DNA of 64,000 nucleotides, from contig NZ_AP025174.1 in assembly GCF_003402535.2 (NCBI RefSeq), positions 186,001 through 250,000 on the forward strand, read 5' to 3'. The translations under genes were made by a program, and so were the position numbers. The notes under the pieces were generated by a model. It was not told the DNA's origin, searched no databases, and saw only the letters and a program-made list of their open reading frames with translations. This DNA comes from Cupriavidus sp. P-10 (lineage in GTDB: Bacteria > Pseudomonadota > Gammaproteobacteria > Burkholderiales > Burkholderiaceae). Numbering within the stretch: the first letter of the stretch is position 1; each line of letters begins with the position of its first letter. Below, piece by piece: positions 1-64,000 of this stretch.

Positions 1-168
1 ATGATCTCGCTCTACTACGCATCCCGACGGCTATTACCAGGGAAGACACGTGCGTTTGTGGACTTCGTGATCGAGCATTTCCGGCGGTTCGGCTACGCCG
101 AAAAATTCGACGCCACAACGAACCATGTGGCCCGCGAAAGCAAAAGAATGCGACAGCAACGCAAATGA
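1..168 (+). CDS. LysR-type regulator, C-terminal fragment (5' end outside window)
   Basis: The frame open from base 1 reads ...SLYYASRRLLPGKTRAF followed by VDFVIEHF, then stops at 166-168. This is the usual end of the effector-binding domain of LysR-type transcription factors (a 'YPSRRxLSPKVRAFVDFL' type ending). About 55 residues are visible. The ATG at position 1 is internal, so the helix-turn-helix lies to the left of the window. The tail after VIEHF runs on for about 25 residues (FGYAEKFDATTNHVARE...), which is longer than usual. Family confidence is good; the regulated genes are unknown. Confidence 0.75.
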   Translation: MISLYYASRRLLPGKTRAFVDFVIEHFRRFGYAEKFDATTNHVARESKRMRQQRK

Positions 169-397
169 GCGGTATGGACTATCGGTAATGAGGCCAGTGT
201 CGTGGTGAAACCATGGCAGCCCGGGATGCCAATTCCGGCCTCCAAGTGGGTTGATGCACACATAGGTACCGTTGGAAGGTAGGCACCTGGACATTGCCTG
301 TCTTATGGGTCTGGCTCTGCAGATTGGCCGTATAAGCACTTGAGCACCAGGCGTTGAAGTGCCGGTGCTTGTTGTCCGTTAGGGAGGCTCTGCAAAT

Positions 398-790
398 ATG
401 AAACTCCGTCCCACAGAACGCCAGTACCTCCTGGAGCAACACGCCAAAGCGGTTGACCGTATGGTCAGGTGCCTGAATGACGCTGAACTCCAGAAGGCCG
501 ACGAGGAGGTAGTCTCGGCTTGGGCAGAGTATTCCGACGACAATTGCGCAACGTGGCTTGCACTTCCGGATGACGATGCGACCTTGCGCACCATTCTTCT
601 GAGGTACTTGGTGCGTCAGGAACAAGAAGCGGCTTCTGAGCGCGTTACCGCTATTGCTGCTGCAGACGGGAGCGGGGATCTCATGATTTCGTTGTCTGCA
701 GAGCTAGTCGAGTCCCTTGACTGGAGGGAAGGAGATCAGCTATCGATTGAGATCGCCGACGGCGACACGTTGGTGCTCCAACGCCTATAG
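398..790 (+). CDS. Small protein with C-terminal AbrB/SpoVT-like domain
   Basis: A 130-aa acidic protein whose last ~45 residues (GDLMISLSAELVESLDW, REGDQLSIEIADG, LVLQRL) have the swapped-hairpin pattern of AbrB/MazE/SpoVT-type DNA-binding domains. The first ~85 residues are helical, start MKLRPTERQYLLEQHA, and belong to no family I know. GGGAGG lies about 15 bases before the ATG, which is rather far. Such domains often occur in antitoxins, but no toxin-like gene follows: the next gene is an IS630 transposase. It may be a solitary regulator or the remains of a toxin-antitoxin pair cut by the insertion. Confidence 0.6.
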   Translation: MKLRPTERQYLLEQHAKAVDRMVRCLNDAELQKADEEVVSAWAEYSDDNCATWLALPDDDATLRTILLRYLVRQEQEAASERVTAIAAADGSGDLMISLSAELVESLDWREGDQLSIEIADGDTLVLQRL

Positions 791-1013
791 CACAGCAGGC
801 GTTCGAGCCACCAGCGCTCAAAACATCCGCGACGGCTTAACTTCCGCCACCGAAACGGCCCCAGCAAGGTCGCTGGGGGTTGCAACTTCAGCGTCCGCTT
901 GTGCTCACTATTTAGTCGTTGAGTCGGGAAACGCCCTCAATGAGGTTGGGGTGCCAAGCGATGCCTTGAAGCAACGTGTGGTTCGTTCGCACCCAATGTT
1001 CGGAATCGCACTA

Positions 1014-2123
1014 GTCCACTGCGTCTTTGAAATAGCACCCCTTCCATCTATGATGGATGCATGGGAAAGATGAACTTGGACGAGCTCGAACGAGAGCAAT
1101 TGTTGGCAGCCACGCGCAGCCAGACGGTGCGTGTGGGGGATGTGCGTCGGGCCAGGTTGATCCTGATGCTCGAAGACGGGGAATCGCGCGAGGCGATCAT
1201 GCAGCGGCTCGGTTGCGATTCGCGCTTTATCGCGCGTTGGTCGCGTCGGTTTCTGGCCGAGCGGCTGGCGGGCCTGTATGCACGCCATCCCGGCAGAGCC
1301 CCCGCGCGCGCGCCGGAGAAGCTTGAGGCGCGTGTGTTGAACACCACGCTCAAGCGCAAGCCAGCCGACGGCTCCACGCATTGGAGTAGTTACAAGCTGG
1401 CCGCAGAGTTGGGCAACGTGTCGGTCTCGACCGTGCAACGTATCTGGCGCAAACATGGTCTGCGCCCCCATCGAATGGCGCAGCACATGATCTCCAACGA
1501 TCCGGACTTCGAGACCAAGGCTGCCGACGTCATTGGCTTGTACCTGAACCCGCCGGCGCATGCGGTGGTGTTCTGCGTGGATGAGAAGACCGCGATCCAG
1601 GCATTGGACCGCAAAGACCGCATGTTGCCGCTGTCTCCTGGGCGTGCCGAAAGCCATGGATTCGAGTACAAGCGCAACGGCACCTTGAGCCTGTTTGCCG
1701 CGTTAAACACGGCCACCGGAGAAGTGCTAGGCAAGACTGCGGCGCGCCACACCAGCGAGCAGTTCGTGGCGTTTCTGACCGATATCGTGGCCCATCAGCC
1801 CGAGGGTCAGGAAATCCATGTGATCTGTGACAACGTGAGCAGCCACAAGACGTCGCGCGTCCAGGAATTCCTGCGGGCCTATCGGCACGTGCACATGCAC
1901 TTCACGCCCACCTATTCGTCGTGGCTGAACCAGGTGGAGAATTGGTTCTCCCGTATCCAGCGTGACGTAATTAGTCGCGGCATCTTTACTTCCGTGAAGG
2001 ACCTGGACCGGAAGCTGATGCGCTATATCCGTCAGCACAACGAGAATCCGGCACCCATCAAGTGGAAGTACAACGACCCAACTCGGCGAATTCGCCCGGT
2101 GCCATTTAACTGACGCAGTGTAC
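1014..2123 (+). mobile_element. IS630-family insertion sequence, apparently intact
   Basis: The ends form an imperfect inverted repeat of about 28 bp. The left end begins GTCCACTGCGTC and the right end, read inward on the other strand, begins GTACACTGCGTC. Each end abuts a TA (1012-1013 and 2124-2125) within CTAG. A duplicated TA at CTAG is the known target behaviour of IS630 elements. The 1,110-bp element contains one transposase gene with no disruption, so it may still be active. It inserted between the AbrB-like gene and the IS21 element. Confidence 0.85.
1061..2113 (+). CDS. IS630-family transposase
   Basis: A 350-aa DDE transposase. The N-terminal half carries a helix-turn-helix of the Mos1/IS630 type (GESREAIMQRLGCDSRFIARW, about residues 45-70) and a second DNA-binding segment near residues 105-145. 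The catalytic RNase-H-like domain has FCVDEKTAIQAL (first Asp, about residue 175), VICDNVSSHKT (second Asp, about residue 265) and YSSWLNQVENWF (final Glu, about residue 300). The length matches the family. The stop codon lies at the inner edge of the right inverted repeat. Two ATGs sit close together at the start (1061 and 1070); the choice between them is uncertain. Confidence 0.93.
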   Translation: MGKMNLDELEREQLLAATRSQTVRVGDVRRARLILMLEDGESREAIMQRLGCDSRFIARWSRRFLAERLAGLYARHPGRAPARAPEKLEARVLNTTLKRKPADGSTHWSSYKLAAELGNVSVSTVQRIWRKHGLRPHRMAQHMISNDPDFETKAADVIGLYLNPPAHAVVFCVDEKTAIQALDRKDRMLPLSPGRAESHGFEYKRNGTLSLFAALNTATGEVLGKTAARHTSEQFVAFLTDIVAHQPEGQEIHVICDNVSSHKTSRVQEFLRAYRHVHMHFTPTYSSWLNQVENWFSRIQRDVISRGIFTSVKDLDRKLMRYIRQHNENPAPIKWKYNDPTRRIRPVPFN

Positions 2124-2251
2124 TAGGCAGTGGTGAAAGTCAGGGGCGGCCGTCGGCCCCAGCGAACCGGGCGTTCGCGCGGCGCGGGGGTTGTTGACGG
2201 CGGTGTAAAAGCGACAGTAAATGGCGGCGTATGGTTGGGTCAGAAGGTCAA

Positions 2252-2281
2252 CAGCAAGGGGCCGCATGCGGCCCCTTGCTG
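2252..2281. terminator. 30-bp perfect palindrome, probable terminator/hairpin
   Basis: A perfect inverted repeat with arms CAGCAAGGGGCCGCA and its complement lies just beyond the 3' end of the IS21 gene set (2302 onward, minus strand). A short T run (GTTTGGG) follows on the plus strand only. It could insulate the IS21 operon or be part of the element's end structure. Confidence 0.55.
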
Positions 2282-2301
2282 TTTGGGTTGGATGGTGCAG
2301 G

Positions 2302-2508
2302 CTAGAACGGATCGTCGAGGCTTTTCTCGGGGGGCGAGCGCTGCTCACGCAGCAGGTCATGCAGTGCGAGCTGGTAGTGCGCGCAGATTCGCTCGCGTAG
2401 ATCGTCGATGAGTTCGACGACGGCGAGGGCCTGTTCTGGGGACCAGTTGTCTGGGATCAGGAAGTCCAGCCCGTTGGTGATTCCTGAAGGCAGGTGCAGA
2501 TGCGTCAT
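2302..2508 (-). CDS. Small IS21-associated accessory protein
   Basis: A 68-aa acidic protein (begins [19 protein letters not shown]) whose start codon overlaps the istB stop by four bases (ATGA, 2505-2508), indicating translational coupling. It has no signal peptide or membrane segment, and the sequence WSPEQALAVVELIDDLRERI suggests an alpha-helical protein. It matches no family I can name. The tight coupling to istB suggests it belongs to the IS element and is not a host gene. Confidence 0.65.
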   Translation of the reverse strand: MTHLHLPSGITNGLDFLIPDNWSPEQALAVVELIDDLRERICAHYQLALHDLLREQRSPPEKSLDDPF

Positions 2509-3278
2509 GATGGCTTTTTCTCCGCCCGGGCCACGCTGCGTTTCTTTGCTCGCTGATCGGCCCGCTCACGCGCTTCCTTGACGCGATACGACTCGCCCTC
2601 GATCGCGATGACTTCGGCACGATGCACCAGTCGGTCAACCAGCGAGACGACGCAGGCGGCGTTCGGGAACACCTCCGACCATTCGGCGAATGGTCTGTTT
2701 GTTGTAACCACCGTACTGGTGGCGCCATATCGGCGACTGATGAGCTCGAACAGCAGATCGGCATGTCGGTTCGAGTACGACAGGTAGCCGACCTCGTCGA
2801 TGACCAGAACGTCCGGCGAGGCATAGCGGTGCAGGCGTCGACGCAAGGCCGAATCGCTGTCGAGGGCGGCCAGCTCGCCGAGCATCTGGCCGGCGGTGGT
2901 GAACAGCGCTGTGTGCCCTTGGACGAGCGCCTGATAGGCCAGATTCAGCGCCAGGGTCGATTTGCCGACGCCGTTCGGGCCGATCAGCACGACGTTGGCC
3001 GAGTCCTTGACGAACTCCAGCGACATCAATTCTTCGACGGCGGCCCGGTCGCAGCGCGTCGGCCAGGCCCAGTCGAAGTCGCACAAGGGCTTGAAGTTGC
3101 CCAGTCGGGCATCCCGGATGCGTCGCTCCAGCGAGCGGCGCGAGCGCTCCTCTTCTTCCCATTGCAGCAGCGGCGCCACCCAGCCGGCGTCGGCGACCTC
3201 CGGCCAGTGTGCCAGTAGCCCATGCAGGCGCAAGGCGTTCGCACGGCTTTGCAGGTTCTCAGGCGTGTTCATTGGCAT
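2505..3278 (-). CDS. istB: IS21 helper ATPase IstB
   Basis: A 257-aa AAA+ protein of the DnaC/IstB type that acts with IstA in target selection and strand transfer. Walker A is [13 protein letters not shown] (about residues 97-110) and Walker B is [10 protein letters not shown] (about residues 155-165). A sensor segment [12 protein letters not shown] follows near residue 190 and an Arg-rich C-terminus closes the protein. Its length is normal. Its start overlaps the istA end by 20 bases, and its stop overlaps the small downstream gene, so all are probably translated from one message. Confidence 0.95.
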
Positions 3279-4761
3279 CTCCCGTGAGCTGATCGTAGAT
3301 GTCGAGGCGGTGGGGTATCACCAGCTTGTCCTTGTGCCGGACGTGTTCAGGTAGATGGATACCCACGGGCGGCGGTGCCTGGCGCGCCTCGCGCCGGCGC
3401 TCCAGCGCCAGGCGCACCGGATTCTGGTGAGGCGCCGCATCGCTGGCGAGGATTTCCTCGATCGCCGCTTGCAATTCAGCGGCGCCATAGCGGTCGAGCA
3501 GCCGCAGCAGGTGGGTGGTGATGTTGCCCAGATTGCCGCCCCGTTCCGCTGCGCGCTGCAGCAGCGCCTGGCTGGCCGGCGCCGCCCGAGCCAGATGGTC
3601 AAGTCCGCGATGGTGGCGGGCTTCGCGTTTGCGTTCGACCAAGGCATTGATGTGCGCGGCAATCTCTATCTGCGCGCCGCGATCGTAACTGCGCTCATGA
3701 GTGGCGAGCAGTTCCGTGCCATCGAGGATGCGTACCTGCCGGGGACTGGCCCGCACCGTGAGCGTGCGTCGCACATGCGTATGCGGGATCGTGTAGTCAT
3801 TCAGATCGAAGCGCACATACGGTGTCTTGCCGACCTTGACAGCCAGTTGCAGTTCGCATGGATAGGGATTCTCCGGCAAGGCGAGCAGGCTGGGCTGCTC
3901 GCGGGAGAACGCCTCGCGTACGCTGATCGTCGGTTCTTCCCGGCAGGGACGATCGGCCGCAAGTCCCGCACACCAATGGGCGGCTTGGGCGTTGAGCTCA
4001 TCGAGGTCGGTCACGGTGCGTCCGGCGAAGAAGCTCTCGCGTACATAGCGGATGGCGCGCTCGACGCGCCCCTTCTCGTTGCCACGGGCGACGGCAACCG
4101 GCCGGGGCTCGTAGCGGTGATGCGCCGCGAACGCGAGCAGTGTCGGATGGAAACGGATCGCATCGCCCTGGCGTTCCAGCACGGCACTCTTCAGGTTGTC
4201 GTAGAGCAGGACCCTGGGAAGGCCGGACCAGGCTTCGAAGGCACCGGCATGGCCGGCCAGGAAGCTGTCCATGCGTGCATCAAGGTAGAAGCGCAGATAG
4301 ATCTGCCGCGACCATGACAGCACCATCACGAAGGCCATCAGCGGCCGGCGTGCGCGGCCGATCTGCAGATGGCCGAAGTGACCCCAATCGACTTGCCCTT
4401 GTTCGCCCGGCAAGGTACGCAGACGCAGATAGGCTTCCGGCTGTGGGCGCGGCCGGTGCAGCGCGATCATGTGCCGGAAGTGGTGCTGGCTCCCGCGGTA
4501 GCCGCGTTCGGTCACCATCGCATACAGGCGGCTGGCCGTGAGCGACGGGAACTTCTTCAACGTCTCATGGATGAATGGCAGGTAGGCGTCGATCTGCGAC
4601 GGCCGCTGCACGCTGCCAATCCTGGGCAGGCCGGCCTGCGCCAGCACACGCTGGACGGTGTCGCGGTGCACATGCAACTGGCGCGCGATGGTGCCGGCGC
4701 GCCATTTCTCGACGTGGTAGTAACGCAGGATCTGGGCTTCAAGTTCTACTCCAATGGTCAT
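3259..4761 (-). CDS. istA: IS21 transposase IstA
   Basis: A 500-aa transposase. Residues 1-50 form a helix-turn-helix ([41 protein letters not shown]). The integrase-type catalytic core starts near residue 120: [11 protein letters not shown] carries the first Asp, [10 protein letters not shown] the second Asp, and [19 protein letters not shown] the final Glu. A beta-barrel and basic C-terminal tail follow. The length is standard for IstA. Its ATG overlaps the stop of the upstream accessory gene (4758-4761). Confidence 0.95.
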
Positions 4762-5216
4762 GGGTCGTGTCCTGTGCGGTCAGTCGTACGAACATCACGG
4801 AAGACCCGACGACGCAGTGGTCCGAGGCGGACAAAGCCCGAATATGTGCAACGGCAGAAGTGGCAATGCTCAGGCACCGGTGTTGAGGCGCCAGCGGGCG
4901 CCGGTGCTCTGGCCGGCGTCGTCAAGGTCAGCGGCAGTAGAGCATCGGCGGCCTGCGCGGCGGAACCCTGATGCGTCACTTTCTTTTGGCGACAGCGGTA
5001 GCGGCGCATCCGCTCCGCGTGCGCCAAGCGGCCGCGGCGGCTGCGTTGATAGCGCTGAGCGGCCTCGCGCAGGCTGGCGCGACGCGCTGCTTGCGAGCAG
5101 CCGCCATTGCAGTAGATCTGACCGCGGTCGCAGCGGCGGCAAACAACGACCTGCGCCCGGCAATGGGCGCACACAAAGAGGCGGCCCGTGGCCGGCATCG
5201 GCGATCCCCCAGTCAT
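4758..5216 (-). CDS. IS21-associated zinc-ribbon-like protein
   Basis: An Arg-rich protein with paired CxxC motifs near its N-terminus ([14 protein letters not shown], then CNGGC), suggesting a zinc-binding module. A very basic helix follows ([20 protein letters not shown]). It overlaps istA by four bases and appears to be the first gene of the element. The frame is open further upstream to 5393, but that stretch runs through the likely terminal repeats, so I favour the ATG at 5216 ([12 protein letters not shown]) or the one at 5198. Function is unknown; nucleic-acid binding in support of transposition is plausible. Confidence 0.6.
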
Positions 5217-5409
5217 GCCGAAACGGCCTCGACGGGATGGACGAGCCGTGCCATACTGGCTCGGCACGCGCGCCCTTGGCACGAGTGGGGCACGACATCG
5301 GGATGAACTTGGCGGTTTGGACCGGTGTCGTGCCTGTTTCTTTTCGGCGGTAAAGCCAACCTTTTTACCGCATCCCCACTGCGACGTCACCACCTTGCGG
5401 AATGCCCAT

Positions 5410-5460
5410 CACCGGGCGCGTCTGCACTCGCCCTACGGGCTCGCTCCGACGCGCCCGGTG
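5410..5460. repeat. Perfect 13-bp inverted repeat with an inner stem
   Basis: The arms CACCGGGCGCGTC (5410-5422) and GACGCGCCCGGTG (5448-5460) are exact complements. The 25-base loop contains a further GCCC-TAC-GGGC stem. It lies between the IS21 right edge and the 3' end of the next minus-strand gene. No T run follows, so an intrinsic terminator is less likely than a structural or target site. Confidence 0.6.
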
Positions 5461-5526
5461 GCCACCTTCAATATCGAATCAGAAGACCTCGAGACAATCC
5501 TGCAATGCAGGAGTTGCTCCGCATCT

Positions 5527-6528
5527 TTAAGCCGCGCCGCCGTTTAGTGCCGGTTTTAGACAGCCATTCACAGGGGTGGCCATGGGGCTTCCAAATCCCA
5601 ATCTCGCGAACCCCAAACGTTGATGATCCAGATGGAAGGCGATGTGGGCATTGCGTGCTTCGCTGGGATGGGCGAATGGCAGATACTGATATGCGTGGCC
5701 ACCGGATTGAAATTCCAGGATTCCGCCAGCTAACTGCTCGGTGATGGCCATGATTCCCCCCGGCCGGTGGACCCGCGTGCGTTGTCTCAACAGTCGCCAG
5801 GGCGAGTCTCCCCAGGACATGATCGTTACGTCGTCAGGGTGGTAATGCGGGCGCGTACCGGCCAGTAACGCCTCGAAGCCGTTCAGACAGCCAGCGTAGC
5901 CCGCTTTCACAGGGCCAGTGACGCGTTCATCGGGCGCGCGGTAGTCCGGGTAGATGTTGACGAACAGGAGCGTGCCCAGTTTCCCGGACAATAGGGGCTC
6001 GGTCACGGCGGCGAAATAGCGCCTTGCGACGGACTCGTCGTTGTCTGGCAAGAGATGCAGGCCATCCTGCCGCATGGGCCAGTTCAGCCTGTGTGGCTTA
6101 CCCTCACGCTTGGGCACGATCGGATACCAGTCGTGGCCCACGATGATCACCAGGCGGCGCACCGGGGCTTTGCCGTAAGTGCGATGCAGAGCGTGGTCCG
6201 TCCAGGGACTGATGCCGAAGCTAAAGCCAAGGTCGTGCTGCCTGCAGAGCGCTACCATGCGGGCGGCCAGCGCCGGCGCCGATATGGCGCGGCCGTTCTG
6301 CACCTCGGTATCGAGTTTCTCCACGGTTGTACTGAAGGACTCGTACTTTTCGAGCGTTGCCCGATGGAAATCCGACGTTAGGTATGACCATGGACGCGTC
6401 CGCGCGGTATCCCAGTAGCTCGCTAACTCCGGGGTAATGCGAGGAAAGATCTCACGGTAAGCCTCGATGATTCGCTGCGCACCTGTACGGTCGTAATGCA
6501 TCGCTCTCGAAGAAGTATCGACTGGCAT
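5527..6528 (-). CDS. Uracil-DNA-glycosylase-like fold protein, function unknown
   Basis: A 333-aa soluble protein. Its ordered motifs resemble the uracil-DNA glycosylase superfamily: VIIVGHDWYP (about residue 127; compare GQDPYH of family 1), LLFVNIYPDYR (about 190; compare LLN-LT), TIMSWGDSPW (about 237; compare the strand ending WG) and YLPFAHPSEARN (about 285; compare the HPSP loop). The first ~110 residues are extra and helical. The catalytic Asp region reads GHDWYP, so the Asp is kept but the next residue differs. It may be a divergent glycosylase or a homologue used on modified or phage DNA. The family assignment rests on motif order only. An alternative start is MHYDRTG nine residues in. 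Confidence 0.55.
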   Translation of the reverse strand: MPVDTSSRAMHYDRTGAQRIIEAYREIFPRITPELASYWDTARTRPWSYLTSDFHRATLEKYESFSTTVEKLDTEVQNGRAISAPALAARMVALCRQHDLGFSFGISPWTDHALHRTYGKAPVRRLVIIVGHDWYPIVPKREGKPHRLNWPMRQDGLHLLPDNDESVARRYFAAVTEPLLSGKLGTLLFVNIYPDYRAPDERVTGPVKAGYAGCLNGFEALLAGTRPHYHPDDVTIMSWGDSPWRLLRQRTRVHRPGGIMAITEQLAGGILEFQSGGHAYQYLPFAHPSEARNAHIAFHLDHQRLGFARLGFGSPMATPVNGCLKPALNGGAA

Positions 6529-6628
6529 GGAGTTCTGGGAACTGTTCTTGGCTTTCTATGCAAGGTGAAGCAAGCGGTGCGCTGGTCCGCAAAGTCATGC
6601 CGACAATCACAGCCGCGATAAGCGCATC

Positions 6629-6916
6629 CTATGGCTTTACACGAAAATGCTCGATCGACTGGCCAGCGTTCACGGCGCGCTGCAGCCAGTCCGGCAGATC
6701 GCCGTGACCATCCCACGCGTGGCCATAAGCGTCTCGGAAGCAAATCGGACGGGCGGAGGCATTGGCGAGCGACGCTCCTTCAGAAAAGCAGCCTGCGTTC
6801 TGCAGGTCGGCCAGATGCAGGCCATATCTGGCCATTTGCGTCTTGATCCATAGGATCGTCTCGGCGCGCTCGCGCAACAGTTGGGTGTCGGAATCCTGGA
6901 GAAGGGCAGGAGGCAT
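6629..6916 (-). CDS. H-NS-like short protein (copy 1, intact)
   Basis: A 95-aa protein. An N-terminal helix (AETILWIKTQMARYGLHLAD, then LQNAGCF) is followed by a linker and an H-NS-type DNA-binding motif (CFRDAYGHAWDGHGDLPDWL). The motif aligns with the 'Y-R-D-x-G-x-x-W-x-G-x-G-x-x-P-x-W-L' signature of H-NS C-termini. It ends NAGQSIEHFRV. It would bind AT-rich minor groove and silence genes. Three related copies, two of them broken, occur elsewhere in the window. It lies about 100 bp upstream of the glycosylase-like gene on the same strand. Confidence 0.8.
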   Translation of the reverse strand: MPPALLQDSDTQLLRERAETILWIKTQMARYGLHLADLQNAGCFSEGASLANASARPICFRDAYGHAWDGHGDLPDWLQRAVNAGQSIEHFRVKP

Positions 6917-7333
6917 GCTGGCGAAAGAGCTAGGGTCGAAGCATCAGGAAAGAAAGGACGTTCGGAAGGCACCCGCCGGACAGGGCAGGGCATCGGGGCC
7001 AGACGCAAGAGTATTCTAACTGGTGCGCCACGCCCCAGGTCTACGCCTGACCTCGCCCGCAGCTAATGCCTGCGAAGCGACTGCCTAACGCATTCCCGCA
7101 TTAGCGGCAATCAATCCGATAGAGACGGGTCAACCCACTTTTGTCGGAAATCACTGCCACATATCATGAATTGATAGTCCGTCCGCGCGAAAGATGGCGT
7201 GCGCGGCCCAAGCGAGGAGGTAGGCCATTGGACGGGAATTGAGGATGAGCAACGGCGTCAGACTACCGCCGTCCAGAGGGCCCAGACGTACGTGGGGGTT
7301 GGGTTGCCGGGGCGCGGCGGTAAAACCAAGCCC
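6917..7333. other. Intergenic, nothing recognised
   Basis: About 417 bases with no convincing gene. Short frames exist on both strands but lack start signals and family motifs. Confidence 0.5.
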
Positions 7334-7534
7334 TTATCGAATGCTGCGGACGGCTTCGAGCATCGAGTGTCCTTGGCTGGTCAGGCGAGGATAAGCACTG
7401 CCACTATCATGCCCGTGTTCCATCGTGACCAGCTTGTGGGCTAGCAAGCCGTCCAATTGATCAGGTTCGAGATCATCGATATCGTGCGCATCGCCAAGCA
7501 AGAGTAGCGCAGCGATTTCGTGCGAACTTAGCAT
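7334..7534 (-). CDS. Small conserved-type hypothetical, possible winged-helix
   Basis: A 66-aa protein beginning MLSSHEIAALLLLGDA. Its layout (helix, LDGLLAHKLVTMEHG, then YPRLTSQGHSMLEAVRSI) resembles the tail of a winged helix, where 'L(I/V)xL..G.a.l' follows the recognition wing. The start is fixed by a near-perfect Shine-Dalgarno sequence (AAAGGAGG, six bases before the ATG). It has no partner gene. It is probably a small regulator or DNA-binding protein, but the function is not established. Confidence 0.7.
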   Translation of the reverse strand: MLSSHEIAALLLLGDAHDIDDLEPDQLDGLLAHKLVTMEHGHDSGSAYPRLTSQGHSMLEAVRSIR

Positions 7535-8274
7535 GGTGGCCTCCTTTGCCGGGGTCGGAAAATGGAACCTACGATAGCTGGTCCGTGGATCGAACTCCAC
7601 GAAGGATGAGGGGAATGGAAATGGACTCGCCGGTGTCAGGGACACGCAGGACGCGCACACCGAGGGGCCACCTTAAACTGATTTTTTGCCGGAAGCAAGT
7701 TAAGACTGTGCTGCATCGCAGCGCGGCTTTCGCACCAGTGGTCGCCAGCCTGCCGAGCGATTCCGCTCGAAGCTATGGCCACGCCGCGGCTGTGAGGGAC
7801 TTTTCGCAAACTTGATGGAAGAGCTGATGCTGTCCTGCACACAGACCTCACCGTCCAAGATGCCTCCCGAGGGTAGGGCAAATCCGAGAGTGGACTTCGT
7901 TCGACAATGTGGCTCGCACGACATCAAAGGATAGTCAGCGGCAGCCAGCTTTGACGGGCCCGCCAGCGAGCCAGCCAAGGGATGCCTCCGGCTTCCACCA
8001 TAGTGGATCCTAATGACCCGAAAAAGTCAGCGCAGCATCTTCTCTCACTTATTATCGGTCATTGCTTCACGTTGATCCTCCTGGCCCAATTTTCCTTGAA
8101 TTCAAGTGGCATTACATTGAGGCTTTCCTATTGGATTGAGCGCCCCTGATGATCGTGTCAAAAGAAAAGACTTGGTCCGGCCGTGGTCGCCAACCGGCAT
8201 GGCTTGGCAAGAACCCCAAAAGGTTCCTGATCGCAGAAGAAGCCTAGGTAAGAACGGTATTCATCTCGGCCACT
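7535..8274. other. Intergenic, about 740 bases, no intact gene
   Basis: A minus-strand frame near 7700-7978 contains the string GGILDGEVCVQDS, reminiscent of ATP-dependent DNA ligase, but nothing else around it supports that. The rest shows no gene. It is probably decayed sequence. Confidence 0.4.
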
Positions 8275-9333
8275 TCAGTGCGAATGTCTGTGATGAATAT
8301 CCGGATAGTGAGGATGCTTGTGAACTATCGGGGCATGCCTGTGGGCATGCGTGTGCGGCTCCAACCCGTCCCACGGAAAATCATGCTCATGCTGGTGATG
8401 TTCGTCGTGGCGGTGGGCATGGGTGTGTTCCATCGCCTCGTGGATATGCTCATGCTCGTGCCGTTCCCGCAGATGCAGCCACACGCCTAACGCCATCAGC
8501 GCTGCAGCAAGCCAAAACAGGACACTGGGTATCTCCGGCCATAACGCGAAAGAGATCGCCACGCCAAACAGTGGTGCCACCGAGAAGTAAGCCCCCGTCC
8601 TGGCGGTACCAAGGTGGCGAAGCGCGATCACAAACAGCGCCAAGCTCACACCATAGCCAACGAATCCGATCAGCAGCGCCGATGCCAGCGGTAGTCCGGC
8701 CGACAGCTTGGCGCCGGCTGCCAGTGCGAATCCGGTATTGCATGCACCTGCCACCAAGCCCTTCAGGCACGCGATCAGGACGGCGTCATTCGATGACACC
8801 TTGCGGGTAAGGTTGTTGTCGATTGCCCAGCATCCGCAGGCTGCGACGATAAGCAGCGCACCCGGGGACAAGGCGGCGGCCTCTGGTTGCCAGGACAGCA
8901 GGACGCCTCCGGCAACGATGGCGATCATGCCGAGCACGATTTGCCGGTCGGCATTCTCTTTGAACACAATCCAGGCGATAAGCGCGGTGAAGACGCCTTC
9001 GACGTTCAACAGGAGCGAGGCAGAGGCGGCGTTCGTGACGACAAGGCCGGTCATCAGAAGCGCCGGACCAGCAACGCCGCCAGCCAGGATCGCTCCCAAC
9101 AGCCATGGAATCTCGTGACGTGGGATTGGCGGTTGCGATGGCGGCTGGTTAGCAGGCTTCCGAGCAAGCCGTCTTAGAAGCAGGTATCCACCTAGACCCA
9201 AACCGCTCCCCAGATACAACAGGCCCGCTAGCAACAGTGGCGAGACAGAACCCGTCAGGGTTTTGGCCAGCGGCGTACTTGCTCCGAACAGTAGTGCAGC
9301 AGCGAGCGCGGGGGCGGCAGAACGAATGGACAT
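8275..9333 (-). CDS. EamA/DMT-family exporter with His-rich C-terminal tail
   Basis: A 352-aa inner-membrane protein with about ten hydrophobic segments in two EamA repeats (repeat 1 from residue 1, LLFGASTPLAKTL; repeat 2 from about 160). This is the drug/metabolite transporter fold. The last ~65 residues after the final helix are exceptionally rich in histidine (over 20 His, for example HEHEHIHEAMEHTHAHRHDE), a probable metal-binding cytoplasmic tail. Such tails suggest export or sensing of a divalent metal or metal complex, although most EamA proteins carry amino acids or metabolites. It is transcribed alone. A distinctive upstream sequence at 9419-9455 may control it. Confidence 0.88.
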   Translation of the reverse strand: MSIRSAAPALAAALLFGASTPLAKTLTGSVSPLLLAGLLYLGSGLGLGGYLLLRRLARKPANQPPSQPPIPRHEIPWLLGAILAGGVAGPALLMTGLVVTNAASASLLLNVEGVFTALIAWIVFKENADRQIVLGMIAIVAGGVLLSWQPEAAALSPGALLIVAACGCWAIDNNLTRKVSSNDAVLIACLKGLVAGACNTGFALAAGAKLSAGLPLASALLIGFVGYGVSLALFVIALRHLGTARTGAYFSVAPLFGVAISFALWPEIPSVLFWLAAALMALGVWLHLRERHEHEHIHEAMEHTHAHRHDEHHQHEHDFPWDGLEPHTHAHRHAPIVHKHPHYPDIHHRHSH

Positions 9334-9418
9334 GTCAGACAGTGCGATGGCAACAGTTATGTTTCAACAAACGCTGCAAGAAATTTCGCCTCCCGCCGGC
9401 AGGTGGCCCAGCAGGATC

Positions 9419-9455
9419 ATTGAACATAACGGTTGTGCGATTTTTGCATTGCATA
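9419..9455 (-). promoter_or_regulatory. Candidate operator upstream of the EamA gene
   Basis: Read on the minus strand this contains TATGCAATGC, ten bases, then CAACCGTTATGTTCAAT. The same two blocks, six bases apart, recur in opposite orientation at 10689-10721. The site lies about 90 bases upstream of the exporter start, as expected for an operator or promoter. GntR/MocR-type regulators often control such exporters, but none is adjacent. Confidence 0.45.
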
Positions 9456-9521
9456 ACCATGCAGGGCGGGCGGTTTAGGCAGCGCTTGGCCCGGCGACTC
9501 CGCAAACGTCCTCATGAAGGA

Positions 9522-9839
9522 CTACTCGGGCCCGCGGACGATTTCTCCCCACGAATCTAAAGAGGTCGCGGTTGTTCGCTTCACCGGGGCGAGGACTTGC
9601 AGCGCGATGCTAACGAGTTGGACCGGCCTGATGAGTTCGCGGTCCACATCGTGAATTTTGGCTTCCGTGGTATAGATGGCTTGCTGGTCTCCTGCAGTTC
9701 GCCACGCTTCCTTCAAGACGGCGTTGTAATGCCCGGTACTTTGCGTACCGCTACCGTCATTGCTGATATCGACAGCAGCAAGCAGCGTAGCTGCTTCCTC
9801 ATCGCCGTCTGGCAGCAGTTCAATGCGTACCCGCAACAT
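9522..9839 (-). CDS. Small hypothetical protein
   Basis: A 105-aa soluble protein beginning MLRVRIELLPDGDEEAATLL with the phrase AAVDISNDGSGTQSTGHYNA. It reads as a beta-rich N-terminal half followed by a helical half. A good Shine-Dalgarno (AAGGAACCACT before the ATG) supports the start at 9839. I recall similar short proteins in prophages and islands of beta- and gammaproteobacteria, but no function is known. The gene upstream on the same strand (to 10275) could be co-transcribed. Confidence 0.6.
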   Translation of the reverse strand: MLRVRIELLPDGDEEAATLLAAVDISNDGSGTQSTGHYNAVLKEAWRTAGDQQAIYTTEAKIHDVDRELIRPVQLVSIALQVLAPVKRTTATSLDSWGEIVRGPE

Positions 9840-9942
9840 AGTGGTTCCTTGCCTGATTGGTTCACCGGATGGGCACCTTAATGCGACGCGCCTTCCGTAT
9901 CAAAGACGGAGGGCGACCGAAAAGGGGGGCACGAAGGCGTTG

Positions 9943-10275
9943 CTACTGGGCTTGCTCCATGTCGATAAGCTTGGCTCGAAGTGTTTCGACGAGCCAGCAG
10001 AGGAAACTTTCCCATCCTTCCCGGGTAATGGCTAAACCCTTGCCACCCTCGACCAGAACGCAAGTTGAGAGATCTCTGTCGGTAAGATCAGGCTGCAGAA
10101 GCAGCCAACGAGCAAGGATGCTCTCCAACTCGTACGGGACGTCATGCAGGTAGAGGTAGGAGCCGACTTCAGTCTCGACGTAAGGAAGCCCGGCCGGCAG
10201 CCAGGCCGACAAGAGCCGCATCTTCTGTTGCAGTGACATAGCAGTTCTGGCTAAGACAGCCCGTTCCGTTCCCAT
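9943..10275 (-). CDS. Hypothetical protein, about 110 aa
   Basis: A soluble, mostly helical protein with conserved-looking aromatic and Leu positions (VPYELESILARWLLLQPDL, GWESFLCWLVETLRAKLID). No family was recognised. The frame is open to 10368 through a GTG. ATGs at 10275 and 10239 are both possible and neither has a strong ribosome binding site. It sits next to orphan palindromic operators and the defence-like operon, so an accessory role is possible but not shown. Confidence 0.5.
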   Translation of the reverse strand: MGTERAVLARTAMSLQQKMRLLSAWLPAGLPYVETEVGSYLYLHDVPYELESILARWLLLQPDLTDRDLSTCVLVEGGKGLAITREGWESFLCWLVETLRAKLIDMEQAQ

Positions 10276-10448
10276 CTGTGATGGTAAAGCGGTTTTCAGT
10301 GGGCGAGTCAGAATGTTGGCCGAAGTGACCTTAGAGGGAGCCACGCACGGCTGCCAGAGCGCTGCCACCTGAACGTGAGCCAGAGCGCTGACACCCGAAC
10401 GTGAGATGGCCGGGTCGAAACCGTCCAGGACCTCTCAGCCGAAGATTT

Positions 10449-10514
10449 CTTCCCGAGCGGGAAGTTTTGCGTGCTTGTAGAGACTGTGCCGCTTGGATCT
10501 TCCCGAACGGGAAG
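10449..10514. promoter_or_regulatory. Two identical-type palindromic operators, CTTCCCGNNCGGGAAG
   Basis: The 16-bp palindromes lie at 10449-10464 (spacer AG) and 10499-10514 (spacer AA), exactly 50 bp apart, about five helical turns. Such spacing suits cooperative binding of dimeric repressors. TTCCCG/CGGGAA palindromes resemble those bound by HipB-type XRE antitoxins, by inference. No hipBA-like gene follows on either side, so the operator seems orphaned. Confidence 0.65.
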
Positions 10515-10551
10515 AAAATCCGCGCCCGAACCCAAGTCAGGCAGCTAAACC

Positions 10552-10641
10552 GCGACGTAAAGCCGTACGGAAAAGATAAAAAGTGCCTCATAGATCAATG
10601 CATGACACTTTTACGTCGAGTTACCGGACAACTTTACGTTA
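10552..10641. repeat. Three copies of a CTTTACGTCG-like motif
   Basis: The motif occurs inverted at 10552-10562 (GCGACGTAAAG) and direct at 10603-10618 (TGACACTTTTACGTCG) and 10626-10641 (GGACAACTTTACGTTA). The two direct copies share GACA-ACTTTACGT. Clustered sites of this kind are found at ends of some transposons and in complex operators. They lie about 300 bases beyond the 3' end of the kinase/helicase operon. Confidence 0.4.
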
Positions 10642-10688
10642 GAGGATTCTATTTGGCTCAAGTACGACATTACTATTTGGGCCTAACA

Positions 10689-10721
10689 TATGCAATGCGC
10701 ATAACAACCGTTATGTTCAAT
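10689..10721 (+). promoter_or_regulatory. Second copy of the EamA upstream motif
   Basis: TATGCAATGC (10689-10698) and CAACCGTTATGTTCAAT (10705-10721) repeat the blocks upstream of the EamA exporter in opposite orientation. No gene with a clear start follows on the plus strand, so this copy may be a relic of a duplicated promoter or a second binding site. Confidence 0.4.
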
Positions 10722-10920
10722 CCTGGCTGCCAGCTAACGGCCGACGATCTGACCGTCGCACAGCAAGATGACAGTGGTCGTTGTACCCGGGTATCCAGAC
10801 GCAAACGCGTCCCCTGCCGTGAATCCCATGCGTCCAGGGCAGCGCTGTCGCGCGTCAGGCGAAAGCCAGGCGGCAATTTGACGGTTGCAGTCACTTCTCC
10901 GAAGGGATTCCCGGACGAAG

Positions 10921-12309
10921 CTATTCCTCGACTTCCCCATCACGAGGCTTGTTTTCCCGCTCCCGTCCCCAATGGATACCTGGCGGGGGTTTCGAAATGT
11001 AGTAGCCGCGGCCCAGACTTGCTGGTAGCCGCATGTGATGCTTCACAGTCTGATCGATTTTCTCCCCAGCTAGTTCAATGCCGTGCGCCTCCGCTTGCAT
11101 CCGCACATAGCCCCTTAACATCTTTTCACGATACGTATAAAGCCCTTGATTACCAGAGGCCGTAACTAGGATTGATCCATAGTTTTTCTCTTTGAGCTTC
11201 CTAATCCGCGCAGCGAACTTCTCATAGGGCAGCGCGGCGCTATCGCGCCGCTGACGCATAATGTATTCGTAGGAGGAGAACATCTGCTTAGTAAAGCGTT
11301 CCAAATATTCAGAGTCTGCGGTTGCCCAAAGTACCTCCTCATAGTCACTGGTTCGTTTGTTGACTGCCTCTTGGTATGGCCTCTTGAGTTCGGCACTTAT
11401 GCTGTCGATTGCAACACGCAGGCCTTGATGGTAATGGGACCACTTGATTTCCGTTACAGGAAAAGGATCGTCAAACGCGCACCAAAGTATCTTCTCAGTG
11501 ATAAAATGTGCGTAGTACGGATAACCGTCGCACACCGCCGCTATGCGGATGTAGATTTCCTTATCGACGCTTAGACCGAATGCTTCGGCCGCATTTAGCA
11601 CTATTCCCCATCGTGCATCCCAACTGAGCTTGGGAAGATTGATTGTCTCCAATTGACGAATCGCTGATTGATGGGCTCCTAGCAATTCGTCGAGAGAACT
11701 AGCGACCCCGGTAAAAATCAGCTTCATCGGCACTTTCTTGTCGCCCATTTGCTTCAATAGATCAGCAAATGCAGTTCGCTCTGAGGCATCGGATATCCGG
11801 TCAAACTCATCCAGTACTGCGATAGGTTTTTCGGAGTGTAGAAGAGCCGCCTCGCGGAGAACTTCTATTGCATCGGCTAGGCTGATGATCTCCTTGTGCA
11901 AGTCAACGGGCAAGGTTTCACTTGTCACCGCGGCTTTCAAGAAACGAAGGTCGGCAGTATAGGTAGATGATTTCTTATTGCGACTGAGGCGACTAGCATC
12001 CAATGCTTGGTAGGCGATGTTGGCGACAATACTTTTGAGCGTGGCATCCGGGCTACAGCCGATATCTACATGAGCCGCATCTGCGCTCTGGTATTGATTT
12101 GCGGCAGTTGCTGCAAGTGACGACTTCCCTACGCCGCGATCCCCATAAATGAAGATATTTCGGCCCGCCGCAAAGAGAGCCTTCTCTATCTGGTCAAGCT
12201 CGTCCCTTCTGCCAAATAGGTGCTCGACCGACTGTATCGGCTGTGACGCAAACAGAACATCATTAAGCTTTTCTCCAAAGCTATGTTTATCAAATCCACC
12301 AATAGTCAT
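10921..12309 (-). CDS. AAA/STAND-like ATPase, last gene of kinase-helicase operon
   Basis: A 462-aa protein. An ORC/STAND-type opening (HLFGRRDELDQIEKALF, about residues 30-46) leads into Walker A (YGDRGVGKSS, about 54-63), Walker B (IAVLDEFDRIS, about 163-173) and a sensor strand (MKLIFTGVASS, about 197). The remaining ~200 residues are helical with a basic, Trp/Gly-containing tail and no recognisable effector domain. This is the ATPase type common in defence and signalling proteins. It follows the third gene after 83 bases, so it may be co-transcribed or have its own ribosome site. The biochemical role (NTP-driven switch or DNA loader) is inferred. Confidence 0.8.
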   Translation of the reverse strand: MTIGGFDKHSFGEKLNDVLFASQPIQSVEHLFGRRDELDQIEKALFAAGRNIFIYGDRGVGKSSLAATAANQYQSADAAHVDIGCSPDATLKSIVANIAYQALDASRLSRNKKSSTYTADLRFLKAAVTSETLPVDLHKEIISLADAIEVLREAALLHSEKPIAVLDEFDRISDASERTAFADLLKQMGDKKVPMKLIFTGVASSLDELLGAHQSAIRQLETINLPKLSWDARWGIVLNAAEAFGLSVDKEIYIRIAAVCDGYPYYAHFITEKILWCAFDDPFPVTEIKWSHYHQGLRVAIDSISAELKRPYQEAVNKRTSDYEEVLWATADSEYLERFTKQMFSSYEYIMRQRRDSAALPYEKFAARIRKLKEKNYGSILVTASGNQGLYTYREKMLRGYVRMQAEAHGIELAGEKIDQTVKHHMRLPASLGRGYYISKPPPGIHWGRERENKPRDGEVEE

Positions 12310-12392
12310 TCTTAGTGTTCGAGTGTTGGCAATTGATCCACAAACATGGCGGCCCTACATTGAGGCCGGCGAAACTTCTATTGACTAGGAGT

Positions 12393-13760
12393 TCACTGTT
12401 GTCTCCTACGTCCCCGACGTAGTGTGCTCGGTTCAGAGTTGGGGTCAGGCAGCTCTTGCACAAGGGCGGACAGGTTGGACAGCAGCTGTGAGATGCGCGC
12501 TTTTGTGGATATTTCAGCGGCAGCGGGCAGCGTGGGTTGATCGGCTTCAAAGGAAAGCTGATGCTGTTCGACGCGCGGCCGGCCCGCCTTTGCCTGATAT
12601 GTGAAGCTCGAAGTAACAAAGGGGAGCAATTCCACCTCAATTTCGCCGACGTGTCCGAGTCGGCGCGACACTGCATCTATTCCAATCCGCTCCAATGCCT
12701 TAAGCTCTCTATACGCCAAATCCGCGGATGGCCGGTCAATATGACCTTCTGCTCGTGCCATGTCTCTCAAAAGACGTACGCCGAAGCCACCCTGGCCGGA
12801 CAGTATTTCCTTTGGAGACTGCAAGGCAGCATACAGCGAGTACCAAGCGGATACTGATGGATCAGCAGCGTTTCTGAGTAATTCAAGGTGTTCGAGCGAC
12901 CCAGGAGCGACCTGCGTCGCAATGAACGCACATGCGGCGGCTCTGCTTTCGTCGACCAGCAAAGTGGATTTGCGAAGGGCGTGCTGCAACAGGCTTGCGC
13001 GCTCCTCGCGGTTTGCTGCGCGGATTGCCTTGAGGGTCACTGGCGTTTCGATGAATGCAGCAAGTTGTCCCCACGCATTCTCTTGAGAAACTTCGTCGTC
13101 AGATAGCAAAGTAGCGGCCATTTTGCTCGCCGGTCCCTCTGGCGGCCTGCCAAGCGCGATCTGCGTGATTGCATTTAGCGGGGCCATTGAGGCCCCAATG
13201 GTTAGGTGAGCGGTGCTCAACGGAGTGTGCGAGCTAATGAGGCCGTATGCCTCCGTCCATCTGTCGGGCAGTATGTCAAATGACCTTGCCGGCGTCCTGG
13301 CGGCAAGTGCACGTCCCCATGCGAAGGAAAGTGTTCGCTTGCAGAGCGCTGGAGTCAATTGGCGAAGTCCGACACGACCTTCCGTGTGCAAGACGGCCTC
13401 AGTCATCGCAAGTGCGACAAGGACTGGCAGAATCCCGTCATCCAATCCATATGGGTCCGTACCGAAGTGACCCCTTGCTTCTTCAGTCGTCAGGATGCGA
13501 ACGACTGATGATAGGGGGCTTGGGGCCTGAGGGCTGGCTAAGATAGCCCTCAGAAGCTCGCCAACCTCTTTCGTCGGAATGACCACGAGATTCGGCGGCA
13601 GGTACCGGGTCTCTGACTCACGCTCCCAATATGCATGGAGTACCAAAGCGTCCTCATCACAATAGACGCCCGAAGCGCGTTGCAATTTGCCTTCCAGCGA
13701 ATCGAATGTGCCTAGGCACAGCTCAATAAATTGTCGTCTTGAAAGTTGTGCGTGCCACAT
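12393..13760 (-). CDS. 455-aa protein of unknown family in defence-like operon
   Basis: I recognise no domain. The protein begins MWHAQLSRRQFIELCLGTF and is largely alpha-helical (long Ala/Leu-rich stretches, e.g. EERASLLQHALRKSTLLVDE). It has no signal peptide, membrane helix, Walker motif or obvious nuclease or protease signature. It ends in a short Arg-rich tail (TLRRGRRRQQ). Translation probably starts at the ATG at 13760, two bases after the helicase stop; an in-frame TTG at 13766 would overlap that stop. Its place between helicase and ATPase suggests a structural or recognition subunit, by inference only. Confidence 0.75.
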   Translation of the reverse strand: MWHAQLSRRQFIELCLGTFDSLEGKLQRASGVYCDEDALVLHAYWERESETRYLPPNLVVIPTKEVGELLRAILASPQAPSPLSSVVRILTTEEARGHFGTDPYGLDDGILPVLVALAMTEAVLHTEGRVGLRQLTPALCKRTLSFAWGRALAARTPARSFDILPDRWTEAYGLISSHTPLSTAHLTIGASMAPLNAITQIALGRPPEGPASKMAATLLSDDEVSQENAWGQLAAFIETPVTLKAIRAANREERASLLQHALRKSTLLVDESRAAACAFIATQVAPGSLEHLELLRNAADPSVSAWYSLYAALQSPKEILSGQGGFGVRLLRDMARAEGHIDRPSADLAYRELKALERIGIDAVSRRLGHVGEIEVELLPFVTSSFTYQAKAGRPRVEQHQLSFEADQPTLPAAAEISTKARISQLLSNLSALVQELPDPNSEPSTLRRGRRRQQ

Positions 13761-13762
13761 AG

Positions 13763-14914
13763 TCAAAATTTGCCGAAAATGTTTTGCTTGGTGACAGGTT
13801 TCTTCGCGGGGGCTACAGCAAGCAAAGCAGCCTCTAAGTAGCCAGGGATCGACTGCTCCCAGTAAAGCGTCAGAGCCGTCTTCGCCCGAGTGATTCCAGT
13901 GTAAATCAAGCGTTTCTGAACTCCACCCATCCGGTATAAAAAGTCGAGGCCGGCGATATGGGCCGCTCTAAATTCCAAGCCTTTTGCCGCCGTAAGAGTC
14001 GACAGCCAAATCGGGCGACTTGGCTCGAATGCATCGGAGTTCGCCCGAGTGATGAAGTCGCTCAACCCCGCAGCTTGCAAGCCTTCCGCGATCGCATCCA
14101 ACTCTTCGTTTCGCGGGCATAGTACGCCGATCAGGTCTTCCGGATAAGCGAAACGCTGGTCATTGATCTGCGCCGCAATGGCCGCTGTTTGAGCTTCAAT
14201 GCCGAGCCCCGACTTGGTTGAGACCTTTGACGGATAGTCTTGCTCTTGATAGTTCGAGTGCTGCTGGAGCGGTATGTATCCCGGTGTCCCTTTCACTATG
14301 CCATCCGCGAGCCTACATATCTCAAGCCCGTTTCGAAAGTGAAATTTCAGCGGATAGACGGTTCCGATGCACTTCTCCAGTGTCGGGACGCAGTCGTCCA
14401 CATTGTAGATGCGCTGCCGCGAGTCTGCCGTAGCTATCAAGACTTCTGTGAGCCTGTGCAGAAGCTCAACCTCTAAAGGCGTATAGTCTTGAGCTTCGTC
14501 CAATAAGAGCGCATCAAATTGCACTCCAATTTTTTTCGACTTGACAAGCTCCTGTATGCGGCTGGCTCGCTCTGCGCGCGCGTCCTCCAGTTTCATACCC
14601 GAGTCATTAAAATCCGCATTCTCGGAACGGAGGATGTTCTTGAACAGGGCTGTGTGAGTGACGATCTTGTCAGGCGGAAATTTGTACTGCGAGCCACCAA
14701 TTTGAATAAACTGCTTTAGCAGGGAGCCGAATACGACAACGTGCAAGTTAGGGCGGTCGCCTAAGTAGAGCTGATTTGCACGCAGAAGAAGTAGGTTGGT
14801 CTTTCCGCTGCCAGGAGGTCCCTTAACGAGCAGGTTTTCGTCAGTAGGAATGTCCAGCAGGTCTGCCTGTTCCTTTACCAGGTCATCTACGTCCCGCCAC
14901 CAAGTGCTGCTCAT
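13763..14914 (-). CDS. Short UvrD/Rep-like SF1 helicase or ATPase
   Basis: A 383-aa SF1 protein. Walker A is VKGPPGSGKTNLLLLRANQL (about residues 29-48) and motif II is LLLDEAQD (about 135). A motif-IV-like YPLKFHFRNG lies near 190, motif V is TLTAAKGLEFRAAHIAGLD (about 307) and motif VI is YTGITRAKTALTLYW (about 340). It is about half the size of UvrD, so the large 1B/2B insertions are missing or minimal. It ends with a basic tail (KKPVTKQNIFGKF). The start lies three bases after the kinase stop, so the two are tightly coupled. Helicase activity is probable from motifs; the substrate is unknown. Confidence 0.85.
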   Translation of the reverse strand: MSSTWWRDVDDLVKEQADLLDIPTDENLLVKGPPGSGKTNLLLLRANQLYLGDRPNLHVVVFGSLLKQFIQIGGSQYKFPPDKIVTHTALFKNILRSENADFNDSGMKLEDARAERASRIQELVKSKKIGVQFDALLLDEAQDYTPLEVELLHRLTEVLIATADSRQRIYNVDDCVPTLEKCIGTVYPLKFHFRNGLEICRLADGIVKGTPGYIPLQQHSNYQEQDYPSKVSTKSGLGIEAQTAAIAAQINDQRFAYPEDLIGVLCPRNEELDAIAEGLQAAGLSDFITRANSDAFEPSRPIWLSTLTAAKGLEFRAAHIAGLDFLYRMGGVQKRLIYTGITRAKTALTLYWEQSIPGYLEAALLAVAPAKKPVTKQNIFGKF

Positions 14915-14917
14915 TCT

Positions 14918-16327
14918 TTATTCCTTGGTCAATCGGAGTACGTCACCAGAGGGCGGTGCGTCTCCCTGTTCATAGGTTTGGTATGCGCCTTCCAATGCTT
15001 CGAGAAATTGCTGTTCTAGTTCGGGTCCATCCAGCAATTGTTGGATCTCACCGACAAAAAATTGCTTAGCGGGCTGCAGCTGGTCAGCTCCCACCTCCTC
15101 TTCCGACAGCGTCGCAGAGGTCGCAGCCTTATATATCGGAGTCCCGTTATTGAAATCGATAAGACAGATGTCAAACATCACCGTTAGGCGATGCTTCAGC
15201 CCCATTTCGTCGTCTGGCTCGAAGTGTACACAGATCGTGGATCTCCTGTTATTCACATCTTTGTTCGACTTTGTTGCTCGAAGCGGGAAGCACTGAAGAT
15301 AATTCATTAGTGCAGCTATGCGTGATTCCAGTCGATTGCAAAGATCGTCGAGGGCCAGTCTGGTCAATCGCCGTTGATCAGCGGGCTGCACCACAGTCTC
15401 TGTTGCTGCAGCGTGGAAATATTTCTGGCGTTGCCTTATTCGATCGCGAGCCGCCGAAACTTGAGTGCTGCTCTGAAAAGGGGTATCGGAGAAATCAGCC
15501 CATTTTACGAGCTCAAGGCGTGTCACCGGACTCTTTACCAAGCAGTGATTTGCCAGCGTGACACATCGTACGTCTGCCGAATGAATATTCGGAACAACTG
15601 TCCTAACGGCGTCGACTAGGCGCGAAAATGGCTCAGAGTACTCCTCGAAAACCGGTCGCCTCATGAGCATGTCATGGAGGACGGCGCCGAGCTGATAAAA
15701 AGTCAACGCCCGCCAGCCATCCAATGTGTCGGCCTCTTGGCGAAGTAAGAACTCGGGAGAGCTGTAGCGCAATGTGCCGATAAAGGATCGCTGGTCAACG
15801 TCGGTCAGATTGGATAGCCCAATCGGCCGCAGCACTCCCAAATCTAGAAGGATTGCCTTTGAGAAATCGGGGGTTATTGCGATGTTCTCTGGCTTTATGT
15901 CCCGGTGAGCCATTCCGCGGTCCTCCAAGAATCGCGCTGCGGAAGCTACTTGGGAAATCAGCTTGGGTATCGCCTCTTGCGGCAGGGCTGTAATAACTTG
16001 GTGCAGGTTTGGATAGGGCAGTCGCTCCATTGCGACGAACAAGTGCCCAGTGTCCGAGCACTCGCCGCCGTCAAGGATGCGTACTAAATTCGGATGCTCT
16101 GCATTGATGAGGCTTTTTTCGCGGAGGATGCGCTCAAGCTGAGTTGCCTTTCCGTATCGCTCAACGAGTTCAGGATGAAATATCTTAACAGCGGCTTTAC
16201 AGCTATCTCTTGTCGCTGGAAGCACCACGGCTGACTTGCCGTTGCCGAAGCAGCCATCAATGTTCCAGCCACCGACTGCTCGCCCTTGTAGGCTGTCTGT
16301 CAATTGTTTGGCTTGTGTCGAGTCCAC
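14918..16327 (-). CDS. Hanks-type serine/threonine protein kinase
   Basis: A 469-aa cytoplasmic kinase and first gene of the operon. The Gly-rich loop is GCFGNGKSAVV (about residues 25-35) and the ATP-binding Lys is in AAVKIFHPE (about 47). The catalytic loop is AHRDIKPENI (about 140) and the metal-binding motif is LLDLGV, a DLG variant of DFG (about 157). An APE-like SSPEFLL and a full C-lobe follow. Residues ~290-469 form a separate C-terminal region of unknown type. There is no transmembrane or PASTA segment, unlike PknB. The start is a GTG at 16327 with a weak ribosome site; the next gene begins three bases after its stop. Lower GC than flanking genes, by eye, suggests transfer. Confidence 0.88.
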   Translation of the reverse strand: MDSTQAKQLTDSLQGRAVGGWNIDGCFGNGKSAVVLPATRDSCKAAVKIFHPELVERYGKATQLERILREKSLINAEHPNLVRILDGGECSDTGHLFVAMERLPYPNLHQVITALPQEAIPKLISQVASAARFLEDRGMAHRDIKPENIAITPDFSKAILLDLGVLRPIGLSNLTDVDQRSFIGTLRYSSPEFLLRQEADTLDGWRALTFYQLGAVLHDMLMRRPVFEEYSEPFSRLVDAVRTVVPNIHSADVRCVTLANHCLVKSPVTRLELVKWADFSDTPFQSSTQVSAARDRIRQRQKYFHAAATETVVQPADQRRLTRLALDDLCNRLESRIAALMNYLQCFPLRATKSNKDVNNRRSTICVHFEPDDEMGLKHRLTVMFDICLIDFNNGTPIYKAATSATLSEEEVGADQLQPAKQFFVGEIQQLLDGPELEQQFLEALEGAYQTYEQGDAPPSGDVLRLTKE

Positions 16328-16604
16328 GAATATCTCTAGGGTTCGTTATGTTCGGCTAGGGGTAGCGCGTTGCTCGAGGCCGTGATCCTAGCTCATTGAT
16401 CGTTCCTGTAAGAGAGTGTAACAGTCGATCACGGCGGCTACACGCTTCAGAGCCACGCGCAATGCGACTAAACTTGTCGACAGTACGGCGAAACAGAGTA
16501 GCTTCACCCGTGCGATCGCGCCTCGGGCAACGTTCAGCGTCAGACAGGAGGCCCCAACGAGCCCACATGCATTGAGAAAAACTCTGCATGGCTCCACGCC
16601 TGAC

Positions 16605-16863
16605 CCGAGTCAGTGCATTGAGCCCGGAAAAACTTCATACCCTGTCCCGCATTGAACGCCGGCCGCAGCCAGGCGGGCATCTCCCCCTGCCCGTCCCAGC
16701 TCATCCCCTCGGCGTTGCCGGTAGCAAACCGGGAGGCGGATGGCGGGGGGGCGGCGAATCGAAGCCCCGCTGCCTCCAGATCCTCCATCGTCAGGCCGTA
16801 GTCGGTCCATCTGGGGCTAGATCCAGCGGATCGCGTCCGCCCGCTCATTTTTAGTTGCCATCG
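16605..16863 (-). pseudogene. H-NS-like short protein (copy 2, broken)
   Basis: The copy starts MATKNERADAIRWI and hits a TAG. The rest then continues in another frame as DYGLTMEDLEAAGL, followed by a degenerate DNA-binding motif (NAEGMSWDGQGEMPAWL) and NAGQGMKFFRA. Comparison with the intact copy at 47720-47989 shows a stop plus a frameshift near 16817-16822. Confidence 0.8.
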
Positions 16864-16869
16864 TTGGCG

Positions 16870-17046
16870 TTATCAGGGTTGAGGAGCACCGCAGGCGCGC
16901 TCGATTCCTCCTTCGCCTTCGGCGCCGGGCCTCCAGCCTTGCGCCGCCGCCCAACACCACCCCTCGCTCGCGGGCGCGCTCCAGCTCCGTCGAGAATTGG
17001 GTCCGCAGTTCCGCCAGTTGCCGGCCGGCGACCTCTGGCTCTGCCC
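16870..17046 (-). pseudogene. KfrA-like coiled-coil fragment
   Basis: In frame with the H-NS-like copy 2, upstream sequence reads AGRQLAELRTQFSTELERAR and then an Arg-rich stretch. The same string occurs upstream of H-NS copy 4 (near 48400) and near 20540. It matches the alanine/arginine-rich coiled coil of KfrA-type plasmid DNA-binding proteins. Only the C-terminal part is left. Confidence 0.65.
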
Positions 17047-17931
17047 TACCCGCTCCAGCCGCGCCTGCGGTATGTATCTATGATAAGCGCCCTTATCAAA
17101 GATTGAAGCCTCAACTGTCACGCTAGACAACGATATAAAACTGCTTCTCGCGGCAGCGACGCCGCGCCACGCTCAAGGGGTTTCGGCATGGGTTGGCTCG
17201 CCACCGGTGCGCGCGACAGACCTCGTCGCGCAGCGATCACCGATTGCCGCCGCACTGCTCCGGATATGGAAAACCACGGAGACGCTCGGGACAAAATTCT
17301 GCGCGTTGACGCCCCCTCCTGCAGCGCAGCGCGTGGCCGTCGCCAGGCGCGGAAACCGATCGTGGGGGTGGATCCGCCCGGCGGAACCAGAGACCATGGC
17401 CATGGTTCTCCCGATGCAACCGCAGGCCGGCGATGTCCCCGACGCCGCAGTCGCCCTATGTCCTGGCGACCGCGCCACCCCACACCGTTCCGGGACGCCT
17501 GCCGCGTGGTTCTTCGCGACGACGGGGCGAATTGACATGCCCCGTCTTGCCTGCGCAACCTCAAACTGAAGCCTCATGTCCGACCTGCCCCACAACTCCG
17601 CCGCCAACGCCGAATCGATCGGTTGGGCGGGGCTTCGCCCGAGGTGATCGCCAAAGTTCTGAACTCGGCGCTGGCAGCGCAGGATCTGTCCGGTTTTGCC
17701 GCGCTGCTTTCCGACGTTGCCCGCGACCGCGGACTGAAAGGTCAGCGCGCCGCGTCGCAGTCGATCTCGAACTGGCCGCGAAGCCGGGACCCCGAGGCTA
17801 GGCAGCCGCGGCGCGCAGCATGGACAGTTCGCCGGTGGACACTTCGTTGGCCGCCTTGCAGTTGGCGGTACTCTAATTCAGCGCGTCCCGGCAGATCCGC
17901 TTAATCGAGGCATCTCAATCAGCACCGCTGC
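17047..17931. other. Decayed region, no intact gene
   Basis: High-GC sequence with many open frames on both strands but no start signal or family match. A short plus-strand stretch near 17640-17740 reads EVIAKVLNSALAAQDLSGFA and could be a gene fragment. Near 17820-17880 (minus) there is another scrap resembling KfrA (TGELSMLRAAA). Confidence 0.5.
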
Positions 17932-18177
17932 CTATTCACCGGTTTTCGTCTCGGCTTGTTCCGTGGTTTTGGGCTTGGCCACACCCATTCCGTTGCTTGT
18001 GGGCCTCGGGGGAGGAAACACCACCATAATGCGCGGTTTCGATAGCGGAACCGAAACTTGGTCGCCGGCCAGAGGCAAACCAGCCGCTCTAGCTTCTTCA
18101 GCCGCCCTGACAACAGCGCGGGCAATGGCTTCCTGACACTTCTCGCTCATGATGTACTGGGAAAGCTTCGTGGCCAT
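17932..18177 (-). CDS. Small protein, paralogue A of a two-member family
   Basis: An 81-aa protein beginning MATKLSQYIMSEKCQEAIAR with AAEEARAAGLPLAGD, then a Pro-rich, Lys/Thr-rich tail. It has an excellent Shine-Dalgarno (AAGGAGG, eight bases upstream). The N-terminal half is clearly related to the 65-aa protein at 20960-21157. No known domain was recognised. An N-terminal amphipathic helix followed by an unstructured tail suggests a small binding or accessory protein. The two copies flank the XRE-IrrE gene pair. Confidence 0.7.
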   Translation of the reverse strand: MATKLSQYIMSEKCQEAIARAVVRAAEEARAAGLPLAGDQVSVPLSKPRIMVVFPPPRPTSNGMGVAKPKTTEQAETKTGE

Positions 18178-18390
18178 GCTGAATCCTCCTTAGCTGCCAG
18201 TCTACCGAACAGGCCAATACGGCAGCCGCTAACGTCGGTCGGCGCAAATGAAGGAAGCTGGATCGCGCCGGCTTCACTCCCCGCATGTTAGGTAATCGAG
18301 TCTTATGGGCGTGATCTCGTGCTTCGCTACGCCATGCCGATCCAGCGCCAGCAGGCGTCGGGCGACGAGTTTCCGCAGCCGGCATCCCTC

Positions 18391-19503
18391 TCAAGCATGT
18401 TGCATTAGGCCGATCGGCACTACGTTCTCAGGCCTTGTTGCGAACGCCCCTTGATCAAAACGCGCCGCAAGAAGCTGATCAAGAAGCGATGTTCGGACCC
18501 TCATCTCCCGGGCCAAATCTCCACGTGAAATCCCAAACGCTTCTCGCAATACTTGCATGCTGTCGGCGATCAAATCGGGGATCTCAAGCTGTATCTGAGA
18601 GTCTTCCACTTCAGCTCGAGCCTCGCCTCGACGAGTCAAACCAATGACGCCGCTGCGATATTGCTCTTCGGAGAAAATGCCGAGCTGTCGTCCTCTGTAT
18701 AGGATCGCAGCCTTTGAAACCCCCCAGCGAAACTTGATGTCCGAGAGCGCCGACCAGTTGAGTCTTGATCCCCGCTGCGCCGCTCCGCACTCCGCTGCAA
18801 AGTACCGGCGAGGCATAAGGAATGCACTGGCGAACCGATTCGCTTGGGACTCAGTAAGCCGGTCACCGGTTTGCACTCCAATGTGCAGACATAGATGACC
18901 GATTTCGTGAGCGACGCCAAAGCGGGATCGGCATGCAGAACGGCTCTCCGCATTCATTGCGATCACTGGACGGCGCGTGGCAAACGATATGGCATCAATC
19001 TCCGGCGCAAGGTCGGTGATTGGCATCACCACGGCGCCAGCGTTCTCGGCAACGCGAGTCATATTCTGGATGGGACCCAGACCTAAACCCCAATGCTCAC
19101 GGGCCCTTTCTGCTGCTAGCTCAATCAGCTCAGCGCTGCTCGAATCGCTTTCCTCAAAGTCATACCGGGGAAGGTCAAGGTGACTGTCCATGACGTTCAC
19201 CATGCGCTTCAAAAACTCGCCACGGGCACGCGCCACTTGACGAAGCGCAACTTTCGTTGTCAGTTGCTTCCGGAAATGGCACTGCTCGTCAGCGATCGGC
19301 ATCGGGTCAGGTTCCGAAAAAAATTCGGGCATGACAGCCAGCGCTTCGCAGAACTTTGTGACGAGGCTGAGTGACGGTAGGTCAACGCCCGACTCTAGAC
19401 GGCTCAAAAACTGCTTTGAACAGCCGATGTTATCGCCCAGCTCCTGTTGGGATAGCCCATGGAAGAGCCGGGCGTTACGCAGATTCGAACCAATAAAAGT
19501 CAT
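18391..19503 (-). CDS. XRE regulator fused to ImmA/IrrE-type metallopeptidase
   Basis: A 370-aa protein. Residues 5-60 form an XRE helix-turn-helix (NLRNARLFHGLSQQELGDNI; CSKQFLSRLESG). The middle and C-terminal region is an ImmA/IrrE-type Zn-peptidase domain, with the metal motif VAHEIGHLCLHIG (about residues 196-208) and a third ligand in TESQANRFASAFLMP (about 217). A ~100-residue helical C-terminal part follows. Such proteins cleave or inactivate repressors after a trigger, or act in toxin-antitoxin-like defence pairs such as RosmerTA. Its ATG overlaps the stop of the upstream partner by four bases, so the two are co-translated. Confidence 0.88.
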   Translation of the reverse strand: MTFIGSNLRNARLFHGLSQQELGDNIGCSKQFLSRLESGVDLPSLSLVTKFCEALAVMPEFFSEPDPMPIADEQCHFRKQLTTKVALRQVARARGEFLKRMVNVMDSHLDLPRYDFEESDSSSAELIELAAERAREHWGLGLGPIQNMTRVAENAGAVVMPITDLAPEIDAISFATRRPVIAMNAESRSACRSRFGVAHEIGHLCLHIGVQTGDRLTESQANRFASAFLMPRRYFAAECGAAQRGSRLNWSALSDIKFRWGVSKAAILYRGRQLGIFSEEQYRSGVIGLTRRGEARAEVEDSQIQLEIPDLIADSMQVLREAFGISRGDLAREMRVRTSLLDQLLAARFDQGAFATRPENVVPIGLMQHA

Positions 19504-20117
19504 TCTTCACTATTTGCTGCAGTGTCCGAGTCTGAGTCAGCCCGCTTGGGGCCGACGGGCGCACGTCCAACATCCTTAGCGGGTGGCGTGTTCGCGGCAA
19601 CAATGTGAAGCGCCTTGGTGGCATTCGAGATCCACTGGCAGCGAACCTGACCCCGGATATCCTCGCCCAGGAAAACTACGCGGGGATCTTCAGCTTCCTC
19701 GTATCCACCATCCAAGATAAAGCAAAACTTGCACGGTTCGTCGTCGCCATCCACAGCATCGAAAAAGGACTGCTGCACCGGAGTGACCGAAAGTACCGCC
19801 GGCTTCGTCGGATTTGAAGGGTCATCCGTCGTGAATCGGCAAGGAATACCCCCAATGCTAAAGACAAGGTCGTTGCCGGCGTGAAGCAGTTGGAGCCAAT
19901 CGTACTCACCCGACAGCGCTACAGAGCGCAACCGGTTCTTTTGCCGTGCGAACCTTGTGCACCCCCGCGAATATCCGTCGTCGAACTCGCTCTGAAGATC
20001 AGTCGCAGTCGAAAAGTGTTCGGCGATCAGCATGTCCCCGATGATGCTGAGGCGATCGGCTGCCAGAGCGGCGTGAAAATGGTCAGGAAGCGGTAGGTTC
20101 ATTGACGAAATATCCAA
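19500..20117 (-). CDS. Hypothetical partner of the XRE-IrrE protein
   Basis: A 205-aa acidic soluble protein (begins MDISSMNLPLPDHFHAALAA). Features include GCTRFARQKNRLR and a likely beta-rich core (YDWLQLLHAGNDLVFSIGGI, PCKFCFILDGGYEEAEDPRV). It ends in a disordered tail. No known domain was recognised. Overlap with the next gene (19500-19503) indicates an obligate pair. In such pairs one protein is usually the target or inhibitor of the peptidase. It could be toxin, antitoxin or substrate; the sequence does not decide. Confidence 0.7.
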   Translation of the reverse strand: MDISSMNLPLPDHFHAALAADRLSIIGDMLIAEHFSTATDLQSEFDDGYSRGCTRFARQKNRLRSVALSGEYDWLQLLHAGNDLVFSIGGIPCRFTTDDPSNPTKPAVLSVTPVQQSFFDAVDGDDEPCKFCFILDGGYEEAEDPRVVFLGEDIRGQVRCQWISNATKALHIVAANTPPAKDVGRAPVGPKRADSDSDTAANSEE

Positions 20118-20379
20118 ATTGTGCGGATTTCTAAAAACGTCAACCCATTTTTGTGCAATTTCCCTGTCTTGTCAACCTAACACGCCACTTTTCCATGCAA
20201 AAACGTGCCCTATAAAGCATATCAAAACTCGGCTACCCTTCCCCGCTGGGTGCGCCAACCCCTGGTGCCACCACAACGCCGGCCGCAGCGGCCGCATCAC
20301 TACGCGCGCCTCCGGCGCCGGCGTGGTGGCCTCCAGCAGGGCCGCGCCATAGCCGGTCGCCACCACTCGGCGTCAGGCG

Positions 20380-20930
20380 CGACAGGCGCGTGGTGCGGTC
20401 AGGGGGCGCGTTGCCAGCCAGGCGGGCATGATGAGCTCCGGGCGGGGCAACTCACTGGCAGGAAAGCCCGTACCGGCTCCCGCTCCTGCGCCATGGTCAT
20501 TCCTGCTCGGGAGCGCGCTCGAGTTCGGTCGAGAATTGGGTACCCAGTTCCGCCCGTTGCCGACCGGCAGCCTCCAGCTCCGCCCGCCCAGCTTCCAGCC
20601 GCGTTTGGGTCGCCGCGTGCGGCTGGCGCTCCGCAGCCAAGTCCGCCTGCTCGGCGTCGTGCGCGTCGCGTGCCCCCGGCCTCGGCGGCGCTGGCCGCAT
20701 GGCGGGCTTCGGCGCGGAGCGTGGCCAACTCGCCGGTGGCGGCTTCGTTGGCCGCTTGCCAGATGGTCTGGACCGCTTCGGCCGCGATGTCCATCAACGC
20801 ATCCGGCGAGTCCGGATGGTCGATGGTGACGCGTGTGCGCCCGCCCGCGTAGTTCCTGCTAGAACGCCTGACACCTCGACTGGCGTGCCCATGCTGCCCT
20901 TGCGCACCAGGCTGCGTGGCCCGCTATGAT
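20380..20930 (-). pseudogene. KfrA-like plasmid DNA-binding protein, multiply frameshifted
   Basis: Reading the minus strand from 20930: SLVRKGSMGTPVEVSGVLAG in one frame, then VTIDHPDSPDALMDIAAEAV and TIWQAANEAATGELATLRAE in a second, then AAERQPHAATQTRLEAGRAE and ELGTQFSTELERAPEQE in a third. This is the linker and Ala-rich coiled coil of KfrA-type proteins, which bind DNA and help organise low-copy plasmids. At least two frameshifts inactivate it. A scrap at 20405-20425 (PAWLATR) may be the following H-NS-like gene. Confidence 0.7.
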
Positions 20931-20959
20931 GAACTCACGAACCCCAGAGGGAAGGCGCA

Positions 20960-21157
20960 ATGGCTTCAAAACTGATCCACTACATCATGAGTCAACGCTT
21001 TCAAGACGTAGTCGGACGCGGTATCGAGCAAGCCGTGGCCATGACGCGTGCGGCAGGTTTGACTCCGGCAGGCGATCCGAACATAAAGCCGAGCGCTGGT
21101 CCTACGACGACTGTTATCGTTAAAGCTGACCCTTCCGCAAAGCAAGCTCGTACGTAA
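20960..21157 (+). CDS. Small protein, paralogue B of a two-member family
   Basis: A 65-aa protein beginning MASKLIHYIMSQRFQDVVGR with RAAGLTPAGDP, then a Pro/Thr/Lys-rich tail. It aligns with the 81-aa protein at 17932-18177 over the first ~45 residues (MA-KL--YIMS-, RAAGL, AGD). AGAGGGAAGG lies just before the ATG and supports the start. It is transcribed toward the repeat region at 21.3 kb. Function unknown. Confidence 0.65.
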   Translation: MASKLIHYIMSQRFQDVVGRGIEQAVAMTRAAGLTPAGDPNIKPSAGPTTTVIVKADPSAKQART

Positions 21158-21359
21158 GATCTGCGCGACACCGCGTCAAGGGCATTCATCAGACGTTCCT
21201 AACGCTGTATAAGGCGCTGCGTTCCTTGGACAATGGCTGTGCGCGTCAATGCGCCGCTGGGGCCCTCCTTATTCTTATGTATCCTTGCAACGCTATCGGA
21301 AATTGACATAAGGCGGGCTATGTCAACTGTTGGTATGTCCTGAAGGGTTGGGTGTGGGA

Positions 21360-21449
21360 CGGCTGTTGACACAAAACTGATGACATTCAGGACGCAAAGT
21401 TGATCGGCTGTTGACACAAAACTGATGACATTCAGGACGCAAAGTTGAT
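21360..21449. repeat. Perfect tandem duplication, 2 x 45 bp
   Basis: A 45-base unit (begins CGGCTGTTGACACAAAACTG, ends GCAAAGTTGAT) occurs twice head to tail without mismatch. Related pieces (TTGATGACAC, GTGACACAAGAG, GTGTCATTTTCGGTGACA) continue to about 21625. Tandem TGACA-type blocks of this sort occur at ends of IS21- and IS481-like elements, so this may be an orphaned IS end. Confidence 0.75.
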
Positions 21450-21840
21450 GACACATGGGCCGGTATCCCGCATGAATACTCAGTGGTGACACAAGAGTCG
21501 TGACAACTCAGCCAGTACCCGCAGCAATATGCTCGGCCAGCGGACGAATCTCTTGAGCAGTTCCGCACCATGGCTGGCATGTCAGCACATTTGTGTCATT
21601 TTCGGTGACAACATTTTTTTGCTGGCAAGCAAAAAACTACTTAATAATCAGACGCCTTTTAGCACGTCGGCGAAGAATAAAACCGTCACTAGCCGCTATG
21701 GCTGGACGACTTCAAGGCGCAACATCCCGTTTCGCTTCAAGTTCTCACCGGTGATCATGTCACTGACATGTTTCGTTCACCGATAATGCCCCGCCCATCC
21801 GATAAGGAGTGCCGGCAGACTCCACACTGGTTGCGCGCCC

Positions 21841-21965
21841 ATGTACGAGCAGACGTCGCTCGAGTTCGCACGCACCACTGGCACTGGTTCTTCCTGATCC
21901 GCCCGACGCCGTTACCTGAGACCCTGATCCCCGCCGACCCGGATCTCTACTTGCGCGGAGCCATG
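21841..21965 (+). pseudogene. Haloacetate dehalogenase (alpha/beta hydrolase) fragment
   Basis: MYEQTSLEFAR in one frame continues after a one-base shift as HWFFLIRPTPLPETLIPADP. Both parts match the cap region of fluoroacetate/haloacetate dehalogenases ('MYE-T-LEFAR--HWFFLIQPAPLPE-LI'). Only about 40 codons survive and the catalytic residues are absent. It is a relic of a lost catabolic gene. Confidence 0.65.
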
Positions 21966-22470
21966 ACGGCACCCCCCATCCTATACGACAATTTAATAGA
22001 CACCCACACTGTGCGTCTCACAATCGGGCTCGCGGTTGTCGACCATGTCAATCCGACGACGCCTGAAAGTACGGGCGCGATCACGGTAGATGCTGGCGGG
22101 GCGCACCAGGTGAGTAGATGGCCGAGAACTACCGCGCTTCGGCGGGGCTGAGTCGGCCGTCCACGCCTTGTCGAGGGTGACTTGGCCGGCCAGAAAGGAG
22201 GTTGCACCGGCACGCGCGAACGCCATGAGATGCCACCAGCATTCGCAACTGCGATCACGGCCTCAGCGCGCTATGCCCCGGGGTGTTAGCCTCAACTTCG
22301 CGCGTAAGCACGTACAAGCTGAAGCTCAACTGGCGTAGCACGCTACTGGTGCGCGAAAATACCTTAGTTAGCTCGGCGTACCCCAGTGACACCTGTGTGG
22401 ACGGCTCAAGTACGTGGCCGCCGTCCACCCGGGTTAAATCAGGAGAAGGCTTGCATGGATGACCGACGTT
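21966..22470. other. Intergenic, about 500 bases, no gene recognised
   Basis: Short frames on both strands show no family motif. The region lies between the dehalogenase relic and the porin and is likely decayed sequence. Confidence 0.45.
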
Positions 22471-23637
22471 TTAGAATTTGTGACGAATGCCCACCGCCGC
22501 ACCAAACATAGTGCTCTGGCCATTGGCCAGGACGTAACTACTGCCCAGCGACAAGCTGTTTGCATATATCGTGGCACCGGACTCGAGCATTAACCCCGCA
22601 TTCTTCCCGAATGCACTCGTCAGATAGGCATCGGTGCGCTTTGAGATGGCGTAGTTAGCCAAGAAAAGGACCTGCCACGGATTCGGGCTATTCGTACCAA
22701 AGTAGCTCTTCATGTTGTCGTAGCTGTACTCCAGCGTCAGGCCGACCGAGGGGGTCAGTTGGTAATTGCCCCCGATCCAGTAGTAATCGTCCCTCTGAAT
22801 CGTCGTGCCTGACGAATTCTTGTTTTGTCCCCAGCGATAGCCGCCCATGACCTTAGCCACGCCGAGGCTGTAGCTCGCCGCGACGAGCGCCTTTTTCACC
22901 GTCCCGCTGCTTGTTCCGATGGTCGGATTCCATTGGTCGTAGCCGGCCGTTGCGCCGAAAGCGCCTGACGCATACGTCACGGCCGCCCCATAGGCTGAGT
23001 CACGACGAGCAGACGCAGGATTTTCGCCGGTTCCCCCAATCGGCGTGGCCACGCCCACCGCCGCCGGCAGAGCCAAGCCTGCGCCGACGGAGTAGTGTGC
23101 ACCCACCGTGACGGGGCCGAATCGTCCCGAGTACTTGATAATGTTGTCCTCACGGTAGTTTGCCCCTGCGACCAGAACGGTGGGTTCGTACTGCGTAGCG
23201 AAGGCAGCAGGAACGAAGCTAGCTAGCCCATCAAACATGGAAGTGTACTGGCGCCCAAAGGTCAATTGCCCCCACCTCGTGCTCTGTAGACCCACGAACG
23301 CTTGACGGCCAAAGAGACGACCGCCCTGTTGGAAAGTACCCGTGTCAGACCCAAAGCCACTTTCCAGCACAAATACGCTCTTGATATTGTTCCCGAGGTC
23401 TTCCGTTCCACGCAGACCCCATCGCGAACCGGAGAAGCCACCAGGATTCATGCGGACCACATCATGCGAAGGACCGGCGTTGAACTGATTGGTTGCAGAA
23501 GGCACGTTGCCGATATGATTCACGTACTCGATGTTGGCGTCGACAACGCCGTACAGGGTCACGTTCGACTGCGCGAAGGCATTCGCCGAAAGGACGGCTG
23601 ACACTGCCACACCGCACGAGATAAATTTTTCTTTCAT
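22471..23637 (-). CDS. Gram-negative general porin (Burkholderiales type)
   Basis: A 388-aa outer-membrane beta-barrel. The signal peptide is MKEKFISCGVAVSAVLSANA with cleavage near AFAQS. The mature protein starts NVTLYGVVDANIEYV, the usual first strand of OmpC-like betaproteobacterial porins. SGSRWGLRGTEDLGN and LFGRQAFVGLQSTRWGQLTF are family signatures, and the last residue is Phe (GIRHKF), as needed for barrel assembly. It stands at the edge of the catabolic cluster and could admit its substrate. Shine-Dalgarno GGAGGAG lies before the ATG. Confidence 0.93.
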   Translation of the reverse strand: MKEKFISCGVAVSAVLSANAFAQSNVTLYGVVDANIEYVNHIGNVPSATNQFNAGPSHDVVRMNPGGFSGSRWGLRGTEDLGNNIKSVFVLESGFGSDTGTFQQGGRLFGRQAFVGLQSTRWGQLTFGRQYTSMFDGLASFVPAAFATQYEPTVLVAGANYREDNIIKYSGRFGPVTVGAHYSVGAGLALPAAVGVATPIGGTGENPASARRDSAYGAAVTYASGAFGATAGYDQWNPTIGTSSGTVKKALVAASYSLGVAKVMGGYRWGQNKNSSGTTIQRDDYYWIGGNYQLTPSVGLTLEYSYDNMKSYFGTNSPNPWQVLFLANYAISKRTDAYLTSAFGKNAGLMLESGATIYANSLSLGSSYVLANGQSTMFGAAVGIRHKF

Positions 23638-24469
23638 TAAAACTGCTCCTCCAAATTAATAGTTATTGATACACCGTAAAGACGCTGCAAATGTCTGAAC
23701 CAATATAATGCCTACGGTTCCTCGCACATGTCAGACAAGGCTTGTCAATATTCACTGTCTGTAGGCGAAGTTGATTTAGAACGGCCGAAGGATTCCCACG
23801 CAAAAAACAAATTTACGCGATTAATAAATTGTCCCGACAATCGCGGTCAACTTGGAGCCGGACAGAGTTTGCCAAGAGTTCAGTCCTGCGCTGCAGTCAT
23901 CTTCTCTGCAGTACCGCGATTGTTCGCGGGCACGTCCTGCTAGGAACTACGTACGCAGCCGATTTTGATGAGACACGCCGGCTACACCGACGCGCTTCTC
24001 TATTCGAATGAAACCCAGTATGAAAAATCGGTTACCAATCGAATGTGCGGCGATGCACTCTTATTGATACAATTAGCTTCACGGCTGACCGCGGTGCCTT
24101 GATTGTGAGGATTGATGACGAACTTCTCTGGTGCACCAGGTGGCTACAACTGCGCGGCGGTCGAGAGGATGCGCGGATCTCATCGAGGCTGTGGGTGTGC
24201 CTTGGCTCTCGCCCAACAGGCAAGCCGGATACATGCGTGCAGACAGCTCTTCACACTAAAAAGAGGCTGGCAAAAAAGCGTCGGGTCCATACATGCACCG
24301 AAATCAAGGCTACCCCTATCCGACAGCCTCTCGGCAGAGGTTCGCAAGCTACTACACGACGCTGTCGGCCGGCAGAAAACCGGTCCAGCTTCCGCTATGT
24401 CTCATTTCCGGCTTTATCCCGGCACGCCCCCAGGTGATTATTTATTCCCGCTATTCAAGGGATATTGTA
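23638..24469. other. Intergenic, about 830 bases, no gene recognised
   Basis: AT-rich near 23650-23850, as expected for the porin promoter. Nothing else on either strand shows start signals or family motifs. Confidence 0.5.
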
Positions 24470-25651
24470 CTAGCAGCGTTCGAACACAGCGGCAATGCCC
24501 TGCCCGCCCCCGATGCACATGGTGACCAGTGCATACCGTCCCTGGACACGCTGCAGTTCGTGCACAGCTTTCGTCACGAGAATGGCTCCCGTTGCGCCGA
24601 TGGGATGGCCAAGGGAAATGCCAGAGCCGTTCGGATTGACCTTCTCGGGATTGAAACCAAGCTCGCGTGCCACTGCGCATGCCTGAGCGGCGAAAGCTTC
24701 GTTGGCCTCGATGACGTCGATATCGTCCAAGGACAACTCGGCCCGCGCAAGAGCCAGCCGAACCGCAGGGACAGGGGCGATTCCCATGTAGGCCGGGGCA
24801 ACGCCAGCGTGCGCGTACGAGACCAGCTTCGCGATCGGCCGATGCCCGTCTCGGCTCGCCGCTTCCGCGGTGGCCAAGACCACTGCCGCAGCACCGTCGT
24901 TCAGGCCCGATGCGTTGCCGGCGGTGACCGTACCGGTAGCCGAGAACGCAGGCTTCAGTTTGCCGAGGTCCTGAGGCGAGAGGTCGTCACGGACGTGCTC
25001 GTCAGTGTCGAACAGCACCACCTCCTTCTTCTGGCGAACAGGAACGGGGACAATCTGGGACTTGAAATACCCTGCGGCATTCGCCGCCGCGGCTCGGCGA
25101 TGCGATTCCAGTGCTAGCACATCCTGTGCTTCACGCGAGATGGAGAACTTCGCCGCGACGTTTTCGGCCGTTTGGCCCATGTGGTACTTCTCGAATGGGT
25201 CCGTCAGTGCACCGACCATCATGTCGACGACCTTCGAATCTCCCATACGAGTGCCCCAACGAGCGTCGAGCAAAGAATAAGCCGCGCGCGACATACTTTC
25301 CGCGCCACCGGCCACCACGTATTCAGCGTCACCCAGTGCCAGGGATTGCGAGGCCGAGACAACCGCCTGCAGGCCAGAACCGCACAGGCGGTTGACCGTC
25401 AACGCCGAAGAATGCTCCGACAGGCCGCCCTCCATACCGGCTACTCGGGCCAGGTACATGTCCGCCGGCTCCGTGTGGATGACATTTCCGAACACAATCT
25501 GGTCGACCTTGTCGCCGCTCAGCTCCGCGCGCTTGAGCGCCGCCCGCACAACTAGCGCTCCCAGGCCGGTTGGGGACATCGAAGCCAACGATTTGCCAAA
25601 ATCGCCGATTGCGGTGCGAACCGCGCTGAGAACCACTACTTCGTTGGACAT
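24470..25651 (-). CDS. Acetyl-CoA C-acyltransferase (thiolase)
   Basis: A 393-aa enzyme of thiolase type II. The nucleophilic Cys is in NRLCGSGLQAV (about residue 88). The His is in GHPIGATGAIL (about 349) and the second Cys in TMCIGGGQGIA (about 379). It cleaves beta-ketoacyl-CoA to acetyl-CoA and a shortened acyl-CoA, or condenses acetyl-CoA. The start MSNEVVVLSAVRTA at 25651 is preceded by GGAG; the open frame further upstream belongs to an SDR pseudogene. In this cluster it would complete breakdown of the CoA ester made by the CoA-transferase. Confidence 0.93.
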   Translation of the reverse strand: MSNEVVVLSAVRTAIGDFGKSLASMSPTGLGALVVRAALKRAELSGDKVDQIVFGNVIHTEPADMYLARVAGMEGGLSEHSSALTVNRLCGSGLQAVVSASQSLALGDAEYVVAGGAESMSRAAYSLLDARWGTRMGDSKVVDMMVGALTDPFEKYHMGQTAENVAAKFSISREAQDVLALESHRRAAAANAAGYFKSQIVPVPVRQKKEVVLFDTDEHVRDDLSPQDLGKLKPAFSATGTVTAGNASGLNDGAAAVVLATAEAASRDGHRPIAKLVSYAHAGVAPAYMGIAPVPAVRLALARAELSLDDIDVIEANEAFAAQACAVARELGFNPEKVNPNGSGISLGHPIGATGAILVTKAVHELQRVQGRYALVTMCIGGGQGIAAVFERC

Positions 25652-25724
25652 GACAACTCCATTTTTCGGCGCTCGAGCGCCACCGTTCGAGAAAACAATT
25701 GTGTTTAACGCGTTTGTTGCTTCA

Positions 25725-26221
25725 GCGTAACAGCCGCTGACGAAATGACCATTGTCCACTGCTAGGCACCGCGCCGTTCATGAATGGCGAGCGTCGGAGG
25801 CCAACAGAATCATCGAACCATTAAGCTCATCGAGCTGACCGAGCCTTCTCATCGGAATACGCTTGACGAACTTGGCGCCGGCGTCCGACTGAAAGAACTT
25901 TTGGTTGAGCCACGTCTCAAAGAGCTTGGAGCGATGGCATCAACCCGGATCCCCATCCGGGCAAGCTCAAGGGCCAATGCCTTCGTCATTTGGACAGCGC
26001 CCGCTTTGCATACGGTGCAGCAATCACCTGCTGGCGACGCGAAGACCCAAATTGGACGCAATGTTTATGACGTTTCCCGGCTGCCCAGTACCACTTTACA
26101 AGTGGTGCAAAAGAGCGGGTCATCCTCCAGACTCCGGTCAGGTTGACCTCGAGTGTCTGGGCCCAACAGTCCCCTGATGTCTCCATTGCAGATGACTGAT
26201 GAACGATGCCTGCGCTGTTGA
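25725..26221 (-). pseudogene. Short-chain dehydrogenase (SDR), frameshifted and truncated
   Basis: Pieces in successive frames give NSAGIVHQSSAMETSGDCWA, TLEVNLTGVWRMTRSFAPLV, MTKALALELARMGIRVDAIA, PMRRLGQLDELNGSMILLAS and the final VDNGHFVSGC. These are ordered SDR blocks: NNAG, NL-G, the alpha-F helix and the C-terminal DGG. The catalytic YxxxK region is garbled and the N-terminal Rossmann part is missing. The very end has been read through into the frame upstream of the thiolase. Confidence 0.8.
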
Positions 26222-26357
26222 CGACCTGCACGAACCCAAGACCCTCCGTTCCACGAAGGCCCCAGCGCGAACCGGCCAGGTTGCCCCATGACCGGCGCAC
26301 TAGGGTATTCCCACCGACCTGATGATTGGCGAAGTCGATGTCAGCCTCAACGAGGCC
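26222..26357 (-). pseudogene. Porin N-terminal fragment joined to the SDR relic
   Basis: The minus strand reads VEADIDFANHQVGGNTLVRR and SWGNLAGSRWGLRGTEGLG, a second-strand segment of a Burkholderiales porin (compare SGSRWGLRGTEDLG in the intact porin at 22471-23637). It passes directly into the SDR sequence at about 26222, giving a chimeric relic. Confidence 0.75.
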
Positions 26358-26363
26358 GTCGGG

Positions 26364-27431
26364 TCACTCGCTATCTGCCATACGCATGACAACGCGCCCC
26401 ACCACCGTCCCGGCCTTTAGTTCCGCAAGAATGTGGCTCACTTCGTCACTTGGCCGAAGGTTCACTGGCAGAGGTGTAAGCTTTCCGCTCTTAGCCAAGT
26501 CCACGAGCTCCCGCAGCTCTTCCAATGTACCGACATACGATCCTACAAGGCCGACTGCCCGCTGAGCAAAAGGGGGCAATGGAAGTCGAAGCTCGCCACC
26601 GTATAGTCCGACGACAACGACGCGCCCTCCCTTTCGCAATCCGTTCATTGCAAACTGAGCTGTCTCCGGGGTTCCGACAAAATCGATTGCCCCAGCAAGA
26701 GCGCCATCCACAATTGAAGCTAGGTTCTCTCCAGCATCAGATTTGCGGGTGTTTACCGTGAATGCTGCGCCCTGCTCACGGGCTGCAGCGAGCTTCGCAT
26801 CGTCAATGTCGCAAGCTACGATGTTCCTCACACCTTTCGCCCTCAGTATGGAGATGCATACTAGGCCGAGGCCGCCACAACCCACGACTGCCACGTAGTC
26901 CCGTGTCGACAATGCCGGAAGTTTGGCGGAGGCGCTGTATGCCGTTAGCCCAGAGCAGGCGAGCGTCGCAGCAAAGCCCTCGTCGATGCCAGACACATCG
27001 ACCAAATACTTAGCATCCGGCACCAGGAGGTGACTAGCATAGGCACCGCTCCTAAAAGCACCAATAAACTGCGGAGCCGTCACGCAAAAATTCTCCTGAC
27101 CCGACTCACAGACGGCGCAGCGCCCGCATCCGATCCATGGATATACCAAGTACGTGTGGCCGGCACTGACGTCATTTACCCCTTCCCCCACCTTCTGCAC
27201 AATACCGAGCGGCTCGTGCCCCAATGTAAATGGGGGAACGCAGCCTCGGTCCTTCACGTAGGAGCGTTTGTCGGCTCCGAGATCAAAATAGCCATCCCAG
27301 ATGTGAACGTCCGAATGGCAGACGCCAGAGTGAGTGATACGCATAAGAATTTCACCCGGCCCTGGCTCCGGGGTGCGACGAAGCACTTTCTGCAGCGGTT
27401 CGCCATGTTCAATAATATCGTAGCTAATCAT
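26364..27431 (-). CDS. Zinc-dependent alcohol dehydrogenase (MDR family)
   Basis: A 355-aa medium-chain dehydrogenase. Catalytic zinc ligands are in GVCHSDVHIWDG (about residue 37) and GHEPLG (about 71). The structural zinc loop is CGRCAVCESGQENFC (about 98-112). The NAD(P) fold has VAVVGCGGLGLV (about 178). It would oxidise the alcohol made by the P450 to an aldehyde. The start MISYDIIEHG at 27431 is favoured because GGAGGAAAAA stands directly before it; the frame is open 21 codons further up. Confidence 0.9.
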   Translation of the reverse strand: MISYDIIEHGEPLQKVLRRTPEPGPGEILMRITHSGVCHSDVHIWDGYFDLGADKRSYVKDRGCVPPFTLGHEPLGIVQKVGEGVNDVSAGHTYLVYPWIGCGRCAVCESGQENFCVTAPQFIGAFRSGAYASHLLVPDAKYLVDVSGIDEGFAATLACSGLTAYSASAKLPALSTRDYVAVVGCGGLGLVCISILRAKGVRNIVACDIDDAKLAAAREQGAAFTVNTRKSDAGENLASIVDGALAGAIDFVGTPETAQFAMNGLRKGGRVVVVGLYGGELRLPLPPFAQRAVGLVGSYVGTLEELRELVDLAKSGKLTPLPVNLRPSDEVSHILAELKAGTVVGRVVMRMADSE

Positions 27432-27784
27432 TTTTTCCTCCACTGCCTCTATCTTCTTTAAAACAGGTGACTCTTTAGAAGTCGCCGCTTCCAACGAAAC
27501 AGTTAGACGAGTTCAAAGAGAAAATGTTGATGTCGATTATCTCGATCAATGATGATCAAGTCCCGGCTTTCAATCACAGCTTCGTCACGCGTGCTCCGAA
27601 CGGACGTCGCGCAGCGCATCGTCAGTCTGGGCTCCAAGAAGGTGCTTTGTTCCCTACAGGAGCCCCGTTGATGCTTGTCCGCGAATGCAGTTTGACCCGC
27701 GAGAGGACGACCGGACCTGGAAGGGAGCCGAGTTTCCTCATCCATGAGTCTTCTCCGCTTCTCGGACGGTGCTTTTCTGGCCTA
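27432..27784. other. Intergenic, about 350 bases
   Basis: It separates the alcohol and aldehyde dehydrogenase genes. No gene is seen; there is room for a promoter or a lost gene. Confidence 0.45.
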
Positions 27785-29206
27785 TCAGACGCCATCCCAA
27801 AGCTGGGGCAACTGACCTACCCCAGTCCGAATCGTGTACCGTTTTGTTTGCGTGCAGCCTTCGATCGCGTCAATACCAAAGGCTCCGCCGAGTCCGCTTG
27901 ATTTAAAGCCGCCAAAGGGCAAACCGGAGTCCATCACCAATGTACTGTTGCCATGCACGACGCCCGCATCGATAGCGTCCATCATGCGTACGAGTCGCCC
28001 TGCGTCTGACGTCCACACGTATGCAGCCAAGCCGTACTCGGTCTCATTGGCGAGCGTGGTCGCATCTTCCTCAGTGTCAAAGCGTGAGACGGTTAGAACA
28101 GGACCGAACACTTCAGCGCGACCGACGTCCAGATCTCGATCACCAAGGTCAAGAAGCGTGGGTGCCACATATAGACCTCGGTCATCGCGGAGGTGCTGAG
28201 GCTTGCCGCCTCCTGTCACCAGCGTCGCACCCTGCCGGACACCCCTGTCAATAAGTCCCATGACATGATCGAACTGTCGGCGGCAGACGATAGGACCAAC
28301 CTGTGTACTTTCGTCATTCGGGTCGCCAACCACAATGCGGCTGAATCGCTCCCGCAATTCAGACACAAAATGGCTCGCAATTTCACGATGGACAATGAGC
28401 CTGCTGCTCGCGGCGCAGATTTGCCCAGCGTTTGCCGCAATTCCCATCACCACCGCTCGGGCTGCCGAATCGAGGTCAGCGTCAGGAAAGACGACAATTG
28501 GAGACTTACCACCCAACTCGAGCGTCACCTTCTTAAAGGTGTCGGCTGCGGCATGAAGGATCCGACGACCTGTTCCCGGCGACCCCGTGAACGAAATTCC
28601 ACGAATTCCCGGATGCGCCGAAAGGGCTCCACCGACCTCTCCAGTACCATGTACGACCTGCAAAACTCCTTCGGGAATGCCCGCCTCCAAAGACAGACTG
28701 ACGAGCCGTGACGCGGAAAGGGGTGAAAGCTCGGAAGGCTTCACGATCACGCTGTTCCCGCAGGCCAAAGGAGGAGTGGCACGCGCCATGAAAGAGTGCG
28801 CGGGGGCATTCCACGGCAAAATGACCAGGTAAGCGCCAAGTGGCTCTCGCTTCGTATAAGACAATCGTCCGGTAATATCGGCAAGCTGTTGACCGTAGAT
28901 CTTATCGGTCATGCCTGCCCAGTATCTTGCATGACGGGCACCGCGTCGCGCATCTACACGCGCATCACGGAGAACCTTTCCCGTGCAACTGGTGTCGAGC
29001 CGTGCAATCTCCTCATAATGTTTCTCGATCAATGCGCCCCATGCCCAAAGCCGCTCGCTACGCACTTCCGGTGTCATCGCAGCCCATACTTTCTGAGCGC
29101 GAATAGCTAATTGAACCGCATCGTTGATCTCTTGATCAGATGCTGCAGTAAGTGTATTTACCGTCTCTCCGCTTACCGGACTAATTACATCAAAAGTAGT
29201 ACTCAT
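27785..29206 (-). CDS. NAD(P)-dependent aldehyde dehydrogenase
   Basis: A 473-aa ALDH-superfamily enzyme. Cofactor and substrate motifs occur in order: LPWNAPAHSFMARATPPLAC (about residue 130), FTGSPGTGRRI (about 205), VTLELGGKSPIVVF with the general-base Glu (about 231) and NAGQICAASSR with the catalytic Cys (about 264). EVFGPVLTV is near 365. It converts the aldehyde from the alcohol dehydrogenase to the carboxylic acid that the adjacent CoA-transferase can activate. Normal length; 44 bases separate it from the CoA-transferase gene upstream. Confidence 0.94.
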   Translation of the reverse strand: MSTTFDVISPVSGETVNTLTAASDQEINDAVQLAIRAQKVWAAMTPEVRSERLWAWGALIEKHYEEIARLDTSCTGKVLRDARVDARRGARHARYWAGMTDKIYGQQLADITGRLSYTKREPLGAYLVILPWNAPAHSFMARATPPLACGNSVIVKPSELSPLSASRLVSLSLEAGIPEGVLQVVHGTGEVGGALSAHPGIRGISFTGSPGTGRRILHAAADTFKKVTLELGGKSPIVVFPDADLDSAARAVVMGIAANAGQICAASSRLIVHREIASHFVSELRERFSRIVVGDPNDESTQVGPIVCRRQFDHVMGLIDRGVRQGATLVTGGGKPQHLRDDRGLYVAPTLLDLGDRDLDVGRAEVFGPVLTVSRFDTEEDATTLANETEYGLAAYVWTSDAGRLVRMMDAIDAGVVHGNSTLVMDSGLPFGGFKSSGLGGAFGIDAIEGCTQTKRYTIRTGVGQLPQLWDGV

Positions 29207-29249
29207 ATCTTATCCGATTTAAATCATAAAGCGATTGGTTGGCGTAGTT

Positions 29250-30497
29250 TTAAATTACACGTTGTGCGATGAGATGATCTATCTCTTCTTTACCATACCC
29301 AAGCAGGTCCCCAAGTATCTCTTGATTATGCTCACCCAGTGACGGACCTGATCGCCATACCCGCCCTGGCGTATGAGAGAACTTAGGCACGACATTCTGC
29401 ATCCGCACGGTGCCAAAATCTGAGTCTTGAACACTAACTACCGCCTCTCTGGCTGCAAAGTGAGGATCTTCAAAAATGTCCTTAATGTCGTAAATCTGGC
29501 TGAATGACACATCGTGATCAGTAAGCGTGCGCGCGACCTCGCCGGCGGTGCGCGCTAGAAACCAATCCCGCACCTGTTTCTCAATTTCGTCACGGTTTTC
29601 CAGTCGGGCCACGTTGGTGCTAAACCGATCGTCTGTCAGCCACTCTTCCCGATCCAATGCGTGAGCCAGGCGCGAGAAGACGGTCGGAGCACTGACGGCC
29701 AGCCCAATCCACTTGTTGTCGCTTGTCCGGTAGACGTCGCTGGGCGCTGAGTACGCACTTAGGTTTCCTGAACGCTTTCGGATGTGTCCAAGCTGGTCAT
29801 ATTCGATAGCCATGAAGTCGATTATCCGAAACATTGCCTCTGTTGCTGACAGATCGATCTCTTGGCCCGGTCGGTCTGGATGGCGGTCTCTGTGATGAAG
29901 TGCGGCAGCGATCGCCATCGCGCCAAACACGCCCGTCAAGGAGTCAGAAACCGGGTAGCCTGGGTACATAGGCGGACCATCGGCTGAACCACAGATATTC
30001 GTGAAGCCGGAAAGGCCTTCGAAGATGCGTGCGAAGCCCGGCTTGCCACAGTACGGTCCAGTTTGTCCGAAGCCGGTGACCCGTAGAACAATCAAATGGG
30101 GATTGATTGAGAAAATTCGCTCACTGGACAGTCCCCACCTCTCGAGCGTTCCTGGACGAAAATTCTCGACCAGCACATCTTGAGAGGCGAGAAGTTCCTC
30201 AAGAAGCGACAGGCCTTCCGGAGTACGAAGGTCGAGTGTAATTCCCTTCTTATTACGGTTCACCACCTTGTGCCAAAGCGGGATGCCGTCTTTGTGCGGG
30301 GGGAGATAACGCAGATGATCGCCGCTGTGTGGCATCTCGACCTTAAGCACCTCTGCACCAAGGTCGGCTAGCAACGTCGCGGAAAGCGGCCCGGCGATTA
30401 CCGTGGCGATATCAAGAACCTTGATTCCCTTCAGTGGTCCACAGGAAAGATCTGATGCGGACTGTACGAATCCTTCGCTATGCACAATCGTCTCCAT
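29250..30497 (-). CDS. Class III (CaiB/BaiF) CoA-transferase
   Basis: A 415-aa enzyme. It has GIKVLDIATVIAGPLSATLL (about residues 24-43), LGAEVLKVEMPHSGD (about 47) and VVNRNKKGITLDLR (about 78). Further signatures are VLVENFRPGTLERWGL (about 108) and the region GLSGFTNICGSADGPPMYPG that follows the catalytic Asp region. Class III enzymes move CoA between carboxylates through an aspartyl-CoA intermediate. Here it probably makes the CoA ester of the acid from the aldehyde dehydrogenase. It is transcribed with the dehydrogenases. Confidence 0.92.
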   Translation of the reverse strand: METIVHSEGFVQSASDLSCGPLKGIKVLDIATVIAGPLSATLLADLGAEVLKVEMPHSGDHLRYLPPHKDGIPLWHKVVNRNKKGITLDLRTPEGLSLLEELLASQDVLVENFRPGTLERWGLSSERIFSINPHLIVLRVTGFGQTGPYCGKPGFARIFEGLSGFTNICGSADGPPMYPGYPVSDSLTGVFGAMAIAAALHHRDRHPDRPGQEIDLSATEAMFRIIDFMAIEYDQLGHIRKRSGNLSAYSAPSDVYRTSDNKWIGLAVSAPTVFSRLAHALDREEWLTDDRFSTNVARLENRDEIEKQVRDWFLARTAGEVARTLTDHDVSFSQIYDIKDIFEDPHFAAREAVVSVQDSDFGTVRMQNVVPKFSHTPGRVWRSGPSLGEHNQEILGDLLGYGKEEIDHLIAQRVI

Positions 30498-30710
30498 GAA
30501 TTTCTATGTCAGATGAACAGCAGTCGGCTCTGCGCACTTTAAAGCAAAGCGTTGAAATTTCTTACCTTATGTGCATTTTCCTACGGGAAGCTAGGCGAAG
30601 TTCCTCAAACAAGGGAAGCGCAGTCCCTTGTACGTCTCACCCCCGACATAGCGCCATCGCGGCCATATATGGCAGCACGATTTCCTCAACGATCAACCTT
30701 AGGTGCGTCT

Positions 30711-31982
30711 TCATTCTTCGCCCCACCTTTTCAGCCGCACTTTCATCGAGTTAAAGCCGTGAATGATATTTGAGTATGTGCGCTGCGGTTCTTCAAGCAC
30801 CTCGACTTGCATGTCACGTTTCAGCATCTCCTCCCACAGGATCTGCAATTGGAGTTCAGCAAGCCGGTTGCCGACGCACCGATGAATGCCGAATCCAAAC
30901 GAAAGATGCTGCCGCGGGTTGGGGCGGTCGATACAGAAGATATCCGGATTTGAAATAACCTCCTCGTCTCTGTTTCCTGAGAGATACCACATAACAACAC
31001 GATCTCCCTCGCGGATTCTTTTCCCTCCGAAGGTCGTATCCTGCTTCGCTACCCTCTTCATGTGGGTAAGCGGTGTCTGATACCGAATCACTTCCGATAC
31101 CATGCTAGGAATCAGCGTTGGATTTGCGCGCAGCTTTCTTCCCTCCGAAGCATACTTATCCAGGAAGTACACGGAGGCGCTCATGGTGTTACGAGTCGTG
31201 TCGTTTCCTCCAACGATTAGGAGTTGGAGGTTGCCCAGAAATTCACGCGGCGTATCAGGCAAGTTCTTTGTAGCATCAGCGTGTGCCATCATCGAAATAA
31301 GGTCCGGCGCCATCGGCTTTGACCCTCGCTCCTTCCAAAGCCTGGTAAAGACTTCCAACATTTTTGCAAGCTCGTCGTCGCGCTGTTGCTCGGTCGTGAT
31401 TGGCCCTCCCGCATTGAGGTCCATGTGGGCAATATCCGACCAGTAAGTGAGGCGATATCGGTCCTCATAAGGGAAGTCAAAAAGAGTCGCCAGCATGCGA
31501 GTGGTCAGTTCGATTGAAACGGCTTCCACCCAATCGAAAGGCGTGTCGAACTTCAAATTGTCGAGCACGTCGGCTGTCCTAATACGGATACCATCTTTCA
31601 GACGTAATAGGTTCTCCGGCGCTACAATCGGGCTGACCGCCTTGCGCTGTTCGTCATGCTTCGGCGGATCCATTGCAATGAACGCCGGCCGATCAAGATG
31701 TTGCGGACGATCGTTTAAGGTGATGCCGGTGAACGTCTGGGACGAGAATACCTCGTGATTTGAGTCGATTTTTACAATATCCCGATACCGAGTTACCGAC
31801 CAGAAGTCGCCCGAATACCCACCCTTTCGGAAAAAGACCGGCGCTTCATTGCGCAAACGAGCGAGATACTGACCAATCGAGTCATCTTCGAAGTGTCCTG
31901 GATGGCTAGGATCGATGTCCTCCAGACTTACCGACGATGGATCGAGTCGTTCCTCTTTAAGTTGATGCACCAAGCTGTTCAT
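30711..31982 (-). CDS. Cytochrome P450 monooxygenase
   Basis: A 423-aa bacterial soluble P450. The I helix has IVGGNDTTRNTMSASVYF (about residues 247-264) and the K helix ExxR is SEVIRYQTP (about 295). The heme-binding loop is FGFGIHRCVGNRLAE with the axial Cys (about 370). The NDTTRN form of the oxygen-activation motif is typical of CYP108/111/124-like enzymes that hydroxylate terpenoid or alkyl methyl groups. Its electron donors are the adjacent ferredoxin and reductase, so this is a class I three-component system. The substrate is not determinable from sequence. Confidence 0.95.
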   Translation of the reverse strand: MNSLVHQLKEERLDPSSVSLEDIDPSHPGHFEDDSIGQYLARLRNEAPVFFRKGGYSGDFWSVTRYRDIVKIDSNHEVFSSQTFTGITLNDRPQHLDRPAFIAMDPPKHDEQRKAVSPIVAPENLLRLKDGIRIRTADVLDNLKFDTPFDWVEAVSIELTTRMLATLFDFPYEDRYRLTYWSDIAHMDLNAGGPITTEQQRDDELAKMLEVFTRLWKERGSKPMAPDLISMMAHADATKNLPDTPREFLGNLQLLIVGGNDTTRNTMSASVYFLDKYASEGRKLRANPTLIPSMVSEVIRYQTPLTHMKRVAKQDTTFGGKRIREGDRVVMWYLSGNRDEEVISNPDIFCIDRPNPRQHLSFGFGIHRCVGNRLAELQLQILWEEMLKRDMQVEVLEEPQRTYSNIIHGFNSMKVRLKRWGEE

Positions 31983-32141
31983 CGCTATCCTCTAATCTTA
32001 AAAAAAACGCTGTTTGATGCCCAAGCACAAAGACAGTCGTGTCTTCTTCGATCTGTCGTTCATTGCTTGGCTGTCCAGCTAGCCAGCGACCGACGTTTGT
32101 TGCGAACTTCTGGAAATGGCCAACGCCACCGAGAAGACATC

Positions 32142-32462
32142 CTAGTGCTGCCCAATCGGCAAAAGTACGGTGATACCGTCGATGTCCTCTCGCATGCTGA
32201 TTTGGCAAGCGAGCCTTGAATTCGGCCTCGAGCCCGCAGCAAAATCCAGCATTTCGTTCTCTCGTTGATGACGCGGTTCAAGCTTTGCTAACCACATTTC
32301 ATCAATGAATACGTGACATGTACCGCACGCGCACTCACCGCCGCAGTCGCCATCGATACCAGGAACTCCATTGTTGAGAGCTGCTTTCATCAAGCTCTCG
32401 CCGAGTTCTACATCAACCGTATGTTCGGTGCCGTTATGCTCGATAAATTTTGCCTTTGCCAC
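32142..32462 (-). CDS. [2Fe-2S] ferredoxin, adrenodoxin/putidaredoxin type
   Basis: A 106-aa electron carrier. The cluster ligands follow the adrenodoxin pattern exactly: C40-x5-C46-x2-C49 in DCGGECACGTC and C86 in SRLACQI, 36 residues later. The acidic helix (IDEMWLAKLE) is where reductase and P450 usually bind. It lies between the P450 and its reductase on the same strand, as in classical camphor-type systems, and passes electrons from the NADH-linked reductase to the P450. Confidence 0.95.
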   Translation of the reverse strand: MAKAKFIEHNGTEHTVDVELGESLMKAALNNGVPGIDGDCGGECACGTCHVFIDEMWLAKLEPRHQRENEMLDFAAGSRPNSRLACQISMREDIDGITVLLPIGQH

Positions 32463-32489
32463 TTTTATCTCCTTCGGAATTTGGTAGTT

Positions 32490-33752
32490 CTATTGCACGC
32501 ATTCTCCGGTGACCACCACCGAAGCAAATGTTGAGTTTGTATCGGCGAGCCTTATCGGATCGACTCGCACCCTCTTGGCGATCAAGCTCTTTCCCAGAAC
32601 AAAGCTCCCAGCGTTATTAACTGCTTCGACAGAAGTAACTATTTCATTTTTCAGGTGAAATATTGCGAAAGCACCAGAGGCGGCGTCACCTCGGACCACG
32701 CTATGGTCGGCATTTGATGCGGAGCCTGCCATTTGGAACTTCACGTCATATTGATCCGACCAGAACCACGGGACTTCAGGCGTAGCTGCTGGCATTCCGC
32801 AAATCGAAGCGGCTGCACGTCTCGCCTGGTCGTTTGCCGCAGCGATGCTCTCAAAACGGCTACCGAACCGGAGGCGTGTTGGGTCATAAACATCGTCGCT
32901 AGCCGTCGCGCAGTCGCCCACCCCATATATGTGAGGCACGCTGGTGCGACATTCAGCGTCCACTACGATTCCGTGGTTGCACTCGACGCCGGCTAGTTTT
33001 GCAATTGAGTCGTTTGGCGTCGCTCCGATGCCAACCACTATGCAGTCGCAGTCGAGCTCTTCGCCATTATCAAGAACGACCCCGGAAACGCGGCCGGCAA
33101 CATTATTATATTTGGCGACGCCTAGCCCGCAGATCGTGCGAACGCCTTGGGCAGAGTGCTTTTCCTGCACGTACGCCGAAATTCGCGGGCTTGCAACTCT
33201 TGCCAGGACCCGTTCGGCTTTCTCGACCAAAGTCACGTCGAGTCCGAGCTGGCGCGCGGATGCTGCGACCTCTAAGCCGATGAATCCCCCGCCAATAACG
33301 ACTAATCGCCGGGCGCGCTCGAGTTCGTGCTTCATGCGTTGCGCGTCGCTTAGATCCCGGAGCGTGAGAACGCCTTCTAGCTTGCTGTCCGATCTGCTCA
33401 GCACAACAGGCGATGCTCCAAGAGCGCAGACGAGATTCTCGTACCGCACCTCCGTTTGATCATGAAGAGTGACTAGTTTACCAATCGGATCTATTGATCT
33501 GACTTCCGCTCCCAGACGAAGCCGAATACGCTTTTTCTCATAGAATTCGAGAGGTCTAATTTCGAGTGCAGCCCAAGATGCTTTTGAACAAAGCCATTCC
33601 TTGGAAAGCGGCGGGCGTTGATAGGGAGCATACGGTTCAATGCCGATGATCTCGATATCTTTCCCGTAGCCGAGCTGTCGCAACGTAATCGCTGTCATTG
33701 CGCCCGCGTGGCCTCCGCCGACAATGACTACCCCGGATTTTTCATCGCTCAT
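32490..33752 (-). CDS. NAD(P)H:ferredoxin reductase (FAD)
   Basis: A 420-aa flavoprotein of the putidaredoxin/rubredoxin reductase family. The FAD-binding site is VVIVGGGHAGAMTAITL (about residues 7-23). PYQRPPLSKEWL follows near 48, and the NAD-binding fold is RLVVIGGGFIGLEVAASA (about 147). The second FAD motif is HIYGVGDCA (about 275). The start at 33752 (MSDEKSG) has a strong ribosome site (GGGAGGGAC). Open frame upstream to 34058 is not supported. It delivers electrons to the ferredoxin and P450. Confidence 0.94.
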   Translation of the reverse strand: MSDEKSGVVIVGGGHAGAMTAITLRQLGYGKDIEIIGIEPYAPYQRPPLSKEWLCSKASWAALEIRPLEFYEKKRIRLRLGAEVRSIDPIGKLVTLHDQTEVRYENLVCALGASPVVLSRSDSKLEGVLTLRDLSDAQRMKHELERARRLVVIGGGFIGLEVAASARQLGLDVTLVEKAERVLARVASPRISAYVQEKHSAQGVRTICGLGVAKYNNVAGRVSGVVLDNGEELDCDCIVVGIGATPNDSIAKLAGVECNHGIVVDAECRTSVPHIYGVGDCATASDDVYDPTRLRFGSRFESIAAANDQARRAAASICGMPAATPEVPWFWSDQYDVKFQMAGSASNADHSVVRGDAASGAFAIFHLKNEIVTSVEAVNNAGSFVLGKSLIAKRVRVDPIRLADTNSTFASVVVTGECVQ

Positions 33753-34419
33753 AGTTCGTCCCTCCCATAGCCAGTTGTCTCGAATCTTAACCAGCGCCAG
33801 GGAAGGCGATGCAGCAAAACTCATAAAGCAGCTATTCAGATCGAGCAAGTCGGGGCATCCGTCAACTCTGCACCGGTCCGAGATCTGAGGAAACGAGGGA
33901 ATAGTCGGGGAGCGTCTGCACTGGTGAGGCGCGTTGTCCAGCGTCTGTAAGCGTACGGGCGGCCCGTCTTGCGCTGTGGTAAAGGCCTGGGCACTTAACG
34001 AAGACGTGGATAGGTGCACACGTCGATGAAGCGGAGGTCGGAGACTGCCGGCGGACACGGGAATCTAACTTCTGCGACGATCGGTGGTGTTCCGGCTGAC
34101 CCCATTCACGGGTCTCGAGGCCCCTGGGGCGTGCCTGCCAATGTCGCTACACCGGTTGAAAACGCGGAGGTTCCGGCTGCGCGGCAAGACCATCAAACCG
34201 TTTTCGACAACAGCCTCGATGACTTTGAAACGATCGTCGAGGTTATAGGCGCCGGTGGCGCACACCGCACTGCAACATCGGGGGCTGCACGACGAGGAGA
34301 CGCCGGTAGCCACGTGCTCATTCCCGCTCGAAGGGAATGAATAGTTGGAGCCGATATCAGTGTGAGCACGTTCACTTCGAGCGGCGTAGTTATAGCGGCG
34401 TACTGGTGCTCCGAAAAAG
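33753..34419. other. Upstream region, no intact gene
   Basis: It holds the likely promoter of the reductase-ferredoxin-P450 genes. Open frames on both strands show nothing recognisable. Confidence 0.45.
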
Positions 34420-35240
34420 CTGGCTAGAAAGATGCTTATGGTGCCGCTCTCAAACAGTTGGCGGAGGTTATGTGAGCCGCGACGCATGTCCCGATACCCC
34501 ACAGTTGGCACGGCCCGGCGGCCACGTGCGTTGTGGGTTGGAGCATTCTGGCGCGTTGCCGTGGTGCGCTCTTGATGCCGACCCAAGCTCGATTCGCTTG
34601 CCAAGTAGGACACCTCATCGGCCGGCATGGGCACGATGCGCGCCCGCGACGTGTCGACAAAGCGCGCTCGTTGGCAACGGCCAGAATGCGTTCGCGCTCG
34701 TCGATGCTCAGCGCCTGCGCTAGCGTGGGCCATAGGTCCCTGGGCAGCGGTCGCCGGCCATCAAGCCTCCTTGGGCATTCCTGCGTTGCGGCGTGCGCAC
34801 GGTCATGCCAGCTACCTGGCAGGCCGGCACAGGCGAGTACCGCTTGGGTGAACGGTTTCGAGATGGCCCAGTATCGTTTGGCGATCTTCCAGGCCAATCA
34901 TGCGCCCTCGTACTTAGGGAAGATCCCTTCGTGCCTCCTTTAAGAGTATCAGCAGGGCGGTGACTTTTGGCCAGCGCCGACTCCTTGCGGCGCAACTCGC
35001 GCTCAAGTTGTTTGATGCGGCGCCGATCGCCCTTCGTCTCACGATGGGGGGCGCGCGCATCGTCGAGCTCAGCCAGCGCCTGCGTGGCGGCAGTGCGCTA
35101 CTGCTCCAACGCCTACGGATACACACCGCTCTCATAGTGCCCAGGTGTTCTTGCTGGCCTCGTCCATCGCAGCCGTCGCTAGCGCGGCCTCAAACCTGGC
35201 GCCCGCTATCCCCCAAGGTTCAAGTTCTACCTGGCGACAT
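34420..35240 (-). pseudogene. IS3-family transposase relic (orfA end and orfB start)
   Basis: Minus-strand pieces in different frames include RRIKQLERELRRKESALAKS (the usual coiled end of IS3 OrfA), ERERILAVANE, RARIVPMPADEVSYLASESS and THVAAGPCQLWG. These follow the order of IS3 OrfB ('ILAVANEPRF-D-PPARIVPMLAD-G-YLASEST', 'THVA-GP-Q-W-WDMT'). Several frameshifts and loss of the DDE core make it dead. Confidence 0.75.
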
Positions 35241-35271
35241 CTCCTCTGCCGCCTCCACAACCTTTTCGCGG

Positions 35272-35577
35272 TTAGCGAACGTCGGGTACAAGGAGGATGA
35301 CCATGTAAAGGGCCATTAGAGACAGCCACAGGGACACCAACTGATGCGGCCGACCATATGATGTCACGACGCCTTCTCGTAGTTGACGGCTGCGGGCGAA
35401 ACAGGTCGCAAACACCAGTAAGCAGAGGCTCGAGGCAATCAGTCCTGTCACTTGAAGCCCGGGTAGATTTTCGCCGAGCACGGTGCGTATGCATAAGGCA
35501 GCAACGGCTAGGCATGCCCAGCCTGTCCTGCTCCAAGCGAGTGCCGTTCGTTCAGGCTGAAGTCCAGGATCTTTCAT
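35272..35577 (-). CDS. DUF202 inner-membrane protein
   Basis: A 101-aa protein with the DUF202 signature near its start (LQPERTALAWSRTGWACLAV) and three predicted transmembrane helices (about residues 17-35, 43-62 and 80-98). DUF202 proteins are small membrane proteins of unknown function often found in pairs. Here the start overlaps the stop of the next DUF202 gene by four bases. Its neighbours are catabolic and transport genes. Confidence 0.8.
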   Translation of the reverse strand: MKDPGLQPERTALAWSRTGWACLAVAALCIRTVLGENLPGLQVTGLIASSLCLLVFATCFARSRQLREGVVTSYGRPHQLVSLWLSLMALYMVILLVPDVR

Positions 35578-35930
35578 CGAGCAACGAATAGTGTGAGGGT
35601 CACAGCTATAGCGAATATTGAGATGCTAAGCAGGGGCTGAAGAAAATCATTCGGAAGGCTTTGTGCAAGGCGCATAGCTAATTCATTTTTTCGCCATCTG
35701 AAATAGCAAGCCCCTGCAACTAAGCATGCTGTGGTCGCGCATAGCAGACATAAAATGCGCAGCACGCGCGAGTCGGCTGTGTGCAAGGCTACCTGGTCGA
35801 GTACAACGACCGTAGCCAAAAGTGCTATTGCAGTGCGAACCCACGCGAGGAAAGTTCGTTCGTTTGCCAATGAAAACCGGTAGTCTGGGTCCTCACCGCT
35901 CCACTTATCTTTGTTGATATTTCTATACAT
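35574..35930 (-). CDS. YidH-like DUF202 inner-membrane protein
   Basis: A 118-aa protein with the DUF202/YidH motif DPDYRFSLANERTFLAWVRT (about residues 15-34) and three hydrophobic helices. The start at 35930 (MYRNINKDKW) places the motif at the usual distance. The frame upstream to 36017 lacks a ribosome site. It is the first gene of an overlapping pair with 35272-35577. The pairing of a longer YidH-like and a shorter DUF202 protein is common in bacteria. Function unknown. Confidence 0.82.
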   Translation of the reverse strand: MYRNINKDKWSGEDPDYRFSLANERTFLAWVRTAIALLATVVVLDQVALHTADSRVLRILCLLCATTACLVAGACYFRWRKNELAMRLAQSLPNDFLQPLLSISIFAIAVTLTLFVAR

Positions 35931-36254
35931 TATGCTTACCTGGATTGAGTACGATGCACTGAGTCCAACGTTAAAAAATCCGAGGGACATTGCATCATTC
36001 ATGTGAAAGCTTGGCACGATTGGGACAGTCTCAATCCAGTGCTACAACGATGAACTCGCTATTCACATTGACAGAGTCGCATGTTGAGCAAGGGCTTGGC
36101 CTTCGCGCGAAACAAGTTGGAATGCCCTAAGCCGGTACCTACGGAGCGCCATTCATCGACGGCAACTCAGTCGAGCGCGACATTCTGGCACGCTATACCG
36201 GGAGAAAGTTGTGAACCACTTCACCAGAAGCAAAAGACGATGCCTAATCCGAGA

Positions 36255-37535
36255 TCAGCGTCGAAAGATACAAATGCTCATCTGCACGATTAGTCCAATG
36301 CTCGCCACTCCCGCTGCGCAGACAAAATTCAGTGTGTAGTCTCCCGACGCGTCGCGCAGTACACCCCCAAGCCAACTGCCGAGCCCCGATGCGATGAACC
36401 CCCAGAAGTACACTTCGCCGATTCGCTGCCCTGCCGCCGACGGTGGAAACATCTCCCGCACCGCAACGGCGAAACCAGGAATGTACACGCCGAAACCCAC
36501 GCCGATCACCATGACCGAAATCCCGATGCCAATATAAGTGGTTGATGTGAGTAACATGCAAAGCCCTGTGATCAGGGCGAATCCACTAAAAGCTAACATT
36601 CGATCCGTACCACACCACCTATTTAGTAGGACGAGCCCGAGTCTGAGGGGCAATGTGGACCCTAGCAGCATCGGCATTAGCAATGCCGCATGAACGGTGG
36701 TGAAGCCTCGCTCTTCGCCATATGCGGCCAGATGTCCCAATACCAGAAAGGTAGCAAGGTTGAATAGTGCAATTCCGAAACAATAGCCAACAAAGCGCCA
36801 AGGTGGAGAAGGATTAGCCCGTCCACGTGCCACTGTGAGTTCCCGCTCAGGCGAACGGGCTGGCGGTGCACGCCTAAAGACCAGCGAGGCTGTGGCTATC
36901 AGAGTGCCCGCGACGATCGAAAAACAAGCAAGCGTCGCACGCCAACCGTATGCCTGCGCGCCCAGCCTCAGTAAGAGCGGAGCGATCAACCCGCCAACCC
37001 CTTGGCTGCAAGCTGCAACGGACATTGCAAGCGGCCGATTTTTATCAAACCATAAGCTTACTGCCGCCACGAGCGGTCCAAAGAACGCTCCCTGCGCAAG
37101 TCCACCTACCAGAACGCCATATGCGAGTTGAAGCTGGCCGATAGTCGAGGCGCGGGACGCCAGAAACAGACCAGCGCCAGTCGCTACCGCACCGATCAAC
37201 GAGATTCGGAAAAAGCCGATACGATCGAAGATCCTGCCAAGCATTAGCCCCCCGATACCCGAGCCGACCATCGCCAAGCCATGAACCAGTGCGAGGTCCC
37301 GCGCATCCGCGTGCCAGTCGCTCGCTATTGGCTTCAGCAACACCGGTATTGAGATGATTGCGGAAAAGCTCAGTGAGCCGATTAGTAACGTCAAGAAGAG
37401 TACATGCCAACTATACAAGCACTCTATAGAAGAGTCGGCAGTCGTTATCTGGCGGTACAGTTCAGTTCGTGTGCCTAGACCCGATTCAGTAAGCAAGTCG
37501 CGTACGAGGACCCTGGATTGTTCAACATCATTCAT
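36255..37535 (-). CDS. Major facilitator superfamily transporter
   Basis: A 426-aa protein with twelve predicted transmembrane helices. The MFS loop 2-3 motif appears as GLMLGRIFDRIGFFRIS (about residue 95), and repeats in the second half are near residue 290. It resembles MFS carriers for monocarboxylates or oxalate/formate. A long N-terminal extension (about 40 residues before the first helix) is unusual. No substrate can be assigned. As part of the catabolic block it may import the growth substrate or an intermediate. Confidence 0.88.
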   Translation of the reverse strand: MNDVEQSRVLVRDLLTESGLGTRTELYRQITTADSSIECLYSWHVLFLTLLIGSLSFSAIISIPVLLKPIASDWHADARDLALVHGLAMVGSGIGGLMLGRIFDRIGFFRISLIGAVATGAGLFLASRASTIGQLQLAYGVLVGGLAQGAFFGPLVAAVSLWFDKNRPLAMSVAACSQGVGGLIAPLLLRLGAQAYGWRATLACFSIVAGTLIATASLVFRRAPPARSPERELTVARGRANPSPPWRFVGYCFGIALFNLATFLVLGHLAAYGEERGFTTVHAALLMPMLLGSTLPLRLGLVLLNRWCGTDRMLAFSGFALITGLCMLLTSTTYIGIGISVMVIGVGFGVYIPGFAVAVREMFPPSAAGQRIGEVYFWGFIASGLGSWLGGVLRDASGDYTLNFVCAAGVASIGLIVQMSICIFRR

Positions 37536-37750
37536 CTGGCTCCCTCACCAGTCGTCAGCCGCACCTCTTAATTGGCCAAGCGGGGCCTGCACGTAGATTC
37601 GCCCACTATTCCCTATGTCATGCTGCTCGGCTTGAGACGAGGGAGCGTGCATTGGAGCTGCGTCATCGCGCGTGGTAGCCGACGCGTGGCCGGCAGAATG
37701 TCATCCTGCTGCTGGACACGCGTGCGGCGACTCGAGAAATGAATCACAAG

Positions 37751-39163
37751 TTAATCAACTAATGCTTCTGTCTTTCTCTGGAGTTGAATCAACCGAGCCA
37801 CGGCATTTACTTCCCGTTGCGGATTAATTAACAGCAACCCAATAATACCACCGAACGCTATTAGAATCCCTGAGATGAGGATAGCGGTATGATATCCATC
37901 AATTCCGGATCCATTTTGTTGAACGATGAACCCGAAGACGGAAGGGCAGATAACACCGCTAAGCGATAGCGTACCAACGTAAATTCCGAGAAGCGCTCCG
38001 CGCTGCCGGACCGGAGAAAACTCCGAGATAATTGCTGCGCCCGTCGTGAAAGTAACGAGCACCAGACCGAACCCGAGGCAAATCGTGGCCGTTTGGACAC
38101 CTCCTGGCGCTATCATAGTACTCGCCACGATGAGGCCTCCTGCGATGACGACACTAGCAGAAGCCATCACTCCTCGCGCGATGCGTGTGCTGACCCCTCG
38201 TGCCATTAAAGCTTGTGCGGTCATTGCCTGCGTTGCGAGAAAAAAGATGGCGGTAAGGGACACGCCGAGCATGATACTTGCAGTATGGTCAGCGGAATAT
38301 CCCTGCCCCTTGCGCAGATAGGCGGGCAGCCATGCAGAAACAATCGTGAGAGCCCAGTAGGCGACAAAACCAACGCTGGTCGCACCGATAAAAGTGGGAT
38401 TGAGAAAGAGCTTCCTATACGGAACCTTTAGATCAGTTTCTGCAAACGACGGATTCTGGGTCGACGTGGAGCCACCGGAATACGGACCTTCCTTTCCCAC
38501 AAAAGTCCAAACGAACATCCATATCAACCCGACGAGGCCAACGGTAAGGAATGCAGCGTGCCAGCTATAGTGGCTTACAACCCAAGTGAGTCCAGGCGCC
38601 GCAACTGCTATGCCTGCAAAAGCGCCGATGCTTTGCAACGCTATCGGTAGATTCCGTTCGCCATCTTGAAACCACTTGCCAACAGCATGGTAGGAAAGGC
38701 CAGACGCCGGGCCCTCACCTAAGCCGAGAAGAATTCGGGAAATTAGTATCACTGCGAAAGACGGCGCGAGCCATATGCTGAACTGGCAAATGGACCAGAG
38801 GGCCGCCATCCAGAACAAGATCCACTTCGCCGATCGGTGGTTGGCAAGGAAGCCGACGGTTGCTGCGGAGAACGAGAACAGAAAATAGATGGCTCCTGCC
38901 AGTGTACCGTACTCCGTCGGACTCAACTTGAGTTCGGCCATCAGTGGGACAGCGACCATGCCGAGGACTGCTTTGTCCATCCAATTCACGACCGCAAGGA
39001 GGACCAGCATAATCGTTACAGCCCACGCTCTGGTGATTGACCGCGCTGGTCCCGCTTCACATGGCGCTGAGCCAAGTGGGCTTGGAGTCGTTCTACTGCT
39101 CGCAATTTGGTGAACAAACTTCCCCTGAGGCTCGGGGGCAGTGTTGTGCATTTGAGAACTCAT
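37751..39163 (-). CDS. MFS transporter, anion:cation symporter type
   Basis: A 470-aa protein with twelve predicted helices. NWMDKAVLGMVAVPLMAELK after the first helix and ILLGLGEGPASGLSYHAVGK (about residue 140) are typical of the ACS (hexuronate/phthalate-like) family of carboxylate importers. The start at 39163 (MSSQMHNTAP) has GGAG upstream; the longer frame to 39265 lacks one. It may take up an organic acid for the nearby catabolic enzymes. Confidence 0.88.
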   Translation of the reverse strand: MSSQMHNTAPEPQGKFVHQIASSRTTPSPLGSAPCEAGPARSITRAWAVTIMLVLLAVVNWMDKAVLGMVAVPLMAELKLSPTEYGTLAGAIYFLFSFSAATVGFLANHRSAKWILFWMAALWSICQFSIWLAPSFAVILISRILLGLGEGPASGLSYHAVGKWFQDGERNLPIALQSIGAFAGIAVAAPGLTWVVSHYSWHAAFLTVGLVGLIWMFVWTFVGKEGPYSGGSTSTQNPSFAETDLKVPYRKLFLNPTFIGATSVGFVAYWALTIVSAWLPAYLRKGQGYSADHTASIMLGVSLTAIFFLATQAMTAQALMARGVSTRIARGVMASASVVIAGGLIVASTMIAPGGVQTATICLGFGLVLVTFTTGAAIISEFSPVRQRGALLGIYVGTLSLSGVICPSVFGFIVQQNGSGIDGYHTAILISGILIAFGGIIGLLLINPQREVNAVARLIQLQRKTEALVD

Positions 39164-39813
39164 CGTGTCGCTCCAACTCCGTAGAGAAGCATCAAACAGC
39201 TTTGTCCAGTGCGCTGGCGCCACGCGCAGAACGGCGAAAGGAAACTGGCATACGCACGTGGCCAAGACACCGGGACAGCAGGCGGTTTTGCCGACGTGTC
39301 ACAGGCATCTTCGTGCGTTCGCCTTGAATATAGGCATGCCATGCCCAAGAAGGCCTGATGCACTATGAGTTGGTCGAGCACATGGGCGCGAAGGATTCGG
39401 CCCGAACGGATGTGGCGAGCGGTCGATCGCTTGCATGCAGCGTGGCAGGGGAACGGTGATGTGCTTGATGCATTACGTAGTCTCCAAACATGGTCTAGAC
39501 CCAGTTGTGCCACTGGGTATGCACTTGGTACTTGAGTTGACCGGCTACCCGCGGGTCAGGGGAAAACGCCGGTGACAAAACGATCGTAAACGTCACGCGC
39601 GTTGAGCGTCCCTCGGGATTTGTGATAGCAGCTATGCAAGCTATGCAAAACGGCTCGACGGACAAGTCTCTGGGCCGTATATTTCACCTTTCGACCAAAG
39701 CCGCCTGCGACATCTTGGTAATATTGTGTTTTGGGAGACTTCCCCAAAATTCTCAAAAACTTCATTGTCTATAGGTAAAAGCACCTAATTGAGGAATTTG
39801 GTGAATCGTCTGA
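39164..39813. other. Intergenic, about 650 bases
   Basis: It lies between the divergent MFS and LysR genes. It is AT-rich from 39700 on, as expected for a LysR-controlled promoter region. No gene was recognised. Confidence 0.5.
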
Positions 39814-40785
39814 ATGACGGTATGCAAATATTTTCCGACGCAAACAATAATGCAGAGCGACACAGCCGAAAAATTCAAACTTCCCGCGATCCTTGATCCT
39901 CGATGGGAGCTGTTTGTTAAAGTTGGCGAGCTTCATAGCCTAACAAGGGCAGCCTTGGCGTTGGCAATCCCACAGTCAGCAGTGAGCCGACATATCAGTC
40001 AGCTCGAACTCGAATGCGGTAGCAAGTTGTTTCGGCGGACCGGGCGCGGAGTCATACTGACAGAATTCGGAGAGCATATTTTCCCAAGGATCAAAGAGTT
40101 GATCACGCAGGCGGCACATCTTGCTGATGAAATGCGGACAATTAGCAAAGAGCCTATGGGTGTCGTAAAGATCGGCATACTGCCAGCAATGGTTCCGTCA
40201 TTAGCCGGAAGGCTATTTTCGGACGTCCTTGAAAAATACCCTCATGTACAACTACACCTGGTTGAAGGTTCAAGCGGGCAGCTAGAAGAATGGCTGGCCG
40301 AGGGGCGTGTCGACTGCTCGCTTCTGTTACGAGACGCGACAAGCTTGGCCCGAGGAGAGCTCCTGATTGCGCAGCAAGCGCTGCACCTGGTTTCCCGTCG
40401 CGACAGTATATTCAAGGGCCGATCAAATGTGACGTTCGACGACTTGGAAGGGATTCCGTTGGTCGTGTCAAGTCGGCCACATGCTTTACGTTCCTTGTTG
40501 GACGGCGTGGCACAATCTAAAGGTGTACGGATATTTGTGCAGGCCGAGGCTGATTCAATTCGCCTTCAGCATGCGATTATCAAGCAAGGACGCATATACG
40601 GAATGATGTTCGGAAAATTGGCCGTTGGAGAGTCGACCGAGCTTGAAGCCATACCTATTATTGAACCGACTTTATCGGAAGCAGTGGTATTAGCAAAAGC
40701 GCCGCAACGCCCGGACACACTGGCGACTCGGGAGGTCGCGAAGCGGCTTATTGCGTTGGCGTCTAGCTTACTATCGAATCGGTAG
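39814..40785 (+). CDS. LysR-type transcriptional regulator
   Basis: A 323-aa LysR protein. The winged helix-turn-helix lies near residues 40-85 (HSLTRAALALAIPQSAVSRH, then ISQLELECGSKLFRRTGRGV). The inducer-binding domain starts with GVVKIGILPAMVPSLAGRL (about 116). The start is uncertain: ATG at 39814 or 39850. It is divergent from the MFS/catabolic genes and is the natural candidate activator of the P450 cluster. Confidence 0.9.
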   Translation: MTVCKYFPTQTIMQSDTAEKFKLPAILDPRWELFVKVGELHSLTRAALALAIPQSAVSRHISQLELECGSKLFRRTGRGVILTEFGEHIFPRIKELITQAAHLADEMRTISKEPMGVVKIGILPAMVPSLAGRLFSDVLEKYPHVQLHLVEGSSGQLEEWLAEGRVDCSLLLRDATSLARGELLIAQQALHLVSRRDSIFKGRSNVTFDDLEGIPLVVSSRPHALRSLLDGVAQSKGVRIFVQAEADSIRLQHAIIKQGRIYGMMFGKLAVGESTELEAIPIIEPTLSEAVVLAKAPQRPDTLATREVAKRLIALASSLLSNR

Positions 40786-41318
40786 CCAACGCTGGACCGC
40801 CGAGAACCGCTGTGATTTCCGGCCGTCGACTGCGATGGGAACGTGGGACATCCGCGAAGCAGCCCGGAAATCGTACCTGATCATCGTGTCGTAAGTCGCG
40901 GGGGCGTGCCGTTGCTTGGATACCGCGGTAATCTATATGAACGCGCCCCGTTTGCGCAAGGTTTTCGCTTGTTCAGACACTGACAGGATGGGCTGCAGCT
41001 CTATATTCGGCCTTCTTGCAGCCGGTATCGCCGCTGCTGGCCCCTATGAAATATGCTGACCTGCGCCTCATTCGTACTGCGAGCTCAAGGCTCGTATGAC
41101 CCCACAGGCTTAGCAGGTCCCGGTCCTACCTGACTTGTCCTCACACTCGATTACCCAACGCAACCTTCGACGTTTCACCCTGTAAGAACGCTAATCTCCA
41201 ACGTTGTGCTCACTGCTCAAGCCGGCTTCACGCTGATGTAATCCTTCTGGTACCGCCGGTCATGGGCGCCCGAGTTCGACAGTTAAAAGCGCAAGTCCTT
41301 GATTTTATTGGAGCCGAC
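40786..41318. other. Intergenic, about 530 bases
   Basis: No gene recognised between the LysR gene and the IS1634 element. Confidence 0.5.
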
Positions 41319-43081
41319 TGCAAAACGCTCCACTACAAAAGGGTCAATTGCGCTGTTTTGACTGGCTTGCGAACCCTCAAGGCGGATAGAACCCGAGCCT
41401 GTTCCTGACTGATGGTCGAGAGTCCAGCGACGGATTTGGTCTGGTCGATGACGATGCGGTGGTGCTGAATGCGATTGAGCATGGCAAGCGCGCGCGTGGG
41501 CGACAGCTCGCTGCTGGCGGCCTGCAGGCGCATGCGCATCACCCGATACAGAATCAGTGCCATGAAGCAGATCGCCGCATGCGCGCGGATGCGCTCGGGC
41601 AGGCGGTGATAGACCGGGCCAATCTCGATCTCGGACTTGAGCACACGGAAGCCGCGTTCAATATCGGCCAATGCCTTGTAGCGATCGACGACCTCACGTG
41701 GCGGCAGATCGACGGCATTGGTGACCAGCAGCAGCTTGCCGTCCATCATGCGGGCATGCTGCAAGGCCCGCTCATCGATGTCATAGCAGAAGTGTTCGCT
41801 CTTCAGATCGACCTGGATGATGCGGGCCAAATGGGCCTCGCAGACGGCGTGATAAAACCGTGCGCGGGCGCCACCGTCAGAGAGCTTCTTGCCGCGGCTG
41901 CGACGACCGGTGTCCTGCGCATCAAGCTTGCCCACCCACTGCGCGGCAAGCTGCTCGAGTTCCGCAATCTGCGTATCACGTTGTGCGCCTTTCTCCTGCG
42001 CCACCACCGGATCGTGCGCCACGATCAGGCGTAAGCCGTTCCATGGCACTTCGCCCAGAACTTCTTCACTGGCCGGCAGGCAATGCTGCGCATGGAAGCT
42101 CGCCAAGGACTCGACCACGTCGCTATAGCGACGTCCCGGCACCGCCAGGATGAATTCCAGCGGCGCCCCATCAGGCAAGGTCATCGCCTGCAGTTCGGCC
42201 AGGTTGTCGATCGAGAGCAGTCCGCGATCGGCGACCACGATGACGCGTTTGACGGGGAACCGGCTCAGCACCTTCTCGATGGTTGGCTTGAGCGTGGTGA
42301 CTTCGGCGGTATTGCCGTCAAACACCTCGTGATAGAGCGGTAATCCTTCGGCCGTCTGCACCACGCCCAGCATGAATTGCCGGGCTATGACGCCTTCTTT
42401 GGCCATGCCGTACTGGCGGACATCCTCGTGTTGCTGCGACAGCCCCTCGGCACGAATAGTCGTCATGTCGTAGAACACCACCGACAAGGTCTGATCGACC
42501 AGTGGGCGCAGCAGCCCCGCCAACACGGCGTCGACTTCGGCCTGATGCGTGACCAGCGCGTCCATGGCGCGCAACAGATGCTGATGGTCGACGGCATCGA
42601 TGGACAGCCCTGGCAGGCCGATCGTCTCCAGCCAGCGCAGCACGCCCAGCTTCGATTCCGGATCGCACAGCCGGTTGAAGACCATGATGCGCACGAGCGC
42701 CTCGACATCGATGGCATGGCGGGTGCGCCGGAACACGCGGCGCATGCCATCGAAACCAAGTTCCTGCCACAACTCGGAGAGCGCCCACACGTCGCCGAAC
42801 GCACGGGCCGACTCGAAGGTCACCTCCGGTTCGGCGGCAGCCTCAAGCGCGGGCCGGCCGGTGACGCGCAGCAAGCCGTTGATCACGCCCTCCATGCTGT
42901 CGCCGAGTTGGTCCAGGCGACCGAGGGTGGCAACGGTGCGCTGCTTGGGCTGACCGTTGTCATCGCGATAGGACTCGACCAACTGCACGTAACGGCGAGA
43001 ACCGGAGGAGGTGACCTTGACGAACATGCCGTTACTTTACAGGCAATGAACGCCTTGTCAAATATAGTCGGAACGGTTGCA
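41319..43081 (-). mobile_element. IS1634-family insertion sequence (ends approximate)
   Basis: It contains one intact transposase. Candidate inverted ends are TGCAAaacgcTCC-ACTA at 41319 and, reading inward on the other strand from 43081, TGCAAccgtTCCgACTA. No clear target duplication is visible. It has landed beside an IS110 transposase remnant. Confidence 0.65.
41333..43027 (-). CDS. IS1634-family transposase (IS4 superfamily)
   Basis: A 564-aa DDE transposase. It opens MFVKVTSSGSRRYVQLVESY with RTVATLGRLDQL. The first catalytic Asp is in VVFYDMTTI (about residue 183). The second is in VIVVADRGLLSIDNL (about 264), and the YREK-like signature with the final Glu is DIERGFRVLKSEIEIGPVYH (about 455). 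A C-terminal region (HAAICFMALILYRVMRM) matches IS1634/IS1549 proteins. Full length and uninterrupted, so probably functional. Confidence 0.93.
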   Translation of the reverse strand: MFVKVTSSGSRRYVQLVESYRDDNGQPKQRTVATLGRLDQLGDSMEGVINGLLRVTGRPALEAAAEPEVTFESARAFGDVWALSELWQELGFDGMRRVFRRTRHAIDVEALVRIMVFNRLCDPESKLGVLRWLETIGLPGLSIDAVDHQHLLRAMDALVTHQAEVDAVLAGLLRPLVDQTLSVVFYDMTTIRAEGLSQQHEDVRQYGMAKEGVIARQFMLGVVQTAEGLPLYHEVFDGNTAEVTTLKPTIEKVLSRFPVKRVIVVADRGLLSIDNLAELQAMTLPDGAPLEFILAVPGRRYSDVVESLASFHAQHCLPASEEVLGEVPWNGLRLIVAHDPVVAQEKGAQRDTQIAELEQLAAQWVGKLDAQDTGRRSRGKKLSDGGARARFYHAVCEAHLARIIQVDLKSEHFCYDIDERALQHARMMDGKLLLVTNAVDLPPREVVDRYKALADIERGFRVLKSEIEIGPVYHRLPERIRAHAAICFMALILYRVMRMRLQAASSELSPTRALAMLNRIQHHRIVIDQTKSVAGLSTISQEQARVLSALRVRKPVKTAQLTLL

Positions 43082-43090
43082 AACGTGCCA

Positions 43091-43278
43091 CTACACGAAT
43101 TTGGCAGCCGCTGCCCTGGAAGCCGCGCCAGTATTAGGGGTGACCTTCAGAAATGGGGAAAAACGGGCTCGAACTGTCGAAGTCGGGTGGGCGAGAACCG
43201 CCCATATCATGCGCGCCATCTTGTTTGCCAGCGCAACGACCACGACATTCGGAGGCCGCCGCTTTGTCATTTGTTCGA
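43091..43278 (-). pseudogene. IS110-family transposase, C-terminal remnant
   Basis: The minus strand reads RRPPNVVVVALANKMARMIW followed by AVLAHPTSTVRAR, the conserved 'ALANK-AR--WA-L' helix at the end of IS110 transposases, and stops at 43091. Everything upstream is missing. Confidence 0.7.
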
Positions 43279-43379
43279 GCCGCTAACATACGAAAAAAGC
43301 CGTTGATGGCGAGCCCTAGCCTCAACCATAAACTCTGGATTCCCCGCTATTACCCATGCCGGCCTCGGGCAGATACATG

Positions 43380-43601
43380 GGGCCTATTCGACCCAGAAAT
43401 ACTTCTCGTCCTGCTGCGCATTGACCGCCCGCCGCGGCCAGACAGATCACGCTCTGTCCGTCCGCAACTTAGCCCCTCGGCGTTGCGGTAGCACGCTGCA
43501 GGAGGTGGCGGGGCGGGGATGGCTCGAAGCACCCCGCCGCTGCGTCTGCCCGTAATCGGCCATCTGGGCCAGGTGTCAGCAGATCCGATCCGCTCACTCA
43601 C
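43380..43601 (-). pseudogene. H-NS-like short protein (copy 3, broken)
   Basis: Pieces in shifted frames show ADYGQTQRR, PPPPAACYRNAEG and RRAVNAQQDEKYFWV. These are the same blocks as in the intact copies at 6629-6916 and 47720-47989. Two or more frameshifts destroy the DNA-binding motif. Confidence 0.65.
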
Positions 43602-43652
43602 GGACGACCGTGTCGTCGGCTAGACTGGCGCAAGAAGCAACATGGAGCCACG

Positions 43653-43877
43653 ATGGACCCAGATGACGTGATACGAGATTTCGAGCGACTTGCGCTGGAT
43701 GACGCGACGGAATTGGAGGTCGACGACGCGATTGCCGGCTTGGCGGTGCTGTTGGCCGATCCAGCGATCGCGGGGAAAGAACGGGCCTTGTTGATCCAAG
43801 TGGGCGCGACACTCTACCGGTTGGGCCTGAACGAAAGAGTGGTGGCGGCGTTCAAGAAACGAGGCGACACAGCTTAG
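43653..43877 (+). CDS. Small acidic helical protein
   Basis: A 74-aa protein beginning MDPDDVIRDFERLALDDATE with a repeating leucine pattern and a basic C-terminus (VVAAFKKRGD). GGAG lies seven bases before the ATG. No family is known to me. It sits between H-NS copy 3 and the Bug gene, on the opposite strand to both. Confidence 0.6.
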   Translation: MDPDDVIRDFERLALDDATELEVDDAIAGLAVLLADPAIAGKERALLIQVGATLYRLGLNERVVAAFKKRGDTA

Positions 43878-44063
43878 TGACCATGTCCCCCGCCCCGCCG
43901 CCGCCGTGATGTCCCCGGAGTTGAAGGACAGAGGTGGAATGCGGGAACACCGGAACCAGCATTCCAGGCCGTTCGGCCGCTGCGGGAGCTGGTCATTGGC
44001 CAGCTTGGACGGATTGTCCGCAGCGCAACGCGGCACATCACCTGCCACGTTTCCCTCGCAGTC

Positions 44064-45065
44064 TCAGTCGCCTTTGAAGCCCACGCTCTGAACGATGGGA
44101 GCCCAGTATTCCACCAACCGCCTCTGTTGCTGGGTAACCTCCGTCGGTGTCGAACCGGCCAGCGGCTCGTATCCAATGTTCTGAATCCGACTTCTGACAT
44201 CCGGCATGGCCAAGACCTTGCGCATTGCTGCGTTCCAGCGTGACACCTTCGCTGGCGGGGTACCGGCTGGCGCATAGAGCGAATAGCCCGAACCCACAAC
44301 CAGCGAGGAATACCCCTGCTCGCTGAAGGTTGGAACATCTGGAAGCTGGCTGCTTCGCTGTTTGCCCGACACAGCCAGCACACGGACCTTGTTGGCCCGA
44401 TGCTGCTCTACAAACACGCCGAGCCCATCGACGGCCGAACCGATCTGATTGCCGACCAAGTTGGTCACCATCGCAGGGCCTCCCTGGAACGGCACGATGG
44501 AGATATCGGCTCCCGAACGCCTCGTGAATTCGAATGCAACAAAGTGCAGAGCGGAGCCAAGCCCGGACACGCCGACTGTCGCCACGTTCCGGTCGATTTT
44601 TGCAGCCTTGACGTATTCAGCCAAGTTCCGATATGGCGAGCTTGCGCTAACCGCCAGCCCATAGTTGAGGGCAGCCACTTCGGTGATGGGTGCGAAGTCC
44701 TTGTCGGGGTCATAGCGGAGATTTTTGTAGACAAGGGGCGCAATCACCATCGTGTCGTGTAAGGTCATCAGCACCGTATTCCCGTCTGGTGCCGCCTGCT
44801 TCAACACTTCCGCCGCCACGCGCGTGCTAGCACCGGGGCGGTTCTCCACGATCACAGTCTGTTTTAGCTCGTCCCTGAGCTTTTCCACGAGCACACGTGC
44901 CATGGCGTCAGCGGCCCCACCGGCCGGGAAGGGCACGATAAAGCGAGCCGGCGCCTCAGCGTGGGCAGGCTGCGTTGCGCAAAGGCCCACTGCCAGCCAG
45001 GCGCCTATCCCTGCCAGGCTGCGAATGACACACCGCCGTCCAATTCGATTTGCTTCGCTCAACAT
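44064..45065 (-). CDS. Bug-family (TTT) periplasmic binding protein
   Basis: A 333-aa protein. The signal peptide runs to about residue 35 (SLAGIGAWLAVGLCATQPAHA-E). The Bug signatures follow: FIVPFPAGGAADAMARVLVE (about 42), VIVENRPGASTRVAAEVL (about 72) and PDGNTVLM. A C-terminal lobe includes YSLYAPAGTPPAKVSRWN. These receptors bind carboxylated or amino-acid-like solutes in the periplasm. The start at 45065 (MLSEANRIG) has GGGGAG upstream. It is divergent from the DadA-like gene, so the ligand may be that enzyme's substrate. Confidence 0.92.
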   Translation of the reverse strand: MLSEANRIGRRCVIRSLAGIGAWLAVGLCATQPAHAEAPARFIVPFPAGGAADAMARVLVEKLRDELKQTVIVENRPGASTRVAAEVLKQAAPDGNTVLMTLHDTMVIAPLVYKNLRYDPDKDFAPITEVAALNYGLAVSASSPYRNLAEYVKAAKIDRNVATVGVSGLGSALHFVAFEFTRRSGADISIVPFQGGPAMVTNLVGNQIGSAVDGLGVFVEQHRANKVRVLAVSGKQRSSQLPDVPTFSEQGYSSLVVGSGYSLYAPAGTPPAKVSRWNAAMRKVLAMPDVRSRIQNIGYEPLAGSTPTEVTQQQRRLVEYWAPIVQSVGFKGD

Positions 45066-45327
45066 GTTTGCTCCCCCTATCGGTTGTCTGGATGCTGATT
45101 TGCGGCCACGTGCTGAACTGAGGGGCATCTGCCCGCCGCTCGGCGATCCGGGACGCGTTAGCCAATCTTCGGAGGCAAATGAGGACCTTGTCGAATCACG
45201 ATTACAAATACGCTATCACGAATGCGAAATCGCCAGATCTCGCATTCGCGCGCAATATGGAAGCAAGAGCCGGCGCAGTGTCGACCCTGTCCGGAGCCCT
45301 GCTGCCCAATCCTATTGGCATTCACAT

Positions 45328-46620
45328 ATGCACGCCTATCCGTACCTTCCGACACCCTCAGCGCCGACCAGTCCAAGTCACCTTGGCAAGATCGCCATCG
45401 TCGGCGCAGGCATCATCGGTCTCTGTACCGGGCTGTGGCTGCGGCGCGCAGGCTGCGAGGTAACTATCTACGATACGCTCGCCCCCGGGGGCGGTGCGTC
45501 ATACGGCAATGCCGGGCTAATCAGCGTCGACAGCTGCATCCCGATCGCCCTACCAGGCATGGTATGGCAACTGCCGCGCTGGCTACTCGATCCCAGCGGT
45601 CCCCTTGCAATCTATCCACCGCACCTGGTTCGAGCTGCGCCATGGCTGTTTGCATGGCTGCGCGCCAGCAACCCCAAACGCGTGATTCAGGCGTCACGCG
45701 CGCTACGTGCCCTGCACGCGCCGGCCTTGGAGGCCTATCGCGAGTTACTAGGGAAGGACGGCTGTGACGAACTGATCAGGACCGGCGGGCAATTGCATCT
45801 GTGGTCTGCCAGCAAGGGCCGATCTCGGGCCGACCGGCTTGTGGATGAATTGCGCCGGCAGCAGGACGTTAAGTACGAAAGCCTGAGCGAGGCACGGCTC
45901 CGGGAGATGATGCCGAGCCTGGCTGGCCACGTGCGTGGCGGCGTATGCTTCCCCAAGCACGCGCACACGGTGGATCCACAGCGCCTGACTGGAGCGCTGG
46001 CCGCCCGGTTCGAGAGCGAGGGGGGGCGCATCCTGCAACGGCGTATTGTGAAGCTGCAAACGGATGGCACCGGATTCCGGCTCTGGAGTAACCTTGGTGA
46101 CGTTCGCGCAGAACGCGTGGTCGTGGCCGCCGGCGCCTTCTCCGGAGAGCTGTTGCGACCGCTCGGTATCCGCCTGCCTCTCGAAGCGGAGCGCGGCTAC
46201 CATGTGCAACTCCCCGATCCCGGCGTCACGGTTCCCTGTCCCTTAATTTACAAGGACAAGGCCGTTGCTGTGACGCCGATGGACGGCGGCCTGCGTTTTG
46301 CAGGCACCGTAGAAATCGCAGGCCTGAGGCATCCGCCCGACGAAAGGCGGGCGGAGGCGATCCTTGCTACTGCCCGGAGTCTATTCCCAGGCATTGCTAC
46401 CAGCGGCGCCAGCACATGGTTTGGGCTTCGTCCCTCTACGCCAGACAGCGTGCCAATCATCGCCGAGGCGCCCAATCACCCGGGACTTTACATTGCGAGC
46501 GGTCACGGTCATACCGGATTGACAGGGGCGCCAATGACCGGCCGGCTAATCACACACCTCATTACCGGCGGCCCCGCCCCATTAGACCCTGCCCCCTACG
46601 GACTGGCGCGCTTCCGCTAG
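45328..46620 (+). CDS. FAD-dependent D-amino-acid dehydrogenase (DadA-like)
   Basis: A 430-aa flavoprotein of the DAO family. The dinucleotide-binding site is KIAIVGAGIIGLCTGLWLRR (about residues 18-37), with GGGASYGNAGLISVDSCIPI just after. The C-terminal FAD motif is GLYIASGHGHTGLTGAPMTG (about 390). It oxidises D-amino acids or similar amines to oxo acids and passes electrons to the membrane. ATG 45328 gives a normal-length protein; open frame upstream to 44752 is antisense to the Bug gene. Its stop overlaps the LysR gene end by four bases (convergent). Confidence 0.88.
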   Translation: MHAYPYLPTPSAPTSPSHLGKIAIVGAGIIGLCTGLWLRRAGCEVTIYDTLAPGGGASYGNAGLISVDSCIPIALPGMVWQLPRWLLDPSGPLAIYPPHLVRAAPWLFAWLRASNPKRVIQASRALRALHAPALEAYRELLGKDGCDELIRTGGQLHLWSASKGRSRADRLVDELRRQQDVKYESLSEARLREMMPSLAGHVRGGVCFPKHAHTVDPQRLTGALAARFESEGGRILQRRIVKLQTDGTGFRLWSNLGDVRAERVVVAAGAFSGELLRPLGIRLPLEAERGYHVQLPDPGVTVPCPLIYKDKAVAVTPMDGGLRFAGTVEIAGLRHPPDERRAEAILATARSLFPGIATSGASTWFGLRPSTPDSVPIIAEAPNHPGLYIASGHGHTGLTGAPMTGRLITHLITGGPAPLDPAPYGLARFR

Positions 46621-47528
46621 AAGTCCTTGACCGCCATCTCTGCCATGATGTCGCGCGCCAGCGTGACAAGCGGCTGGGGATCGAAATCCGCTGTTCTGGA
46701 TTTTGGCCAGTATGCCCGGTATGTCAACCGCCGCGACGCCGCGAACCGTTTCACGCTCAGACGAGCGGGATCATAGATTTGTGCCGGGAGACAATCAAAC
46801 AGGGTAAATCCAATCCCCCCCGCCACCATGCCGCAGGCCGCGATGGCGGCTGGGCATTCCGCCACCGGAACCGGGGTAGCCCCGCAATCTCCAAACGCGG
46901 CCCCCACCAGTTCTTCAATACCCTCGATACTCGATAGGGAAATCATCGGCTCGCCGAGCAATTGCTCCGGGGTAACTTCATCCTGTCGTGCGAGCGGGTG
47001 GCCGGGCGGCAGGTAGCAAAGTATCGGTAATTCGGCGATCACCGCGCTCTCCACGCCAGGCACCGGCGGCACCTCAAGTGCGAAGCCAATGTCGGCCTTT
47101 CGGGAACTAATCAAGGCGGCGACGTGATGCGCGTCCCTAGAATGGACTGACAGGAATACATCCGCGGAGCGGTGCATATAAGCGGCTGCCAGCCTCGGGA
47201 ATACGGCGGCAGCAAAGGCTGGGGTGCAGGCAACCGACAGATGCCTTAGCTGGTTGCGTTGAATGCGTTCGCAGCAGGCATTAATTGAGTCCAGCCCGAT
47301 AAAGGAACGCTCGATTTCCTCAAACAACTGATCTGCGCTGGGTGTCGGTAACAAACGTCCGCCGCGCCTCTCAAATAGCACAAAGCCAAGGCGCTCTTCG
47401 GCGTCCCGCAAGATGTTGCTGATCGCCGGCTGTGTGAGATGCAGGCGCGCTGCCGCCCCTGTCACCGACCCCGTCAGCACGATCGCGTGGACCGTCTCGA
47501 TATGGCGAAATCCTAGTTTCCGTTTCAT
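46617..47528 (-). CDS. LysR-type transcriptional regulator
   Basis: A 303-aa LysR protein. The helix-turn-helix is TGSVTGAAARLHLTQPAISN (about residues 22-41) plus AEERLGFVLFERRGGRLLPT, and the effector domain starts near residue 90. I place the start at ATG 47528 (MKRKLGFRHIE), which puts the helix-turn-helix at the usual position; 47606 and 47543 are alternatives. Convergent with the D-amino-acid dehydrogenase gene, which it may regulate together with the Bug gene. Confidence 0.88.
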   Translation of the reverse strand: MKRKLGFRHIETVHAIVLTGSVTGAAARLHLTQPAISNILRDAEERLGFVLFERRGGRLLPTPSADQLFEEIERSFIGLDSINACCERIQRNQLRHLSVACTPAFAAAVFPRLAAAYMHRSADVFLSVHSRDAHHVAALISSRKADIGFALEVPPVPGVESAVIAELPILCYLPPGHPLARQDEVTPEQLLGEPMISLSSIEGIEELVGAAFGDCGATPVPVAECPAAIAACGMVAGGIGFTLFDCLPAQIYDPARLSVKRFAASRRLTYRAYWPKSRTADFDPQPLVTLARDIMAEMAVKDF

Positions 47529-47719
47529 GGAGCCGCAGGCCATCAAAGAGAGATGGGAATTCTGCCCGTTTATACTCGTTAGAACCCAAAGGAAGGGCCC
47601 AAGCATTGGTAATTTGGTACCCGCCGCGGCTGGAACGCAGGATCGCTGGCCGGCCTCCCCGCGAGGCTATGGCGGATTGCCAAATATGAGCGTAGCCCCC
47701 TGTACTCGCCGATCGCGAA

Positions 47720-47989
47720 TTAGCCGACCCGGTAAAACTCCACCGACTGCCCCGCATTGACCGCCCGCCGCAGCCAGTCCGGCATGTCGCCCTGCTCGTC
47801 CCAGCTCTGCCCCGCGGCGTTGCGGTAGCAGACCACGGGCGGTGGGGCGGGTGCGGGTGGCGGCGGTGGCGGAGGGGGCGGCGGATCGAAGCACCCCGCC
47901 GCTTCCAACTCCTCCATGGTCAGCCCGTAGTCGGCCATCTCCGCCTGGATCCAGCGGATCGCCGCCGCCCGCTCATTGATTTCTGTCAT
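47720..47989 (-). CDS. H-NS-like short protein (copy 4, intact, polyproline linker)
   Basis: An 89-aa protein. It has an N-terminal helix (RAAAIRWIQAEMADYGLTME, then ELEAAGCF), then ten consecutive Pro residues and a Pro/Ala linker. The H-NS-like motif is CYRNAAGQSWDEQGDMPDWL, ending NAGQSVEFYRV. The Gly normally after W-D in the motif is Glu here. A start at ATG 47989 is favoured over the upstream GTG at 48013. It directly follows a KfrA-like fragment that overlaps it, the same order as at copy 2. Confidence 0.8.
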   Translation of the reverse strand: MTEINERAAAIRWIQAEMADYGLTMEELEAAGCFDPPPPPPPPPPAPAPPPVVCYRNAAGQSWDEQGDMPDWLRRAVNAGQSVEFYRVG

Positions 47990-48450
47990 TGGTGCTGTCG
48001 TTGCTGTCGTCACTGCTGTCGCTGCCGTCTTCCGGGTTCAAGGCTGCGGCTGATGCGCCCTGCCTGTCGTCTTGCTGTTCGTCCCGTTTTTCGCCTGGTG
48101 CCGCCGACCCGGTCGACGCCGGGTTCCCGGCCTTGCGCCGCCGCCCGCCCCCCTCTCGTTCGGGCGGCCCCATCCGCAATTCTGCCAGCAGCTGGCGCGC
48201 CAGCGCCGCCTCGGCCTCGGCCCGTTCGGCCCGGCGCTGCGCACCGCCCCAATTCGCCGCGCAACGTTTCGGCCGTGCGCTCGCTCTGCTGGCGCGCGGT
48301 GCGCTCCGCGTCCAGTTCGCGTAAGGCCCGCCGCTCACTGGCCTCGGCCCGTTCCTGCGCGAGGGTCACCGCCTCGCGGGCACGCTCCAGCTCGGTCGAG
48401 AATTGGGTACGCAGCTCCGCCAGCTGCCGACCCGCGGCCTCCATAGAAAT
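47973..48450 (-). pseudogene. KfrA-like coiled-coil fragment upstream of H-NS copy 4
   Basis: The minus strand reads MEAAGRQLAELRTQFSTELE, REAVTLAQERAEASERRALR and ELDAERTARQQSERTAETLR, then shifts frame to RAEAEAALARQLLAELRMGP and ends in a Ser/Asp/Asn-rich tail overlapping the H-NS-like gene. The N-terminal DNA-binding domain is missing. Directly upstream (48480-48595, minus) a different sequence (SDKTSLPGSATLRLLTESLA) is fused in, of unknown origin. Confidence 0.7.
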
Positions 48451-48620
48451 CGCCGCCGGCGAGGCTCTCCGTCAACAGGCGCAGCGTGGCTGAGCCGGGC
48501 AGCGATGTCTTGTCGCTGACCTGGAGCTTGCTCTGATCAGTCAGACGCAGCAGAATCGACAGATCCACCATGGCATCGCGCTCGGTGTACCGCACCGTCA
48601 GCCGGTTTTGGCCCCGTCAG

Positions 48621-49823
48621 TCAACTCCCCTGAAACACTGCCCCGCCCCCGAGCAGTTTTCGCACGTCATCGTCTGAGAAACCCAGCTCCGACAGTATTG
48701 TCTGTGTTTCCCAACCTTTTGGCTGTGCTGGCGCGCGTAGGGATGGATACTCATTGTCGAACCGGATCGTCGAGCGAAGTGCAGCCGTCCTGCCTTCGGT
48801 GGGATGATCTTCAAAATCGATCAACCCCACAGCGCTCAGGTGCGGATCGTCGGGCAGCGTCTCGAGCGTATGGCACGGCTTGGCGGCGATATCGGCCTGA
48901 CACAAGATATCCAGCCACTCCGCCGTGGTTCTTTGTGTCAGTGGGGCGCCGCGGATGGCAAACCATTCTTTCACGTTCTGCGCGCGCGCCGCGACGGATG
49001 CAAAACGCGGATCGTCGAGCAGATTATGGCGGTCCACAGCCTTCAGGAATGCGCGCACCTGCGAGTCGGTGTTGACCGTGAAAGAAATCCAGCCGTCCGC
49101 TGTCTGGACGGGCTTGTTGTGCGGGCTGAGCAGCCGCATGTCGCCCGGCGGCCCCACCGGCGGATCGAAGCTGCGCTGCGCCAGGTGTTCCTGCAGCACG
49201 AATGCCGACATGGTTTCGAACATCGGCACCTCAATGCTGCAGCCGTTGCCCGATGCCTGCCACTGCAGCACGGCCGCCAGCACGGAACCGGCCGTGATCT
49301 CGCCGACCACATGATCGCAAATCAGCATTGGCACGTATGACGGCGTCCCATCGCGCGCCAGGGAGAGCCCCGTCATTCCAGTGGCAGCCTGGACCACGCT
49401 GTCGTAGGTCGGCTGGCCTGCATAGGGTCCGTCCGTGCCGTAGCCGGTGATCAGGCAATAGATCTTTTCCGGATACTTCGCGCGAATTGTCGCCTCGTCC
49501 AAGCCAAGTCGCTGGAGCGCAGAAGGACGCATGTTCGCAACGATAACGTGTGCGGAGGCAACCAGTTTCTCCATCGCCTCACGGGCGCCTGGCTTCTTCA
49601 GGTCCATGCAGACGTTGCGCTTGCCCCGGTTGAAATGCAGGTAGGTGCCGGAATGCTGCCCCGTCGGCGACAAGCCACCCAGCCCACGCATCAGATCGCC
49701 CTCCGGGCTTTCCACCTTGATAATATCGGCACCATACTGCGCCAGCCGCCATGTGCAGACGGGTCCTACTACCACACTGGTAAGGTCCAGTATACGAATT
49801 CCCTTGAGTGGCTCGAAGCTCAT
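48621..49823 (-). CDS. Class III CoA-transferase (CaiB/BaiF)
   Basis: A 400-aa enzyme. It has GIRILDLTSVVVGPVCTWRL (about residues 8-27), YGADIIKVESPEGDLMR (about 30) and FNRGKRNVCMDLKKPGAREA (about 64). VIVANMRPSALQRLGLD is near 94 and GYGTDGPYAGQPTYDSVVQA carries the catalytic-region Asp (about 145). It transfers CoA to a carboxylic acid. Its ATG overlaps the stop of the dehydratase gene by four bases (49820-49823). With that partner it resembles pathways that activate and then (de)hydrate a dicarboxylic or 3-hydroxy acid, such as those for mesaconate or itaconate. Confidence 0.92.
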   Translation of the reverse strand: MSFEPLKGIRILDLTSVVVGPVCTWRLAQYGADIIKVESPEGDLMRGLGGLSPTGQHSGTYLHFNRGKRNVCMDLKKPGAREAMEKLVASAHVIVANMRPSALQRLGLDEATIRAKYPEKIYCLITGYGTDGPYAGQPTYDSVVQAATGMTGLSLARDGTPSYVPMLICDHVVGEITAGSVLAAVLQWQASGNGCSIEVPMFETMSAFVLQEHLAQRSFDPPVGPPGDMRLLSPHNKPVQTADGWISFTVNTDSQVRAFLKAVDRHNLLDDPRFASVAARAQNVKEWFAIRGAPLTQRTTAEWLDILCQADIAAKPCHTLETLPDDPHLSAVGLIDFEDHPTEGRTAALRSTIRFDNEYPSLRAPAQPKGWETQTILSELGFSDDDVRKLLGGGAVFQGS

Positions 49824-50647
49824 TGGACGTCGACCTCCATTTGCGCAGCAACTGCTCCCTGATCATCAATGGCTCGCACTTGCCATTTGCCGTCGTTGCC
49901 ATCGGCGGCCAGCGTGATCGGGCGACCGCAGTAAAGGGGCGCGAGATGTTTCGTTCTGAATTGCACTGGCACCCGCTTCAGCTCATTGGCCACGAACTCG
50001 GTCATCAGAAGCGTAATGAGCCCCCCGTTCACGACGAGGTCCGGGAACCCCTCCACCTCGCGTGCATACGACTTGTCGATATGGATCTTGTGGGAATTGA
50101 AACCGAGCGCGGAATACTGGAACAGCAGCGTTTCGTCCGGGACGACCACCTTCAGCCGTTGGCCGCTCGGTGTCTGCACAGGCTTGAGGGAATTTGTGGC
50201 AGTGCCACGTCCCGCGGCGAGCAGCAGGTAGGTCTGGGTTTCAACAATGGCGATTTCGCCCTCGACGCTAAGTTGATGGCCGATTTCAACGATCGCCATC
50301 GGTCCCGCGGAGGTGCCCTTTTCGACTAGACCCTCTATGGCGCTGCTCCGCCGAACGGTCGCGCCAATCGGAATGTCGTTGACATAGCGAACCGACCGTC
50401 CACCCAGCATCAGGCGCGGCAAGCCTAGATCCGGCACGGGAACGCCCAGACCGGGGAACCCATCGCCTCGCAGCACATTGCGCGGCGTGTCAGCACCGAG
50501 GAGGATGAACTGCCATCCGCGTGGCAGCGCGCTGCCCTCCTTCACCGTGTCCGGATCGCGATCCAGCATGGCCGCTACCCGCCGTGCAGCAGCCAATGAG
50601 CACGCCTCGGTCCGGACGACGGCGACATTTTCAGAGTACTTTTCCAT
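49820..50647 (-). CDS. MaoC/HTD2-like acyl-CoA (de)hydratase
   Basis: A 275-aa protein with two hot-dog halves. The first half carries LPRGWQFILLGADTP and GGRSVRYVNDIPIGATVRRS. The second carries the hydratase motif LLFQYSALGFNSHKIHIDKS (about residues 182-201), where Asn/Ser-His mark the active site, and VNGGLITLLMTEF. This architecture matches HTD2/mesaconyl-C4-CoA hydratase-type enzymes. The start at 50647 (MEKYSENV) has GAAGGG upstream; ATG 50668 does not. It is coupled to the CoA-transferase. Confidence 0.85.
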   Translation of the reverse strand: MEKYSENVAVVRTEACSLAAARRVAAMLDRDPDTVKEGSALPRGWQFILLGADTPRNVLRGDGFPGLGVPVPDLGLPRLMLGGRSVRYVNDIPIGATVRRSSAIEGLVEKGTSAGPMAIVEIGHQLSVEGEIAIVETQTYLLLAAGRGTATNSLKPVQTPSGQRLKVVVPDETLLFQYSALGFNSHKIHIDKSYAREVEGFPDLVVNGGLITLLMTEFVANELKRVPVQFRTKHLAPLYCGRPITLAADGNDGKWQVRAIDDQGAVAAQMEVDVQ

Positions 50648-50726
50648 TCCCTGCCCTTCTTGATTCATGTCGTTCGCACAGGAGCGCGAAGGCCACGACA
50701 GCCATGCTCGCGATCTCGCATCACGT

Positions 50727-51267
50727 CACTGGTCCGATTTCGCCCCGGAGCGGCGAACGATGTCTTCCCATTTCTTGCGCTCGGCCGCATGTACTGGGCG
50801 AACTCCTTGGGCGTGGAGCCAATCGGCTCGGCGCCCATGTCCGCATACTGCTTGCGGACATCAGGTTGCTTGAGCGCAGCCGCCGCCTGCGCCGCCAGCT
50901 TTTCCACGATCGGAGCCGGCGTTCCTCGCGGTGCCCACATTCCATACCAGGTGCTGATATTGAAACGAGGCCCATCGGGGGCCGACCTTGCGACCGCTTC
51001 GGCGCCAATCATGCCACTGGCACCCGGCTTGTTACCGACGACGAAGGTCTGACCCAGACCTTCGCCCATCTTCACCGCCACCACACGGGCCAGCAGGTCA
51101 GTCGGGCCACCAGACGGGAACGGCAGAACCACGCGAACGGGGTGCTGTGGGTATTGCTGTGCCTGGCCCGCCACCGGCTGCACGATCAGCGCGCCCAGCA
51201 TCAGCGCTCGCAGGGCGCCAAACAGCGTGCGCGCACCATTCTTGGCCAAAAATCGGTTGTCCGTCAC
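50727..51267 (-). pseudogene. Bug-family binding protein with internal deletion and frameshift
   Basis: The signal peptide and N-terminal lobe are normal (VVLPFPSGGPTDLLARVVAV, FVVGNKPGASGMIGAEAV, RSAPDG). The sequence then jumps straight to the C-terminal lobe (FNISTWYGMWAPRGTPAPIV), losing roughly 150 residues in frame. Near 50790 a one-base shift moves the proper ending (AERKKWEDIVRRSGAKSDQ, stop at 50727) into another frame. It cannot fold as a two-lobe receptor. Confidence 0.85.
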
Positions 51268-51413
51268 TTCTCAGTCTCCTTGAATCTTCTTCCCCGCTTG
51301 TCCGGCGAACGGCCGTTGACGATCTGGGCCGGATGCCTGGAATGCGGATGAGCTATGCTATTTCCGTCTTCCCGCCAGGACAATCCGCCAAACCGTGCCA
51401 ACAGTGTTGATTC

Positions 51414-52376
51414 ATGATTGACAATAACTTCGACCTCAACCTGATCCGACTCTTCGTGACCATGGTCGAGTCGCCCACGCTGACCGCCGCTGCAGAGCGC
51501 AGCGGCATGACACGTTCCAATGCTTCGCGGCGCCTGAAGATTCTTGAAGAGCGTATGGGCGCGCAGTTGATGCGGAGAACAACCCGCAATGTTGAGTTGA
51601 CCGAGGCGGGACACCTCCTCTATTCCCATGCCTTGCGCATGCTCGACGAATTGCAGTCTGCGGGTATGTCGATCGATAGCCTGGGGAAGGTGGTGCGTGG
51701 CGATGTGCGCGTTCGTCTGCCAACCGGGCTCGGCCATCTATACTTGACGCCGCTTTTGCTGGAATTCGCCCGAAGCCATCCGCAAATTTCGCTGCGCGTA
51801 GCGATCAACGACAACATTGGCGACCTGATTTCCGCCGAAATCGACGTGGCGTTGAAGATCACCTCGCAACCGCCAGAGGATCACGTCGCCCGCCGTATCT
51901 GCGAAGTGGGCTGGTGCCTGTGCGCCTCATCGGCCTTCCTGGATGCCCACGGTCCGATCCGCAGCGTGGAGGATCTCGAACGCTGCGATTTCATCACGCC
52001 ACAATCCTTGGGGAGACGCTTCAACCTCAAGGTCTGGTTGGCCGGCACACCGCAGACATTGCGGGTCAGTCCGCGCATTCAATCCGGTGACTATCCGTTT
52101 CTGTTCGAATCGATGATGGCGGACCTCGGCGTTGCGCTGCTGCCGCGTTACGCCGTGTGGCGGCAGATCCAATCCGGAGTGGCACGCGAAGTGCTGGACG
52201 AGTGCGAGGCAGAGGGTGTGGGAGACAGCATCTACATGTTGACTGCGCCGAACCGCTACCCCACCCTCGCCACGCGAACGCTGATGGACTTCATCCGCAG
52301 TCATCTTGAGCGCCAGGCCGAGAACTGGCAGCGCCGGAATCCGGCCGCCGTCTCGACGCTCAATCGTCCCAGTTGA
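51414..52376 (+). CDS. LysR-type transcriptional regulator
   Basis: A 320-aa LysR protein. The helix-turn-helix is TLTAAAERSGMTRSNASRRL (about residues 22-41) with KILEERMGAQLMRRTTRNVE. The effector domain is RVRLPTGLGHLYLTPLLLEF onward (about 98). It is divergent from the broken Bug gene, dehydratase and CoA-transferase, which it probably controls. Confidence 0.92.
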   Translation: MIDNNFDLNLIRLFVTMVESPTLTAAAERSGMTRSNASRRLKILEERMGAQLMRRTTRNVELTEAGHLLYSHALRMLDELQSAGMSIDSLGKVVRGDVRVRLPTGLGHLYLTPLLLEFARSHPQISLRVAINDNIGDLISAEIDVALKITSQPPEDHVARRICEVGWCLCASSAFLDAHGPIRSVEDLERCDFITPQSLGRRFNLKVWLAGTPQTLRVSPRIQSGDYPFLFESMMADLGVALLPRYAVWRQIQSGVAREVLDECEAEGVGDSIYMLTAPNRYPTLATRTLMDFIRSHLERQAENWQRRNPAAVSTLNRPS

Positions 52377-52552
52377 CGCCTTCGAAGCGAAAACTTATCA
52401 GCGCTCGTAACCGGAAGGAATATATGGATTCATTCGCCGGTCTGGCCCATAGGATCCATAGAATCTGGCTCTATTGAATCCAGATCAGGTCCCCTAACGG
52501 CCGGCGGCGGCACGCGTTTTTCTCCACCGCCCTATCCCTGAATTGCCCTGCC

Positions 52553-52730
52553 ATGAACGATTCCCAGACGACCATTTTCGCTGCGCGCAGCATTGTGACG
52601 ATGAACCCATTGCAGCCGCGCGCAACACATGTGGCGGTTCGTGACGGGCGAATACTTGATGTCGGGGACGAGTCGCTTCGTGCGACCTGGTGCCACGCTA
52701 CTCTCGATGACCGATGGCAACACAGCGTAG
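52553..52730 (+). pseudogene. Amidohydrolase, N-terminal fragment
   Basis: TTIFAARSIVTMNPLQPRAT and HVAVRDGRILDVGDESL are the opening beta-sandwich of YtcJ-like amidohydrolases (compare the intact gene at 58743-60374). After about residue 58 (TLDDRWQHS) the similarity stops and unrelated sequence begins, before the metal-binding HxH. It has been cut by a rearrangement. Confidence 0.7.
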
Positions 52731-52779
52731 CTGCGACAATGCTTATCGGCGTTTCCTTCACATTACAAACTTCTCCGCA

Positions 52780-52827
52780 TTAGCGGATCTGCATGTCGCG
52801 CAGCATGCGCTCGCGTAGCGGTGTCAT
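52780..52827 (-). pseudogene. Tyrosine recombinase/integrase, N-terminal scrap
   Basis: MTPLRERMLRDMQIR followed by TAA, with GGAG ahead of the ATG. This 15-residue string is the usual opening of integron/XerD-like and IS-associated integrases ('MTPLRQRM-EDMQIRN'). The rest is absent: the break lies 50 bp from the point where the amidohydrolase fragment ends. Confidence 0.55.
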
Positions 52828-53405
52828 GGCGGAACTCCAGAGAACAGTGGATGGAACGCCCCGTCGGGCGCCTCCATGCTGCTCCTGTCCGCCTGCTCAT
52901 CCCCGTGGTTGCCCACCGCTAGACAAGCGGCCGACCCAACGTCAGGCACTGACCTGCGCGTACCGCCCACTACCGCGTCAGCGGTTTAGTGTACGCCCGT
53001 GATGGCGTGCCATCTGCAGGGTGAAAGTCCCTGTCGGAGTTGGCCACAGCTCCGTAGCCGAAGGTAACTGCGTCGTCGTGAGACGGGGTGGGGAGTAACC
53101 GGAAGCGAACTGTCGGTCCGTAGGTTAACGAACCTGTTTCGGCGGGGTATGGCGGCGAGCCTGCACTAAAGTGGCGAAGCCTGGAAGTAACACAGCACGC
53201 TGTCGTGGCGGACAAAGCGGTGCGGTGGCGTACCACGTGATTGAGGACGGAACGATGGGATGGTGGCACGAAGCAAGCGGGGAGACCTGCCGGCGAGGTG
53301 AACGCTGGCAGGAGTCAGAGTCCCGATAGTACTGCACACGGAAGCGTAGAGCCGTGGAGACCTGCGTCAGAGCAAAAGGCGCACTAGGGAAGCGGGGCAG
53401 GAAAG

Positions 53406-54773
53406 TTGATAGCAAAAGACCGGAAGGAAGCAGAGATGAAGATCGAAGCATCGCCAGTGTCGGAAACGACTAGACGAGATGCAAACGCGCTGGGAAGCTG
53501 CGTGCAGCGGAAATTCGCGTCAGCTTCAATCTGGACGGACGCTATGTTGGCTGCTCTACAAAACGGAGTTAAGGGAGGTAAATGGCACAGTCTGATTGAC
53601 AAGGTGTTTCGCCTGGACACGCTCGCGCTGGGATGGACTCAGGTCGAGAAGAACGCCGGGGCAGCGGGAGTGGACCGCATGAGCGTGAAGCGATTCGCGC
53701 AAGCGCGGGACCGCTACCTTGCTGAACTGGCGCATGCATTGCAGGATGGTAGCTATCGCCCGCAGCCGGTGCGGCGCGTCTACATACCGAAAGGTAAAGG
53801 ACGCCGCCCGCTCGGTATACCCGCTGTGAAGGATCGCGTCGTTCAAGCGGCCCTGAAGCTGGTCATCGAGCCGATCTTTGAGCATGAGTTTGAGCCGAGA
53901 AGCTACGGCTTCCGCCCGGGCTTGGGCTGCAAGGATGCACTGCGCGAAGTGGACCGACATGTGAAAGCGGGCTACTGCTGGGTGGTCGATGCCGATCTGC
54001 AAAGCTATTTTGACTCGATCCCACACCTGCCCCTTCTCGCGAGAGTGGCCGGGCGCATCGCGGACGGCCGGGTTCTGGAACTTATCCAATCCTTTCTCAA
54101 GCAAGACATCATGGAAGACATGACGCGCTGGACGCCCACTTCTGGGAGTCCGCAGGGGGCGGTCATCAGCCCTCTGTTGGCAAATCTGTACCTGCACGAG
54201 CTTGACGTGGAAATGCGTCAGGCAGGGCTGGTCATGGTGCGCTACGCGGATGACGCCGTGGTGTTATGCCGCACACGTGAGGAAGCGGAAGCTGCGCTAA
54301 CTCGCATGCGGGCTTGGGTGGATGCGAACGGCCTGACACTGCATCCCGACAAAACCCACGTTGGGGATTGCCGGCTGGAGGGTCATGGGTTCGAGTTTCT
54401 CGGTTACCGGTTCGAGGCGGGCCAACGGTGGGTGCGCAAGAAGAGTCTTATGGGGTTGCGGGATAAAATCCGGGCCCTGACCAAGCGTAACAGGGGCGAT
54501 TCGATCGAGAGCATCATTGCGTCGATCAACCCGACCCTGCGTGGCTGGTTCGGCTATTTCCAGCACGCCCACCGCTACACCTTCTCGTCGGTCGACGGCT
54601 TTGTTCGTCGCCGTCTGCGAGCGATCTTGCGCCGACAGCTTCATCGTCCGGGGCAGGGTCATTGCCTTCGCGATCACACCCGATGGCCAAATGCCTTTTT
54701 CGCTAATCTTGGGCTGTTCACGATGTCCGAGGCCCTTCGATTGGCGCGCCAATCCCGATGTGGAAACAACTGA
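53406..54773 (+). CDS. ltrA: Group II intron reverse transcriptase/maturase
   Basis: A 455-aa intron-encoded protein. RT blocks include GAAGVDRMSVKRF (about residues 83-95), YIPKGKGRRPLGIPAVKDRV (about 121-140), FEPRSYGFRPGLGC and VVDADLQSYFDSIPH. SGSPQGAVISPLLANLYLHE leads to the catalytic YADD in VMVRYADDAVVLC (about 278). The maturase X and GIIM domains follow (INPTLRGWFGYFQHAHRYTF). There is no C-terminal HNH endonuclease. It helps the intron RNA fold, splice and insert into DNA. Confidence 0.95.
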   Translation: MIAKDRKEAEMKIEASPVSETTRRDANALGSCVQRKFASASIWTDAMLAALQNGVKGGKWHSLIDKVFRLDTLALGWTQVEKNAGAAGVDRMSVKRFAQARDRYLAELAHALQDGSYRPQPVRRVYIPKGKGRRPLGIPAVKDRVVQAALKLVIEPIFEHEFEPRSYGFRPGLGCKDALREVDRHVKAGYCWVVDADLQSYFDSIPHLPLLARVAGRIADGRVLELIQSFLKQDIMEDMTRWTPTSGSPQGAVISPLLANLYLHELDVEMRQAGLVMVRYADDAVVLCRTREEAEAALTRMRAWVDANGLTLHPDKTHVGDCRLEGHGFEFLGYRFEAGQRWVRKKSLMGLRDKIRALTKRNRGDSIESIIASINPTLRGWFGYFQHAHRYTFSSVDGFVRRRLRAILRRQLHRPGQGHCLRDHTRWPNAFFANLGLFTMSEALRLARQSRCGNN

Positions 54774-54778
54774 CTGGA

Positions 54779-54849
54779 GAGCCCGTCGCGGGTAAACCGC
54801 ACACCGGGTTCGGAGGGAGGGGACGGCGCACGCCGTTTCCTACCCCTAT
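54779..54849 (+). ncRNA. Group II intron domains V and VI
   Basis: Domain V spans 54779-54811: a GAGCCC...GGGTTC outer stem, an inner stem around CGGG/CCGC, and a TAAA loop, with the catalytic AGC triad in the first strand. Domain VI (54813-54849) is a GGGAGGGGACGG / CCGTTTCCTACCCC hairpin with a candidate branch-point A in TTTCCTACC. Confidence 0.8.
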
Positions 54850-54875
54850 ACAATTGCGAATCTTGGTCGTAGGCC

Positions 54876-55112
54876 AACTACGGTGACCGATATCGGCACG
54901 GGGAGCCCATTGCATCAGGTTTCGTCGAGTCGGCCGTCAACCAGGTGGTCAGCAAGCGCTTCGTCAAACGACAGCAGATGGCCTGGCGGCCTCGGCACGC
55001 GCACAACCTGCTTCAAATCCGGACGGCCGTGCTCAATGGCCAGTTCCGATCGCACGTTGAGCGATGGTATCCCTCCGTCGCCGGAGGAGAACGCCACCGC
55101 CTTGCCGCTTAG
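54876..55112 (+). pseudogene. Transposase C-terminal fragment
   Basis: The frame reads NYGDRYRHGEPIASGFVESA, VNQVVSKRFVKRQQMAWRPR, then HAHNLLQIRTAVLNGQFRSH and stops at 55110-55112. The pattern 'VESAVN-VV-KR-VK-QQM-W---GAH-LLQ-R--VLN' is the C-terminus of a family of IS transposases; I am unsure of the exact IS family. The upstream part is missing and the intron lies just before it. Confidence 0.65.
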
Positions 55113-55333
55113 TCAGCCCCCGCTTTGGCGCGGTCTCCGATCGATATGTATGGACCTGGTCATTGGGGGCAGGTCATCTGAAACACGAGATAGACATGCC
55201 CCCAGGACTGGCACCATCAATTTTTCTAATATACGTGTCACGAAAAAACGGGCCGCCTGCGGAAGACAGCTCGCTCACTGACGCATGACCTGTATAAACG
55301 TCATGGTCGATGGTTGCGGAAAAGTAGCAGATT

Positions 55334-56305
55334 TCACTCGTACTTGATACCTGACGCAGCCACAATCTTGCCATATCGAACGGATTCAGCCCTCAGATAA
55401 GTGTCCGCATCAGCTGGCGAGCTCAAGACCGGTTCCATGACCAGATCAGCCATCAGTTTCTTGTACTCGGTATCAGCCGCAGCGACCTTGATCGCTTGAT
55501 GTAGCTTCTCAACTCGTTCCCGAGGTGTACCCGCCTTGACCGCGATAGCGAGGTACGTCACCACAGGCGGAATCGAAGCGCCGCTTTCGGGTGCTGCAGG
55601 CACATCCTTCATAGCGGGACTACGGCTGTTTTGCAGCAAGCCCAGCGTCTTCACCTTGCCACCTCGCAAATGCTGAAGAGTCGATCCCACGACGTCGACA
55701 GTGGCCACAACCTGCCCACCCATCAAATCAGTAACGGCTTGCGGTGAGCCCCGATATGGAACGATTGTGAAATCGAGTTTCGCCGCCTTTTTCCAGGCCT
55801 CCAGGCTCAAATGCGCGACACCGCCAAGGCCATTGATGCCAATCGTAACCGTACCTGGATGCGCGGCGATCGTGCGCTCCAGATCACCAATCGATTTCTC
55901 CGGCCGGTCGCTGCGCACCATGATCCAGTTCGATGCCCTCGCCAGTACAGTGACCGTCGCCAGGTCCTTCGCAGGGTTATATGGAACGGAAGACATCATC
56001 AGTGGAGCAAGATTGAACGTCGTCGCGCTGGACAGAATCATCGTATGTCCATCCGCTTCGTTGCGCATCAGGCTCTGGACAGCTGGAACAGTGGCGCCAC
56101 CGCTGATGTTTTCGACGATCACGGGCTTTTTGAACTGACTTTCCAGGCGCGTAGCCAAACCGCGTGCCAAGACATCCGTCGAGCCGCCAGCCGGAAAAGG
56201 AACGATCAATCGAAGTGATTTCGTAGGCCACTCGGCACCGTAAACAGCACCACCTGATATCGCGCACGCCGCAAAAATGCACATGCTCGCAAACAGCTTT
56301 TTCAT
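55334..56305 (-). CDS. Bug-family (TTT) periplasmic binding protein
   Basis: A 323-aa protein. The signal peptide is MKKLFASMCIFAACAISGGA with cleavage before AEWPTKSL. Signatures are LRLIVPFPAGGSTDVLARGL, VIVENISGGATVPAVQSLM and HTMILSS in the N-lobe, and IVPYRGSPQAVTDLMGGQVV in the C-lobe. It is highly similar to the next gene (56466-57458; shared phrases such as NISGGATVPAVQ / NVTGGATVPAVQ), so the two are tandem duplicates. Likely binds the substrate of the nearby amidohydrolase. Confidence 0.93.
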   Translation of the reverse strand: MKKLFASMCIFAACAISGGAVYGAEWPTKSLRLIVPFPAGGSTDVLARGLATRLESQFKKPVIVENISGGATVPAVQSLMRNEADGHTMILSSATTFNLAPLMMSSVPYNPAKDLATVTVLARASNWIMVRSDRPEKSIGDLERTIAAHPGTVTIGINGLGGVAHLSLEAWKKAAKLDFTIVPYRGSPQAVTDLMGGQVVATVDVVGSTLQHLRGGKVKTLGLLQNSRSPAMKDVPAAPESGASIPPVVTYLAIAVKAGTPRERVEKLHQAIKVAAADTEYKKLMADLVMEPVLSSPADADTYLRAESVRYGKIVAASGIKYE

Positions 56306-56465
56306 TGTGTCTCCTTCGTTTGATGAAATTTCAGCCGGCGAGAATCAGATCCGTTTTTGTTATGCTTCGCATGCATGCGCTCCAACAACATGTTGTCCTA
56401 CCTGGGGAACAACGGGGCTTCGGTCATGCAGGATAAAAATCTTGCCCCGCCGGCATGGACGTGAA

Positions 56466-57458
56466 TTACTCCACTTTGACACCTGCTTGGCTCACGAGCT
56501 TGCCATAGCGCGCCAATTCGGATTTAAGAAACGACGAAGCTTCCGCTGGCGAGTTCACAATCGGGTCGTACAGCACGTTTGTGGTCATCAGGGTCTGGAA
56601 TTCCGCATCGGCAGCCGATTCCTTCATGATCTTGTTGAGCCTCTGCACACGCTCCGGTGACGTTCCAGCCTTGACGACAATTGCCAGGTACGTCGAAATC
56701 TCCGGTGCGGTTTTATTGCTTTCGCGCGCCGTTGGCAGATCCTTCAGCGCGGCACTGCGGCGCTCCTGAAAGACGGCAAGCGGCCGGACCTTACCCGCGC
56801 GTGCGTACTGGACTGAGGAGCCAGGCACATCAACCGTCGCAGTCACTTGCCCGCCCAGGAGATCAGTTACCGCCGCCGGGCCGCCACGATATGGAACCAC
56901 GGTGAAGTCGAGATGCTCCGCCTTTTTCCAGGCTTCGAGGCCAAGATGAGCAGCGCCACCGATGGCGTTGACGCCGATGGTCACTTTTCCGGGATTGGCA
57001 GCGATTGTCTTGGCAAGATCGCCGAACGTCTTTTCCGGGCGATCCGACCTGACGATCATCCAGTTTGCCGTCGCACCCAGAATAGTGACGGGCGTGAAGT
57101 CCTTCAGCGGCGCGTACGAAATCGAGGGCAGCAAGTGAGGATTGACACTGAATGTCACATCACTGGAAATGAAAAGGGTATGCCCATCCGCATCTGAGCG
57201 CAGGACATTCTGCACTGCCGGAACAGTTGCACCGCCAGTAACGTTTTCCACCACAACTGACTTGCCCAGTCGTTTTTCCATGCGGACAGCCAGGGCCCGC
57301 GCAATCACATCGGTCGAGCCACCGGGGGGAAATGGCACAACCAGACGCAGATTCTTGGACGGCCAATCTGCAGACTGTGCGAACACAGGAGCGGCTGACG
57401 CGATAGCCACTGGAACGAACACACAACCGAGCAATTTCACGACTGTTTTCTCTAACAT
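56466..57458 (-). CDS. Bug-family (TTT) periplasmic binding protein, tandem paralogue
   Basis: A 330-aa protein. The signal peptide ends near residue 27 (VFAQS-ADWPSKNL). N-lobe: LRLVVPFPPGGSTDVIARAL and VVENVTGGATVPAVQNVL. C-lobe: FTVVPYRGGPAAVTDLLGGQ and the tail ARYGKLVSQAGVKVE. It diverged from its neighbour at 55334-56305 after duplication, which suggests related but distinct ligands. GGAG lies upstream of the ATG. Same strand as the CobW and amidohydrolase genes upstream. Confidence 0.93.
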   Translation of the reverse strand: MLEKTVVKLLGCVFVPVAIASAAPVFAQSADWPSKNLRLVVPFPPGGSTDVIARALAVRMEKRLGKSVVVENVTGGATVPAVQNVLRSDADGHTLFISSDVTFSVNPHLLPSISYAPLKDFTPVTILGATANWMIVRSDRPEKTFGDLAKTIAANPGKVTIGVNAIGGAAHLGLEAWKKAEHLDFTVVPYRGGPAAVTDLLGGQVTATVDVPGSSVQYARAGKVRPLAVFQERRSAALKDLPTARESNKTAPEISTYLAIVVKAGTSPERVQRLNKIMKESAADAEFQTLMTTNVLYDPIVNSPAEASSFLKSELARYGKLVSQAGVKVE

Positions 57459-57564
57459 TTGAGTCTCCTAAATCACAATGCCTACTTTCTTATCCGTGGT
57501 TGATGTGGCATTCCAAGACGCACCCGGCACAACAACTATCGGACACCGCTCGCATATCAGGCAA

Positions 57565-58539
57565 TCAGCGCAGTGGAATTCCTGACACCACACATGCATC
57601 GAGTGCGGCAAGGATTTTTTTCTGGTCGAGCGCTCGACCGATGAACACCAAGGCATTACCGTCGGTCTGCCGGTCTGGATCGACAATCAGCTCGCTACGT
57701 TTCCCAACAAGCTGAAATACAGCGCAACGCGGGTCTCCGTGAGAGAAGCAGACGAATCCCTTGCCTCGCACGACCGTCAGCGGCAATGTCCGCACGAAGT
57801 CATGAAACGCATTCGGATCCAATTCGCCAGGAGCGCTCCAACTCAGCGACACAAAGCCATGTGCGTTCTGGGGAGACCTGTTGGTTGTACCCACCGGTTT
57901 GCTGTCATCAATACGAATAACGCGACGGGCATCCACAGATCCCATGATCAATTCGAGCGGAACATTGCAGTGCTGTGTCGGGATCAGGCGAGCACGTGGA
58001 GCAATCACGCGAATGTCCGCGGAAAGTGCATCCAGTGCGGCCTGTTCAGCGAGATCACATTTGTTGAGCAACACCATGTCGGCAACGACCATCTGTGCCA
58101 GGGCAAGCTCACCATCGGAGAAGGAGAGTGCGGGATACGCCTCTGCATCCACGATCGCAATCACGGACTCCACGAAAACGTGCGGTGCGAGCAATTCATC
58201 ATGCAAAGCCGCCGTAATCCCTAGAGGCTGAGCAATGCCGCTTGCCTCGATCACAATGTGATCAGGACGGTCGTTTGCGCTCGCCATGGACAGGACGCTG
58301 CCGAGAAGATCATTGTTCATCTGGCAACAAACACAGCCATTGGAAAGTTCAATCACTTCGGAATCGACACGCCGCACAAGGGCCGCGTCGATATTGAGTT
58401 CGCCGAAGTCATTGACAAGTACGCCTATCCGCAGTCCGCCCGGTTGTGCCAGGCTGCGTTGCAGCAGGGTGGTCTTTCCCGCGCCAAGAAAACCGGTCAG
58501 CACCGTGACAGGAATGGGGTTGTGTGTCTGTGTTGCCAT
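57565..58539 (-). CDS. CobW/COG0523-type GTPase metallochaperone
   Basis: A 324-aa GTPase. Walker A is TGFLGAGKTTLLQRSL (about residues 12-27) and the metal-binding CxCC is SNGCVCCQMNNDL (about 65-77). EASGIAQPLG follows and the guanine-specificity motif is LLNKCDLAE (about 152). The C-terminal CobW_C domain includes GLVRG-like VVRGKGFVCFSHG. These proteins deliver Zn or other metals to client enzymes. The client here is plausibly the adjacent metal-dependent amidohydrolase. Start 58539 (MATQTHNP) or 58557. Confidence 0.92.
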   Translation of the reverse strand: MATQTHNPIPVTVLTGFLGAGKTTLLQRSLAQPGGLRIGVLVNDFGELNIDAALVRRVDSEVIELSNGCVCCQMNNDLLGSVLSMASANDRPDHIVIEASGIAQPLGITAALHDELLAPHVFVESVIAIVDAEAYPALSFSDGELALAQMVVADMVLLNKCDLAEQAALDALSADIRVIAPRARLIPTQHCNVPLELIMGSVDARRVIRIDDSKPVGTTNRSPQNAHGFVSLSWSAPGELDPNAFHDFVRTLPLTVVRGKGFVCFSHGDPRCAVFQLVGKRSELIVDPDRQTDGNALVFIGRALDQKKILAALDACVVSGIPLR

Positions 58540-58742
58540 GCTGTTACCTACCGCCATTACAGATCAATATGATCGATCTCGCCAGGAGACCGAACGAGCC
58601 AATCAGGTTCGCCGCAGAAGCCATCGGCTTCAAATCGTATGCGGAGAATCGAGCATTGCAGATAAAACGTACCCCTGCCGCACGCGGAAATCCGAGGCGG
58701 GCGTCATGTTGATCAAGCGAGCCCGTTTGACTCGCGGATAAT

Positions 58743-60374
58743 TTATGAGGGTCTCTTGACTTCGCGTCCACCGACCCAGGTCGCAAGCACCGGGATGCTT
58801 GCGAGCGTCTCGGGTGAAACGGTCAGTGGGTTGATCGCCAGAATGGTGAAATCGGCATACTTTCCAACCTCGATGCTGCCAATGCGGTCATCCATGAACA
58901 GCTGATACGCTGCGTCGATCGTGACCGCCCGCAATGCTTGCTCGGCGCTGATGCACTGCGCTTGACCCAGTACACGGCCGGCGTGGGTGCGGCGTGTGGT
59001 TGCAATCTGCATGCACAGCAGAGGATTCGGGTCGGTCATGGGTGCATCGCTGTGGAGGCTAAAACGCATACCAGCGGCAGCGGCAGAGCCAATCGGCATG
59101 TACCGGGCTGCCACATCTTCCCCGAAGAGATAATCGGCCAGCGGCTCACCCCAGTAGTACAGGTGTCCTGGGAAAAAGCTGCACACGACACCCAGCCTCT
59201 TGGCGCGTTCGATCTGGTCATCGCGCATCAGGGCGCAGTGCTCGAGCCGGAAGCGATGGTCCTGACGGGGCAGCGTATCGAGGATCGACTCATAGAGATC
59301 CAGAATCAGATCAATCGTCCTGTCGCCCTGCACGTGCGTTGCGACTTGCCGTCCCGCTGCCGCGTAGGCTGGAACGAACTTCTGCAACGCCTCCAATGTG
59401 AAATTCATGTGCCCCGTGTTGTTGGCAGGCAGCCCCATTCGTTTAAGGGTAATTTCATTGTTCAGATAGGGATGCGTCACCGCAATATTGCCAACGAAAG
59501 GAGACCCGTCGCCCCATAACTTCACACCGACCATGTTCAGCCAGGCATGCTGCTTCTCGAAGCGAAGATGGCTCTTGCCATCGACATTGGCCTGCTCGTA
59601 CCCGACCACGCGCATGGGGACGTCGTCCATCTGGAGGTAACGCTCATAGGTCGGCTCGAAGCCCGGGATCATGCCAATCTCGGTGCATGTGGTGATGCCT
59701 GCCTTGATATGCTTGGCCAGCCATTCGTCGAAAGCCTGCCAGGTTCCCTCATCGCCGCGCTCGGCATACATCGGCTCAAGGAAAATCGCGACGGCCCGTT
59801 CTTCGACTTTGCCTGTCAATTCCCCATTGTCATCCAGGCAGATGATGCCGGCGGGAGGTGCCGGCGTCTTCTTGTCCCATCCTCGCCGGCCAAAAGCGAG
59901 GCTGTTTGCGAATAGCGCATGCGCGTTGGATGTCTGGATACTGAGCGGATTGGCTGGCGCAATTTCATCCAGCTCCGCCAGAGTGGGTTCGCGCATATCC
60001 GGGTGACGCTGCGGATCCAGCCCAAAGAAATGCAGCCACTCGCCGGGAGCCGCTTTTGCGACGCGCCGGCGCACCATTGCCATGAGCGCCGCATACGTTG
60101 GCGTGGTTTCCGGTCGCGCATCGATCACGGGCGTTCCGCGATACATCGCAGTCTTCAGCGGATGTCCGTGCGGCTCGATGAATCCTGGTAGCAAAGTTGC
60201 GCCTGCGAGATCGACTTCGCGGGTCGCGGCACCACAGTGCTGGCGTATGGCATCGAGAGCACCGACCATGACGATACGGCCGGCCACCACCCCAACAGCC
60301 TCCACAGCCGACGTGTCTTCGGCCATGGTGACGATGTTGCCACCATGAAATATCAGATCCAGTTGAGCGCTCAC
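58743..60374 (-). CDS. YtcJ-like metal-dependent amidohydrolase
   Basis: A 543-aa amidohydrolase (amidohydro_3 type). The beta-sandwich is residues 1-55 and 490-543. The HxH metal motif is LLPGFIEPHGHP (about 62-73). The other ligands lie in ATHVQGDRTIDLIL (about 333) and RLEHCALMRDDQIE (about 363). The catalytic Asp is in SLHSDAPMTDPNPL (about 438). It hydrolyses an amide or related C-N bond; the natural substrate of this family is mostly unknown. It sits between an XRE-cupin regulator and a CobW metallochaperone, with two Bug receptors downstream. Confidence 0.92.
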   Translation of the reverse strand: MSAQLDLIFHGGNIVTMAEDTSAVEAVGVVAGRIVMVGALDAIRQHCGAATREVDLAGATLLPGFIEPHGHPLKTAMYRGTPVIDARPETTPTYAALMAMVRRRVAKAAPGEWLHFFGLDPQRHPDMREPTLAELDEIAPANPLSIQTSNAHALFANSLAFGRRGWDKKTPAPPAGIICLDDNGELTGKVEERAVAIFLEPMYAERGDEGTWQAFDEWLAKHIKAGITTCTEIGMIPGFEPTYERYLQMDDVPMRVVGYEQANVDGKSHLRFEKQHAWLNMVGVKLWGDGSPFVGNIAVTHPYLNNEITLKRMGLPANNTGHMNFTLEALQKFVPAYAAAGRQVATHVQGDRTIDLILDLYESILDTLPRQDHRFRLEHCALMRDDQIERAKRLGVVCSFFPGHLYYWGEPLADYLFGEDVAARYMPIGSAAAAGMRFSLHSDAPMTDPNPLLCMQIATTRRTHAGRVLGQAQCISAEQALRAVTIDAAYQLFMDDRIGSIEVGKYADFTILAINPLTVSPETLASIPVLATWVGGREVKRPS

Positions 60375-60422
60375 AGACTCCTCCTGTCATTCAACCTGTT
60401 TTGGACTGCACAGCTCCCGTCA

Positions 60423-61058
60423 CTAATATGACGGAGGCGTAATGACCCACAACACAACGGCGTCCTCATCGCCAGGATTCATGCATTGGTGCGGGCCCGT
60501 TCGATAGAACGCAAAGCTGTCTCCGGCTTCCAACAAAACCGTTTTTCCTTCGAAGTGCAGCTGGAGTTTTCCTGACAGCACGACACCAGCCTCTTCGCCA
60601 CGACGAATCCGATCCTGATCGCCGGTGCGGCTGCCAGCCTTGAAGGTTGTCATGATGAGTTCCAACTGCCCGGAGAGATGCGGGGATAGCAACTCCTCCA
60701 CCACTCCAGCACCGGTAAAAGCGAGCCGCTTGCGATTGCCCTTGCGCACGACAAAGTCCCGCTCCCCTTCCGGAACAGGCTGCGCTCCCTGAAAGAACCA
60801 GCCGATATTCACGCCCAGCGTGTCGGCGATTTCCTGCAGGGCAGAAATCGAGATCGGAGCGATATCCCGCTCGATCTCGCTGAGATATCCGACCGACTTT
60901 CCGATACGATCGGCTAGCACCTGTAACGTGACTCGCTTCAGCTTTCGCAACGTGCGAATCTGCTTTCCCACTGTCGAACCAGCGGCAAGCGCGGTACTTC
61001 TTTCGGGATCGCCTACTACATCACGGTCGCTCAGATCAGGATGACTGGGTGGCCTCAC
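60423..61058 (-). CDS. XRE-cupin transcriptional regulator (PuuR-like)
   Basis: A 211-aa protein. The N-terminal XRE helix-turn-helix (about residues 30-85) contains QIRTLRKLKRVTLQVLADRI, GKSVGYLSEIERD and ISALQEIADTLGVNIG. The C-terminal cupin (about 135-208) contains EAGVVLSGKLQLHFEGKTVL, GDSFAFYRTGPHQCMNPGDE. Regulators of this type, such as PuuR, sense small amines or amino-acid derivatives. Its neighbours are a PuuB-like oxidoreductase and the amidohydrolase, so it probably controls both. Confidence 0.93.
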   Translation of the reverse strand: MRPPSHPDLSDRDVVGDPERSTALAAGSTVGKQIRTLRKLKRVTLQVLADRIGKSVGYLSEIERDIAPISISALQEIADTLGVNIGWFFQGAQPVPEGERDFVVRKGNRKRLAFTGAGVVEELLSPHLSGQLELIMTTFKAGSRTGDQDRIRRGEEAGVVLSGKLQLHFEGKTVLLEAGDSFAFYRTGPHQCMNPGDEDAVVLWVITPPSY

Positions 61059-61161
61059 AACATGTACTCCTTATGAACATGCGACAGATCGGCAGTGTGT
61101 CACAAGCTGCATCGGAGCGGGCTCAGCCTGCATCGCCCAAGCGCTTTGTGACTGCTGATCG

Positions 61162-62556
61162 CTAGCAGAACTCATCGCGGAACCGATACCAGTGATAGAG
61201 ACCGCGCTGCCCCAGGCGCCTGAACGGCGCAAGGACACTCCCAGGCAACGGCGAGTTGAATATTGGCAACGCAGGCAGGTTTTTGCCAGCGAGCAAACAC
61301 GCGAGATGCCGACCCGCCTGGGTCGAATACATCACGCCGCTGCCGCCATACCCCAGCGCATAGCAAATGTTTCCGTGACCAGCACTCCGATAAATCCGCG
61401 GCATCATGTCATGACTGACATCGACCCACCCCCACCACGAGTAGTCCACACTTACGCCGGTGAGCGCCGGGAATTTTCGGAAGAAGCCTGCCAGTAGCGA
61501 ATCATAGTGTTTCGGATTGTCGGCATCCGCACCGGTAATCGCGCCGCGCGTGCCGATCTGGATACGTTGGTCTGGTAGCTTTCTGTAGTAGTACCGAAGC
61601 GTGCGTGTGTCCGTCATGACCCGCGATGTCTTGAAACCAGCTGCTTCAATCTCGTCGGATGTGAGCGGGCGCGTAACAATCGAATTCGAGAGCACTGGAA
61701 ACGACCGGTTCCGCAAGGCGGCATGCAACCCTGGCGAGGTATAGCCTCCTGTTGCAAAACCGATGGCGCGCGCCCGGATACGACCTTCCGGCGTGCGCAG
61801 ATGATGGATACCCTCACCCGCCTCGATGGCGGTGACCGGGCTACCGGAATACACGCGCACACCGAGCGCGCGTGCCGTGCGCAGATAGCCAAACGCCAGC
61901 TTCAGCGGATGGATACCAACGCCATGCGGCTCCAGCATCGCGCCAACGGCATCGGCGTCGGCAACATGGTCGCGGTGAACCTGGCCCCGGCTCAGCATTT
62001 CGACCGGATAGGCGAAGACCTTCTTCAGAACGTCGGCTTCCTTGAGCAGCTCCTGAAATGTCCGCTGCCGGTGAGCAATGTAGAGATGCCCTTGTTCTTG
62101 CGGATCACACTGGATGTCGTGCTTCGCCACCAGATTGTGGAAAGCGGCATAGGCCTCATCCATCTCGGCATGCATCGCCAGGGCGATGTCCTTGCCCCAT
62201 CGCTGCAGCCACTGACTGCGAGAAAGGCGGCCAGCGGTGTGAAGCACCTGCCCGCCATTTCTGCTCGTGCATCCCCAGCACACCTGATTGGCCTCGACAA
62301 CGGTCGCCCGGATACCATGCTCGCTGGCAAGGTAGATCGCGGTGGCCAAGCCCGTCAACCCGGCGCCGACAATGATCACGTCGGCATCTATTTCGCCGCG
62401 CAGGACACCGTCATCCTCAGGCACGGCCCCTGCCGTGCTGACCCAGTAGGACGGCGCATAGGCCCTGCCAACACCCGGCCCATCACTCGTCAGGGGATCG
62501 TAGCGAGGATCGTACGCTGCGGCGCTCATTGTGCCGGATGGCAGACGCGCGGTCAT
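61162..62556 (-). CDS. FAD-dependent oxidoreductase (PuuB/DAO type)
   Basis: A 464-aa flavoprotein. FAD site: DADVIIVGAGLTGLATAIYL (about residues 57-76), then CWGCTSRNGGQVLHTAGRLS (about 93). The C-terminal motif is NICYALGYGGSGVMYSTQAG (about 400). It resembles gamma-glutamylputrescine oxidase and related amine oxidases. It probably oxidises an amine or N-substituted amino acid. It lies upstream of the XRE-cupin gene on the same strand. Confidence 0.9.
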   Translation of the reverse strand: MTARLPSGTMSAAAYDPRYDPLTSDGPGVGRAYAPSYWVSTAGAVPEDDGVLRGEIDADVIIVGAGLTGLATAIYLASEHGIRATVVEANQVCWGCTSRNGGQVLHTAGRLSRSQWLQRWGKDIALAMHAEMDEAYAAFHNLVAKHDIQCDPQEQGHLYIAHRQRTFQELLKEADVLKKVFAYPVEMLSRGQVHRDHVADADAVGAMLEPHGVGIHPLKLAFGYLRTARALGVRVYSGSPVTAIEAGEGIHHLRTPEGRIRARAIGFATGGYTSPGLHAALRNRSFPVLSNSIVTRPLTSDEIEAAGFKTSRVMTDTRTLRYYYRKLPDQRIQIGTRGAITGADADNPKHYDSLLAGFFRKFPALTGVSVDYSWWGWVDVSHDMMPRIYRSAGHGNICYALGYGGSGVMYSTQAGRHLACLLAGKNLPALPIFNSPLPGSVLAPFRRLGQRGLYHWYRFRDEFC

Positions 62557-62602
62557 TGGCTCGCCCTCGTTATTTGCGCACGGTTGGTGATTGTGATCGT
62601 CG

Positions 62603-62992
62603 TCATGATGTCAAACGCTGCTTGCGGAAGGCGTTCTTGACAGCGATCTTGCCGTTCACAAAAGTGAGGATGTCGCACCCATTCACTTCCGTGCGCGAGC
62701 CGTCGCGTGCGGTGCCGCTGAACGTCCATTCCGTGACGACGCTGTTGTCCGCAGCCAGTTCGCGGATAGGGGACCAATGGGCGTCGGGATACGCGCTGAA
62801 TACAGCGGCGATCGCACGCCTGACGGCCGCCGCGCCGATGTGCCGGGCACCATCCCGATCAGTCCCCGCAGGGGACATGAATGTGCAGTCTTCAGTCATG
62901 CAAGCCATGACCGCATCAAGATCGTGGCGATTGAAAGCACTGGTAAACGCCCCGGCGACGGCCAGGTGTTTCTTGTCAGTCGGCGTCATCAA
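62603..62992 (-). CDS. SnoaL/NTF2-like protein
   Basis: A 129-aa single-domain protein with the alpha+beta cone layout of the NTF2/SnoaL superfamily: AFTSAFNRHDLDAVMACMTE, DCTFMSPAG, RAIAAVFSAYPDAHWSPIRE, SVVTEWTFSGTARDGSRTEV, NGCDILTFVNGKIAVKNAFR. Many such proteins are small isomerases or hydratases, others only bind ligands. It is the first gene on the minus strand of the amine-utilisation group. Its start is preceded by a GGTTC, a weak ribosome site. Confidence 0.85.
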   Translation of the reverse strand: MMTPTDKKHLAVAGAFTSAFNRHDLDAVMACMTEDCTFMSPAGTDRDGARHIGAAAVRRAIAAVFSAYPDAHWSPIRELAADNSVVTEWTFSGTARDGSRTEVNGCDILTFVNGKIAVKNAFRKQRLTS

Positions 62993-63123
62993 AGAACCTT
63001 GTTAAGTAATGAGTACAGTCCTCGGCGCCATCGGAGCGCAGAAGCGGGACCTGCACCCTGATCACCCCAAACATGCCCGGACCGGCGGCCGCACGGCCCA
63101 AGAATGGTCGCGTGTGCCGTTGA

Positions 63124-63177
63124 GTGAAAATATACATCAAAATTTCACAAAGGGAATAATTTATTGTAAATTTTCAC
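63124..63177. promoter_or_regulatory. Candidate operator: three GTGAAAAT half-sites
   Basis: GTGAAAAT (63124-63131) and its exact complement ATTTTCAC (63170-63177) enclose a further AATTTCAC (63141-63148) in an AT-rich stretch. It lies about 105-160 bases upstream of the divergent Bug gene. The nearby XRE-cupin regulator is a possible ligand, by inference. Confidence 0.4.
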
Positions 63178-63282
63178 TTCGGTGCAGCTGGCCTTTGCTC
63201 TGATACCGAGCCGGGCGGTTGCACCGTTCTTCGCTGGCGCCCTGCTATTAGAACCACAGAGAAAAAACTGGAGACACTACTA

Positions 63283-64000
63283 ATGAAGCACATCAAATCA
63301 TGTATACGCGCCCTGATCGGTGCGATGGCGATGACTTGTGCAATCGCCTCAGGCACATCCGCCGCCGCCGAATTCCCGCAGAAGGGCAGCACGATTACGC
63401 TGCTTGTGCCCTATGGCCCTGGCGGGCAGATCGATGTCATGGGCCGGGCCATGGCGGCATACTGGGATGCCAAATGGGGCACGCGCACCATCGTGCTCAA
63501 CAAGGTCGGGGCGAACAACCAGATTGCGCTGTCCGAGCTGCTCAGGCGTCCTGCTGATGGCCATACCATCGCGTTCGCCCAGGGTTTCGAGGCACAACTG
63601 ACCTATCTCAATCCAGAGGCCAATGCCCCCTATTCGCGCAGCAACTTCGTCCCTGTCGCACTATCCCAGCGCACGCCGGCGGGCTGGGTTGTCCGGGCCG
63701 ACAGCCCATATCAGACCATGACCGACCTGGTGAAGGCTGCCCAGGCCAAGCCGGGCACCGTGACGCTCGGAACGCCGACCAGCCGCGGGCCCGCGCAGTT
63801 GTACATCGAAGAATTCGATAAAAAGCAAAAGGCAAAGCTCAACAGTGTCCCGTTCAACGATGGGCCGTCCATGATGAACGCACTGCTTGGGGGACATATC
63901 GACATCGCCGTCACCAATCCGACGATTGCGCTTCCCCATCTCAAATCCGGGCGCATTCGGGCAATCATGGTCAGCGGCAACACTCCTTCCAAATTCTTTC
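63283..64000 (+). CDS. Bug-family (TTT) periplasmic binding protein, 3' end outside window
   Basis: The first 239 codons are visible. The signal peptide is MKHIKSCIRALIGAMAMTCA... with cleavage near SAAAE. Bug signatures: ITLLVPYGPGGQIDVMGRAM (about residues 38-57), RTIVLNKVGANNQIALSEL (about 70), PADGHTIAFAQG and FNDGPSMMNALLGGHIDIAV (about 195). The GGANN form of the N-lobe loop differs from the two tandem Bug proteins at 55-57 kb, so it is a more distant paralogue. GGAG lies 12 bases before the ATG. Divergent from the amine-utilisation genes. Confidence 0.9.
   Translation, partial: MKHIKSCIRALIGAMAMTCAIASGTSAAAEFPQKGSTITLLVPYGPGGQIDVMGRAMAAYWDAKWGTRTIVLNKVGANNQIALSELLRRPADGHTIAFAQGFEAQLTYLNPEANAPYSRSNFVPVALSQRTPAGWVVRADSPYQTMTDLVKAAQAKPGTVTLGTPTSRGPAQLYIEEFDKKQKAKLNSVPFNDGPSMMNALLGGHIDIAVTNPTIALPHLKSGRIRAIMVSGNTPSKFF

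Follow-up and report, generated by a model that had tools for sequence, protein, structure and literature searches.

PD-T4-6 is a single-gene system, and kinases of the PD-T4-6 type act alone against phage. Mokosh and MADS are other named systems that bear a kinase, and NERD and PLD-like domains are listed for Mokosh (PMC10952713). A different kind of system is predicted in section 3.8 of PMC9503650, namely fast-evolving host conflict systems built around an ADP-ribosylglycohydrolase (ARG) domain, whose partners vary and are given there as Nudix or WYL regulators, phosphatases and chaperones, sometimes with helicases and vWA proteins; protein kinases are not named among the partners in that section. 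The ARG domain itself is described in section 3.4.2 of the same paper as dependent on a binuclear metal site, and also on a TH motif that is conserved.

The window (the whole stretch of DNA that was analysed, 64,000 nucleotides) contains a kinase (KIN), a helicase (HEL) and a third protein (UNK), which together make a candidate defence system of kinase and helicase type whose third component is unfamiliar. On balance we favour reading KIN-HEL-UNK as a mobile module of undescribed anti-phage or anti-plasmid immunity, in which HEL and UNK would sense and KIN would give the output. The preliminary description had proposed an undescribed defence operon of four genes, the fourth being an ATPase. 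What remains of this proposal is a candidate defence operon near a defence pair, with a kinase and an SF1 helicase, of which we found no description; the four-part composition had to be given up.

Genes of the locus

The features of the locus are as follows.

14918..16327, minus strand: KIN, Hanks-type Ser/Thr kinase, 469 aa, GTG start, first gene of the module
13763..14914, minus strand: HEL, minimal SF1 (UvrD/HelD/FBH1-like) helicase, 383 aa, second gene
12393..13760, minus strand: UNK, 455 aa from ATG, with a predicted ARH/DraG-like core, third gene
12750..13445, minus strand: predicted ARH/DraG-like core of UNK, residues 106-337 (range from the AlphaFold model; the range in the branch-B model matches)
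10921..12309, minus strand: AAA_16 (STAND/ORC-like) ATPase, 462 aa, adjoining the module and apparently outside it
18391..19503, minus strand: RmrA (XRE-IrrE type), neighbouring defence gene, PADLOC E 3.6e-124
19500..20117, minus strand: RmrT, partner of RmrA, PADLOC E 3e-39

The ORF coordinates agree with the preliminary description in giving four minus-strand genes, and the gaps between KIN, HEL, UNK and the ATPase are 3, 2 and 83 bases. For UNK, a TTG two codons upstream of the ATG is a possible alternative start. No sigma-70-like promoter was found by a promoter scan of 10600-16700, and a terminator-like hairpin lies at 12368-12350 in the gap between UNK and the ATPase, such sites being fewer than in shuffles.

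KIN was correctly described as a Hanks kinase without membrane anchor. It matches Pfam Pkinase with E 2.1e-23 over residues 26-272, and its C-terminal part of about 195 residues falls outside this match. The catalytic loop is HRDIKPEN and DLG replaces DFG; the HRD loop, the DFG-type motif (as DLG) and the glycine loop of Hanks kinases are found in all nine KINs checked. No stretch is hydrophobic enough for an anchor, the highest 19-residue Kyte-Doolittle mean being 1.13. In PADLOC, the top matches of KIN are the PD-T4-6 kinase models (best E 1.3e-30, among the best 25 of 35 families). Besides, its kinase part matches MkoA with E 1.7e-11 (positions 61-221 of a 1112-position model) and mad6 with E 1.1e-21, and against PglW of BREX type 2 it reaches 27.8 bits, compared with a curated cut-off of 990.

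HEL, which had been called a half-size UvrD-like protein, indeed matches Pfam UvrD_C_2 and UvrD-helicase, both above the cut-offs, and its motifs are intact (GPPGSGKT, DEAQD, AAKGLEFR and TRAKT). Motifs I, II, V and VI of UvrD-like SF1 helicases are present in 9 of 9 HELs checked. By profile comparison the nearest solved relatives are HelD, PcrA, FBH1 and UvrD, with GajB lower down. The helicase part of the PADLOC model C3a187 (NERD+UvrD) gives E 6.4e-20, and GajB gives E 1.8e-13; the PADLOC names C3a187 and C3a189 are not traceable to a named system. The OLD-type nuclease GajA, which stands beside GajB in Gabija, has no counterpart here, neither KIN nor UNK having an OLD/TOPRIM match in Pfam or a GajA match in PADLOC (for KIN, among the best 25 of 35 families). 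The fourth gene was confirmed as a STAND/ORC-like ATPase by its match to Pfam AAA_16 (E 2.9e-14), and it also matches phrog_6841 (E 7.3e-79), a phage protein family of unknown function.

Recurrence, divergence and mobility of KIN-HEL-UNK

Searching genome contigs with the UNK alignment gave six loci, two of them from MAGs, while the single UNK sequence found none; tblastn with UNK gave two Rhizobium leguminosarum plasmids, one of which was read (L008). These loci were found with UNK of the window's branch of the family (branch A), and KIN, HEL and UNK have the same order and orientation in six of the seven (L002-L006 and L008). In the seventh, L007, HEL and a diverged UNK adjoin another protein, similar to candidate PDC-S32, which precedes HEL; since only about 1.3 kb of contig precede HEL, a KIN further out is conceivable. 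In L004 the KIN match is split between frames and the residue before the Walker A motif of HEL is altered (WPPGSGKT), which suggests that this copy may be decaying.

A more distant branch (branch B, with KIN', HEL' and UNK') emerged when viral contigs were scanned with HEL, which gave seven loci, three of them strong (L010, L011 and L012) and L013-L016 were dropped as mere fragments of helicase similarity. L010 and L012, repeated as L048 and L049, have the three genes arranged likewise, and in L011 the sequence stops beyond HEL'. A branch-B trio (L051) is also present in G177, whose genome belongs to the same order as the window. In total, 11 loci are readable at all three places, and 10 of them keep the order KIN-HEL-UNK; the position immediately before HEL is readable in 12 loci, and 11 of these have a KIN orthologue there. 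Synteny across genomes, proposed earlier as a check on the four genes, therefore holds for three of them, and the ATPase is not kept with them.

The three proteins also diverge in parallel. Between the branches, identity is about 30% in KIN and HEL and 18% in UNK, which diverges fastest; for example, the window and L002 share 60% identity in KIN, 70% in HEL and 47% in UNK. The identity matrices of KIN, HEL and UNK correlate with r 0.97-0.985 over nine loci, and within branch A (six loci) with 0.87-0.96, values reached by 1 to 5 of 720 permutations. These matrices, like the motif checks, omit L004, whose KIN frame is broken, and L007, L011 and L050, where one gene is missing. HEL has 938 homologous matches, and when assemblies are paired indirectly with the best 120 of them, 33 of 83 UNK matches (window's own included) apparently come from the same assembly as a HEL match, while 87 of these 120 HEL matches pair with none of the 83 UNK. 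The order and the parallel divergence support KIN, HEL and UNK as one conserved unit.

The best reading of the distribution is that the module is rare and mobile. Genome searches that scored the best few candidates per genome found branch-A UNK in 0 of 398 and 0 of 368 genomes beyond the window's own. At E <= 1e-40, KIN was found in 2 of 300 genomes, both of which also have UNK, and HEL in the window's own genome only, among 399; the diverged HEL of G177 presumably falls below this cut-off. As for mobile elements, viral contigs scanned with KIN gave no match, branch-A UNK had no match in viral contigs or the phage collection, branch-A HEL had none in the phage collection, and UNK' had none in the plasmid and phage collections searched. 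Three records of the plasmid collection have a HEL match, and L008 is a conjugative plasmid. In L050, HEL' and UNK' adjoin Zot and a replication-protein match, and judging from these genes filamentous prophages may carry the module. A gene about 0.5 kb after UNK in L006 has a sub-cut-off integrase match (E 8.8e-6).

The UNK family and its predicted fold

For the window's UNK, neither Pfam nor PADLOC nor NCBIfam gave a match at E <= 1, nor did PHROGs at E <= 0.001, and solved structures searched with the UNK alignment gave nothing better than E 0.4. UNK' likewise has no PADLOC or PHROG match, and its only Pfam matches are far below cut-off. UNK is nevertheless a family of at least 203 members accompanying a kinase and a helicase: 83 homologues are listed for branch A, including the window's own, and 120 of 125 for branch B. 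Hosts of UNK' among these 120 include Burkholderia, Paraburkholderia, Cupriavidus gilardii, Pseudomonas, Salmonella and Providencia, which broadens the choice of laboratory models. The two branches are homologous, with a profile-profile E of 2.7e-26 over 433 columns.

UNK has 37 invariant columns in 26 aligned sequences, and 19 conserved columns are common to both branches when 64 sequences are aligned. In window numbering, P82, E121, R167, E252, R254, H291, W306, D347, E352, E377 and P380 do not vary among the 64, and E121, R167, E252, R254, H291 and W306 lie inside the predicted core (residues 106-337). A polar set that stays invariant at about 18% identity points to a putative binding or active site of UNK's own.

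Two AlphaFold models of UNK, one for each branch, rank ADP-ribosylglycohydrolases (ARH/DraG) above every other fold, with middling scores. The ARH family fills the top 22 and the top 27 rows over the same region, after which the score drops from 6.1 to 4.2 and from 5.1 to 4.6. This suggests that residues 106-337 and the branch-B equivalent resemble the ARH/DraG fold. Sequence profiles do not support it: UNK has no Pfam match at E <= 1 to the family PF03747, and hhalign against 26 ARHs gave a probability of 0.03% for either branch. The statement that UNK has no recognisable domain thus stands for profile matches, and has to be qualified in view of the two predicted models.

The metal motifs of the family are missing. 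Of the ARHs sampled, 29 of 30 have TDD as well as DxDT, against 0 of 83 UNK in branch A and 2 of 120 in branch B, and where a single motif occurs in UNK it sits at scattered positions. The motif count used all 30 ARHs, picked regardless of motif, while the 26 ARHs for hhalign had been picked by the DxDT motif, with 4 of 30 loci dropped. UNK as a true ADP-ribosylhydrolase was rejected on account of the absent metal motifs.

The case for immunity and comparison with known systems

The XRE-IrrE pair seen earlier near the locus is RmrA/RmrT in PADLOC, about 2 kb upstream of KIN. In L008, 424 bases separate KIN from HamA (Hachiman), which is on the opposite strand, and HamB and a DarT match follow further on. 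KIN' of L010 is preceded by a UG17 reverse transcriptase and its SLATT partner, and in L003 a type I restriction enzyme is about 7 kb from UNK. By raw count, defence genes are thus near four loci, while L002, L005, L006 and L051 gave no PADLOC match among the neighbour genes tested; the neighbour genes of L004, L011, L012 and L050 were outside this check. A neighbour gene of L051 looks trypsin-like, and we claim no link to the pairs of PMC12799240, which are described there with MBL-type nucleases. Since the module is rare, mobile and in places close to defence genes, immunity is the best guess, and we consider it quite likely that the module is a defence of some kind.

If so, HEL and UNK would form a sensing core in which HEL engages foreign or replicating DNA. 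UNK, with its ARH-like fold lacking the metal motifs, might bind HEL or a nucleotide-like ligand and gate the response, and KIN, once released, would phosphorylate host targets and stop growth, as in abortive infection. Sensing is placed in HEL-UNK and output in KIN because HEL-UNK is kept even where the preceding gene differs, as in L007; this exact division of roles is tentative, and so is the earlier idea that the kinase signals infection. A bolder proposal, to which we give rather little weight, is a new class of bacterial immunity, with the kinase under the control of a helicase to which an ADP-ribosylglycohydrolase fold, put to a new use, is bound. UNK would then read an infection-made signal of the ADP-ribose or NAD type, or have a new chemistry at its invariant Glu, Arg and His residues, and a single defence pathway would link nucleotide signalling to protein phosphorylation.

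Several other readings were weighed. The ATPase could work with the other three in this copy as effector or regulator, as it is on the same strand 83 bases downstream of UNK. The genes downstream of UNK also vary by locus (L008 has an FRG-domain fragment there and L051 a pair of small genes), and a variable accessory slot is therefore conceivable. However, tblastn found no match to the ATPase in ten UNK/HEL loci (L002-L008, L049, L050 and L051; L010 was not among them), and none of the 16 plasmid records with relatives of the ATPase is among the three with a HEL match. Three plasmid neighbourhoods of these relatives (49, 47 and 37% identity) have no kinase, helicase or UNK annotated beside them. 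The four-gene unit was rejected since the ATPase is not conserved with the other three genes; it looks like an unrelated bystander, and a working role for it in this copy is improbable. As to UNK, its resemblance to ARHs could be a helical coincidence covering another fold, but models from two branches of about 18% identity put the same family on top over the same region before the scores fall, and we regard coincidence as unlikely.

The module could also serve DNA repair, recombination or the upkeep of mobile elements, with the kinase adjusting the helicase when DNA is damaged. UvrD and FBH1, both among the relatives of HEL, are SF1 helicases with roles in repair; carriers include plasmids and viral-collection contigs, and in L008 SOS-type genes (DinB, ImuA and an error-prone polymerase) lie 6-13 kb from UNK. 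The sparse distribution of branch-A UNK, the defence genes near four loci and the faster divergence of UNK compared with its partners argue against this reading, which we consider rather unlikely, and immunity is preferred. It is very improbable that the module is a split or reduced form of Mokosh or MADS: KIN matches MkoA and mad6 over the kinase part, but only kinase stretches match, and UNK of either branch has no PADLOC match. The PADLOC search as a whole gave single-domain matches for KIN and HEL and none for UNK, so that a match of all four genes to a named system, which the preliminary description took as counting against it, did not appear. Membership in Gabija, Mokosh, BREX and MADS was rejected, the matches being partial and confined to single domains.

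In the literature we found no description of the KIN-HEL-UNK trio; bioRxiv was outside the scope, and large recent screens may hold it. UNK is not covered by any model set searched, the defence sets reaching up to 2023. We do not claim the ARH fold as new to defence, given the ARG-centred conflict systems predicted in PMC9503650. If the module is immune, it would add a kinase-driven system, and a handful of point mutants would be enough to test the part that senses; it would also place an ARH-like fold without metals at work in defence, ARG domains so far being predicted as enzymes in the sections cited (PMC9503650).

In comparison with the known systems, the ARG-centred ones resemble the module in having helicases among the possible partners and, if the predicted fold of UNK is right, in an ARG-like protein, but theirs are genuine ARG domains as described in PMC9503650, while UNK has neither the ARG metal motifs nor a family match, and KIN, HEL, UNK and the ATPase have no Pfam match to Nudix, WYL, phosphatase or ARG. 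With ARH1, ARH3 and DraG the predicted core of UNK would share the fold, and their metal motifs and any sequence similarity are absent. Gabija GajB and the NERD-UvrD protein (C3a187) have the helicase part in common with HEL, but HEL has 383 aa and no NERD match, and KIN and UNK are no GajA-type nuclease in Pfam or PADLOC. Mokosh is similar in the kinase stretch of MkoA, but its NERD and PLD-like domains are not among the Pfam matches (E <= 1) of KIN, HEL and UNK. MADS is similar in the kinase MAD6, but the similarity is of a single domain, HEL and the ATPase giving weak mad8 matches (4.3e-5 and 8.9e-4). Finally, PD-T4-6 provides the PADLOC kinase models nearest to KIN, but here the kinase has a C-terminal part of its own and accompanies HEL and UNK in 10 of 11 loci.

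Genes neighboring the candidate module

In several loci, other genes were found beside the candidate module of Hanks-type kinase (KIN), small SF1 helicase (HEL) and 455-aa protein (UNK), or beside its diverged branch-B counterparts (KIN', HEL' and UNK'):

L010 4821-7854: UG17 reverse transcriptase, SLATT_5 protein and a third gene, upstream of KIN'
L006 5112-6359: DUF4427 protein (E 1e-19), upstream of KIN
L007 4538-6757, minus strand: VWA-TIR fusion protein, adjoining the diverged HEL-UNK
L051 5506-6998: two small genes 3' of UNK'

The reverse transcriptase was matched with an E-value of 4e-134, and the product of the third gene in L010 looks membrane-bound from its sequence. Neither of the two small genes in L051 had a match in Pfam or PADLOC; judged by eye, one resembles a HEPN protein and its companion a trypsin.

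Module copies in L004 and L050

The module copy in branch-A locus L004 may be decaying. In this locus (7437-8826), the match to KIN is broken across frames, and HEL reads WPPGSGKT, in which W replaces G ahead of Walker A. In L050, a 10-kb contig, HEL'-UNK' looks as if it were carried by a filamentous prophage, because Zot and replication-protein matches lie on the same contig:

L050 1-2539 and 4126-8855: HEL'-UNK' contig regions with Zot and a replication-protein match

ATPase and defence pair in the window

Two further features belong to the window:

10921-12309, minus strand: ATPase, member of phrog_6841
18391-20117, minus strand: XRE-IrrE gene and partner (PADLOC E 3.6e-124 and 3e-39)

The phrog_6841 is a gene family of plasmids and phages. 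The XRE-IrrE gene and its partner are RmrA/RmrT, a PADLOC defence pair.
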